A DNA stretch of 64,000 nucleotides from Tubulanus polymorphus (taxonomy: Eukaryota; Nemertea; Palaeonemertea; Tubulaniformes; Tubulanidae). This document shows, piece after piece, positions 1 to 64,000 of the stretch. The notes under the pieces are model-generated. The model had not been told where the DNA came from and ran no database searches. It saw nothing but the letters and a program-made list of their open reading frames with translations. Made by a program: the position numbers and the translations under genes. The stretch lies in NCBI RefSeq assembly GCF_964204645.1, contig NC_134026.1, positions 22,152,650 to 22,216,649 on the forward strand. Direction: 5' to 3'. Each line of letters begins with the position of its first letter. Positions within the stretch are counted from its first letter, which is position 1.

Positions 1-1704
1 GCCATTTGCTCTTGGATCTCTTCAAATGGAATTCCGAGATGCACTTTTTGTAAATGAGGTTTGTAGTGAAGATCCTCTAACACTGGAGAAATGAAACTTT
101 CAGACATAAAACATATGGATGGACAACAAACAAATAGTGAAAAGCGTTGACTGCAAAACATAATTTAAGCACTTACGGACGTTTTTGCTTGATTCAGCTG
201 GTTTCGATGTTGCTATACCCGACCAAACGGTATGATAATCTTCGAATGACATTTTACTAACTTTCACAGGTACATGAACATTACTGTTCGATTTTATTGG
301 TTCAGGCGTCGTCGGCGCTTGGAAAGGAACCGTAGAATATTCACGCTCTAGATGTGGGCTTAAACCAGCTGAAAAATCGACCAAAGTACATAACTTACTG
401 AGAATTATGAAAAGCAAAGCAAATACATGTATGAGTTTTTAGTCGCGCAATATTGAACATTCCTCTGTTCATCTTTGAGATCTGTTATAAGTTACTGGTG
501 ATTAGATTAAATTACTGGTACAATGTTCAAACAAAACTGATGCTACTGCAGGTAAATGCATGTACCCTTAATTATTAAGACATCGACGTCAAGGTTTTTC
601 AGATATAAATCAAATATTGTCTCTAGTAATGCTCCATAGCGAATCAGAAAGTAGTCGATCTACCTTCTACTCTACGACTGGCTGCAACGCAATCTAAAAC
701 CATTTGTTTATAAGCGTGTGGATTATTGAGTATCATATCGACGGCTTCCGTATTTACTGCGTTATCAAGAACTGGATTTGACAACAAAGTCTGAAATTAC
801 AAAAAACAGTTTAGACCCCAGTAAGGCTATAATACACAGACTCTGCGATAATGATTACATTATTTCTTAATTTTCATAGCCCCACAAACCAAATACTAAC
901 GTTTAATCATATTCACGCAAGCCACGTTAATTAGGTCACTAATTAGAAATGATATTTTCAGGGAAAGTCATATATTCACCTGCATAGCGACCAATATATA
1001 GTCAATCGTAAAATTAGACGACCACTTGTTCAAATCATCCAAAAACTCTACACAAGGTTTTCCTGTTATCATATCAACTGAAAAAGTCAGGCATATTTAT
1101 TTGAAGTTCTTTCTAATGATACACACAAATCGGTAAGAGGGATCATTACTACTTACCATTCGGATGAAAAGGCACAGTGTGGAAGCAAACCATCGGTGGT
1201 TGAAGATTATAGTGCTCGTTATATTTCAAATATAAACGAAATATTCCACCTATAAAAAGATAATTACAATGATAGCAAAATTATGAATAATGGGGGCAGG
1301 ATCATCTTGCAGGATGTCCCTGCTGCTGGAAAGCGCTAGAGGATTCATAGCATATTGGGACTAAGCTGAAAGTGTATATACCTTCCCATAGTGTGTGTGA
1401 AAGCCCGTGGATCTTCGCTGTCCATTCGAAAATGTTATCATCTGTGAGGGGATGGGCATCTATACCCTGAAATAATCATCAATTAATGGTTTACAGTGCT
1501 TTAGTGAAAGACTAGGTACAGAAGAATTAATTTTCAATGAAATTTCATTGAATTCACTTGTCAATTTCATGAAATTATAATATAAGAAGAAGAAAGTTAA
1601 CTAACTGGATGGTGATGAGTGAACTGGAGGAGACATACCCATGGTTTATCCTTCTTGAACTTCTCGAAATCACGTTCAATGAGTAAATGCGCCCGGGAAT
1701 ACAT
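1..1704 (-). CDS. UBE2U: Ubiquitin-conjugating enzyme E2 U, 5' part (truncated by window edge)
   Basis: E2 enzyme that accepts ubiquitin from E1 as a thioester and passes it on. Exons on the minus strand in coding order: 1639-1704, 1382-1466, 1157-1249, 980-1077, 664-790, 177-368 and 1-82 (continues off the edge). All junctions are GT/AG and phases agree, giving about 247 residues here. The protein starts MYSRAHLLIERDF. The UBC core has HPNVDMITGKPC with the catalytic Cys at about residue 90, then the LDDLNKWSSNFT and LLSNPVLDNAVN segments. The region after the core keeps the UBE2U-type segment SFEDYHTVWSGIATSK, which ordinary E2s lack and which decides the name. The 3' end lies outside the window. 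Mammalian UBE2U is largely testis-restricted (family knowledge); expression here is unknown. Confidence 0.93.
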
Positions 1705-2946
1705 CGTTTAACTGTTTATAAACAGAACATATTTTAACTTCTACAAAAAAACCATCAAGAGCAAGAAGAGTTGTCAAAAATTGTTGCAATAACAAACTGT
1801 ATTTCAATTGTTGATCGCAGGAGTAATCATTTTTCCAGCATTAGATGAGACTCGCTTGCCAGGACCTCAAGTGGAGTGCTCCGCATTCACCTCTACCGGT
1901 GGCGGGTAGTAAACTTTTAAACGAATACTCCTTACTGTGCTTTTCCAGGTGATTTCAGCGTTTTTTTCGATATTACAAAAAGTGACGAGAAAACGCTTTT
2001 CCAGCGACTGAGATAGCGTTCATTCGAAGATCATCCTCGACTTTCGATATAGCGAAAACAAAGTTCGTATAATCATTGTTGCAATCGTCGACTTTGAAAA
2101 GATTACCAGCGCTAGCGTCAAAGTAAGTGGTGGTTTTAGGGCATCAGGTGGTGGGCTGGATTGGATCTTCGATCTTTTTATGCATCGTTGTTCCCATTTT
2201 GGGTTGGGCCTTTACTGGGTGAAGATAAGAAAATACTAGTGTTTTCTCTACCACTCGACAACTAATACATCAAAGTGAAAAATAACATTTCATTTCAATT
2301 AAAATCAACCGATCCATTTTCTTTTCAAATAAAAATTCAATATATTTTTAATGCATTAATTCTGAACGTTTTATTCTATTGAAGAAAAAATTCTTTGAAA
2401 TTCACTCAAACGATTCATCATCGCAATTCAAAATATGCTTTAAAAACTAGATTATTTATATCAATTTACACCGGATTTTGCATTGATTTACGCTAGGTGC
2501 GTCTAGAATGGGGCCAACTTTGATCTTTCTTTTTTAACGAAAACTCAAAAAGTGTTTACCCTCGCATATTTATCGCTATTGTGAACACAAAAGGGGAGAG
2601 CTACCATGAATAGCGATTTTATGTACGAGTAAATACTCCGCAATGAAAAAACTCGTTCAAAAGCGTATTAATTTCATTATTTATAGGTAACTTACTAACT
2701 GTCGGGGTCAAAGCGGTTCGAAAAAATTAAGTCATATGCTATATATACGTTTTGAAGCATTCATATATAGTGAATAAAAAAGCCATCAAGGTGGTGTTGA
2801 TTCAGAGATGGGCGTGCAGGTTTAAATCGTTGTTTATTACCCTGTTTATCGGGTGTTTATAACGCTTTTACGAAGCCTCATGGTGTGTGGAGAGAACCTA
2901 TATATAACTGTTAATTCGTATACTGGAAAATTGACTTTGCGAGAAA
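1705..2946. other. Intergenic region between UBE2U and FAM89/LURAP1-like gene A
   Basis: AT-rich spacer between two divergently transcribed genes. I find no convincing reading frame or RNA gene. It should hold the UBE2U promoter just above 1704, but no clear TATA box for the minus strand was recognised. Confidence 0.5.
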
Positions 2947-2980
2947 TATATAAAGGATCGGATCAGCACTTTCTTCACTG
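2947..2980 (+). promoter_or_regulatory. TATA box and initiator-like site, probable promoter of gene A
   Basis: TATATAAAG at 2947-2955 is followed about 27-30 bp later by TTCACTG near 2974-2980, the spacing expected of a TATA/initiator core promoter. A plausible noncoding first exon runs from there to a donor CAAG|GTAAAA at 3197/3198. It would splice to the acceptor TTACAG at 4269, just above the gene A start codon. The sequence features are seen; the link to gene A is inferred. Confidence 0.5.
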
Positions 2981-4341
2981 GTCTTTTTACGAAGAGTTGG
3001 AGTGAACTTTTCTTTCATTCGTAACAGCTGCGTGCGGTTTAGTGCTGCTGCGCGGATTCATTTTAACTCGTGTTTTTGGAATTATACATACTTCGAACGG
3101 AAAAGTTCTCCCTTTTGTAATCTGACATTTCTTAAATCGACTGCACAAAGTGCGAATTGTGCGGCTTCGGCGTGGCTTTCTAATTACTCAACGCAAGGTA
3201 AAAATCGACAATATATTCTTCTTGCGTCGTTTTGAATTCGCCAAAACGGTTTTTATCGAGTATACTCCCCGGAGGTTCGATTGTGCCAAGGAAAAAACGT
3301 GCTATAACGCAGCATGCTGTTCTTTGATGTTGAGGGCAGAAACTCGGGTAAATGGTGCTTACATGGTGAGATTCGTGTTAATTATTACTCTCGACAGTGA
3401 GGAATTCTATTATAGACGTATATTGGACCGCAATCTCTTGTTCGTCCGACCCGCGTTCATTGCGCCCACCCCGAAACAACTCCGAAATGTTCTCCGTATG
3501 CAGTACTTTGCATAATATATCAAAGAACCGCATGAATTTCATTGTCGTTCGATTTGTTGGAGAAATTCACAACTGCAGATAAGACAAGTGACAATTGTTT
3601 TTTGGTATCTGAGGAATCAACCACGTATTTTGTTAGCATTGGTACGTAAGAAAAATTTTTATTGGAAACTATACGAGACCGAAGCGACAGAAGAAATAAA
3701 TTATTGATATTCTTTTCGACCCTCTAAGCATAAGAAGGAAGGATTTATAGATTTCTATACAGCATATATACAGTGTAATTGGGGGAGGAGAAGAGGTAAG
3801 GCAAGCGTATAATAAATCTCTAATCAGCACAAACAATGCTATACAAACGTTTGGCACGACTATAATCTAATCGCGGACCTGAATATTCACGTGTGTTGTG
3901 TTGCGATATAGAAGATTACATGTTTGCGACGGAAAATAAATTACCGCCAGTTCCCGGGTTTGTGTAATACAAACAACAAACGGAGTGGCTTTTCTTCTTC
4001 TTCTATACTATATATACGCGAACGTGCCAGCTTGTTTTTTGTTGTTGCAAAACCAGACGCTTTCTTATTCCAAACGTTTGTTTGTCCAAGACGTCAGTAG
4101 AAAAGGACAATCAGTTGAAGTTTGGATTATGCTTTGATCGGCCGTGTCAAATCATAACAGAAGTCAAATTAATATACAGACGAAGCGACGGCGTGCATGC
4201 GTGACGAATTAACACCTTAGCGGCAAAAAATAAATCAAAACCGTTTATTTATACTTCCTTACATTACAGGACTAGACGTTCGACTATTAACAGACGACTC
4301 CTATATTTCATCGGGGAAAATAAACGTTCGTTCGGCTTGAA

Positions 4342-6994
4342 ATGAACAGACCGCAAACTTTAGGTGTCCTACCAAAGAACAATAGCGATACGGAACTGTT
4401 GAACCATAGTTTGGAGGTAAATGTCTTAGAGAAATTGCAGAATGGCACCGCAGCCGCATCAACAATAAAACCAGTTACTGATCGGGTGAATTTACCACGT
4501 CGCTATAACGAAATCCTCGCCGACGATCAGACTGCGACCGCCAATACCGATTTACCAGCAAGAAAAGATGATCTCAGCACCGCTATTTCCTGGCTTCGAC
4601 AGGAACTCGTAAGTACAATCTTCATTCGCGTATGAATTTATTCTGTTCTTGTCTCATTAATTAGTCTATTTTCAAATAATATGTCATCTCCATTTTCGAA
4701 CGAATATAATTCGCCATCGATATTATCATTTCAGCATTGAATTTTTTTCAATCAGTAAGATAACCCTCCAAATTTTATGGTATAAAAAGTAGGCGTTTCA
4801 TATTTCGGTTTTTCACCACGGGATGAAAATATGTTATGTATTTTGAGCCAACAGCCTGCTTGTTCTTAAACCCTTTTCTAGGGTATAACAACAGGCATTG
4901 GTAAGGGAATTTCACATTCATAGCGAGCTCAGAATACGTTTATTCGTGAGTCACATATATATATTCGTTGTTTCGAGAAAACTTTTACTTTTTGTTGTGA
5001 TTTATTTCTATATCCGCTTGGGAAAGAGACTTTTTATCGGCTGTATTTTTTCTTTAAAGCGCGAATACAATAATGAACATATTTAGTGGATATATTAGCT
5101 CATAATACGCGGCTTAAAAGTGTCCATAAAACCGGATCGGGTTTCGTTTTTGATAAATTACTATTTCATAATCTGAATGAGCCACCGAATTACTTTCACC
5201 GGTTCACCCAGGAAGATATGATAGCCTGAGGAAATCGTGCATTAAAACTCATTATTTTCTATAGACGAAAAAATCATAAGCTATAATGAGACATTAAGGC
5301 AGGCTTAAGGCATTAGCGTTCGTGGTGCGATGGGAAGAGTCAATTAAATATTGCCTCAAAATTCGATGTTGAACTCCAGCAATCCGAGGTTAATGGCTAC
5401 TTAATACACCGTTAATGCTTTCAAATTTATTGAGATTTCGCGAAGCATGCCAAATACACTCTTGTTGTTAACTCATTAATCCGCGTGTATCGTAAATTGG
5501 TTGTGAATAGACGCATTAAATAAACAATATTGTTTGATCCGCTCAATGCAGAAATTCGGAAAAAATCACGCATTAGGCTACAAGAAAATGACTCGAATTG
5601 ATACATGTAAATATACGCATGCTTGAACATGAAACCGGGATTTATATTAAAGATTCGGTTGGCATGCAAACCGGTAGTTCTCCAGCATATGCATACAAGA
5701 TATCATCACGTAAAAGCATCTTCAGTGCGAAAATGATTATATGACGATTATTACGTTTAGCATATTTCTCTGAAAGACATTTTTCAAAGGATTTTGATGA
5801 TCGGGGAAACATCGCGAATTCCTCCTATGGGAAATGGGAATGAAATGCTACGCGGGTTACATCACTACATTTACTAGTAGCAGTAAGCGAACTAATCAGA
5901 AATGATGAATTGCTATAGGGAAAAATTTCGATAAACTCATTTTCTCATTCAATCATGCCAGGTGAAAATTCTATCGGCCTGAATGAAACACGAAATCACT
6001 TTTATAAACGGCTCTCATAATCAAATCTTGTTTTAGATCGCGGCAGGGTACATTAGTTGCAGGCTGGATATTGCATTCATCGTTAATGTACTGACGACAT
6101 GAAATCCAATATCAGACTATATTTTTCGTTAATTTTGAGCGAGCGACAAAACGATTGTGGGACCGCGTGATTTTGCCTGGGCCTGGAGCTTCAGAACCAT
6201 AAAATAAATCATTATATTCTTCACCTATAATGCTATTAAAAGATGACGTCATGAAATTTGATACCGCGTGGCACGAAAGAAATTTATATCCTTTAATTAT
6301 GGACGTATAAACTAATTTATGCCCATGCTTAAATGAAGGCTTTCAATGCACATGGCAGGCACATGGTCATAAATACTTCTGTAAGGGATTTACCGTTGAG
6401 TTCACAAAGAGTGTAATTTTTCTGGTGGGATATTTTTCGAGGATTTTCTTGATAGATGCGTAGGATAAATCGCGAAGCTCTTGAACTTTCTGAGACCTGT
6501 GTAAGGTGTAGAACTTCCAAGATTACCCCGGAGATTTGACACCCAGGGTACGCGAGCTTTGAATGAAAGCTAATTAAGTGGTACAAGGACATCGAATCTA
6601 ATTTCAATCGAATGATTATTGATAGATAACTTTTTTACAGAGTATTCTAATTATTGTCTTGTTTATTTTTCAGCTTATGCTTAAACGACAAGACCAGCAT
6701 TTAATTCATCAGTTCGCATTCGTGGGCTCAGCTATCAAAGACATTAAAGAAAACCCGGCCTGGACAAATGACCCGTTAGGAATGAGTTGTCAGTCGTTAG
6801 ACTTTCTGTCCACGTCGAATGAGTGGTCCCCGGACAGCGAAATTTACATTACACCACCATCATCGTCACCAACTACACCGGTTAATGATAGAGACATTTT
6901 AGCTGATTTCCGAACTCACATTAAAAAGGAGTCAAATATACGTCGCACGCAGTCGGTATGGGTTAAACGAACTAACAAAGAGCAATATGTGTGA
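4342..6994 (+). CDS. FAM89/LURAP1-like leucine-rich adaptor protein, copy A
   Basis: Two coding exons, 4342-4608 and 6674-6994, join in phase 0 across a 2.06 kb GT..AG intron to give 195 residues. The 5' UTR probably continues up to the acceptor at 4269, and AATAAA lies at 7045-7050. The conserved block spans the junction at residues 77-113 (LSTAISWLRQEL then LMLKRQDQHLIHQF). It resembles the short leucine-rich helical segment of FAM89 and LURAP1 proteins, in which LRKE(M/L)..LR..D...L.QL is typical. In vertebrates those small adaptors link kinases such as MRCK or LIMK to actin-myosin control (family knowledge). The C-terminal half is Ser/Pro/Thr-rich and ends EQYV. Copy B at 48.4 kb has the same intron position and a similar end (EKFV). 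The gene is real because two paralogues conserve it; the family name is tentative. Confidence 0.7.
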
Positions 6995-7050
6995 CGACCC
7001 GGTTCTTGAGTGTGGTAATTTCTTATATCTGTCAATTTCATTGCAATAAA

Positions 7051-8021
7051 TGTTGATTTTATGTTATTAATCTAAATTTCATCAGCCGTTAATTTTAATT
7101 CGGCCTTTTTCTTTGCTTTCTTTCGTCTGGAAATGAGGTCAAGGTCACGTGTCGGGTATTTAGAGATGGATTCGCCTTGCTTTTGAAGAAGCCATGATAC
7201 ATGCTTCCTTTACTCATATTCATCAGATATAAATGGAAGAGGAACTCGAGACTAAATAAAATAAAAATGTGCAACTTTATTATATAACATGATGTAAGTA
7301 GTAGATACTATCAAAAATACACGTATTTCTAATTGGTATGGAATTGATAAAAACATTCCATATTTTCATTTCATAAGGATTGACTAGTATCGACAATGAT
7401 GAAATGATTTCGATGCGGAATGCGTCGTTGCGTATAGAATTTAAGTTTTATCAATTTTTCTGTTTAAAGAATACCATGATTTTGTTAATTCAATACACAA
7501 TAGCGCGTGCACATCGTCAGATATTACATTTTAACGTAGACTTTGATTCCTGGGGAGAAGATAGTACAGGATAAATGATATCGTACGTGACAAACTTCGT
7601 GTTAATTATTGATTCTCGGTGCTAGACGGGTTTTTCTATGTTTCAAGATAACGCAACTTCCTGATAGAACGAGTTTTACCATCGAGAAGACAACAAGCTG
7701 TAGTTCAGTTTGTCGTAGACTTTTAATGATAGACATAGCTTACCGGGTGGGTTTGCGCGTCTTGATAGTTGACATCTAGAATTAAGAAAATGGTTACAGT
7801 AAATTGTGTTCGATTTTTGACATGATTAGCAAAGTTCTATATGATTTATCATAAGCACGATGGCTACTGTAGTAAAACAGCGAGCAGATTGCTAAGTCAA
7901 TTAGTTTAAAACTGGATAGATATAAACATTGACTAGGGTTCAATTTTTAAATTGTTAATAAAAGTTAACAAAACAACTCGTCGAATTCGTTTGACCAACA
8001 GTGACTTCTTTTAAAAAAGAA
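7051..8021. other. Intergenic spacer with no recognised gene
   Basis: AT-rich sequence between the 3' ends of gene A (+) and the kinase gene (-), so it must hold both 3' flanks. I see no coding sequence or RNA gene. A TTTATT, which reads AATAAA on the minus strand, lies near 7276, but it is far from the kinase stop codon and its use is doubtful. Confidence 0.4.
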
Positions 8022-10029
8022 TCATTGGTAGTCAACCGGTTCAGCGCCTTCCAGAACGATTTCTTGATATGCGTTGGCAACTTGAGCAGCGGTTGGTCGC
8101 TTCTTCTGTTTAACTTTCAGGCATCGTTTCGTTTTTGCTAGGACTAAGCACAAATCTAATTCAACGCTAATCTCGGTGAGCATCATTCCCAGGGCGTACA
8201 TGTCACTGGTGCGATCGGCCGTGCCACCGTTGTAGATTTCTGGCGCGCATTGCGGGTACTTTTCAGCGAATTCGTCGCGGTATTCTTCGGGAATTGGGTG
8301 ATCGTAGATTCGCTGTCCTTCCGGGAACGACATGCCGAGGTCGACGATGCTAGGGATGAGCTGTCCTTCGACATCCTTGACCATGACGTTGTTCGCTTTG
8401 ACGTCGTTGATCACGATTCCTTTCTGGTGGAAAGCATCGATGCAGATGCAGATTCTGTAGAACAATTCGGCGTAGCAGTTATTATCATATTTCATTTCTT
8501 CGCCACGGCTTTGTCTGAATCGCTCTTCGGTGACGATGACATCGAGACTGATACCGCAGTTGCCCATCACGATCGCCCATTCGAAGAAGCCGCCCGCGCG
8601 TTCATCCTTATCGACTGCTACCAGACCGTACATGCGAGGCGTAGCCGGAGAACTCCTCATCAGATTTAGCATCGACGCTTCCTCCAGTATCGACTTCATG
8701 TTGGCGGTCTTCTTATGGAAGAACTTCACGGCGACCGATTTATCTTCGTACGTACCGCTGATTACTGTACCGAATTGGCCAGTTCCGAGTCGGTGGTGCT
8801 TCCCGTTTTCGTCAGCATCAAGTCGAAGGTTTGCCGTGTCGTCGAACACAAGACGATCCCAGTCGATCTGTTGGTTGATTTTCTCGTCATTCCACAATCG
8901 TTTGGCGATGTCGAGAGCTCCGTCGCGAACAGGCTGCTTTATTGGACTCGGTAGGAATATCGGTATAAGGATTTCATCTGGCTTTGGTTCGTCGGTCAGC
9001 TGCTTGTGGCTGTTCGCTGCTAGCGCGTTCAAATCGAGGCGGACGGCGTTTTTCGTGTCGTTTTGACTGTGAGAGCTACGAACATCTCTGAAGTCGTCGG
9101 TGCGACCCATATTGTTTGCGGGAAGCGACAGAAAACGACGCTGAAAATTAGCGATATCGTAGAAACTCGGAAAACGCCGAGCTGCTGGGCTCTACAAAAA
9201 GAAAGGAAATTGGGCGATTTGGCAGGTATTTAGAAATAAAAAAGCATATTTAAAAAAGATAAGTTCGAGAATCTACTTACTGGAATCGGGGATGTTGTGT
9301 TCGTCTCCAACCGACCCAGCAGATTATCAACTGATTTGTTTAATGGCAAAACGCCATTGCCCACTTTTTTCTCAGCTGATAATTTCTCTGTGATTTGGTT
9401 CTTAGCATTAGGTTTTTCTAAAATAAAAAATAAAGAAATTACCAACAATATCCGTACCAAACTCACTTGACACAGCACGTAGATCTTAGTTGTTTAATAT
9501 CTGTGAAAAATTATATTTTCAATTTTCATTTTGACACAGGTCCAGAAGCTTATATAGGCCTACTTACTGAAACGATTCGTAATTTTCTTTCGTGATTTCT
9601 TGTTCGTTCCTTCGTTATTATTCTTTTGCTTTGGAACCTTAAAGATGTGAGAAAAAAAACAAACACATTAAAGAAATTTGATTAAGAATCTGAAAATTGA
9701 CAAATTCGTTCCAAACGAGCCACACGTGAGTGATTGAATTGATTAATTGACGGTTTTGTGGCATTGCGTATGTACATTCAAATTCTTTTTCAGAATAAAG
9801 TTTGGAAAGAATATATACTATGAGCATGTACACTCGCATCTATCCTCTTGATGAACAACTAAAAATATATAGGCCTACAGGACGGTCTCACCTTTTTTTT
9901 CTCAGACTTCAACTTCGTCCTCGGTTTATCGTCGTTATATTTTCCGGAGTATCGATGCACTTGTGTTTCAATGCCAGAACACCCTAAAACAATGCCCCGA
10001 AGACAGGACGACACGAAATCAAGAGCCAT
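8022..10029 (-). CDS. Atypical serine/threonine-type protein kinase, four exons
   Basis: Exons in coding order: 9892-10029, 9568-9637, 9281-9417, 8022-9191. Phases agree, giving 504 residues. I start at ATG 10029 (MALDFVSSCLRGIVLG) because that exon reads in frame through all four; the last exon alone would also be open from a Met at residue 143. Residues 30-115 are Lys/Asn-rich and probably disordered. The kinase domain has the glycine loop GTGQFG (251-256), VAVK with Lys 271, and a helix-C candidate ILEEASML. The catalytic loop reads VINDVKANN with Asp 378, so HRD has become IND. The metal-binding motif is VDLG (Asp 399), followed by APE (431-433) and TSDMYALGMML. All residues needed for phosphotransfer are present, so it is likely active. 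I do not recognise the subfamily. It is divergent to KNTC1. Confidence 0.85.
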
Positions 10030-10729
10030 TTGACACTTTTTCTTCGCAAATTTTAGATTTTTTGAAGAGCAAAATTGAACGCAGCTTTCCTCATGAAGAG
10101 TAAGATTTGTTTTAATTTTTTGCTAGGTTACGTTCCTAGGCAACTCAAAAAACGTTCATCCTGTGCATGAATGACAAAATAGCCTAAAAACGGTCACCCT
10201 CAACGGAATGACTGCGGTACCCCCACATCACTGCTTTAGGCTTTAAGGTTAATGAAGTGAGAATTACTTGACCATGGCTTGGAGTTCACGTGAAGGAAAG
10301 TGCACTTTTTTCGTTCGATTCGACGAGCCATTTCGAACATTTTGCGCAGAAAATTACTTGCCTTTATCTTGGGGTGCGCTTACGGTGAAAATATTATAAC
10401 TGGCAGTAACTTCACGAAATACATGTACTTAAGAGATGTCATCGTTCTCTTAACCACGAAAATTTCGTCTCTGGTAATGATCTTGGAATGGTGGGAGTCC
10501 GGCGCATTTCAAGACCGGAGCAGTCCACTGTGCCGAAACCGGATTTTATGAAGAACTGGTAACGACAATACTCAACTGATGATAGTGGAGACTTCTTTCG
10601 ACCGCTCGATATTTGGATGGAATTTCGGTGAAATTCTTATCGAAACGGGTCCGATAAATACGGCGAAAAGATTGTTTTGAATCAAAAACTATACATATTG
10701 TTGCATTTAATGAACACAAAGTGTCGAAA
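10030..10729. promoter_or_regulatory. Putative shared promoter region of the kinase gene and KNTC1
   Basis: About 700 bp separate the start codons of the minus-strand kinase gene and plus-strand KNTC1. The layout implies a bidirectional promoter or two back-to-back promoters. No TATA box well placed for either gene was seen. Short open frames here are not conserved-looking and were not called. Confidence 0.4.
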
Positions 10730-13700
10730 ATGGTTTGGGATAAAATAGTGATGAACTTTGGCAATGACGAGACGGTGAACTTCGGACCGCGTCAAGAAAC
10801 TGGTTCATATTTATACCAAGTTGATACCCTGGTCACTATATCCACAGATGAAAAGGTAGCTAGTATTGAAATCTGAAAAAGCCAAACTGTCATGATTTAT
10901 TGTGAAAACTGATAGGCCTATGGTGCGATTCAAGAATAGGGGACTATAGCAATATATATGTAGTGATAGTAATCAATTAAGTAATAATATTAGGAATTGA
11001 TAATGATGATATATAATGATAGTAATGTATATAGTAATTAATGATGATTAGGGAATCTTACCCTGATATTGACTGTTACCAGCCGCACTTTTGAATATTT
11101 TGCAAATTTTATGTCCTAGCTACTCTAGGCCAGGGCGGGGCCTTTCAAAATAGAATTGGCCTCTTCCAATGAAACCCTACCCACCATCCTCTACCCACCC
11201 GTTCTATCTCTTCTCATCCTTTGAAATCTTATTTAAGGTGCAGTCAAATCCAACTGTGTATGGTCATGCTTGCGGAGATGTCACTGCAGTTGCAGTCGGC
11301 TCACAAGTGTCTGTTTTTTCTGATATATGTCATAAGTTTTTGCTGACTTTAAACTTTGGTAAGTGTCCATTTATCATTATAAAGCGAATGATTTTCCTAG
11401 GACTTCGTAGCAATAACAACAAAGTTCTCAGAAATTGAGTTCGGATAGTAGATTTATCCTACAGTACGCTCTGGACCTCACTGTGTGGTAGGATTAACCA
11501 TTAAACTGTAATCAAAAGAGTTTCGTTGAAATGATTTCTCTCTTCAGATTCTGCAGTTGATGTTGTATGTTTCACGGATGATATGATATTTCTTGTCATC
11601 GCCGAAAGTAATGGCTGCATTCACATCATGGATGTCGCGTTGCAAAAAGTGTTCATGTCGAAGGTTAGTGATTAAGTGTGCACTATTACCGTTTCATTGA
11701 AGTCGATCAAATAAAAACAAAGTACAATTGACCTTGGATTAGAAAAAACAAGGCCTAATCAGTAAAAGTGGTTGTGGTCGTATGAAGCTGATATAAATCC
11801 CCTGCGGCCAATTCTATTGACTGGTGTTAACTTAAACCAGGGGCAATCGAAAGTTAGCCCACAGGTTAAATTTAATAATGTTTTATTAAACTGGACCTTA
11901 CGTTTTGTTTCAAGCAATTGTTGATGACCGAAGATCTCGTTGGTAAAACAGCTTTCAACGCGATATACTTCAATCCAATAGATAAGGAAGAAGGTGGGTA
12001 GATTTTTAGAAAAAGGCCTATACATCATATATATTTGATCTAATACACTCTAACTTGTGTAACATTACAAGTGATATATGATCATCTACGGCAGACAAAT
12101 TTGAGAAGTCTGTTTTTTCTCCATTCAAAATGCCTTATAAAATCTGTTGTAATTTGTTGTAATTAAAATGCCTTATAAAATCTGTTGTAATTTGTCATAA
12201 ATGCCTCAGTCACACTAGAATTTGATGTCCTGATTTCCTTTTTCCCAAACAAAATGTTACTGCCTTAAATTGCGGGCCCATTTTCTGGTTGTCAAAAGTG
12301 AAATTTTGATTTAAAAAGGATAATAACTCTACAGCCCATTGATGTCTTAGCTGGTCTACATTTTAATTGTAAAGTTCTGTCTCATTTATAACTCAAGTTG
12401 TAGGAATTTGTTACGTTCCAAGGACAGGCGAGTTTGAGTGATATAAACAGGTATTTCAATTCATAGATCTTTTCATTTAGGGGCCTGCGATCTATTGATT
12501 TTAGCGAACACTGGTAAACTTTTTCAAATGTCTCGCATACAAACTGGAACAATTCATGATGGTACGTTTGATAATAAATCGAAGCGTTAATGGATGTTTT
12601 TGTTATATTTTGTTTATCGCTTTCTCTGTATTTCTTGTTGGCATTGCAGCATTACAGGTGCAAGATTTTGAAAAGCTCAATTCGTTACAGCAAACTATGA
12701 CAGTCTCAGTGATGGATGCATCGCGGTACCAATCAGATAAGTGTTGTTGCGTGACACGGTCAGATTTTGGTATTGTTACTGGGGTAAGATTTTGGCAGAA
12801 TTCCTGATTAAAATGGTAATATATACTGTTGTCGGGTTACTTTTGTTCGCACTTTGTCACCAAGGTCCATTTCAGATTTTGAAAAAGAAATATCCATCTA
12901 TGGTTTATTGAAATTCCAAATTTTTCAGGGTTTTGGAAATGATCCGTTGACGTTTTGGTCGTCTTCACATCACAAAGCAATCTCATCGGTCTATAACTCG
13001 AACTCGCAGGGTAAGTAGAATTCGTGTTAACCTTGAAATTCATTACTTTGCTTCATAGAAATCCTGTTTATCACGTTAACTGATTGCATTTTAGATGGTG
13101 TGAAAAAGTGTTTGTTCAGTCACGATGGATTGCATATGTTTATTCTTGATCAGGAAGTTAGTAAATATAAAAATTTAATTTATACCAGTAGTTAAATCCT
13201 AAAAATACATCTATAGAAAGATTTTTTTGACCTGTACAGTTTTATCCTAAGTAAAGTCCAAAAAAAGGAAGAACAAAAATAGTAACAATAGTTTGACTTA
13301 AATCTGCTATGATATTGCAGATAATTTACTTGCCACATAATCATTGTTTTTAGGGTTATCTTTCTGTATGGGATCCTTTTCTGATGTGTTACGTCGAGCA
13401 ATGGAGGTCTGTTAAATATCGCGATATTCTTTTCCTCGAAGAAGCACAAGATATTCGCAGGTACAATTCCAATTTTCAATCTTCGAAACTTTTCATCACA
13501 CCGTGTACTAGCACTGCATGTTGGATTGGTAACGACCATCAAAAAGTGATGACAAACTTACAGTTTCAGAGATCTGAAGATTGTTGGACTGACCGATGCC
13601 ATCGATGATGAATGCATTCTGGAAGTTCGTGAACTAGAAAATTTTGAATTGATTTATTCATTGCATTTATCAGCTTTCACAACTCTCGTATCATGTCCAT

Positions 13701-16700
13701 CGGATCAGGTGAGGCTTTGTTGATTTATGGCTTAGAGGGACAATCCAGGTCTGAAGAGTTTCAAGCATCTAACTTCATAAAGTTTAAAATCAGTTTATTT
13801 CCACTCATCTTTCGAAAACTTTGTACAACATATATCTATGAAACCAGCTCCAGTAAGCTGTTGGTTTTGTTACTTTTGTAGGAGAGCGTTCTGGTTGTTG
13901 AAGGGGTTTACGATGAAAATGAAAATGTTGTCGCTGAGCTGCGCATTCGTTCTATCACAGAAGCACAACCAGAAACTAGGTATCTATCAAAACAAATACA
14001 CGTATAATCAATGGATCGATTCTAGGACAATTGCCCCCCGAATAAAATCCTTTTTGATTTGGATTAACACCACCTAAATACTTTACTTAGAAATTCATTT
14101 GTATATTATTGAATATAGATTTATAAGATATAGAATTACTGATGTTGTGTGCAGATCAAAAACTTTAAATCAGTCCTTGTGTAATTATAATTCACTTACC
14201 AAATTAAAGAAAATTTAATAAGTCCACTTATTAGTGCATTAGTTAACGTTGGCTGATTTATTGGAATTAGTTTTATTAGTGTTACTTTAGCCAATCAAAA
14301 ACTTTAAAGCAGTCCTAGAGTAATTAGCTAGAATTAGTTCAATTTGAAGTAAATATCTGTGTTACTTTAAGATTAAAAAGATTTAATTTGGGGGGGGGGG
14401 GGGCAATTGTCCTGATACCCAATGGATCTCATTTTCTAGTATTGAGTACCTGAAATACGAACAACAATTAGAAAATCGTCAAGAAATAGCCTTAGTCTAG
14501 CTTTCAATTGATCCTCTCATTTATGTGTGTTATAGATTGTATCGTCTGCTACACAAGGAGAAATTTGATGAAGCGATCGAATTTGCTAAGTTATTCGAAC
14601 TAGATGTCGAGGTAGTTAGAATTCTTGTGTCTCTTTTCAATTGAAACTTGTTCCTTAATTTCTAAACCCTCTGTTGTCGTTACATTTCCTAGAATTTTTC
14701 AGGAAATTTCCTTTCACCAAGCAGAGCAGACAAATTTTCTGGATTTAGCAATGATTAACATAACTCTCATATATGTGTAAGACATAGAATATATACCTTG
14801 CCAATTTTTGGGACATTATCTTATAATTTCTTGCAGCTGGTTTATAAAACGAAGGCTAGTTATCTGCTGAATGTGTTATCTCCGTGGAACACTATATCAG
14901 ATGAAAAAGCTAATGAATGTTCAGTAAAATTGAGAGAATGCCTTGAAATTATTCAGGTAAGTGTCATAGATTCTCCCTTGCTCATTTGATTTGTTACAGT
15001 AATAAATACTCGGTATAACTGAAAAATTTCAACATTTAGCTAAATACTGAGTTCTTGATACTGCTCTGGATGAAAAAGCAAAAACTGTTTGCTGCAGCTT
15101 TCAATCAGCGTTCTCTTGTTAGGAGTTTTTGATTTGATATTAATTCTTCTGTTAGGATGAAGCTAGTATTGTTGATCATTGCGTAAATGCTGCACTTCCA
15201 AGTTTTGAGGCTACGATGGATTTATTGATGTATGCGAAGTCAAGGGTAGGTTTTCTATATAGCCCAGTCGACACTTTCGTACGATATGTAGCTATACATC
15301 ATCTAGGGTGTTTCAGGTGCAAGATTCAAAAGACATTGACCCCTATGAGAGAGAAAAGTTAATGGTGCGACTATTTGAAGCGCTCAATAGGCTGTGGACA
15401 TTCCATTTAGCATTTGGCGCTCAGGCTTTCACGTGAGTTCCATCTAAGAACAAAGAAATATTCAATTTAGATTGTTTTCGATGAAAAAATATTTCATCAT
15501 AAAAGGTGGCATAATGATGTGGTATTAAGAAATAGAAAAAATGTCTTCATTTTGACAGTGGACAGGTTTGGGATAGCTTCCTCAATGAGAATTTACTAAA
15601 GTGCATTGGTACAGAGTTAAAGAAAGAGAATGTTTATGCTGCTTTAACCATCTGGAAACGGCATCAGGTATTTCGAAAAAGAATGTAGAAATTTCTGTAA
15701 AAAGTCCTACAATTGAGAATTCATATCTATGTTTAGGTTCATTTCTCACAATGCTCAGGACATTAAGACTTATTAACAACACATGTTGTGGTACCAATAA
15801 TTTTCGTCACAAATGAATGCAGTCCCAAAATTTTGATTCAAAACTCTTTGTTTGTGTTTGGTGCAGGCTGCATCCATCATCAAGTAACCGTGAATTCTTT
15901 GCATTGGTTTACCCATGTTCTTCATGTTCTTCATTTAGGGCGAATTCAAATCGCATTTGAATCCAGCGATCATCAAAGAAATCATGGTGCTCATACCGAG
16001 CGAAATTCAAGGCTCTGATATACAAACATGGTTGGAAGAAGATCTGATTCCTATGGTTATGTGCAATTGGCCGGATGTACTGCCGACTATAGCTGAATTC
16101 ATTGAACAAAAGACTAGACGGATGGAGAACATGGTATTTTTCTACAAATTAATTCTTAACTCTAAACCTTGTCTCTGTATTACGGTTGACCTGATTTTGT
16201 ACTTGTTTATGATTGAAAGGAAAATTGGCCGCAAAGTGGAATTACATTTGCCGGTTGCTATAATTGTGGCTGTGCAATAGCAGCAGAGAACGGAGCCATC
16301 TGGGAACCAGTGGATCTGAACACTCAGGTACGAATATATACAACATCAAAAACGCTTCATAATTTGATGGTTTATTCTACTGAATATTAGATTCTGTTTT
16401 TGCGTTCTTTTTAGATACAAACAGCTACGCATAAGTCTATTGCCAACTTGCAGATACTAATAAACGACTTGAACAAGATTCGTGAATTGGACTCGAAATA
16501 CGGTTGTAAACTGACGCTGGCTCAATATTCTGCAGTAGGTTAATTTTGCGTCAAAATTCATTCAATAAATTTTCCTCGGTCGAATTCTTCGTAGAAACAT
16601 CAAATTTGGGGGAAATGTTCTCGTTACAGGAAACAGTCGAGTCATTGGCTTACCGTATGCTGCAAGTGCACAGTCATGGAGAAATCAAATCGAAAATCGA

Positions 16701-19700
16701 GACCGTGATCAAACCGTACGCTATAGAATATAAATTACCACTGAGCAAATTGCTTTACAATACTGTATTGGTGCGTTCATTACCAACTTGATAATTTCGA
16801 TCATATTCAGACGCTGAGCTAGGTTCATAATGTTTTTTACATCTTTGTTTTTGCAGGATAGTTTGAAAATGAGGAAATCTCGACATATCGGTGGTCAGTC
16901 GGTTTTAAGCAGACGGGCTTTGGCCATAATAGAATGCATCGAAAATACCGAGGTACAAATCCATTTTCATAGAAATGTCATAATCAATGAAGTATCAATG
17001 AAATTGAATATTCCTGTTAAATGTTGAACACATATAAATCATTTATGAGGTTGATATCTTCTAGTACAAATGTTTGGCCATTCTCGAGGTAATGAAGTTG
17101 GCGGCCATGCCATGGGACCCCGATATCGATAGACTCATCACGCTTGGATTGTCTCTAGCTCATCCGAAGTAAGTCATAGACCACCACTGTTTTCACATGG
17201 TATTTGCCGGTACCCCAAAAACTGTTCGTTATATATTTGTTATATATATATATTCATATATATATATATATATATATATTCCTAGATTTTACAATACATT
17301 GGTTTTTATTTTTCAGGGTTGAAGATATAAGGCGACAATGTCAGTTCGCAGAGTTGAAATTGCTTTTGAGAAAGTACGAAGTCAGTGAGGAAATTTATTC
17401 CGACTCTGCAGCTGAGGTATTTTTTAATCACCGAAAATGTTCATCTTTTGAGTGATGCAAATTGTCATATATATTTGTTTTTAGCCCACTTGGGACTTTA
17501 GTCCCAGCGGGCTATTGCGTTCACTTTTCGGAACTGGCCCAAGACTTTTACTGGTACTGGTCACTGTTTTCAATAATCAAGTTCTTTTGATCTTTATGCG
17601 TTTTTCAGAGGTTACTGTATTTTCTGCTGAAACACGATCGTCCCACATCTGTTTCCGATGCGATGGAAGTCGTGAAAGTCTACAGCAATCTCACGCCAAA
17701 CATGGTCTACATGTTCCGTCTCAGATTTCTCATCAGGCAAAACCGGGTATGCTGACTGATCTCTGAAATAGATAATGAGATCACGACATGAAAAAGAGTT
17801 AGGAGAATTAAGACTTTTTGCAGCCAGTTTTTCATTATTGAACGCAGTCCTGTGTATTTTTCAGATTTCTGAATGTATGGAACTTTTGAAGTCAATGTCA
17901 TTTGATGATGCTGTTATGTGCAGTACACGAATTGGAATCTATACCAGTCAGCTCCTACGCGAACCATTCCAGTTTTCTATTCAGGTGAGCTCTCAGTTTT
18001 ACGTGCATTTTGATTTCAGGGCATCGTTTAGGTATATTTCTCACATTGCTGATCCGTTTTAGGAGGAAAAGCAAGAGTACACAAATTTCACTGCTGCTAG
18101 CGTTAGCATGTTATCATACATACTGTTATCCCTTGAAAAAAGTGAGTAATCAACAATTTCTTTGAGACGCTCTGGTCGTTGATATTCACATATAATTGTT
18201 TCTTATTCATTTCTAGATATACCTCGCTATGATGAGCTGAATGATCTTCTACAAAATTTTAAGTTCTTGCTATCCCTTCAGGTACTTATAACAAAATGAG
18301 AACGAATTTATTAGCGCCTGCCTTCCCTCTTCCTGCGAACGAAAATTTGTAAACTCTTAAGTACCATTCATGCATACCTCTGTTTTAACGTTAAAACAAT
18401 GAGACGGACCGATCCTTTATTTCGAATCGTGTTCGTATAATACATCGTACGTTATATCTTATCATGTATGTTAGGTTGAATTTGATGAGTTTCCCTCAAT
18501 TGAAGAATACCAGTCTCCTTCGAAACGAGAAGCTCTCTTGCATAAACATGTTTCGTTATTCTTCATGAACAAACCTGGCGCGAAGGTACCGTGTACTATA
18601 ATCACCTTTGATTTATATATTGCATCGTCGCGTTTTCACTTATTTGTTACTTGTTGAAATCTTCAAATAGGAATTTTCAGCAACAGGAGAACGTAAAGTT
18701 AGAAGAAATCAACAGAAAACAATATGCAAAATTTATAGGTTCGTTTTTACTTTGAATCGCAACGGAACTCACTCCACGGTGGAAGGTTAATGAAAAAGGC
18801 CCCAACTCTTGTTTACGATCGTCTTTTCTTCGACAGATTGGCAGATATTCTGCAGATATCGCGGGATTGGTTCCGTGGCAAACTAGCGATCGAGGCTGCC
18901 AAAACTGGAAACATCAAAAAAGCTGTTGAATTGTGCAGAGATCTGCAGGCCAATACATTGACCGAAGACACTGCTGAGGCTCTATATCGAGTCGTGCACA
19001 TATTATGTGAATTTCTGTCTAACGTAGATGCAGAAATACCGACAAATACGGTTGAAAACCTTCCAGATCTTATGTATGATATGGCAAAACAGGCTGTAAC
19101 GTATTGTTCAACAGGTAGATAATAGATGTTCAATTTTAATTATGTATTTAGATTTTTACCCAGTATTCATTTAGTTTTTACAGAGTAGACACACTAATCT
19201 TATCTGTGTAAATCTTGTATTCATTTTGTAAATAGCGGGTAGTTTTATCATTCATTGGACTCTCTACCAAAAGTACACTAATCTTATGTTAACAGTAACA
19301 GATCTGAGCAATTTTCGTTAACAGTAACATACGGTAATATTTCATCCTTATTTAGATTTGATAGCAGATTGTTTACAGCTTTGTAAAACGTGCAATATGT
19401 TGCTGAGACTAAGTAAGCAGTGTCACTCTGGAGATTTCAATCCAGTTATGCAGGTAAACATCTGTTATAGAACTATAAAGCAAGATTCTAATCCTCGGAC
19501 TAATATTCAAACCTTGATTGAGGCATTCACAATTTTTTGGGGGGTTTCCTATGAATGAATGAGAACGCCACATCGAAAATGGTCCTGGTATAATTACCTA
19601 TCGGTCATTTCAGGAAACAAAATGTACAGAAGAAGGTTTTTCCGTGAATCCATATTCTAGCTGGATGTACGACAATTTCTTCAGTGAAGACGGCCTCATG

Positions 19701-22700
19701 TTAGAATCAGCGATTGCGTTGCCTAATATGTGCAAATACACACTTGCTTGTTTACCTCAAACAGGTAGATTTATATTTATATCACTCGACAATCTCATCG
19801 AGGATCGTTTATTTATGTATCGAGGTCTATCTTATAGGAGGTCGAAAGCACGCATTCCTTCAGAACAGAATACAAGGTCAGAAGATGGTTGAATTAGTCG
19901 AGGAAGTGGTGTCCGAGGAAAACATAGTAATACCCGCTGAACCGAAGGTCGTTCAGATGCAACAGATCATTACCAGCATCGTTCCGTATCTGAGACAGCG
20001 AGGCCATAACCAAATAGCGCTGGAGATTATGATGGATGCCATCGGGGCGGCTTTGTGTTATATGGTTATTCAAGACATGAGTGGTCAGGAGGTGAGACGG
20101 TTTCGAGTTTTTGCTGTTTAGACCCGTTAACTTGACAAATACTCTTGAATATTGAAATTGGATTTGAAGCAATGCTAGTTCATTTTCGATTGAGCTCGAA
20201 TGTTGATTTTGAATTATCGTTTGTGGTCATAGATCTCCTCGTTAGAACAAATGGCATATACCTGATGTTTGTTTGGTTTCTGTTTCTCCCCTACAGGGAT
20301 TGAAGAAAATAATGCAATCGTTCGGATCACTAGCCGCCCTTGGTCGATCGGTTATTAATGAAATATTGAAAGGGCTTCTTCCAAAGGTGTGTATTCTGCA
20401 CTGTCAACATAGAGAGGCTTTATAAAACCAGTCTATGAATCAACCTGCGCTATGCTTTTATTTTTCAGATTCTAAAACATCATTTCGTCGATGGAGACTT
20501 AGCTCTAGGATTTCTGTTTTGTCTTCCAAAAGATGTTGTGCACACCAAGTTGTTGGATAAGATCATTAATACTTGCGGCTATAATTACAAGAGAGTTGAG
20601 GTCAGGAATAGAAAATTTGAATATTGGAAATAGTGACATCAGAATCATTTTTCATCGATGAGGGCTCATGTTTGCGACAAAATTCTTTTTTTTTTGTTTT
20701 CAGTGGATTAGTCAAGTTGGTCTAAACTATACAGTGCTTTGTAATGAGATAACCGCAATGGCGACGATTGAGAGTCTTCTTAAGGAAGCCTCATGGGGAA
20801 GCAGGCTTTCTAAGATTAAGGTAGTGTACTAGCTTGCATATCCAATCCAGCTAGAGAGTTAATCCCTAATATACCGGTAGATAGAATGTCACAGTCGAGC
20901 AAAACTTGCTAATAGATTCCACCATGTTTTCGGTCCATATTTGGGCTGGATGTTACGACTTGGCCTACTTTTTTATGATGATATATTTTTTCCCTATATT
21001 GCTATTTTCTATCCAGGTTGATTACCGAGAGGCATTTCGAAAATCTAAGGAACATAAACAGAAGCTTCTTCCTGTATTAGCCAAGAATCAGAATATGACT
21101 GTATCTCTTCTGACTGAGTTTTGCAGGTGAATAATATGAATATTCTTGTTCATTTCTACATTTCAAAACGTTTTTCCTAGATATACCGGTATTATTTCTT
21201 TGCGCTACTTCACAGGGACTTTTGCCTTTCATCTCAAATGGCGTTTTACGATTATCTCGAGTATCTTTTGAAACCACATCTGAATGGTGCCGGTGACGGC
21301 CAAGGACATGTGGATCCTGCTCAAATTAAACGCACTGCTAGTCAAGTCATCGCCATTTTGCATCAAAGAGAACCGAAAAAAATAAAAGAGAAATTGCGGG
21401 AAATTCTGTCCGAGGTAAATGCAAAAAGATTTCAAATTTACAATCAAGTACACAATTTACAGCTTTCTTGAAAAATAATAATTTTTTTGTGCAAATTTTG
21501 ATTTTAGCTGGACCCCTATGATTATGATATGATCAGATATCTGCTTACTGAGTTCTTCAAAATCGATAATGATCCATTATTAGAGAAGGTATGCAATAAT
21601 GCGGTAACAGCGTGTTGACTAGTGTACACCTTTCTAACTGGAATGTCTTTCAGCATTTTCATTTTCGGCTGATTTCAGGGAATGGAATTGCTTACACTTT
21701 TGGATGCATATAAACGTGTTGCCCCTCCCACTCAGTATGAAATCAGCTACTCGTCTCAAGTTGAAGAAAATGATCAGGTATATAAGTTCGTTTCATAGAA
21801 TCATTTTGCTGCTGATGGTTATTTCGTTATGCATACACGGTAAAAAATGCTATGTCTCTTGCAATTAGGATATATTCCAAATGCGAAGTTTGTCACCGCT
21901 GTCGAAAGAACGTCTGCCCTTCCACCCATTGCTTTGGGGTAAACAGTGGAAAATAATTAGTAAGTATGTTCATAATCAACTAAAGAGATAGAAAATGTGC
22001 TCACATAAAAATTTGGAGGTTGTTTTGATGAATTTGATTTACATTTTAGCCCCCGAACTGCAGGAGGATAATGTGGATCAGTGGATTCCAACTGCGACAT
22101 TGCTTTCCGTAAGTGATATTCTTTCACTCGAAATTCACATCGAAACTGCTTGAGCGATGAATAATGATGAATGAATTTTCATATTAGTTATCCGTCGACC
22201 ACGTTTATATGCTGACCATTAAAAACATCACTCACAAACACATCGAACGACTGAAACTGCAGGGCAAAGTTCTCGAACATGATAAAGCCAAGTGTGATTG
22301 GTCAACGGAGAGCATTAACATTAAGATGTTCGCTAAGATATCGAGTTTACTATCTTCTATGAACAGTTGTGAACTAGCAGTTGTGTGTGCTAGCTGGGTG
22401 GTAAAAGAGCTTCCAATGGGTTTGTATTTTGTAGCAAACGGTCTTCAATATATACACGAAATCAACCGTATAACTTGTAAATGTGATAAATGACTTGAAG
22501 ATTAGCTAATTTCTTGTGCATATTGTATGCAGGAGCTGAAAAGGTACAAGCATTCGGTTCTTGTGTAAAACTGACGAAGTCGTGGAGTCAGATCGCTGAT
22601 GGTGATGAGAAGAAGAAAGCAATGGCGAGTTTTGTTCAATTCTCGCAGGTTTACAAGAAGATTTATGTAGAACAGATTCTCTATTCAAGCAATCTCGGTA

Positions 22701-25700
22701 AGAATTCTCATGAAAATAATAGATATTTTCTTATACCGGAGCTATTAAAAATGGTATATATTTAAAGGCATTATATTGCAGATGATCCAGAATTACTTGC
22801 TTTATGTGGAAATCCTAGAAAGTTAATCATCAAACTGTACGAACATGATAGTATCCCAGAAAGAATGGTTTCTGGAGGAATCATCAAACCATACCCAGGT
22901 AATATTTTTATTCAATCGCAAAATACCATCATATTTATATCTTTACAGCTTCCTGAATGCATATATATTTCTCTTTCTATCGACACAAGATATCCACAAA
23001 GCTGTGAAAGAAATTGCAGTCCTGCATGATATTGATGTTCATTCATTGAACGTAGAACTAATCGACAAGTGGCTAGCAGTGAGCAACAATTGTAGCATGA
23101 CCGATGCGGTATGTTTTGGGGCAGGAGTGACCAAACAGGAGGATAATGAAAATAGAATTTGAATTTTTGAAAGTTCTACTAGCCCACGGGTTTTTAGACT
23201 CAAATTCATTACTCTAAAAAGATCTAGGAATAATAGTAATGAAACGTTATGGTTGCTTTTTTAAGACGATGACATTCAATTTCAACATGAACATGGATAT
23301 TACTAATATGGAGGTGTTAAATGAAGATGAGATCAATTTGAAACGTGTTATGTTTATACTGCTTGGTGACGATATTAAGAAAGGCCTTTCGTATCTCTTA
23401 TTATGTTCTATCGTGAGTTTTTCTTATTCTAATTCATAACTTTGCCGGACTTTAAATTATAAATGAAATAGTTTAGTCATAACGTATATCACGTATCTAT
23501 TGTTTTTTCTCGCTGATGGTATTCTCTGCAGAAAAAAGATGTTAGGAAACGCAGCGATACGCTTCGAGGCTGGCGAGTTCTGTTAGCTTTATCAGACGAC
23601 GCTACTCTGGACGAAATGGGCTTCACTAAACAGAAAATTAAGTAAGCTTAAGTAAATCCGAATTATTCTTGACGACATCAGCGTGGCCACTGACCTAAAA
23701 AAAACCTGGAAAACTGGGGGATCAGGAAAAATTCGTGGAAAACTCGGAGAATTCTACAAATTGTACGAATAACCTGGAAAACCCAGGGGATTTGCATAAT
23801 GCTAATGACCACGTGTTTCTTCATCAGTACTTGATTCATTGAAAAATGAATGAATTGTAACACTTTAAACCTAGAAATGTGTCTGATTCACTGAATGTCT
23901 CTGATTGTTTTTGTTCATACAGGGACAGAATAAAGTTAGTAAATTATCTCGTCGAACTCGAGAAACTTCATATAAACCACAGTGAAGAATCGTTCCAGGC
24001 ATGTGACAAAGAGTCTTTAGTTCTGAGCATCTGGAAAAATCACAGTCATGAACAAAGGGTAAAAAAACTTATGTAATTGGATAGAAATTATTTCTAAGAG
24101 GGCTTTAACTGGAAATAACTACAATGAACAAGATTTCATTGATACTCAAACCAAAGTATTCATAAACTGTATAAATCACCTGTATTTAAACCAAGAATCA
24201 ACTACCACCAAGTCTTGATGATAATCAAAGTTAAAAGTACTTTCATTATACAAAATCTCAAAGCTCTTTTCCAAAATAAGGGATACCGCTATATAGATTT
24301 TATTCTTAAAATAGAATAGTTTTTAGCTCTGCTGTTGAACGAAATGTACTGCTATGCATGTATGTTGAGGATGTTTAACAAATCCTAAATTGCTGTTTGC
24401 AGGCTGTGCGTGTCATCACAAATCTGTGTTTGGAATATAGCCTGTATGACGTACAGTTATGGTCCGGTTTGATAAAACAAATGCTCACTTTCTCAATGGT
24501 AGGTGTTTGTATCCGTAATTGATTTGTACCAATGTTGCACGATACCTCATGCTCACACGATTGCAAAATGATTTTCAACATGATATCAAATTCCTCAGCA
24601 ATTTTCATGGATATTCCAGACTGAGTTCCTTGAATTAACCCTTGTGCAGATAGCTAGTATAAGCGAACTTCTTCTTGTGACTCATCTGAAGCAAGCATGG
24701 ATGATTGTCATCATGACTCCATTCTTATCCGGTACGTTTTCTTCGAGTTACTGTAATCCCGGCATAGTCTACGTGAGGAGAGTAATACCGTGCTGTTTCT
24801 TAAACTATATGAATGGGTAATTTTTTCAGTGCCCAACCTCAATGTATTCAGCTTTGCGACACTGTAAAAAACCTTTTTAAGCTTGTTTATTCTATAACTA
24901 TCAATGTGATAGAACAATTGTTCTATAATGATCACTTGTTTTTTACAGCGGTTCCTCCTCTAAGTGGAGAACAACTACAGCGATGCTTGAACAGTGTTAC
25001 TCTTCTCCAAAGGTTTGTTTCAGTGTTTATTTCAAGCATTCATTGCAGTAACTTTTAACAAAATTTTCCAGATGCCAAAAGCTCAAAACTGACATCATCA
25101 GAAATACTTGGGAGCTCATTCAGCAAGTTACTTTCATTTCGATATTTGAAAGCTGAAGAAAATCCTTGCGGAATGGCTTCTGTATTATCTATTGTCGAGT
25201 TAGTTAGTATGTGTCATTTCAGGTGCCCTGTACTCCATGATTTAGATCTGAGAGCGATTCATCAGAATTTCCTGAAAGCCAATTTGACGCCATGTACATT
25301 TTACTGTCTCATGCTGACAACTAAACAAGAAATCCGTCACAGTCAAATAAAGGTCTGCATCTAGCATATATTCGAAAAGTTATTTGAAAAGTAATTTGAT
25401 AGAATCATTTTCACAACTCAACAATGTCAAAGAATATTTTTGTCTTCATTAGAATTTCTTTGAATCTCGAGGCATAATGGAATTTCTGAAAGATGTCGAC
25501 GAACTTCGAAATAAAGGAGCTTTACCCGGTGTATTAGAACAGGTCAGTATACCAAAATATAAGATTGTATATTCCATTATGACAACTGCAGTTTAATTAA
25601 AACAGGTATTTTTCATCAGCCAATTATGACGCATTTGGCGGCCATCTTGGTGTCACCAGTACTCATTCGTAAGTGGGAAAAAGTTTTTCCACATTATATT

Positions 25701-27063
25701 GATACCTAAGCGTATTTTGATACCACAATCAATTAGAAAGTTGTAGCTCATAACGTGTTCTATGATTGTGGTGAGTTTCAAGGTAATTGGATTTTGTATA
25801 TGGCCACCAGGGGGCGTTGAATAATACAATATCTTAGCATTTCTTTATTATATTCGTACCTATGCATATTTTGTAACCACAATCAATTGGAAAGTTGTAG
25901 CTCATGACATCATCTATGATTGTTGCGAGTTTTAAGGACATAAGTTTTTCTATATGGTCACCAGGGGGCGTTGAATAGTAGAATAACTTAGTATTTCCTT
26001 ATTATATTGGTACCTAGGCATATTTTGTTACCATGATCAATTGCAAAGTTGTAGTTCATGACATGTTCTATGATTGTAGTGAGTTTCGAGGTCACCTTGG
26101 GTTTTGAATATGGTCACCAGGGGGCGTTGAATAGTAGAATGACTTAGTATTTCCATATTAAATTGGTAACGAGGCATATTTTGTTATCACAATCAATTAC
26201 AAAATCGTAGCTGTTGACATGTTCTATGATTGTGGTGAGTTTCAAGGTCATTGGTTTTGTAAATGGTCACCAGGGGGCGTTGAATATTGAAATTGTTAGA
26301 TTGTTGAGCATTTGAAACCACTTCACAAGTGGGCATGGTGTCCCTGGACCCCTAATGATATATTGTATTTGATAGGTTATACATGAGGTGTATGAATATA
26401 TCGATATGGGCGAGTTGTATGAGGTCATAATTGATAGCAGCCACCAGCAAACCTTTGTCGCTTATCTACTCGAAAAGGATAGCATCACCAACCTACTGAA
26501 ATTCGGAATTCTCCAGAACAAGTATGTTTATGTTCCTCCATCTGAAATAAGAATTTCTCAATTGTAAATGTAATTAAAATCCACATTTAGTTCCGGGGTA
26601 TCTCTTTTATATCTTTTTTCTCCATTTACACGTAGGATTGAACAAGTAACAGCCATCGTTCAGATATATCATAAGCGATACCCGTACTCGGAATCAGCTG
26701 AGATTTGCAACGAAGATGAGACAGTTAGTCCAATAAAAGTAAGTTTATTGAGATAAATAGCGCATGAATATATTTTGAAGGGAAATATCTACAGTGATAT
26801 GCATTTCAATTTCATTTCCCGATAGACATGTTCATGTATCCCAAAATTCTATTGAATTCTGAAGGATGGATAGGTCCACCTCGTTGATAACCATCGAAAA
26901 CGTGCATCCTCTTCATGTAATTTATTTCTTTTTATCCAACATTATTTGACAGGCCTATCTAGCTGTACACGGAATGCTCGATGAATTGAAGGAATATATT
27001 CCGAGCAGTGATGAGGAAGAGGACATTGTTGATGATGAAGACACGTCAGCTGGCGAAAGATGA
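10730..27063 (+). CDS. KNTC1: Kinetochore-associated protein 1 (ROD), complete, 57 exons
   Basis: ROD subunit of the RZZ (ROD-ZW10-Zwilch) complex, which recruits Spindly, dynein and MAD1-MAD2 to unattached kinetochores. Exons: 10730-10855, 11238-11358, 11548-11663, 11915-11993, 12481-12561, 12650-12783, 12929-13010, 13095-13156, 13354-13460, 13570-13708, 13882-13979, 14536-14611, 14837-14956, 15156-15245, 15317-15432, 15559-15667, 15939-16133, 16220-16327, 16415-16534, 16630-16770, 16857-16952, 17065-17168, 17317-17416, 17609-17746, 17865-17984, 18063-18141, 18217-18281, 18475-18585, 18681-18738, 18845-19114, 19356-19453, 19614-19764, 19877-20091, 20297-20386, 20469-20600, 20704-20820, 21017-21126, 21216-21414, 21508-21588, 21679-21777, 21869-21959, 22050-22108, 22188-22419, 22533-22697, 22782-22898, 22990-23108, 23266-23412, 23532-23641, 23923-24058, 24403-24498, 24650-24731, 24949-25012, 25223-25352, 25453-25542, 26376-26521, 26636-26738, 26953-27063. 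Together 6,651 bp, about 2,216 residues; every phase closes. Diagnostic segments: N-terminal GSYLYQVDTLVTIS, LYRLLHKEKFDEAIEFAK with LDVE|LVYK, LDPYDYDMI, and C-terminal KNHSHEQR. The N-terminus should form the beta-propeller and the rest the helical repeats and Rod C-terminal domain (family knowledge). AATAAA is at 27153-27158. Less certain junctions: 11238 (or 11244), 18845 and 19877. Confidence 0.96.
12127..12194. repeat. Short tandem duplication in KNTC1 intron 4
   Basis: Two identical 30-bp copies at 12127-12156 and 12165-12194, each beginning AAAATGCCTTATAAAATC, with an 8-bp spacer. A local duplication with no apparent function. Confidence 0.8.
14021..14417. mobile_element. MITE-like insertion with GGACAATTGCCCC ends in KNTC1 intron 11
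   Basis: The left end TAGGACAATTGCCCCCC (near 14021) and the right end GGGGGGCAATTGTCCTG (near 14400-14417) are inverted copies. The right end includes a run of 14 G at 14390-14403. The interior holds two diverged copies of a segment containing TCAAAAACTTTAAA. This is the layout of a short non-autonomous DNA transposon. No coding capacity. Confidence 0.6.
17231..17280. repeat. (AT)n microsatellite in KNTC1 intron 22
   Basis: Nearly pure alternating AT/TA sequence with one TTC interruption, located between exons 22 and 23. Likely length-polymorphic. Confidence 0.9.
17483..17513. repeat. Palindromic repeat end in KNTC1 intron 23
   Basis: AGCCCACTTGGGACT followed by AGTCCCAGCGGGCT forms a near-perfect inverted repeat with a 2-base centre, continuing into GCGTTCAC. 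It looks like the end of a dispersed element; no second end was found nearby. Confidence 0.55.
23682..23830. mobile_element. Probable MITE remnant in KNTC1 intron 48
   Basis: The left end GCGTGGCCACTGACC and the right end AATGACCACGTG are imperfect inverted copies. The interior is rich in repeated CTGGAAAAC/CCTGGAAAAC units. No coding capacity. Judged from structure alone. Confidence 0.45.
25645..26300 (+). repeat. Four-copy tandem repeat (about 155 bp) in KNTC1 intron 54
   Basis: Four diverged units in the 833-bp intron between exons 54 and 55. Each contains a CACAATCAATT-like stretch, AAAGTTGTAGCT, TTCTATGATTG and the invariant CACCAGGGGGCGTTGAAT. The invariant core starts at 25805, 25960, 26115 and 26268, so the period is 153-155 bp. 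Divergence elsewhere in the unit with an unchanged core is notable; the core resembles the CTCF consensus (see findings). Confidence 0.85.
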
Positions 27064-27180
27064 CAAGAGCAATGAAAAAAATTTGCCTGAAATCTGGAAC
27101 AATTCTGATTATGTAACAGTAACTGCATTTGAAATGATTATATTGTGTGTGCAATAAACATTGCATTTGTTCAATGATTC

Positions 27181-30100
27181 TTCACTTTCCATTTTGGTTA
27201 ACGTTTCGTTATTTTTTCGTCGGACATGATGCAAAGAATTAGCAGATGACCAAGTCGTGCAAAAACAACAGAGGTCATTGTGATAAGGAAATAGGAAACA
27301 AACTAAAACCCCAAGGCCATTATTTATCCAAGGCCATTAATCTAGTAGAACCAGTCCCATGACTCGCTCTAAGGAAATTTATTAGATAGGATACTTTTTT
27401 GACGCCTTATAAAACGTTACCATTATGAAACCTAAACAATGTTAACCATTCAGCGTCATTTTACAAACGACAGCCGTAAATCGATGTGCAAAACGTCACA
27501 GGTCTATGTGTACACAAATAAGCTATCTGGCATAATATTATTGACATAGATGTAGAATGGCTTCCTTTGATTATATAATGACCTATATTTGAACGTCGAA
27601 ATGTTATATTGCATTGAATATCATAAGAAGACGTATTGTAATAGTAAAGGATGTATGATTATATCAGAAGCGGCAGGCATAAATAGAAATGATAAGTAAA
27701 TCGGATTATTCGGTTAAAGGGCGGATGTATACACGATTTGGAAGTCTGATAAAAAAGTCAGACCCTGACGTGGGCATGCCGGTGGAATGACGAAGCTATC
27801 TACGATGTGTGTAGGGCCGGCGTGAATTTCATCAGCGGCTACAAGCGGTCAATATGAAAATGTGTAAACATATTATTTCAATATTCAAACGTTTTAGAAA
27901 ATATGTTTGATATCAGGAGTATGCAGGTTTCGTGAGATTAGCAATTTATAACAGCATAGCTATCATATACGGCTCCGCGTCCTCTGATGGCATGTGTATT
28001 AGGTGACAACTCAATTCAATTCTTTATTGATCCTTATTACATTGAAATTTCGGGATAAAATTCCCAAATTCAATAAATACAAATTTTAAAATAAATTAAT
28101 ACAACATACATGACACACGGGTAATTCATACAGAACAACATAAGCATGTTATTTTAAATGACAATGTCTACTTCAACCCACCCAGACTCAAGACTCTAGG
28201 ATATCGATAGTCAGTAACCTGTCTGTGGTTTAGTTTCACAATCGGATATTTTCACAAACCACAGTCAGGAATGGGAAGGTCATTTTTGTATGAAATCTTC
28301 GTCAGCCAATTTGACTGACGAGTAATTTGCCTGGCATTTCATTGTCTCTTAAGATATCCGTCTAATTTTTGTTGTAATCGACGCACAACAGATTCGTAGT
28401 TTGTCTGATACCTATAACACCTCACCTGACGATCTTAATCCATGTGCAAATCGGCCGTAAAGTGAGAGTAAATTTCCGTAGAGTCAACAGCTGCCATTTT
28501 GAAAATTACTGGAGGTGCTGGCACCTGTGGACTGAGGCCAGGACAACAGCACAAACTAACAAAGCGAAACGACGAAATTGAAAAATATTAAGAAATCAAC
28601 ACTTATTCACATTTTTCTTTTACCAGAATTTATTATTTAAATATTAATTAAGGAAAACACGAAGATTTGAAATATAGGTTGGAAAACCATCAAAAATAAA
28701 AATTGTCGTTTCGTCTTGGAAGTTTTATATAAATCCTTGTAGGTCCCCTTGTCTTATCATGCCACATGTGCAATACAGAGAAATGGCGGCCAATGGCGAA
28801 ATTTGTGGAGAAATTAATTAATTTCTCAAAATAATGTTGATTAATCACTCGAAACATGCATAAAATTGGATTATTTCGAAAGGTACCTGTGTAAGTTTGT
28901 GAAATAAGCCATTAATTGTGGACTGAAGTGGATAGAAAGTATATTTTTGAAGTGTTACTTTTTTCAACCGTGCTTTGGCCCTTGTCATCCCTAACGTTGG
29001 TATAAGCCCATCCGATTATAAAAGCTTACCACCAACGATTAGGTAACTAACTAGGATATCGAGTGACAGCCAAACCCGTGGCCCGGGCCGGCTGGCTAGG
29101 CCACACGATATGCTCGAAGTCATGATGAAGCAGACATCAGAAGAGCTCGTTCTTCAACCATGGAGGCAATGAAGTTGCAGACCAGCTTAGAGGCATAAGT
29201 AAATGAAGTCGGTCGCAAGTTCGCGATCAATTATTGAGAATTTTCAATAAAAAAATTTAAACCACTACTAGAGTCGAAGACCCGCTGTATCAATCAAATT
29301 TTTTAAAACGTCGATTTCAAATTTGCAATTCCACATGAGCTTAGCCCAGAAATTATACATTTTTTTCGCAGGCGTCAAATAATTTTCTAAAATTAATTTT
29401 CTTGTTTCATATTTCTTCAACACTTTACTGAGAAACTCACCCCGAGTTGACCGGAGTGAGGAGTGAACTATCATTTTCCAAGTACATGTAGACCACGCGA
29501 ATCAAAATATATACGTATTTCTCTCAGATTTACGTCCTGGATCCACCCCAAAACTGGATGAATTGCCAGAATGTCAACCACAGCCTTGAAAGTACTGGCT
29601 TTCTGTCTGGCATTGTGGGAAGAAGAGACTGAGACGCTGGTTTTTACTAACCACGAGTTTCTCGAGCAATAACTTCCCCCCTGGTTGGGTATATGCAGAA
29701 AATTGATTCTAGATTCGTAACAGTGAAAGGGTTGGTTTTTTATCGTTAAATTGACTAATTTAGTAGGCATTGATAGACATACTAAAATTAAGTTCATACT
29801 TTCCCTAATTCGCGACAATTTCATGATTTATGCGTTGATACAAATATAAAACTTTGAAATGATTACGGTGTCTTGTCATCTCTCTGGATTTAGATTCCTG
29901 GTCAATTCTTCAAACGCCCACAAGAATCTTTATTTACGCGTTAGACGCAGTACTGGTGCGCATTCTTAGCATATTACTAGAACCCCTAAAGAAAAAAGAT
30001 AAAAACCTAACCTAATCTAATTTTGATAGTACACCGGGAACGTGAGGTCTACTGCACTGAGGATTCGACCTCGATTGAAACTCGATACCGACCATTGTAC

Positions 30101-30350
30101 ATTTTGATATGCCTGGCGCGGTAATTCCAGTGACGCACTGTTAAAATGGCGTGCTCTCCAACATACAACACGAAAAACCAAAGCCTCACTTCATTCCAAA
30201 TAACCCAGCTTCCCTTTACACTCCAGAAATCAGTATTTCAATTTTTGGTAAGTGTTTATAACATAGGTTAACATGGTGTAAATATATTTCATCTCAGATA
30301 TTGCGGGTAACCTGTCAGGGCGATCCCACGAGAAGCACGTGGTGACAGTC
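27181..30350. other. Gene-free region downstream of KNTC1
   Basis: AT-rich sequence with no reading frame resembling a known protein on either strand. The stretch around 28004-28130, beginning CAATTCAATTCTTTATTG, looks like the reversed 3' end of a retroelement, but no coding part is present. Otherwise I see nothing that can be supported. Confidence 0.4.
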
Positions 30351-30355
30351 TACTT

Positions 30356-30531
30356 GAATAGGAGAGAAAATCCTCCATTTTGTGAAATTTCTTGGATTTG
30401 AACATTGTCACCATGCCTACGCCACCCTGATTTAGTTGTTGAGACCCCACAAGAAAAATAACTTCATTTCGTAGGCGACAATGTAAAAATTCAAGATATT
30501 TCACAAAATGGAGGATTTTCTCTCTCATTCA
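30356..30531. mobile_element. Hairpin MITE-like element
   Basis: The left arm GAGAGAAAATCCTCCATTTT (from about 30360) returns inverted as AAAATGGAGGATTTTCTCTC (to about 30526). Arms are about 50 bp with a loop of about 65 bp, and the inner parts (GAACATTGTC and GACAATGT) also match. Foldback element without coding capacity. Confidence 0.75.
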
Positions 30532-30720
30532 ACTGAATTAAAGGAGGCTTTAATAGCAATCCTTCTAATTGGTACAGAACTGGAATATTATCTGATATTC
30601 AGTTGTTGTCCGCGATTTTTGGCATTCTGTTAAGACATAAATGAGGTATGTACCCCAAAAAGTAAGCAAAATATCCCAGAAAAACAGGTCTCATCAATTA
30701 ATAAATAGACATTAGCCAGT

Positions 30721-31070
30721 CAACAGCTGGTCCATCCTCCCCCGGCAGGGATTCGAACCTGATGGCATCGAGATTGCCACGGCACGAAACCCTGCCATAA
30801 TCGACCGTGTGCGCAGATACATGCGCTGTTCAGATGATGTGATTTTTAGCCAATCAGAAATCCCGTTTTATTTTAGCCCGGGTTTTCCCATTTATAGTTC
30901 TTCCTTGAAATTTGTCTCAACGATTATACAACGAGCAATCTGATTGGTGCCGCCAGTTTTCGTTCGGAAAGCTGCGCATGTCTGCCTACTGATGCAGGGG
31001 TTCGTGCCGTGGCTGAGTCTAGCGATGCCATCAGGTTCGAGTCCCTGCAGAGGGAGGAGGCAGCTGGTCA
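30721..31070. repeat. Two inverted tRNA-derived SINE fragments
   Basis: The plus-strand copy at about 30994-31070 has an A-box-like GTGGCTGAGTCTAG and a B-box-like GGTTCGAGTCC at tRNA-like spacing. A second copy at 30721-30797 lies in the opposite orientation (GGGATTCGAACC, then GGCACGAAACCCTGCC). Both carry the same flank CAGCTGGTC / GACCAGCTG. Neither folds into a complete tRNA as I read it, so I call them SINE-type RNA polymerase III fragments, not tRNA genes. Confidence 0.6.
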
Positions 31071-31137
31071 AGCAAGGCGAGTTGAAGAAACTTGAAGAGC
31101 CAGTGATTCCTGGATTGACCAACCAGGGTCGGATCCA

Positions 31138-31278
31138 GGGGCCCAGTTGCACAGTCGTGACTTAAGTCCAAAAGTGGTCTTAAATCTTAAGACTGGTCTT
31201 AACTTGTTAGATTGGCTATAGAACTAAGTTGGTCTTAGACTGGTCTTAAGTCTAAGGCATGACTATGCAACTGGCCCC
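31138..31278. mobile_element. Palindromic MITE with GGGGCCCAGTTGCA ends
   Basis: The element begins GGGGCCCAGTTGCACAGTC and ends GACTATGCAACTGGCCCC, an imperfect inverted repeat. The interior has nested inverted copies of GACTTAAG / CTTAAGTC and several GGTCTTA units. About 141 bp, no coding capacity. Confidence 0.8.
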
Positions 31279-32204
31279 AGGAATTTAGAATACAGGTGCC
31301 CAAACATCTAGAGCTGACATATGGTCATTCATCCAACTCTGATATTTCTAGACCATGGCTTTATTTTGCTGTGGTATTTTTCTGAAATGATTCTTTAAAG
31401 AATTTGAATTATTTTTTGTTTCCATGTAAATTCACACTTTTACGCAAATGTTTTCTTCATCAGTTTCAGAAACAGATAATATTTGTACTGTTCGAATGTA
31501 TCTTCATTACGTCATTCTTATTTATATTTCATGTTCAACTTTGGAGGCAAAACCTAACCGGTAGATAGAAAGTAGTTTCTTGGATTCGGCACAGGACATT
31601 AGGAATCACTGTTTACAATCACTGTTGACAATCAGACTTTCTTGGATTAAGTACAAGACATCAAGAATCACTTAATGGAAATTCAAGATAAGTTGCATTT
31701 ATCTCTTATTCATCAGTTGTTGATTTGATTTTAAGGGACCAGTTTTATAGTTTTTGTTATAAACCATGTTTTGAAATGAAATGATAGAAACCTGTTGCAT
31801 CTATCCAATTCATTCGAATATCTTTATATCGACGTGTAGGCCTATTTGGTGACTTTGATTAGTTCATGGTTGGGATTGTTATTTCAGTGATACACAAAAG
31901 TTTAAAGCGGGTTTACAGGTTTTCTAAATTGTTATTTCTGATAAACATGAAACTGGCCCCTAATGTCAATGATACAACTGTGATCAATCATGTTCCTTTG
32001 TCACAATCAGATCTTTATAAACAGTTAGCAATTCTCTAGATTAGGCTATACTGTGTAGATATCAGACTGATTGTACAGTTACAGATACCTGTAACACTGT
32101 GTGTAAATAGAAGAGTACAGATGACGTGATTGAACAGTGATTTGTTCTTTCATCTTCACTATTCCCATCCGTCTAACTAAAACATCGTAACATTTTAACT
32201 CACC

Positions 32205-32480
32205 TCGGGGTTTGGGGAGGTTGGGTAGGGTTGGAGGGAGGCAGGGGTATAGGGAGGGTGGGAGGGAAGGGGTGAGGGAGGGTGGGAGGGAAGGGGGAGG
32301 CAGGGTGGGAGGGACGGGGTTTGGGAGGGGGAGGGAAGGGGCTTGGGAGGCTGGGAGGGATAGAGGCTGGGAGGGATGGGGATGGAGGGCGGGAGTGGAG
32401 AAATTAGAGGGAGGGGGATATAGGGTTGGTGGTGGGCAGGAGAGGATGGGTTGTGGTTTGACTTTGGAGTGAGGGGTGAT
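32205..32480 (+). repeat. G-rich GGGAGG minisatellite
   Basis: About 275 bp dominated by irregular GGGAGG/GGGAAGG units on the plus strand, almost free of pyrimidines other than T. It has many G-runs at the spacing needed for G-quadruplexes. An open frame crosses it but encodes only Gly/Arg/Glu repeats and is a composition artefact. Confidence 0.85.
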
Positions 32481-33049
32481 GTTAGGTGGGTGGTAGTGTA
32501 TTTTTTTTTTCAGTGTTGAACTACAGGATATTTCAGAAAATGTGTCCCATCTTTTTATTTATTCTAAGATAGCAAAGGTGTTTTATACTGATTAATCCTG
32601 TTACGCATCGCCACACACGACAGGAACACGTCATGTTAAACTCATGCATACGACGAGCTGTATTAGTATAACCACTGGTTAAGTGGACTATTTCTTATAG
32701 TTTTACTGGTTTATAGCGCGTACGCCTTTATTGAGCCACGGGTTTGATCCCCAATGAGTGCACCTTATTTCACTGTCACTTCTCTTAATCGTTAATGGAT
32801 AATTGGTCCAGATTTTTAATGAGGACTTTTCAATTTTTAGGGCCATTATTCAAGGTGGTCACAAATGAGTAGTTTACTTTGATCAGAAACTGCTCCCGGA
32901 TTGCGATCATAATATAGCTTAATGAGCTATTCAATTATTGACGTATACTGCTTCTTTCTTTAGTGCTTCTTTAAATGTCATTGGAATACTGTTTGTAGTG
33001 AAAGTCAATAGAAATGTTGTGGAGGACTGCAGCCTGATGAAAAATTGTC
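32481..33049. other. Gene-free spacer
   Basis: No gene recognised. A poly-T tract follows directly after the G-rich minisatellite. The open frame beginning near 32938 runs into the dispersed repeat at 33050 and is not supported as a gene. Confidence 0.35.
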
Positions 33050-33250
33050 GTCGAGATGCAACCCAGTGGAATTTGCTCAGAATGCACCGAAATTCATCTA
33101 ATTTACCGTATCAAAATTTCGTGGGGGAGGACGCACAGACCCCACTTTCGGCGCTTTCGAACCTGCACCACTTGTTGATTGCGGCCGAGCCATTATTACA
33201 TCCCACAAACGCGTGTAGGTAGTGACCCAATATTCCATATTGTGCACTCC
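33050..33250 (+). repeat. Dispersed repeat, copy 1
   Basis: Segments GCTCAGAATGCACC, TTTCGTGGGGGAGGACG, CCCACAAACGCGTG and AGTGACCCAATATTCCAT recur in the same order in a second copy at about 44696-44873. Shared order with divergence shows a dispersed element. No intact protein is encoded. Confidence 0.7.
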
Positions 33251-33989
33251 TAATGTTCATCGTTGCTTCCTCTTTGGCAGCGGATTTGAAGACGTACTCT
33301 TCGTTTTTGAAGAAGAGTATGAAACTCATTAGAAGCAGCATGCGGCACACATGTATCATTATCTGAATATTGATATCATTATTAATTATTTATCTTTCAA
33401 AAAGATGGGTCCAGACATTTTCTGAAATAACCTGCACACAATTTATTGGTGGAACAATGATGACATGGATTGACTAACACACAGAGACTATTGTTCTATC
33501 ATATAAATCCTGCAATTTTCATTTCTGAATGGGATATTCTATTGACACCGGTATATACGTAAAGCTATGACTTCTTGTTTTCTAGACAGAATTTCAAGGG
33601 CTGTGAACTAATCACACTTAAGACAAATTTTACTGTAGTAAAAAGTCGTAGTGTAAAAAGTTTGAGATAGTTAAGAATCGTTAAATAGGTTTATTTCGCC
33701 ATTTTTCACGATCATATCAATTTCTGAAAGTTGTGCACGGTCAACATCCTCCACAGTTTAAAGTATTTTAGATTTTATCAATGCTTCAATTTGTCAGTTT
33801 ATAACCGTAGCTTAGACTTTGATCAATGCATCATTTTAGACTCCAATTAGTGAATTATTTATGACTTATCCGAGTGATGGGTGATAAGTCCTGATGGGTG
33901 ATAAGTCCGATTGCCCTTAATCAAAACATGCAACGCTCTATTTCATGTTGTGAGTGAACAACTTCTAAGTGATCCTTAGTTACCCTTAC

Positions 33990-34325
33990 AGGGCTGTGAA
34001 CCAAACTTTGACTGTTTGGTCACCAAACCAGGACTGTGAACCAAACTTTGACTCCTTGGTCACCAAACCAGGATCACCAAACTTTGATTCTTTGGTCACC
34101 AAACCAGGGCCACCAAACTTTGATTCTTTGGTCACCAAACCAGGGCCACCAAACTTTGACTTTTTGGTCTCCAAACCAGGGGCGTGAACCAAACCTTGAC
34201 TACTTGGTCACCAAACCAGGGCTGTGAACCAAACTTTGACTCTTTGGTCGCAAAAAAGGACTGTGAACCAAACATTGTCTCTATGGTCACCAAACCAGGG
34301 CTGTGAATCAAACCAAGGCCATGAA
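33990..34325 (+). repeat. Minisatellite of 36-40 bp units
   Basis: About eight units built from AACCAAACTTTGACT, then TTGGTCACCAAACCAGG, with a variable linker (GCTGTG or GGCCACC). Open frames occur on both strands only because the unit length is often a multiple of three. Confidence 0.9.
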
Positions 34326-34667
34326 AGAAAAGTTTTGTAGTTTATTTCTATTGCCTTCATGACTCAATGTTTGAAATGATCCAGGCCTATGTGGAACTAA
34401 TGACTATGTTGTTAATGAAAGATTCATCTGTATAAGTGCTGCTGCTACTACTGGTTTGATTGGCAACTGGGAGGGATTCTCTCGATCAACTGATGTATCT
34501 TGGTCACTGACGTTTTGCTGTTCGTCACTAAAATACATAAACTTGACCCCAGCCGGAACTGATGAATGCGCCAGTGAGAGGAAAAAAGAAAAGCCAATAT
34601 GAAAAAGAAAATATGAAGTCAACATGTGAGCTAATAGCCACAAAATGAAACAGCATGAAATGCTGAT

Positions 34668-34860
34668 AAAAAGAGTGGGGTTCGAGAGCAATTCGAAGGT
34701 TTAGTGTCCTGCACGCTTAGAGGGCGGGCAGGGGTCTATTCCTACCTCGACTCAAAAAAAAGAAAACTAAGAAAAAGAGTGGGGTCTGAGAGCAATTCGA
34801 AGGTTTAGTGTCCTGCACGCTCAAAGGGTGGGCAGGGGTCTATCCCTATCTCGACTCAAG
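34668..34860 (+). repeat. Tandem duplication of an unknown element
   Basis: Two copies about 105 bp apart share AGAGCAATTCGAAGGTTTAG, TGTCCTGCACGCT and GGCAGGGGTCTAT, ending CTCGACTCAA. They differ at several positions and are separated by an A-rich linker. Function unknown. Confidence 0.8.
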
Positions 34861-35558
34861 CACTTAAAGACAGAGAAAAAAGGGTAAAAATGGCAAATGA
34901 TGAAATATGGCCAGAGTTATATTTGTTCCACTGGGTTCAAGTTTAAACTTGAAAAGATGATCAAATTACAATCTAACGGATCGTTGATTACGTATCCATT
35001 TTGTAAACATATCAGCAGTTCATAAATCAAAATTAATAAATCTGAATGAATAGGATTCCATAAAACCACTTGCTCAAAGCCTCTAGTAGAGAGCAAAGGA
35101 ATGTCTAATCTGATTACATGTATCAACTGTCATTGGTCCACAATGGTTTCATAATGAACATGTTGAATTCGTGAAGCAACATAAATAGCCTCACTTGATT
35201 TGATCATTCTTGTCCTTGATTTGTGTTTGCCCTTCTCACAACTTTTTGTGAGTGTGGAGGTTTGGTTTGAGTTCATTTCCTCGGTTCGAGGGTTGTACCC
35301 TCCACACCTCCCTCCCTTACAACATTGTTAGTTGAGTTCCTTAGGTTTGGTTTGATAACTTGGAGATAAATTCCTCTACAACTCAAACTCACCGCAATCA
35401 GTTTACAGGCAACTGCTGCGACATGCTTGAAACTTTTGATGGGTTCTGGGAGGGTCGGGACGGGAGGTTAGGTGAGTTGAGATGTTACGGTATTTTCTCT
35501 ACTCTACAAATTTGAGATGTTACACGCTGCTCTGTTGTCACTGATTATTGTTTCTTTT

Positions 35559-38540
35559 TCTTTTTAGAATGAAATGCACGCGATGGAATTTACCGTATGA
35601 AAGTTAAGTACAAAATTAGTAATGAATTTCTCTATAGGTTTTGGAAATATATCGGAATTCATTGTTTTAGAGAACTGTGCTATATAAATTATTCAATCTG
35701 TTTATCTTTTCAGCAATTGATCACTCAAAGATCACAGCAGTTTGAGGTGAGTTTTTAATCATTTACGCCTTGATCAAAGTTGAAATAATTAAGGTCCTTA
35801 TGTTTTTCATACATTTTTACAGTGGACAGAGAGATGTAGGTTTTTGATATGGTTTAAAACTGCTCTTATTTCATGGCAACTCATGTACCTGGTATGCTTC
35901 TATACAACGTTTGTATTTCAGGTGCTAAAATGAAGCTGAACCTCAGTAAATCTGCAAACAGTTATCATTGCACTCTATGAATCATATTCAAATCAGAAGC
36001 GGTGAGTTTTATATCGATTTATTGCAGTAATTTGTGGTGATTTTATCAGTTATTAACTTTATTTATTATTTTTTTATTTTTTTTGGGTGCATCCCCAATC
36101 ATATCTACTCGGGGGTGGGGGGGGAATACTGTGGATAATATATGCTACAGTAATCAAAACAAGTTAAAAAAAGTAACTTTCAGAATAGCAGACACACATT
36201 ATGTGATATTCCTGTATTTCAATAATCACCTTTCTCTTTATAGAATGAAGTCCACACAGCACACTAGAATTTACAACTCAAAAGACCTGGTTCAAAGTAA
36301 AACTGAAAGCGGTAAGTTTCAATTTCAAACGGCTCTTTTTTCATAACAACTAAACTAATTTATAACATTTATACATTTGTTGGTGCCAAAATAAGTGAAC
36401 CCTTGACATAATATATGAATAGTAAACTTGGGAATTCACCGAACATTTGTCAATGATGTACATCGCTTTAGATCCTCACATTAACACAAGTACCAGTAAA
36501 TATCTCTGCATATATTCCAGTCTCTATACTTGCTGCTGTTGGACTGTAAATGTATATTATATAGTCTTTCCCTGATTATTGCTTTTTCTCTTATATCCAT
36601 CCAGTTCAATGCAAAAGTGAATTACTTATGAGATTACTTATGAAACACCCTGAAACTACGTTAATAAGGGAAGGTCAATTTGAAATTTGAAGTTAGAATT
36701 GAAATTATCAAGTTGAAAGTATGCAACTTTCGTATTTTAGAGTCCAAAATGAAGCTGACTTGTAGAGTGTGATGTTTACTGTGTGCTGATTTGTTAGGGT
36801 TTAAACATAAGTCAGATGTGGTGAGTTTTCTATCCATTTTTTGCAGTAATTTGTGGTGATTTATCAGTTATAAACTTTTTAATTTTCTGTGCAGTTTCAA
36901 TAGATTTACGTTTAAATCAAGTCAAGAAAATGGCAGGTTTTTTATCGGTCACTTTCAACTAAATGTTTTCAAAATGATTGCTAACGTTTTTATTTTAGAG
37001 GGCAGTCAATAGCTACCATCAGACCCCATTGAAATCTACATACACTCAACATATTGTGATAAACTGCTCAAAAACATGGTGGGTTTGTAGAATACAATAG
37101 AACACAAACAAGCTGCAGTTTCTTTTTCTTTCATCAATTATTATCTGGAATAATTTTCTCTTTCCAGAAGGCGATGCACCCAACACTAATTGGAGCTGGA
37201 AAAATTAGAAAATATTCACCTTCAGAGAATGAAGGAAGCTTGTTGCTATTATTGTTCAAAAGAAAAACTAAGTAATTTTCCCTATACATTTCAACCTGGT
37301 ACTAAACAACTGTATATTTCAATTATATATGTATTAATTTTTTTCAGGAAATCATCAGTGCTCTTAACTTTATGACATAATGGCTCTTGGAATGCTAGAA
37401 ATACTGCATGGTCAAACCGCAGATCATCTAGAGGTAGCTTACATCTTTTCGGTCGGAAATATGTATTTTCCTGTAGTAGAAAGTCATACCAAACACTCAC
37501 AATCCTGAGCTTGTGAACTCATCAGGTAAACACAAGTATGAAAAGGTTGGTTTTCTAATAGAATTAGCCCCAATTTCTGACTGCTATAATTTTGTAAATA
37601 CATATACCGGTATGTTGCTAATTCTTTTCATAGTATGATTTTGTTTCGCAGCATGAAATTTGTCGAATAGAACAGTTTGAAAGTTGATCAAAGACTGAAT
37701 AATGATATCGAATCATGTGGAACTATACGGTAACTTACAACTCTTTTTTCCGAGGTGCATGTATTTCATGAATGAAAACAATTCCCACTTGACTGTTAAT
37801 CCAATCAAACATTTTAAGTATAATATTTGCAGACGCATGTTTTCTCTCTATTTTAGAATGAAACGTGAAGCAATTATGCCATTTGACGAAGCCAGCCATC
37901 TACCTGGAGATTGATATGATGCCACTTATTTCAGAGATCTGCAATTTTAAAGTTAAAAGTCAAATGAATATTGTTTCCATAAAACAAATCCCCTGATACG
38001 TCTCACAAAGCTGTAACGTCATTTTTACTGATAGAATAGCCTGTACACGGACTCAGGCGTAGAGAATAGATGATGTAAACCCGCTTTATGCAAATTTGAA
38101 AGATTAAATGCATTACTTATTTATCAAGAATCAGAATCAAAATTACAAAGTAAATGAAGAAATAACTTGAACGACACAAAATAACAAAACCTCTCAACCT
38201 AAGCACTTAACACCCTTTGCTTTACTTTCTCAATTAACTTGTTCTTCCCCTGTTTTAGTTATTTCTTCACACATAAAGATGGTCTCTTAAGAGACTCCAA
38301 ACCGTGTCTTTGAATTTTTTTTAAATTTGTATGTAGTGGGTTTATAATCTTATTTCAATTTTTACTGATAATTGAAATGTAGTTAGTACCCCAGGACCCA
38401 GTTTCATTGGTCTGGGTACGTAAACTTTTATGCTATTTTGAATGGAAATATTTTGTATAATATTGTAGATTACTTGTTTTCTTATGGGACTTTACTTTGT
38501 ATGAACTGTTGTATGGTTTTATTTGAAATAAATATATATT
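35559..38540 (+). ncRNA. Candidate spliced noncoding transcript with repeated exon modules
   Basis: At least seven short exon-like blocks have good pyrimidine tracts plus AG and most have strong donors. Approximate blocks: 35569-35603, 35714-35743, 35922-36000, 36243-36310, 36741-36820, 37000-37078, 37348-37431, 37653-37728 and a last block from 37857 with AATAAA near 38527-38532. Reading frames are closed inside several blocks, so no single protein can be made. Blocks and intron starts are duplicated: exons contain AAAATGAAGCTGA twice, and introns contain GCAGTAATTTGTGGTGATTT twice (about 36023 and 36844). No C/D snoRNA boxes were found in the introns. It could instead be a decayed tandem repeat. 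Transcription is inferred only. Confidence 0.35.
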
Positions 38541-38573
38541 TTCACTGTTGTTCTAGTTGTGTTACAGACGCCA

Positions 38574-39245
38574 GCAGCTTATTAAACTCTGCGTCACACC
38601 ATGCTTATTAAACTCTGCGTCACACCATGATAAACCTATACATCCCATATTAGTGAAACGGACCATGTGGACCCGGTTTCACTAACATTTTAGAAACAGC
38701 AGTTTGTAAACTGATGTCCCACGGGTAGCATTTATGGATGCGAGGGTTTCAATCAGTTTACAAACAAGAACATACGTACATGTAATTAACTCCTAAATCA
38801 ATTAATTTCACGACTATCATATTAAGCAGTTTCACTATACCTTAGGTCTTACGTTATGTGCCTTAGGTTTAGTTAATAGGTGTCACTAAACCTATGACCC
38901 CTAAACTTAACCCCCAAATATCTTGTCTCTGATAAATAAACCAAATTTCAAATCGTCCAAACTACACAAATAACGATTTAGAGTCGGGTCTTATGTGTTT
39001 ATAGGTTTAGTGAAACCTATCATTTAAACTGATACACGTGTATGAGAACCATGTTACTTGAAATCGTCCGAACTACACAAATAACGATTTAGTCGGAGTT
39101 GGGTCTTATGTTTATAAGTCTAGGTTTAGTGAAAACTAAATATCTCGGCTCTGCTGATAAATTGACCAATTTGTATATGTGTCACTAAACCTAAGACCCA
39201 TTAGGAGGTCTTAGGTTTAGTGACGCCCTCAAATTAGGTACATGT
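38574..39245. repeat. Composite repeat region built on TAGGTTTAGTGA units
   Basis: A 28-bp tandem pair containing TTATTAAACTCTGCGTCAC opens the region. It then holds an inverted pair of GTTTGTAAACTGA / TCAGTTTACAAAC, two roughly 115-bp tandem copies beginning AAATCGTCC (about 38950 and 39060), and a palindrome made of TCACTAAACCTAAGACC and GGTCTTAGGTTTAGTGA near 39182-39225. No coding capacity. Confidence 0.75.
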
Positions 39246-40061
39246 GTATTTTGAGCAAAAACTATTTAAAAAAGTGTTGCTAAAGCACGGGCCTGGAACA
39301 AAAGGTTTTTGAAGCCAGTATCATTCATTGGTACTATAAAAAGGTATAGTACTATAGTATATATACTATAGTACCGGTACCCAAGGCTGGCTTCCTGGTA
39401 GAACTTTGTCACGCAGTTGGGGGTTCTTTTAGACCCCAAAAACCCCCCTTAAATACCGGCCCCAGAAAAATTTGTTTTCCTAGTTCCGTTCGCGTTGGAT
39501 CCATTGATGCCATAGGTACGTAGTCTGCCTTCAGAACGTTTACAACAGTTCTGAAACGTACAGATAATGTCCAGTCGTCGTTCAGTCCGACAACGGCGCA
39601 CGAGATTGCCGTATGCCGGTGTCTCCGAAAAAGCTTGGTATAGACCTAGAATTGATTAGGCTTGGACACCGGTATGCTGAGAGCAGCCCTCGGCATGCTG
39701 GCTTCTCGAATAGGGCTTACACCATAGGGTGAATGGAAGCTTGTGTTGAAATCTCGTAGACTCTGCCTAAACCGGTACATTGGGGACTTTTGGACAAGAA
39801 GCGCGAAACGGAACGGAAAACTTATTTTTATTTTACAGATTAGCGGATAGATACGTAGCGGTTTGGGCCAATGCCAGTAGTGGTCTAAACGTAGAAACTA
39901 CGAATAAACCTGCGTAGATTGTTTCACTGTTTTGTATATGAAGAATTCAAATATGCAATTTTCACACTATTAGGCTACTGTTATAGTGATACGGGCGGTA
40001 TTATTAAGTTCCTTCCTCATTGTTTCAACATGCTATTATGAAAATGGTCACATTCACGCTT
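39246..40061. other. Gene-free spacer with a perfect 26-bp palindrome
   Basis: The only structure I can support is the exact palindrome at 39349-39374, with half-site GTACTATAGTATA. The rest has no recognised gene and should contain the 3' flank of the actin-like gene on the minus strand. Confidence 0.5.
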
Positions 40062-42361
<2,300 letters not shown>

Positions 42362-44424
42362 GTCAACTTGTGTTTTCTTTCTACAAAATGAGAATTTTCT
42401 TGGAATTTAAGAATTATGAAATCATAAAACCATCGTTCACAAAACACGGAATCCATGATACTGTTATGATGTAGGTTACGTACGTATATAGCCTATATAA
42501 TGTTGAAAATACGCATTAGAAAAGCGTATATTTTCCATCCTGGTTTGTGTTGAAAATCTTAAGTTTTTATATTCAATATTTTGTGAAATTCTGCAACAAT
42601 AGTTTTTGTATGGTAAAAAATAGCATCAATAACCTGGATGATATTTGAATAAATAAATGCGATATTTCGAATGGAAAACATTATTCAAGGCAATTTATTC
42701 GACCTGCATAACGTTCTCTGGTGATGGAGAACATCGTTAAGTTACCGTGAAAAAGCATGAAGACTGAATTAACTATATTTCTGTTGACTGTTTTGTAAAT
42801 TGTTTCGTGGTCGGTTGGTAAATTCGCGTGCTACAAGAAATTCTGAAGTGCCTCAACTGGACTTTATAGATGTGAAGATACTGTATCAGAAAATGCGTTC
42901 ATTTTCAAGCGTGAGAAAATACATAAGTATACCGATGAAATTGAAAAGTAACACGATAAAAAGGAATGTTGAATAAAACTGAATTTTAGCAGTGAATGAA
43001 TATATACCATTAAACACACCTAATGCACGGGTAAATCAATCATTCATTGATAATCATTTACATACTTGATTTCGATCACCATTGATGAAACGCTATCCGT
43101 TTTATGAAGTCCGAAAATGTTTCTTAGGAATTTGGATGTAATCGAAACGTTGAATGAACTACTAGCTTGAGGAAACATTTTCGGACTTATTGTTCGTGAG
43201 AATAGTGGGATTCTCTTTATATTACTTGATTTCGATATGATAATAATCCAAACCACCTTACTGCTCTGTTGCAAGATTGCAGAAAATCCGTCCGTTCTAT
43301 GCCTCCTGAATTTGGCGACTCTTGTTTGTCCTACCTACAGGACGAGTGTGATCTACTGTATAATTTTAAATGATTATTTTCCAGGCCTGGCTAATCACCG
43401 CAGAAGAGATAAGTCCGCGCCAAATAACCGTGTATATTCACGATATGCTTAAATCTTCTTATGATATCAAACGTTGTAACAGTTTATAACCGACACATGC
43501 TGAATCAGAACCGGTTTATTTCTTTATATAGCTTATGATACATTATCTTAAAAGGTTTATCTGGGACATAATTTCTGCCAATGGGTTAAGACGTCATTCG
43601 ATTCAAAAGTTAAAAATATCATCTAGAAAGATAAATTATAAGCGAGATCTATAAGGCAATTGTCTAAGAACCAATGCAGTCATTCTCCATAACATACGTA
43701 TGCAGGCCCTAGGACAGAAAGTGGTTGTCGGGAATGCCCGCCACCTAAACATGCGTCATTTGCTAAGACGACGATGAATGAAGATAGATGAAACTTATCG
43801 CAAGCCTATTGAAATCTTTTTATTCTCCTCGAGCGAAAAGAAACCTCTCCGGAAAAACAAAACAATAATGAACTGGGGTTTTTTATTTGTATGTGAACGA
43901 ACGTGAAACGCTCAATAACACTCCTACCGGTATCTCGTTCCGCCGTTTTGACCCCGGCTGTGTTGTCGCCCAGCCTCTGACGCCCAAGTAGGCCCAATTA
44001 CCCAAACTTGTAAACTGGAAACAAGCGTCTCCTATGTGAAATGGCGTTGGTATCAATGATAACACGATTTTGGAACGTTGGGTACAAGACCTTGTTAGAA
44101 AAGAGAAATAAAAAAAGAGAAAACGAAATTCATTGATACGTATAATGATTATTTTCAATCGGTACAATATATACAAGATATTTACAATAAATCCAGTCGT
44201 ATTTTGAAATCAATCGTCGTAAAATCAGCCTGGATTGTCCGTAGATTAAAGTTGTGATTCTATCTCAATCAATGCATGAAAGCATCATTTTCATGTGCAC
44301 TTAATATTTACAATTTAAATTCTAATCCTCTTTGATATTACTATATATTCTATGCGAAGAAAATTTTATTTAATGTTAATAATGATATCAGTCTCATTTC
44401 CTGCCCGCGCCTTCGTGTGTGTTC
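42362..44424. other. Spacer between the two actin paralogues
   Basis: AT-rich, no gene recognised. It should contain the promoter and any 5' UTR exon of the 40.06-42.36 kb actin, but I found no convincing TATA/CArG pair of the kind seen above the second actin. A TATATAAAG on the minus strand lies near 43527. Confidence 0.4.
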
Positions 44425-46526
<2,102 letters not shown>

Positions 46527-46993
46527 ATTTGAGTGAGTTTGTATTACTGAAATCGAACCAAAATTTCTGTTTTGAAGTTTAGAAAATTGCCAGTATATGT
46601 TTTAACGCCTTGTCAGAGATATGCGCACAATAAAAGATAAAATCAAATAGAAAATGATTTCATTCCGTGAAAAAGTCGGAGTTGAATCGCCGCCGGTCGA
46701 AAAAAGATAAGATTAAAAAAATGTTTTAATTCCGTGATAAAAAGTCGGAATTAAATCGGTCGAAAAGATTTTTCGAATTTTTATTTAATTTTATGATTTA
46801 TCAATCGGCAAAATATCTAAAAAAATGATTATGTCCCCAGGACGCTTCCGTACAACAAAGAATTAGTAAAAACTATTCTAATTTACAAACGACATGCATA
46901 GAATTAAAAAAAAAATTTGATTAAAAAAATAGATATCAAATGGACATTTCAGTGATAGTTTCGATAATCCAAATCATCTTAATCCAAACTTAC

Positions 46994-47138
46994 CTTTACT
47001 GGTGTTCCGTTGAAAGAAACTCTGTTCGCTTTAAAAGCTCTATGAATTTTCAGACTATGCATGGCCCTTTTATACCCGACAGGACGAGCGAAATTGTAAT
47101 TTTAGATTATTACTATCCAGGCTAATGACTAAATAAGG
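46994..47138 (-). promoter_or_regulatory. Actin-type promoter and 5' UTR exon of the 44.4-46.5 kb actin
   Basis: On the minus strand there is a TATA box TATAAAAGG (47066-47074) and, about 55 bp upstream, a CArG-like CCTTATTTAG (47129-47138, one mismatch to CC(A/T)6GG). A noncoding exon then ends at 46994 with a good GTAAGT donor. The matching acceptor TTTCAG at 46547 lies 20 bp before the start codon. A 5' UTR intron plus CArG and TATA is the usual arrangement of animal actin genes. Confidence 0.65.
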
Positions 47139-48345
47139 TAGTAGTCATCTTGGAGAATATTCTATCGGCAAACCGTGCCAGATAATCGTAATATACATAC
47201 ATGTGATGTCGCAATAGCTCATTATAGATTCAGTGTCGTTTAAGTAATGTCCACGGGCGTAAAACACGTTCGTTCATTCTATTCAGCGTTAAAACCGGTA
47301 CCGGGTAACTGCGCAAAACGAATCATAACCTCCAAACGAACGTTAGCGCTAAATAACTCAACTGAGCAATCGATGGTTAATTGACTCTTCTGGCCCTATT
47401 TTCCTATTTCTAAAAATTCTTTGTTCATTTCTTTGGATGTTTTATTTAAAAAATATCAACAAATATCTATTCATAATTCAAAATCTTGTATCATTCTTAA
47501 GAGCAAACGTCGGGAAACTTATTTTGTAATATCTATGTCTGTCTGTCAGTCTGTGTACTATAAAAAAATTGCTGAATCAGATTCTTTATGTAGGTTTATC
47601 TTTTTATCTACAATATTAAACGGTTTGGTGTTCGAAATGTTATCTTCAAAAGAGTTTATCTCAAGTGGTATTGGCCACGATTTCATGGTTTATTTTTGTT
47701 TTGATCATATATGGTAAGCTAGAAAAACACGTGTCGGACGGATTGCGATCGCTCCTTTTATGGGCATGGACTGGACTGTCGTAGCTCAGTAAAAATCAAT
47801 GTTGTTATTTCCTGGGAATGCCTTTCAGATCAGTGAACTACTTGACGATATTCCTACAGTAAATGGAAGTGCAAAGATTACTTAAAGCTATTCGAGTCAC
47901 GAATTCAAAAATTACGTATCTAGAAGTAGAAAAAAAGAAAACCAGGGGGAGCGTCATCGATGTTCTTTACTTATTGAACTGCTTCTGTATCAATGACTAC
48001 AAACATGGGGTTTTATATATGGGCATAGATCTACTCCACAAGATACTAGCGATAGCGATTCGACTCTCAAATTCAATTCACTCTAATCCAGCGCAGCGCA
48101 TTTCGACGTTAAATGCCGCGACGCAACAAAATCCGATATGAAGTGGTTTTTTCAAGTGGTTGAATCCGTAATGAGAATCGAATGCAATTTTAATGAAGTA
48201 CGTCGTAATAGACTCCTTTATTTGGCGTATAAAGTCATATGCATATCACGTCGTCAATTTACACAACTTCAAAACTCGGAGTATTGGAACTGATATATAT
48301 CGGAATTAATAATGCTGAGGTATTTCGAAGAGATTTCGGCTTGCA
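47139..48345. other. Intergenic spacer upstream of FAM89/LURAP1-like gene B
   Basis: No gene recognised; the 92-codon open frame at 47863-48141 resembles nothing I know. GTATAAAGTC near 48226-48235 could be a TATA box for gene B. The 5' UTR then would be spliced at the acceptor GCTTGCAG ending at 48346. Confidence 0.35.
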
Positions 48346-48387
48346 GTGTGTGAAATAACCGAAAGCATTCGTTGGATTATATACGAG

Positions 48388-49021
48388 ATGTATGCGCTTG
48401 GGGATCTGGAAAAATGTAACCTAGGAATTTCTGAAGCATTTCAAAACGGTACCTCAGATAATCGGGTGCCGAAATCACCGCGTCGTTACGAGCTTACCAC
48501 CTTTGATCGGACGACTAAAACTGTCATTACCGATTTACCAGCTAGAAAATATGACCTGAACACAGCTATTATCTGGCTCCGACGGGAACTTGTAAGTACA
48601 ATAGAAATATCATCGAAATATCCATGTTCTAGAACTTAATTTTTAGATGAAAATTTGTTAGTATCATAATATTTTTTTCATAATTCTGCTTATTCATACT
48701 TTCTAGTTATCGATAAAACAACAAGATGAAAATCTAATACGCCAATTCAGGTTCCTTGGATCGGTAATCAAAAGCATCAACGATGAGATACATTGGTCCG
48801 ACGATGCAGGAGCTTTAAGTTGTTGCCAGTCGTTGGAATTCCTATCGACATCATCCGAACTATCACTTCCTTCAGACAATTCATCTTCCCGTCGGAATGC
48901 TTCCTCCTCTCCATGTACTCCTATCAGGGACAGCAATTACGTGGATAACTTCAGGATTTGCGAAGATTCCCGTGTGGGTTCAGTGCTGATCAGTCAAACA
49001 GACCACGAAAAGTTTGTGTGA
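48388..49021 (+). CDS. FAM89/LURAP1-like leucine-rich adaptor protein, copy B
   Basis: Coding exons 48388-48591 and 48707-49021 join in phase 0 across a 115-bp intron, giving 172 residues. I start at ATG 48388 because no earlier in-frame ATG follows the acceptor at 48346. The conserved block is ITDLPARKYDLNTAI then IWLRREL|LSIKQQDENLIRQF, matching copy A (TDLPARKDDLSTAI, WLRQEL|LMLKRQDQHLIHQF) with the intron at the same codon. The next shared segment is CQSLEFLSTSSE (CQSLDFLSTSNE in A), then a Ser-rich tail ending EKFV. Presumed role is adaptor in actin-myosin or kinase signalling by family analogy; the family assignment is tentative but the paralogy to copy A is clear. The intron is some 18 times shorter than in copy A. 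Confidence 0.7.
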
Positions 49022-49581
49022 ATTGGAAAGATGGTCTAACAATCGTTGAAAGTTGTTATTCTCTGAAAACATCCCAAAATAATTGGACGGGGACGGGGTG
49101 GCCGTCGCCGGCGCGGCCGTAGTATTTCAGACTAGTAAGTCAGATTTTTGAGTGCAATTTAAAAAAAAAAAAATTTAAAAAGTGCAATTTAGCAGTGTCT
49201 CGGTATCCGACACACTGCCCAAAATTTGCATAGGCACCTTTACAAAAAGTTCCACTTTCAAAATCGATGCAGGCACGAGTTTGGACGTGCCGCGAGTTGG
49301 ATTATGCGGCTATATTGAATGCCACATTCACGGTAGGGTATGAAAGCCGGCCGCGGTCGAAACGCGGTATGAAATGCAGTCGCGGCCCCGGCCGCGGCCG
49401 CACAAATTGCGGCCGCTGGAATATCTCAATCGGAGGTCTTTATTTTGTAATGACGTTGTTATTGCCTTTTTTTATTTTGTAAGATTACCGTTAGTACTTA
49501 TTCTCATTATTGCATGAATAAACTTATCTATATATATTTCAAAAGCAAATGATTTGTGTTGATTTAATTGAAATGTAAACT

Positions 49582-49791
49582 ATACGAGTAAAATCCCACA
49601 ATGAATGAATTAAGTGATAAAATGTTTATTAAAACATATAAAAAATATTTCGAAGGGTGGTAGTAACCACCCTTCTTCAGTCTAAAATGACTGAAGAAGA
49701 GTGGTAGTAACCACCCGAAATATTTCTTATATGTTTTAATAAACATTTTATCACTTAATTCATTCATTGTGGGATGGGATTTTACTCGTAT
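49582..49791. mobile_element. Near-perfect foldback element inside the GC-ended unit
   Basis: Arms of about 60 bp begin ATACGAGTAAAATCCCACAA and end CATTGTGGGATGGGATTTTA plus CTCGTAT. The centre holds nested inverted copies of GGGTGGTAGTAACCACCC and TTCAGTC / GACTGAA. The whole 210 bp would fold into one long hairpin. Its AAATCCCACAA end resembles the family found in the actin and MTREX introns. Confidence 0.85.
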
Positions 49792-49873
49792 CGTTTTATC
49801 ACGGATATTGTGATCTGCAATTGATTCATCATGATACCCACGGATTTTCGATTGAAATGTAAACTATGCAACG

Positions 49874-49969
49874 CCTAATCACCACCCCTAATTGTGAAGT
49901 AACGGTTTGCAACCTAGGCAGAACCTTTAGGTTGCATAGCGGTACATCACAATTAGGCGTGGTGATTAG
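49874..49969. repeat. Inverted repeat CCTAATCACCAC
   Basis: CCTAATCACCACCCCTAATT at the left returns as AATTAGGCGTGGTGATTAG at the right, with inner inverted matches TTTGCAACCTA / TAGGTTGCATA and a central AGAACC. Short foldback element, no coding capacity. Confidence 0.75.
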
Positions 49970-50672
49970 TAACAAGATTTTAAGGCTTATTAGAAGTCCC
50001 AATGTCCCTGGTTTAAATTTCCAAAATTAATTATTTACAAATTACATATTTAACTAGTTCGGAATTCCATCACTTCAAGCCGTGCCGAAGGGGACGGGCG
50101 TTCGGGGCCAGCGAACGAACTCCCAAAAAATTCCCTAAAAGTAGTGCCCTTCAAAAAAAGTTAGCGCCAAAAAATTGTCAAGATTTTTCGAAATTTGGAT
50201 ACAATTTTCATGCTTTTGGAAAATGAAAAGTAATCCCTTCTCAAATGATTTATTCAGGTACCCGGGCACTACATATTGATATATGCACTTCATATATATA
50301 CGGTGAAAAGGTGCCCTTTTTTAAATAGAACTGCCCCTCAAAAAGGCTCGGCACAGGCCTGCAATTGTCCTTATTCAGCTAGCCATACGAAAGCAACACG
50401 TGGCGCATGGAAGAGTAACCACGAACATCCTTAAACCAGCAAGTATTATCGTTCTTTGCTTTAATCTTTAATTTATTTGTATGCATTTCAGAAAGTGCCA
50501 TAAATGAAGAACGGAACAGTTTTCTCATTTCGACGCCACCTGTTGAACCAAAAGCTGGGGATTTTAGGGTATTAAAGATAAGGTTTTGCATTTTTATTAA
50601 ATTGAGGATTTTTTCAAAATCGATTACAGAAGACACAAGTTTACAGCAATTAACTCTTTTATTTTTCAGAAT

Positions 50673-50972
50673 GCTGAGGCAATTGCAAACGCCGTAACTC
50701 CAAAAATTATGCGCCAGCAACATTGTGATATCTTCAGATCATACGTTTCGAACCGTATATTGCATTACAGCTCGCGCAACTGCAACAAAATTTGTGAAAT
50801 GTCATTTTGCAGTGAACCAACAAAAAAGGACGCTAAATGGATTCAATGTGATTTTTGTATGCGTTGGCTGCATTTAGACTGCCAGAAGATTAATGGGAAT
50901 GTAGCTCGGGGAAAGAAAATCGATGTGCAGTGTGCTGTGGAGCACCAGATGTCTAACTCTAATTTTAAGTAA
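50673..50972 (+). CDS. PHD-like zinc-finger fragment, probably transposon-derived
   Basis: Open frame following a good acceptor (TTTTTCAG at about 50669); an internal ATG is at 50709. The spacing CNKIC, FC, WIQCDFCMRWLHLDC, then VQC gives the Cys/His ligands of a PHD or related zinc finger. The WxQCDxCxxWxHxxC core is typical of PHD fingers, including those at the C-termini of some invertebrate DDE-type transposases. No transposase domain was found upstream in the unit. Because it lies between inverted repeats, I infer a remnant of a mobile element and not a host gene. Confidence 0.5.
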   Translation, partial: AEAIANAVTPKIMRQQHCDIFRSYVSNRILHYSSRNCNKICEMSFCSEPTKKDAKWIQCDFCMRWLHLDCQKINGNVARGKKIDVQCAVEHQMSNSNFK

Positions 50973-51487
50973 ACTTTTGAATATCAGTATGTATTAGATA
51001 AAGCGGAAAGCATGATATGCTATATAGAGGTTAAAGTGGAGAAAACACAAACAATGAATTCTACAATATTTTCAGCGAAAAAAGTAGCTTTCTGTGTGGG
51101 CTAAAGCCTTAAGAACAATATATCACCTTATTGAATAATGTGTTAGAGATAATGTATTAAATTAAAAATTTTGAATTTAATCAGTATGTATTAAATAAAG
51201 CGCATATCTTTTCATTAAATAGTTGAGTTTTTAATTGACTTCTCTTTGTGATTTGGCACGATTGACAGCGGACGCAATTACAAAAAAAGACCACAGGATG
51301 TTATTACAAAATAAAGACCTCCGATTGAGATATTCCAGCGGCCGCAATTTGTGCGGCCGCGACTGCATTTCATACCCACATCCGCATTTTACTCAGTCCA
51401 CAGCTGCTGAACGCCTAAATTTGGTTCTGTAGGTGGTGCTTTGGTCGATTATTTAACTCCGCAATTGAATCGTATTTTTCAAATTTT

Positions 51488-53734
51488 ATGAAACAATTTT
51501 ACAAAATGGGAAAGAAAGACAAATATCGTGGTAGATCGCCCGAAACTGAACGAAACAGTAGAAAATTCTCGAAGAAGACCCACCGTCGATCATCAACGAG
51601 AAGTGATAGTAGTGATGACAGTGACCGAGATAGCGTTAAAAGATACAGTAGTAGTAGTAGTAAAAAAGACAAAAAACATTACAAATACAGAAGTCATAAT
51701 CGTTCGAGGTCACGATCCCCTGACCGACATCGTAATAAAAAGAACCGTGTTAATAGCAGGTCGAGATCATCATCCCCCATTTCAAAATCGAGGAAGAAAT
51801 CAAAGAAAAGGTCGTCATCTTCCGATTCGCAGTCAGAAAACAGAAGTACCGGCGAAGGGGAGTCATTTCAGCAAATGAGTTTGGAAGAATTAAAGAAACT
51901 TAAAGTAGAGACGCAGCGACAAAAAGATATGCAGAAAGCGGTTGAAACGCCGGAACAAAAACGTCTGCGTCGAATGGCGAAGAAAGAGATGAAAGAACGA
52001 AAGCGAAAAGCGAACATGGGTTGGGACGAGGAGTATATGGGCTACTCGAATGGGGATAACCCGTTCGGCGATGAGCATTTGTTAGACACGTTCGTTTGGG
52101 GAAAGAAACTCGAGAAAGAAGGCAAGAAAGACTTCAGCAAACGCGAGTTACAAACGATGCAAAAAGCAAAGCTCGAAGAAAACAAACGTGAGCTGGAAAA
52201 AGTGAAGAAACGACGCCTGGAACGAGAGAGGGAATACGCCGACCGGGAAAAAGAGCGAGAATTCCTTCAACGTTCGAAGGAGGTCGAGTATTTCAAAGAG
52301 TGGGAACGACAAGAGGACACATTTCATCTTCAACAGGCGAAGCTGCGATCGCAAATTCGAATCGAAGAAGGCCGCGCTAAACCGATCGATCTTCTCGGCA
52401 AGTATATAAGCGCCGAAGACGACGATTTCGCTGTCGAAATGCACGAACCATACAGCTACCTAAACGGACTGACGATCGACGATCTGGAAGACTTACTCGA
52501 GGATATTAAAGTCTATATCGAACTCGAAGAGGGTAAAAACGTCGACTACTGGAAGGACATCACGATCGTCGCCAAAGACGAACTCGGAAAATTGCGCAAA
52601 ATGGATCCCGCCGTTCGAGATATGGTGGCTAATCGTCGAGAAGGTATCAATACGTCTGTGATTGAGGATGTCGCGTCGATATTTCGCGGCAAGTCGCACA
52701 ATCAGTTGATGGCATTGAAAAAACAGATGCAGGATAAATTGAAAGGCGGAGAAGGTATCGATGTCGGATACTGGGAGTCGCTTTTGCAGCAGTTGAAGGC
52801 GCACATGGCTCGTACTCGATTGCGCGAACGACATCAAGAAAATCTACAACGCAAACTTTACAAACTGAAGATGGAGCAAGGCATTCAGAGCGAACCGCTG
52901 TTCCCAATCGTTAAAGAAGAGAATGACGACGATGAGGACGACGTAAATGAGGAAACGACGGTTACCGAGACGGAGGAGCCACAGCCGGGGACGAGTGGTG
53001 AGGGAAATCAAACCGCCGCTAGTTCAGATGTCGACGATGATGACGACGAGGAAAAAGATGATGACGACGATGAAGATGAGGTGGAGGAAGATCCGTCCGA
53101 GTCGCATTACGTCGATTATGAGTTAGGAAAGTATAGCCCGCAGTTGTTACGGCCGTCCAGTCTCGAAATCGACGCGGTTCTTTACGACCCGAGCGATGAC
53201 ATGAAGAAGCTCGAGTACATGCGGCAGCAAGTTCTGGCGACCGGCGCCGTCAACGACGATGTCGAATCGGAATTCATAAAAAAAGCGAAAGAAGGCATGA
53301 ACGACGATGAGGCCCAGTTCAGCGTCGAAACGCCGCTCGAAGCGCAGACATTCCTCTGGTCGGATAAGTACCGGCCGCGGAAGCCGCGATTCTTCAACCG
53401 CGTACACACTGGGTTCGAATGGAATAAATACAACCAGACGCATTACGATATCGATAACCCGCCGCCGAAAATCGTGCAAGGTTACAAATTCAATATATTC
53501 TATCCGGATTTGATCGAGAAGACAAACACGCCCGAGTATACGATCACGCCCGAAACGGATAGTGCCGATTTCGCCATTTTGCGATTCCGCGCAGGACCGC
53601 CGTACGAAGATATCGCGTTCAGAATCGTGAATCGAGAATGGGAGTATTCGTACAAACGGGGATTTCGTTGTCAGTTTAATAACAATATCTTCCAGTTGTG
53701 GTTCCATTTCAAGCGATATCGCTATCGTAGATAG
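51488..53734 (+). CDS. CACTIN: Cactin, single-exon gene
   Basis: Spliceosome-associated protein needed for proper pre-mRNA splicing (family knowledge); first described in flies as a Cactus/I-kappa-B interactor. One uninterrupted frame encodes 748 residues from ATG 51488, or 742 from ATG 51506, which gives MGKKDKYRGRSPE and better matches the family start. Order: Arg/Ser-rich N-terminus (to about residue 110), coiled Lys/Glu-rich segment, MGWDEEYMGYSNGDNPFGD (from residue 177), RAKPIDLLGKYISAEDDDFA, VGYWESLLQQLKAHMARTRL, two acidic runs (about 475-540), then the conserved C-terminal domain with DKYRPRKPRFFNRVHTGFE and ending FHFKRYRYRR. Length matches human cactin (about 758). No introns, unlike every large neighbour; an 11-A tract begins about 27 bp after the stop, then AATAAA near 53777. 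Confidence 0.98.
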   Translation: MKQFYKMGKKDKYRGRSPETERNSRKFSKKTHRRSSTRSDSSDDSDRDSVKRYSSSSSKKDKKHYKYRSHNRSRSRSPDRHRNKKNRVNSRSRSSSPISKSRKKSKKRSSSSDSQSENRSTGEGESFQQMSLEELKKLKVETQRQKDMQKAVETPEQKRLRRMAKKEMKERKRKANMGWDEEYMGYSNGDNPFGDEHLLDTFVWGKKLEKEGKKDFSKRELQTMQKAKLEENKRELEKVKKRRLEREREYADREKEREFLQRSKEVEYFKEWERQEDTFHLQQAKLRSQIRIEEGRAKPIDLLGKYISAEDDDFAVEMHEPYSYLNGLTIDDLEDLLEDIKVYIELEEGKNVDYWKDITIVAKDELGKLRKMDPAVRDMVANRREGINTSVIEDVASIFRGKSHNQLMALKKQMQDKLKGGEGIDVGYWESLLQQLKAHMARTRLRERHQENLQRKLYKLKMEQGIQSEPLFPIVKEENDDDEDDVNEETTVTETEEPQPGTSGEGNQTAASSDVDDDDDEEKDDDDDEDEVEEDPSESHYVDYELGKYSPQLLRPSSLEIDAVLYDPSDDMKKLEYMRQQVLATGAVNDDVESEFIKKAKEGMNDDEAQFSVETPLEAQTFLWSDKYRPRKPRFFNRVHTGFEWNKYNQTHYDIDNPPPKIVQGYKFNIFYPDLIEKTNTPEYTITPETDSADFAILRFRAGPPYEDIAFRIVNREWEYSYKRGFRCQFNNNIFQLWFHFKRYRYRR

Positions 53735-54167
53735 TGGTCATCATATCGTTCAGCTTGAGCAAAAAAAAAACTTGTAAATAAACTGTAAATAGTTGGTAGG
53801 GTTTTATATGATGCTAAAAGACAAACTAGGAAACTAAATTCGCTTTTTTGAAAGACAATTGTTTGGGACATTTCAAAGAACATTTAAAGGCTTTTTTTGT
53901 ATAATTTTGGTGAATTGGTTATTTGTGTTGATAATGATTACGGTATATGTACTTGTAGATGGCACAAGATGAAGGACCAGTATAACTAATGATTCATTGT
54001 GTAATTGAATGCATTTAAATTTTGATTGAGATATTTTGAATGTTTGAAGTTGTAGTCATCAGTATGATGATGGTAATGGTGAACACTAAAAATCTAGGAT
54101 GAAAACTTGCTAGTTCGTCTTATTGGTGATAGATGGCGCAGGAGTCGCAACGCATGAAATTTCCAAT
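53735..54167 (+). other. CACTIN 3' flank and MTREX upstream region
   Basis: 433 bp between the CACTIN stop and the MTREX start. It contains the A tract and AATAAA for CACTIN in the first 50 bp. No TATA box clearly placed for MTREX was recognised. Confidence 0.5.
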
Positions 54168-57100
54168 ATGGCGGATCCGTTCGGTGAAAATTTGTTCAGC
54201 GTATTCGACGAGACGTCGACGCCTACCTCGTCGACGAAAGGCAACGAAAATACGTCAGAGAAAAAGGATGATCATAAGGATTCAGCCGAACCCAGTGAAA
54301 AGTAGGTTCATTGTTTGATAATTGCGTTGGAATTAATTATTTTCGTCGCACGTTTCATTTTGGTCGTTCGAACGTAGACAATTTTCAGAGCGATTGAAAT
54401 CCCTGCCGTGAACATCACTTTCAATCAAAGTATACGTTCTAAGTAATTCATAGAATAAACATATAAATTCATGGGTAAAGGGGTAAGGGGAAGGGTCTCT
54501 GTGGCAATACTTATTAGCCTAGTAGTTAGTAAGTAGATTACCAGATGAATGTGTGTGTAATGTCTATTTCAACCTGACTTGAGAGCATTCCAGCTCACTC
54601 AGTTTTGGTAGTACATACCTGATAAAGGTCTTAGTAAGACCAGAAAGGACTGGTTGCAAATGGATTAAAAAATGATGATTTAGGTCGACTGCTTGTCCTT
54701 TCTGGTCCCACTAAGACATTTATCAGGTATGTACTACCAAAAATGAGCGCGCTAGGCCACCCAGAATGCTCTCAAGTCAGGTTGAAATAGACATTAGGTA
54801 TTTAGTAATAACAGTATACTACAAAATAGTACTTTTAAGTAGCTAGATTTTATTTTTAGTAGTGTTCCTCTATGCACAGCGTCTTACTCTATATAAACAA
54901 AAAGGTGGAGATATTGTGACTCCATTCTTTAAGTCAGAATACCAGACCTTGTCTCTCACAGTCTTACAACCAAACAACCCTACAACTGTTGGGGGAACAA
55001 TAGCTAGATACTAGACTTCATTCTCCTATTATTCTTTTAATTTAAAAAACGTATTTTTGTTCATTTGATAGAGCTGCTGAGCTGGTTAAAAGTTTGATAA
55101 CAAAACGACCAGTACCCGATGATGAAAATCAAACTAACAAAAAATTAAAGAAAAATGATCCAGCAGATGAATTGAAGTAAGTGTTGGACGTAAATATAAA
55201 TACATGCGTTAAATATGAAATTATTTATTTTGGCTTAAATGAAAAAATTTTTCAGTCCGGAGATTTTGCCGAGGATCCAAGTGCACAAAGTCAATACGGT
55301 TGAATCTTGTGTGCACGAGGTCGCCATTCCACCGGACGATGAATTCGTGCCACTTCAACCACCTGCTTCGAAACCGGCGAAAGATTATCCGTTCATACTT
55401 GATCCGTTTCAAAAAGAATCGCTCCTCTGTCTGGAAAATAACCAATCGGTGCTGGTATCTGCTCACACATCTGCTGGAAAAACTGTTGTTGCTGAGTAAG
55501 TATTTTTCTAATTACATTAATATTCATTTGAATGATATTAACTTAATTCAAAATATTTCGCGGTTGAAGTATGATAATTTAGACTGTAGGCCTATATGTA
55601 ATTGAAATTCAGCGTAATGATATCTTTGGATAAGTCAGGTATAAGTGTAGTCACAATAGTACGCATCAGTTTCACTTATTTTCACCATACCCTAACCTTC
55701 ACACACAGAAGACAGATGCATTCACTACTGTTGCTAATACATGTATCTGACTTTGGTTGATACCTTCCATCTGCCTCCTGCCTTTTGACCCCTAGGTTGA
55801 GAGATTATGAGTGATTATTCCTTGACGTTCAGTCGTAACAGTTTGATTTCCTGAATATATCTACGGCGAAAAGATCTAAATGTTGACTGAACAAAATGGA
55901 TTATGGTTAATTTCAGGTACGCGATTGCAATGTCATTACGCGACAAACAGCGTGTTATTTACACTACACCAATCAAAGCTCTCAGCAATCAGAAATACCG
56001 AGAATTGTTCGAAGAATTCCAAGATGTTGGTTTAATGACCGGTGATGTGACCATCAATCCAACTGCCAGTTGTTTAGTCATGACTACTGAGGTACGAACT
56101 TCGAGAAAATAGAACTGATTGATTTATGCTTAGTTCTTAATATTTTGATTTGAAAAATCGAGACCTGAGCAGAACATCATTGAATCATTGAAACCAGAGC
56201 TTAAGAGATGTAATAGTCATTTCATTGTTTTCCAGAATTTGTCCTTCATTACTTCTCTTTGCTCCCCTGTTGCCTTGCATAGGCGTAGGTCATATTGTTT
56301 AAAAATGTTGAAATATTGTAGATTTTGCGGAGTATGTTGTATAGAGGATCTGAAATAATGAGAGAAGTGGCTTGGGTTGTGTTTGACGAGATTCATTACA
56401 TGAGAGATAAAGGTTGGTTAAAAGATAAGAACATTTGATCAATATACGTTTTAATGTAGTCATATTTAAGCTTCTTTTATCTGTGTGTGTTTCATGGAGA
56501 TATTGGCCGTTTAAAAACTGCTTTCATCTTTGCAGAACGTGGGGTTGTATGGGAAGAAACTATTATTTTACTGCCAGACAATGTACATTACGTGTTCTTA
56601 TCTGCTACGATTCCAAACGCTCGACAATTCGCGGAATGGATCTGTCATTTACATCATCAGGTACAATTGCCATTTTAGGTCTTTTCACTTGAGACATAAT
56701 TCGTGTTTCTTCAACGGGATGTCTATGTCACAAAAAGCTTGATTGTGATTTGTGGTTCGTCGATGTTTTGATTCTTCACATAAAACTTGTTAGGAGTTTA
56801 CCTAAGTAATTTACCCCCATTTTAACCCCTACGTGTTTTCATCAATTTCAAAATGAATGATTGTTTCTTGTTTATTTGTAGCCTTGTCATGTAGTGTATA
56901 CTGAATATCGACCGACGCCGCTTCAACATTACATATTCCCCGCCGGTGGAGATGGTATACATTTAGTCGTAGATGAAAACGTAAGTTAGATACCTTCATT
57001 CAACGAAATATTCGTTGTAAGAATTTGATTCATCGAAAAAGCGTAATGTACTGACATGGGATCTTATGAATGCGAGAAAGCAGTGATTGTAGGTGTTATC

Positions 57101-60100
57101 TTGCCAAGTGGGCAGATAATATCGTACTACACTGTAAACGCTTGTGGTCATGTCTGATACAAAAAAGTGCACAATTCAGGAATGTTTGCGCTGATACACG
57201 TGTATTGACAGAGAATGTGATGAAATTTAGGGTGATTTTCGAGAAGACAATTTTAACACGGCGATGCAAGTTCTCAAGGATACTGGTGATGCGGGAAAAG
57301 ATCAGAAAGGAAGAAAAGGTGGATTTAAAGGTTAGTTGAATTGTTACACAACATTTAAATTGCTGAATATAACTGGCGAGTCTATTCACTGATATATAGA
57401 GTCAATAAAATTTCAGGTGAAACGAATTGTTTCAAACTTGTTAAAATGATCAGCGAAAGAAACTTTCAACCAGTGATCGTGTTCAGCTTCAGTAAAAAGG
57501 ACTGCGAGGCGTACGCTTTACAGATGACGAAATTAGATTTTAATAGCGGTAAGTAATTAATCAATATATAAAGAATAATCAACTTTAGATATCAGTCACT
57601 TTGATGATGATAGATGTACAGTCGAACTGGCTTAATCCAGATTTTGGTCTTATCCGGAAAATAATTGCAGTCCATTTGTTCATTAATGTACAAGTAAATT
57701 ACTTTTTATCTGGATATCCCGTAAACCGGATGAATTTTGTTGGTTGCCAATGATCCGAATTAAGCGGATTCTACTGTAGTAACAAAGTAAACTTTTCTTT
57801 TTAATGAATTTGTTTTAGATAAAGAAAAATCACTAGTAGAAGAAGTGTTCAACAATGCCATTGATGCTTTATCCGATGAAGATAAGAAATTACCGCAGGT
57901 AATCAATAAATTGAGTTGTAGAGGAGAGCTGTGTTAACCCGGTGTCAAATCAGTAAAACATGAAAACAGATAGCACTTCATAGGTTAACCAGTTTTATCT
58001 AAGAATGATATGAATAGATGTGTTTGAATGGTTTTGATTTACTGTGATAGGTTGAAAATGTGCTGCCTCTATTGAAGAAAGGGGTCGGAATTCATCATTC
58101 CGGTTTGCTGCCGATCTTGAAAGAAACGATTGAAATTCTCTTTGCTGAAGGTCTAATAAAGGTACCAGTATCCAGTATTACTCTCCGATCTAATTGTTCT
58201 GGTTTCCCTGTGAATGAACTCAAAATCCTAATGCTGTTTTATATATTTCCAGGCACTTTTTGCTACAGAGACATTTGCGATGGGATTAAACATGCCCGCG
58301 AGGACAGTACTGTTCACCAGTGCTCGTAAATTCGACGGAAAAGACTTCAGATGGGTGAGTTTTCAGATGAATTGTAGTTTGATGTTGTTGCCATCATCGT
58401 CCTTGGCTGACATTTTATGTATGTCCAGGGGCTTCCCATAAAGAGCACTTAGCTGCAGAATTACTGTTATTTATTGTCCGTCACGATTTATGATGATGAA
58501 TTTTGAAACGTTGTAGGTGACTTCAGGAGAGTATATTCAGATGAGTGGTCGAGCTGGTCGACGTGGTATTGACGACCGGGGAATCGTTGTGTTGATGGTC
58601 GATGAAAAAATGACTCACGACGGCTGTAAACAAATCATTAAAGTAAGTTCTAAGATTATTAGTTAAATTCTTTTTTATGCTTTCGGATCATGTGTCTTAG
58701 CTTAACTCACCTTATTTTTGTCCATAGTCCTAATTACATGTACATACTAGTTGAAAATGTCAGAATAACTACCAAGATCAGACATGTGTCTTGGTTATAT
58801 AAAAAAAAACCCAGGCCCTTTCTACAGTTGTGAGTTATCGTTAGAATTCAGATGATTTCAGTGTCATAACTCTAAGTCAGATTTAACTCGGAACTGGATT
58901 CAGCTCTTCAGATCAGTATCCTCCAGCAAGTACCAAGTTTGCGGATGATTACTTTAAACAATATGTATAGATTAGATGTTTTGTTATTTTTTAGGGCCAG
59001 GCTGATCCCTTGAACAGTGCTTTCCATCTAACGTACAATATGGTGCTGAATTTGTTGCGAGTTGAAGAAATTAACCCTGAATACATGTTAGAACGTTCGT
59101 TTTATCAGTTTCAAAACTACGCTGCTATACCCGACATGTATGATAGTAAGTCATCTTTCAATTGAAGAAATTGAGTTGAATCACATCGGCTTAGTCGGTA
59201 ATGTATTTTGCTTGTGTTACAGAATTGAAGAAGTTAGAAGCTGAACATAATGCTATAGTATTAAAAAATGAAGATCAAGTGTCTTCTTACTACAAGATTA
59301 GGCAACAACTTGATAATCTCAGCAAAGAACTGCTCACTTATATTCAGAAACCGCAATACTTGTTACCGTTTCTTCAGCCGGGTCGTTTGGTCAAGGTACA
59401 TAATTATAATATATGTCTATCTATTTTGTATGAAGACGTAAAGAAATTTTTGATGATAATATTTCCAGTACTTTTCTGTATGTGCATGTGCATGCATGTT
59501 ACAACTGGCCGTGTTACTGTACTAATTTGTGTGATTTGCTTTAGGTCAAAAATGGAGAGGATGATTTTGACTGGGGAATCGTCATCAACTTCCAGAAAAA
59601 GGCGAATAAAAGCGATGTATGTATTGTTCATTTGTCAACAGAAATTCAACAGATTCCTTTATTATTATTCCTGTGAAAACCGTAAATCTGCGCTTTTCTA
59701 GCTGCCACGAGATACGGAACCTGTTTATATCGCCGAAGTGTTGCTGAATCTATCGAAAGACAGCGCCAACAGTAGAAGCGTTGCTAATATAAAACCTTGT
59801 CCAGCCGATGCTAAAGGTGAAATGGTCGTTATACCTATAATGACAACCTTAATCACAGCTATTAGTTCTATTCGACTTTACGTACCGCAAGATTTGAAAC
59901 CGTTAGACAACAGACAGAGTGTTCTGAAATCCATTCAGGTGTGTATGTCTTAATGAAAGCAATACCGGTATTCCTCAAGAAATTCATCTGCATTCCAAAG
60001 TTAAATGTACATTATTTACCATGTATTTGCATGCAATCCAAATAGTCAAATTTTTGCATACTCAGTATGTATCTTTTTGCTTTTTTAGGAAGTAAAAAAG

Positions 60101-62224
60101 CGATTCTTCAACAAACTGCCCGTGCTAGATCCAATAGAAGACATGGGTATCAAAGAGAAGTCAATGAAAGAGGTCATCAAGGTAAGGAAAGCGTGATATG
60201 GACGAGAAGATACACAATATCCGTGTATGATGATGACGAGAGAAATCCCACAATAACAAAGCCAAAATATTCGTACTCGCCAGATGATGGCTAACAGTTG
60301 ATAGCCGAAACATTGCTCCTCAAATGCAATCATTCTGATATAGAATTTTTCAATTTTGGCTTTGTTATTGTGGGATTTCTCTCGAAAGCGTGATATATCT
60401 TCTTTCTGTATGCAAATATCCTATATAATGATACTGTTATGCACGTATACCTGGAAAAATGGTTTCAGAAAATTGAAGCATTTGAGCACAGAATGTATTC
60501 ACATCCTCTTCACAATGATGAAAATTTAGAAGAATACTATAATCTCTATGACAAGAAAATGTTGGTGAGTAAAGTATCGAACGGTACTGCATATTTCTCC
60601 CTAAGTTTGAGCTGAATCAGGTCTCTAGAAGCCTAGTAAATTACTAATCTATAAAAGTGTTTTCTTCCAATTCCTTCTTTCGATACAGTTAATCAATAAA
60701 GTAAAAGCGGCCAAAGCTGACCTGAAGAAGAAACGTTCTCTGTTACAAATGGATGAATTGAAATGCCGAAAACGTGTTCTACGACGTATGGGTTACGCAA
60801 CTGCACAAGATGTTATTGAAATGAAGGGAAGAGTTGCTTGCGAAATCAGCAGGTATTCACTACTACCGAGTATCAAACCATTTTGATGCTCTAAACTTAT
60901 AGAGGGCTTGTTTGCCATTGATATATTTGAAAAACAACACAGCTCTGAGAAAAACAGACTCTACTGGTATTGATTCATGGGCGAATCAAAGGGGTGGTTT
61001 TGGGGATCTGGATCCCGGCCTTCTTATTGGGGTTGCCCTTTTTGTCAAGATGAAGATTTTTTGAAAACTTTTAAATTTGACTGTAATCCTCTCGGAAATT
61101 TTAACCTTTTGGATGTATTTCTTCAATGAAAACCGAAAGCCGAACCCCAATAGAGGCCTTTGACTTGGTTGCTTTATCCGAGAAATGCATTTTCTTTTCT
61201 TCTGGACCCTGGCCGGCCTTTAAATTTTCCTAGATCCGCCCATGTGATTGAAGCAATTATTTGTAACATGTCACTGATTCACTTTCAGTGTTGATGAATT
61301 GTTAGTGACGGAACTGTTATTTAACGGGGTGTTCAATGATTTGACTGCGCCTCAAATTGCAGCACTTCTCAGCACATTCCTGTTCCAGGAGAAAGCCACC
61401 ACCATTCCTAAACTCTCGGAAGAACTATCAGGACCTCTAAGGATAATGCAGGTATAATAATCCATACTATCATTAACATAAAACTTAATTCCAGAACTTG
61501 AAATTCATAAGTTATGAGTGCTTATTGATCTTTGATAACAATAAGAAGCTTAAGTAAGATCTGTCCCTGGAGGAATTGGATCATTGTCCTGCTTTTACCT
61601 AAACAGTGCTACATTAAAGCTACAATAAATGATATTCATTTCTTGAATGTTCCAAGTACCATAGATGTTTTCAACTTCTGCAGGACACCGCAAGAAGAAT
61701 AGCGCGAGTAAGTCGTGAGGCTAAACTGGAAGTAGATGAAGAAACATACGTTGAATCATTCAAACCTCATATGATGGACGTAGTACACGCTTGGTGCAAT
61801 GGATGTTCGTTCGCCCAAATCTGTAAAATGACCACTGTGTTTGAGGGTACGTACCAAACATTTATCCCTGATCTGAAGAATGCATCAAGTTTGAAAATTT
61901 TAAGTAGCTTATTTTGAGTGCCTTAAAATTTTTCCTGATTTGGATTATGTATATGATGAAATTTATCTTGCTTATTTCCAGGAAGTATTATTCGTTGCAT
62001 GCGCAGGTTGGAAGAAACTCTTCGACAAATGGTACAGGCATCGAAGGCAATCGGCAACACGGATTTAGAAAACAAATTCTCTGAGGGTAAATACATTTCA
62101 ATCAGTTTTGTCATGCAACCAATTTCAACTGTCTAGTCGTAACTTGTGAATTTCATATTTTCAATTTTCAGGTATAACAAAAATGAAGCGAGATATCGTG
62201 TTTGCTGCGAGTTTATATCTGTAG
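54168..62224 (+). CDS. MTREX: Exosome RNA helicase MTR4, complete, 24 exons
   Basis: Ski2-like ATP-dependent RNA helicase that feeds RNA to the nuclear exosome (TRAMP, NEXT and PAXT complexes). Exons: 54168-54301, 55072-55176, 55256-55495, 55917-56091, 56322-56412, 56536-56660, 56882-56980, 57231-57330, 57417-57548, 57819-57898, 58051-58161, 58253-58354, 58517-58642, 58995-59145, 59223-59395, 59545-59616, 59702-59938, 60089-60181, 60469-60564, 60689-60852, 61289-61451, 61684-61846, 61982-62086, 62172-62224. Total 3,090 bp, 1,029 residues; all phases close (human about 1,042). Starts [15 protein letters not shown] as in orthologues. Motifs: Walker [10 protein letters not shown] (148-156), DEIH box (240-243), LSATIPN, and [10 protein letters not shown]. 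The arch/KOW insert includes [20 protein letters not shown], and the C-terminus is [18 protein letters not shown] at 62450-62455. Several introns carry foldback elements. Confidence 0.98.
54559..54795. mobile_element. Foldback element in MTREX intron 1
   Basis: Left arm AATGTCTATTTCAACCTGAC, then TTGAGAGCATTC; right arm GAATGCTCTCAA, then GTCAGGTTGAAATAGACATT. Inner inverted matches include TTTTGGTAGTACATACCTGA and CCAGAAAGGAC / GTCCTTTCTGG. About 237 bp, probably a MITE. Confidence 0.85.
57617..57778. mobile_element. pogo/Tigger-like MITE in MTREX intron 9
   Basis: Ends TACAGTCGAACTGGCTTAAT and ATTAAGCGGATTCTACTGTA are imperfect inverted repeats, with TA at each outer boundary as expected for TA-target Tc1/mariner/pogo elements. 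Internal ATCCGGA and CCGGAT segments recall pogo-type termini. No coding capacity. Confidence 0.65.
60188..60397. mobile_element. Foldback element, GAGAAATCCCACAA family, copy 2
   Basis: Inverted ends CGAGAGAAATCCCACAATAA (60237 on) and TTATTGTGGGATTTCTCTCG (to 60384) extend over about 27 bp. The direct repeat AAAGCGTGATAT occurs on both sides (60188-60199 and 60386-60397), consistent with a target-site duplication. It carries CAGATGATGGCTAACAG...TAGCCGAAAC like copy 1. Located in MTREX intron 18. Confidence 0.75.
60975..61248. mobile_element. Repeat element ending TAGATCCGCCCATG in MTREX intron 20
   Basis: Begins ATTCATGGGCGAATCAAAGG and ends CCTAGATCCGCCCATGTGAT, imperfect inverted repeats. 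Internal CCCGGCCTTCTTATTGGGGT and CCGAACCCCAATAGAGGCC are also inverted relative to each other. A related end occurs at 44860-44873. No coding capacity. Confidence 0.6.
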
Positions 62225-62459
62225 TTTCCGTTGTTAATGTTGATCTCGTTAGAAGTCAAGTTTGCGCAGTTTAAGATTCTTTCTAGCTTAGAGGAATCTA
62301 TGATCATAAAAATGTTCGCTTGAAACCTTGAATCACGGACACTGGTAATCAATCACCAAATGAAAATTTCGGAACTTTCATTATGGATCATTGTTTTAAA
62401 TGGCTACTGTAAAAAATCTTGCATTTATCTTTTGTAACTTTAATGTGTAAATAAAAAGT

Positions 62460-63245
62460 TTATGATATTCAAAATAGATTAGAGCGTAGTTGTTTACTAT
62501 GTTTTTCGTTAGTTTGATTAAATCCCACTAGCAAAGAAAATACTCATTTTTGTGGAACTCTGTCCAATGATTTCATTCACTCGACTCGTTTTCAAAAGAG
62601 TAGGTATCGAGACAAAAACCGCTTCATAACAACTCCCCGGAGCTCCGTCCTCATACTGTGCTGCACTAGATATTGTCGGAGTTACCCTTATGAGCGTGAA
62701 CAGTTTTGAAACATTCCTTAGCAGCCCGTGGAGACGCGTACAACTGTCAATCCCAGTCTGCTTTTTATGCTGGGTTACTCTGTCACTATGTGAGTAACCA
62801 GCTAAAACCAAACCAAACCCTCTCAGAATCCTTCAAAGTTTTGTAATGAAAAACAAAAAGTTACTTAATCCATCATGATAACTTAACCATCATTCATTAT
62901 TTCAATTCATCGAAATTAAATCAATAAATTGCTCCTCTATCTACTCAACATATGCCGCTACTACTTCTCTTGGTCTATTACCTAAATTCAGCCGTTTCTT
63001 CAACCCGTAACAACGACTGGAATTCAGACTACTACTACTCTCTACTACTCCTGGCATATTTTTGTCGGATAATAATACAAGTTTATCAAGACCAATCATC
63101 ATGGCAATCCAATATATGACGTGTCAATGAAAACAGATCACAGATAAACTTTATTAGGCTACTTTACTAAAGATATTGGAAATGTCAACTATCAAACAAT
63201 AATGCTGCTTTTTTCATTTCAGAATAAATCTATGAATTATTGTAT
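62460..63245. other. Intergenic spacer between MTREX and the TLCD4-like gene
   Basis: No gene recognised. A 97-codon open frame on the minus strand (62518-62811) has no recognisable domain. The acceptor TTTCAG near 63223 probably splices a noncoding 5' exon to the TLCD4-like coding start. Confidence 0.4.
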
Positions 63246-63695
63246 ATGAGTCGTGCTGCTGCCAAAATGGAATTGAATGATGCTCAGCCTCAAAGGTTGC
63301 AGATGGATGAAGTTAACTACTGGCATTACTGTCTATATAGCGTAGTTGGATTTATATGCATTTATTATGTCCTCAGTCCGTGTATCTCGGGCATCATTTG
63401 TCCTGGCTATAAAGTTCTCAGCGTTTCCAAAAAAGTTGACTGGAATGCAAGGTTAGTACTTTGTACGAAGGCAGGCCTACTTTCATTAAATGGGTACAAT
63501 AATGAAGGTCTATTATTATGATTGAAGAAGTGTTACAATGAGTAGGCCTAATGATCTTGGATGAAAAACCAAATTTCAAAGTTCTATTTTCAAAATTATT
63601 TTCAGGGTCATGTCAACTGCGCACGCAATCTTCGTAAGTTTTGGCTGCGTCTATGCATTTGCCGTTGATAGAGAATTGTCGGAAAATATACTGAG
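63246..63695 (+). CDS. TLCD4: TLC-domain membrane protein, TLCD4/TMEM56-like, first two coding exons
   Basis: Coding exons 63246-63451 and 63606-63695 join in frame (phase 2), and the second ends in phase 2 at a GTTAGT donor, so the gene continues past the window. The start ATG 63246 gives MSRAAAKMELNDAQ. A hydrophobic helix follows at about residues 29-50. Next comes CPGYKVLSVSKKVDWNARVM, then STAHAIFVSFGCVYAF. This matches the TLCD4 pattern of a first membrane helix followed by SPGF..LS.KKK.EWNSR and a second helix entering the TLC (TRAM/LAG1/CLN8) domain. Family members sit in endomembranes and influence lipid handling (family knowledge). The symbol is by similarity; closely related TLCD paralogues cannot be excluded from 98 residues. 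Confidence 0.82.
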
Positions 63696-64000
63696 GTTAG
63701 TATCGAGTTAATTTAGCTGCACATTCATATTTCTTTTTTGGAGGAAATTATTATTCACGATCCTGACAAGAACATTAGCACGTTACAGTTAATAATTTCT
63801 TTAACATGAGAGTTTTTTATTGAGGTTGCACAATTTGAAATCACTGACATAAAAGTCTTCCTTTCATATCGCTGGTTAGGATAAGCTGAGTTTGTATACA
63901 ATTTTTGTGTTAATTGCGGTGTCATAATAATCCTTTTATTCACCTTTTTAAGAAACTAGACACGCTTTTCGGAAATTGTCTCTAATACTGCTCACTACAA

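Follow-up and report, generated by a model that had tools for sequence, protein, structure and literature searches.

We consider it probable that the array of short exons at positions 35559–38540 of the window (C2:22152650–22216649, the whole 64,000-nt stretch of DNA analyzed here, from a genome of 268 Mb) belongs to one of many spliced, polyadenylated non-coding RNA genes whose likely payload is an 81-nt RNA encoded in intron 1. Comparison among the copies of these predicted genes demonstrates that splice sites are under selection, that the exons are non-coding, that the genes form multicopy arrays and that modules were duplicated, and the 81-nt element may be the actual product of the gene.

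The array region matched more than 300 stretches elsewhere in the genome at about 65–86% identity. To assess the splice sites, copies were taken from ten chromosomes and 24 of them were stacked on the window. In these paralogous copies 193 of 203 acceptor AGs (95%) and 124 of 133 donor GTs (93%) were kept, whereas the remaining AG and GT dinucleotides of these alignments, which served as background, were kept at 62% (permutation p < 5e-5 for acceptors and p = 0.0018 for donors, with the caveat that a few sites, notably the exon 9 and exon 10 donors, were fixed with the alignments already in view). The 24 copies are related to one another, but the background sites are equally related, so relatedness alone cannot account for the contrast. 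The comparison thus shows the predicted splice sites and the poly(A) signal of the array to be under selection. The acceptors, donors, recurring motifs and AATAAA (38527) listed in the preliminary description of this DNA were all found (Table 1). Its "at least seven" acceptors are real and conserved in the paralogues, but they number about ten, and its strong donors hold for most exons, those of exons 2 and 4 being weak or shifted here and that of exon 10 poorly kept. Because its donor is weak or shifted in the window copy, the 3′ end of exon 2 is uncertain.

Table 1. Features of the predicted gene in the window copy, with their conservation in paralogous copies
Feature	Position	Strand	Remarks
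Promoter-type motifs TGACGCA and AAAATGGCG (YY1-like)	30131–30151	+	At putative first exon
Putative first exon	30140–30247	+	Conserved in five full units; 5′ end approximate
First-exon donor TTTTTG/GTAAGT	30248	+	Conserved across units
X element	32019–32205	−	Inverted matches of 72–79% in 14 copies
36–40 bp tandem repeats	33989–34313	+	TRF; found in other units too
81-nt element, copy 1	34673–34753	+	Model R1; 109.7 bits, E 1.6e-26; in training set
81-nt element, copy 2	34777–34857	+	102.5 bits
G-rich conserved block	35438–35471	+	0.94 identity over 25 nt, 24 copies
Exon 2	35568–35595	+	Acceptor kept 18/21
Exon 3	35714–35746	+	Acceptor 16/17, donor 14/16
Exon 4	35823–35839	+	Acceptor 14/15; donor uncertain
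Exon 5 (duplicate of exon 7)	35922–36001	+	Acceptor 21/23, donor 22/24; repeats D3, D5
Exon 6	36244–36311	+	Acceptor 10/10, donor 9/10
Exon 7 (duplicate of exon 5)	36741–36820	+	Acceptor 15/15, donor 24/24
Exon 8	36999–37078	+	Acceptor 16/18, donor 22/23
Exon 9	37168–37271	+	Acceptor 22/22, donor 15/15
Exon 10	37348–37433	+	Acceptor 22/22; donor 37434 kept in 1/3 copies
Exon 11	37652–37729	+	Acceptor 17/18, donor 17/18
Terminal exon	37857–38545	+	Acceptor 22/22; identity 0.82; 3′ end approximate
Poly(A) signal AATAAA	38527–38532	+	Kept in copies displayed

The interval first described would represent only the 3′ two-fifths of the gene. When five full units were aligned from about 30.05 kb, they shared TGACGCA, then AAAATGGCGTGC and, about 105 nt on, TTTG/GTAAGT; the ATGGCG motif and the first-exon donor were kept in all five. 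A genome search with a representative copy of this block, which also served as the identity reference, returned 96 candidate places, and the 40 that were scored were all 95–100% identical and all spanned the donor. Inspection for a 5′ TOP showed TGACGCA and AAAATGGCG with no evident pyrimidine start, in a region where the start site is approximate. In the simplest model this first exon would be joined to exon 2 at 35568 across a 5.3-kb first intron, although further exons may lie between them, and the gene would measure about 8.4 kb inside a repeated unit of about 8.5–12.8 kb.

Exons 5 and 7 are duplicates of each other (54 nt at 89% and 39 nt at 79% identity, spacing 819). In pairwise comparison of the modules, exons 2 and 6 were weakly alike and exons 2 and 12 marginally so, while the high scores of the pairs 3/4 and 9/10 were discarded because the flanks of these neighbors overlap. 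One paralogue (C6 6.91 Mb) carries about five copies of a module of about 800 bp in tandem, another (C3 27.5 Mb) has its 5′ half in four copies, and a third (C6 6.71 Mb) has its 3′ end in three copies. Given these new duplications in the paralogues and the exon 5/7 pair, the original idea that exon–intron modules were duplicated in tandem was right; it is clear in the paralogues and, in the window, certain for exons 5 and 7. Subtelomeric copies on C10, C1, C7 and C4 (L019, L023–L027) possess an early-region exon that is missing from the window copy and contains an expanded CAG/GCA-rich repeat, very different in length between copies.

The array had also been likened to a host gene for intronic small RNAs, in which no C/D box pairs could be seen. 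Introns 2–11 contained one weak C/D candidate, whose C box was kept in 0 of 24 copies, and the reported absence of such pairs was upheld. These introns held no stable hairpins: no 90-nt window in 35568–38545 had a z score below −4, and neither a microRNA-like hairpin nor an Rfam family at threshold was found in that interval. Nor did the introns of the array contain a conserved island the size of a snoRNA. A host-gene reading is thus unsupported for the introns of the array but plausible for the whole gene, given the conserved, structured 81-nt element farther upstream in the putative first intron. A 25-nt intronic motif, TTGCAGTAATTTGTGGTGATTTATCAG, follows closely on the donor of exon 5 (36014–36038) and on that of exon 7 (36846–36870); conserved at about 0.96, it may be a splicing element.

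Mean identity of the 81-nt element across copies was 94.4% for copy 1 and 91.7% for copy 2, compared with a unit mean of 79%; no other 81-nt block of the unit is as well conserved, and the element exceeds every exon. Its length is nearly fixed at 81 nt and it is closed by the stem GAGU...ACUC. The consensus folded at −25.2 kcal/mol on the plus strand, whereas the minus strand reached −13.4 and column shuffles −16.4 ± 3.0; 97.4% of the cells at consensus pairs were standard. The changes were mostly G-C/G-U or U-G/U-A exchanges, which keep pairing on the plus strand only. Two-sided changes were nearly absent (one pair), so covariation support is weak and the function as RNA, rather than DNA, is putative. 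Direct reading of the element revealed no C/D boxes (RTGATGA/CTGA) and no terminal ACA, no Rfam family was found in the window, the array or the element at gathering or permissive thresholds, a tRNA search returned nothing, and the element has no T run able to end a polymerase III transcript. With neither C/D nor H/ACA boxes nor an Rfam match, it cannot be assigned to any established way of being protected once the intron is spliced out.

The 25-nt core of the element had 173 genome matches at up to 3 mismatches, and the reversed control had 0. Units carry one or two elements, the window copy two. When 11 element loci were picked outside the obvious known copies, with no exon criterion, 10 lay inside units; at the eleventh (C6 21.42 Mb), where one element is intact and the neighboring one decayed, no exon array was detectable within 5 kb. 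A SINE is disfavored because 10 of the 11 unlinked copies occupy the same place inside the unit. A CTCF-like site was also disfavored: the core TAGAGGGCGG, which resembles the CTCF motif, varies more than any other part of the element and corresponds to the apical loop of its fold.

The putative first intron has other recurrent features. Most units show an inverted pair of X elements of about 190 bp, each beside GGGAGGG-type repeats, bracketing 3–4 kb of intron; arms from the C3/C11 units and from the C4 array resemble each other at up to 94%. The second X copy of other units lies just downstream of the G-rich block; the window copy retains little of this downstream arm, and its remaining X element is adjoined by G-rich repeats at 32233–32400. 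Such inverted pairs could pair in the pre-RNA and bring the G-rich tracts together. The G-rich conserved block ends at a donor-like GTGAGT (35472), replaced by ATGAGT in the subtelomeric arrays, and is possibly an alternative exon end.

These observations suggest the following model. Transcription would begin at 30.14 kb with the short conserved first exon (about 30140–30247), followed by a long first intron, about ten very short exons whose number grows and shrinks through tandem duplication of exon–intron modules, and a terminal exon of about 690 nt with AATAAA. The short exons would serve mainly as a splicing scaffold, the 81-nt structured RNA would be freed from the spliced intron 1 in the manner of intron-encoded small RNAs, and the many units would supply its dose. 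Whole segments of 8.5–12.8 kb would have spread, some as scattered single copies and others as tandem arrays, with a preference for chromosome ends. More tentatively, the element, with its more than 170 copies, may represent a new class of intron-encoded structured RNA from host genes that are often subtelomeric and have modular exon turnover. A text search of the open literature, run without the species name, found no description of this RNA gene family, which is weak evidence of novelty.

Alternatively, the terminal exon could be the payload instead of the 81-nt element. More generally, the gene could be a modular long non-coding RNA acting through its spliced or terminal exons, with the 81-nt element serving independently as a regulatory feature of the DNA or pre-RNA, perhaps in splicing or chromatin. 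In favor of this reading, selection in the array visibly keeps the splice sites, and the terminal exon ranks with the best-conserved exon blocks (0.82, with 25-nt islands at 0.93–0.97). The internal exons, however, evolve at the intron rate (identity across copies 0.77, compared with 0.78 for introns) and accept indels of any length, those divisible by three making up 80 of 434 (18%) in exons and 198 of 996 (20%) in introns. Since the 81-nt element is also conserved beyond any exon, we regard an RNA acting through its exons as rather unlikely.

Units occur both singly and in tandem arrays with a period of about 10.8–12.8 kb. The first 100 exact core matches, out of 173 matches with up to 3 mismatches, gave at least 83 distinct units on most chromosomes; 45 of these 83 are situated no more than 600 kb from a contig end, where 5% would be expected, and counted by cluster the figure is 9 of 36 (P = 7e-5). 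Contig ends are not all true telomeres, TTAGGG repeats being present at one of the six ends read. At the left contig end of C4 (L041, 1–180) an open frame resembles, by eye, the end of a GIY-YIG endonuclease as in a Penelope-like retroelement. In a tree of the terminal exon, the subtelomeric arrays of C1, C4, C7 and C10 together with C6 9.5 Mb formed one young mixed clade, whereas the window copy sat on a deep branch. We estimate that the predicted family comprises from dozens to about a hundred gene copies, many arrayed near chromosome ends.

This high copy number, the tandem arrays and the subtelomeric bias would also fit a selfish or passively amplified segment, either a non-autonomous repeat or a subtelomeric duplication, with splice signals inherited from a once-functional gene; the unit contains no protein genes and is copied whole, introns included. 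Against this, in copies that are about 20–30% diverged, conservation of the splice sites and of the 81-nt element far exceeds that of the neighboring sequence. By inspection, the unit boundaries of five loci differed and revealed neither terminal repeats in common nor target duplications, and an ORF listing of three unit-bearing stretches contained no transposition ORF. The outcome that the preliminary description named as a refutation, a degraded transposon, was not observed, although the sequence is repeated, occurring as more than 80 segmental copies devoid of protein-coding capacity. Mere amplification strikes us as improbable.

The non-coding nature of the exons, also proposed at the outset, is backed by the near-equal identity of exons and introns, the indel periods, ORF length and stop codons. 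The longest ORF of the predicted spliced RNA was 64 aa, within the range of shuffled sequences (mean 49, 95th percentile 82); the first exon used in this test was 8 nt too long, which did not affect the outcome. Stop codons interrupt all frames, indels within the first exon break the frame between copies, and no conserved reading frame was found across copies. In the ORF listing of the three unit-bearing stretches, no gene-like ORF above 110 aa lay inside other units: those found were mostly proline-rich readings of G-rich repeats, and the remaining long ORFs lay outside unit bounds or in low-complexity sequence. Despite the CAG-rich exon of the paralogues and the 64-aa ORF that starts in the first exon of the window copy, these stops and frame-breaking indels, with no excess of indels in multiples of three, make a fast-evolving protein or secreted-peptide gene of short exons, misread as non-coding, most improbable. 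Kept splice sites combined with exons that lack a reading frame support well the original view of a modular long non-coding RNA, and the array as a predicted spliced non-coding transcript.

Several other features were observed in the window. The regions 40062–42346 and 44425–46508 are two copies, 70–93% identical in blocks, that look like a tandemly duplicated actin-family gene; an ORF at 41718–42002 on the minus strand matches Pfam Actin. Cactin and KNTC1-like neighbors, like the TTAGGG repeats at one contig end, point to an animal genome; searches for COX1 and for a tunicate-marker family gave no match. A tandem array with a 154-bp unit (3.9 copies, 83% matches) occupies 25682–26286. An 864-bp segment at 28198–29058 matches, in inverted orientation, a stretch close to a C3 unit of the family at 96% identity and is probably a recently mobile repeat. 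A 78-bp coding-like duplicate (4542–4619 and 48525–48602, 85%) occurs in two similar ORFs 44 kb apart.

Since a single genome contains dozens of diverged paralogues, comparison alone can show what selection keeps in a non-coding gene: here splice sites, the poly(A) signal and one intronic structure, as opposed to the sequence of the exons. Should the 81-nt element prove to be a processed RNA, it would establish a new class of small RNA linked with arrays of subtelomeric genes. We know of few large multicopy families of non-coding genes with selected splicing apart from the mammalian imprinted snoRNA clusters.

SNORD115/SNORD116 and rat Bsr are tandem snoRNA host loci (PMC11028025). The family resembles them in its tandem units, non-coding exons and small conserved intronic element, for which a processed RNA is a prediction, and in the uneven gain and loss of copies (PMC11028025). 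Unlike in those loci, a promoter-like start and a poly(A) signal are predicted for every unit here, and the units are dispersed over most chromosomes and subtelomeres. The 81-nt element also lacks C/D boxes, so the family is not classed as a snoRNA host despite its layout. SNHG/GAS5 host genes are likewise spliced and polyadenylated, with many short exons of little sequence conservation, and the transcript predicted here similarly has exons with no conserved frame; introns 2–11, however, carry no snoRNA signature, and the conserved element, of no known class, is found only in intron 1. Finally, the copies, both tandem and dispersed, recall subtelomeric multigene families in their exchange between chromosome ends, as judged from the tree, but here the predicted product is non-coding.
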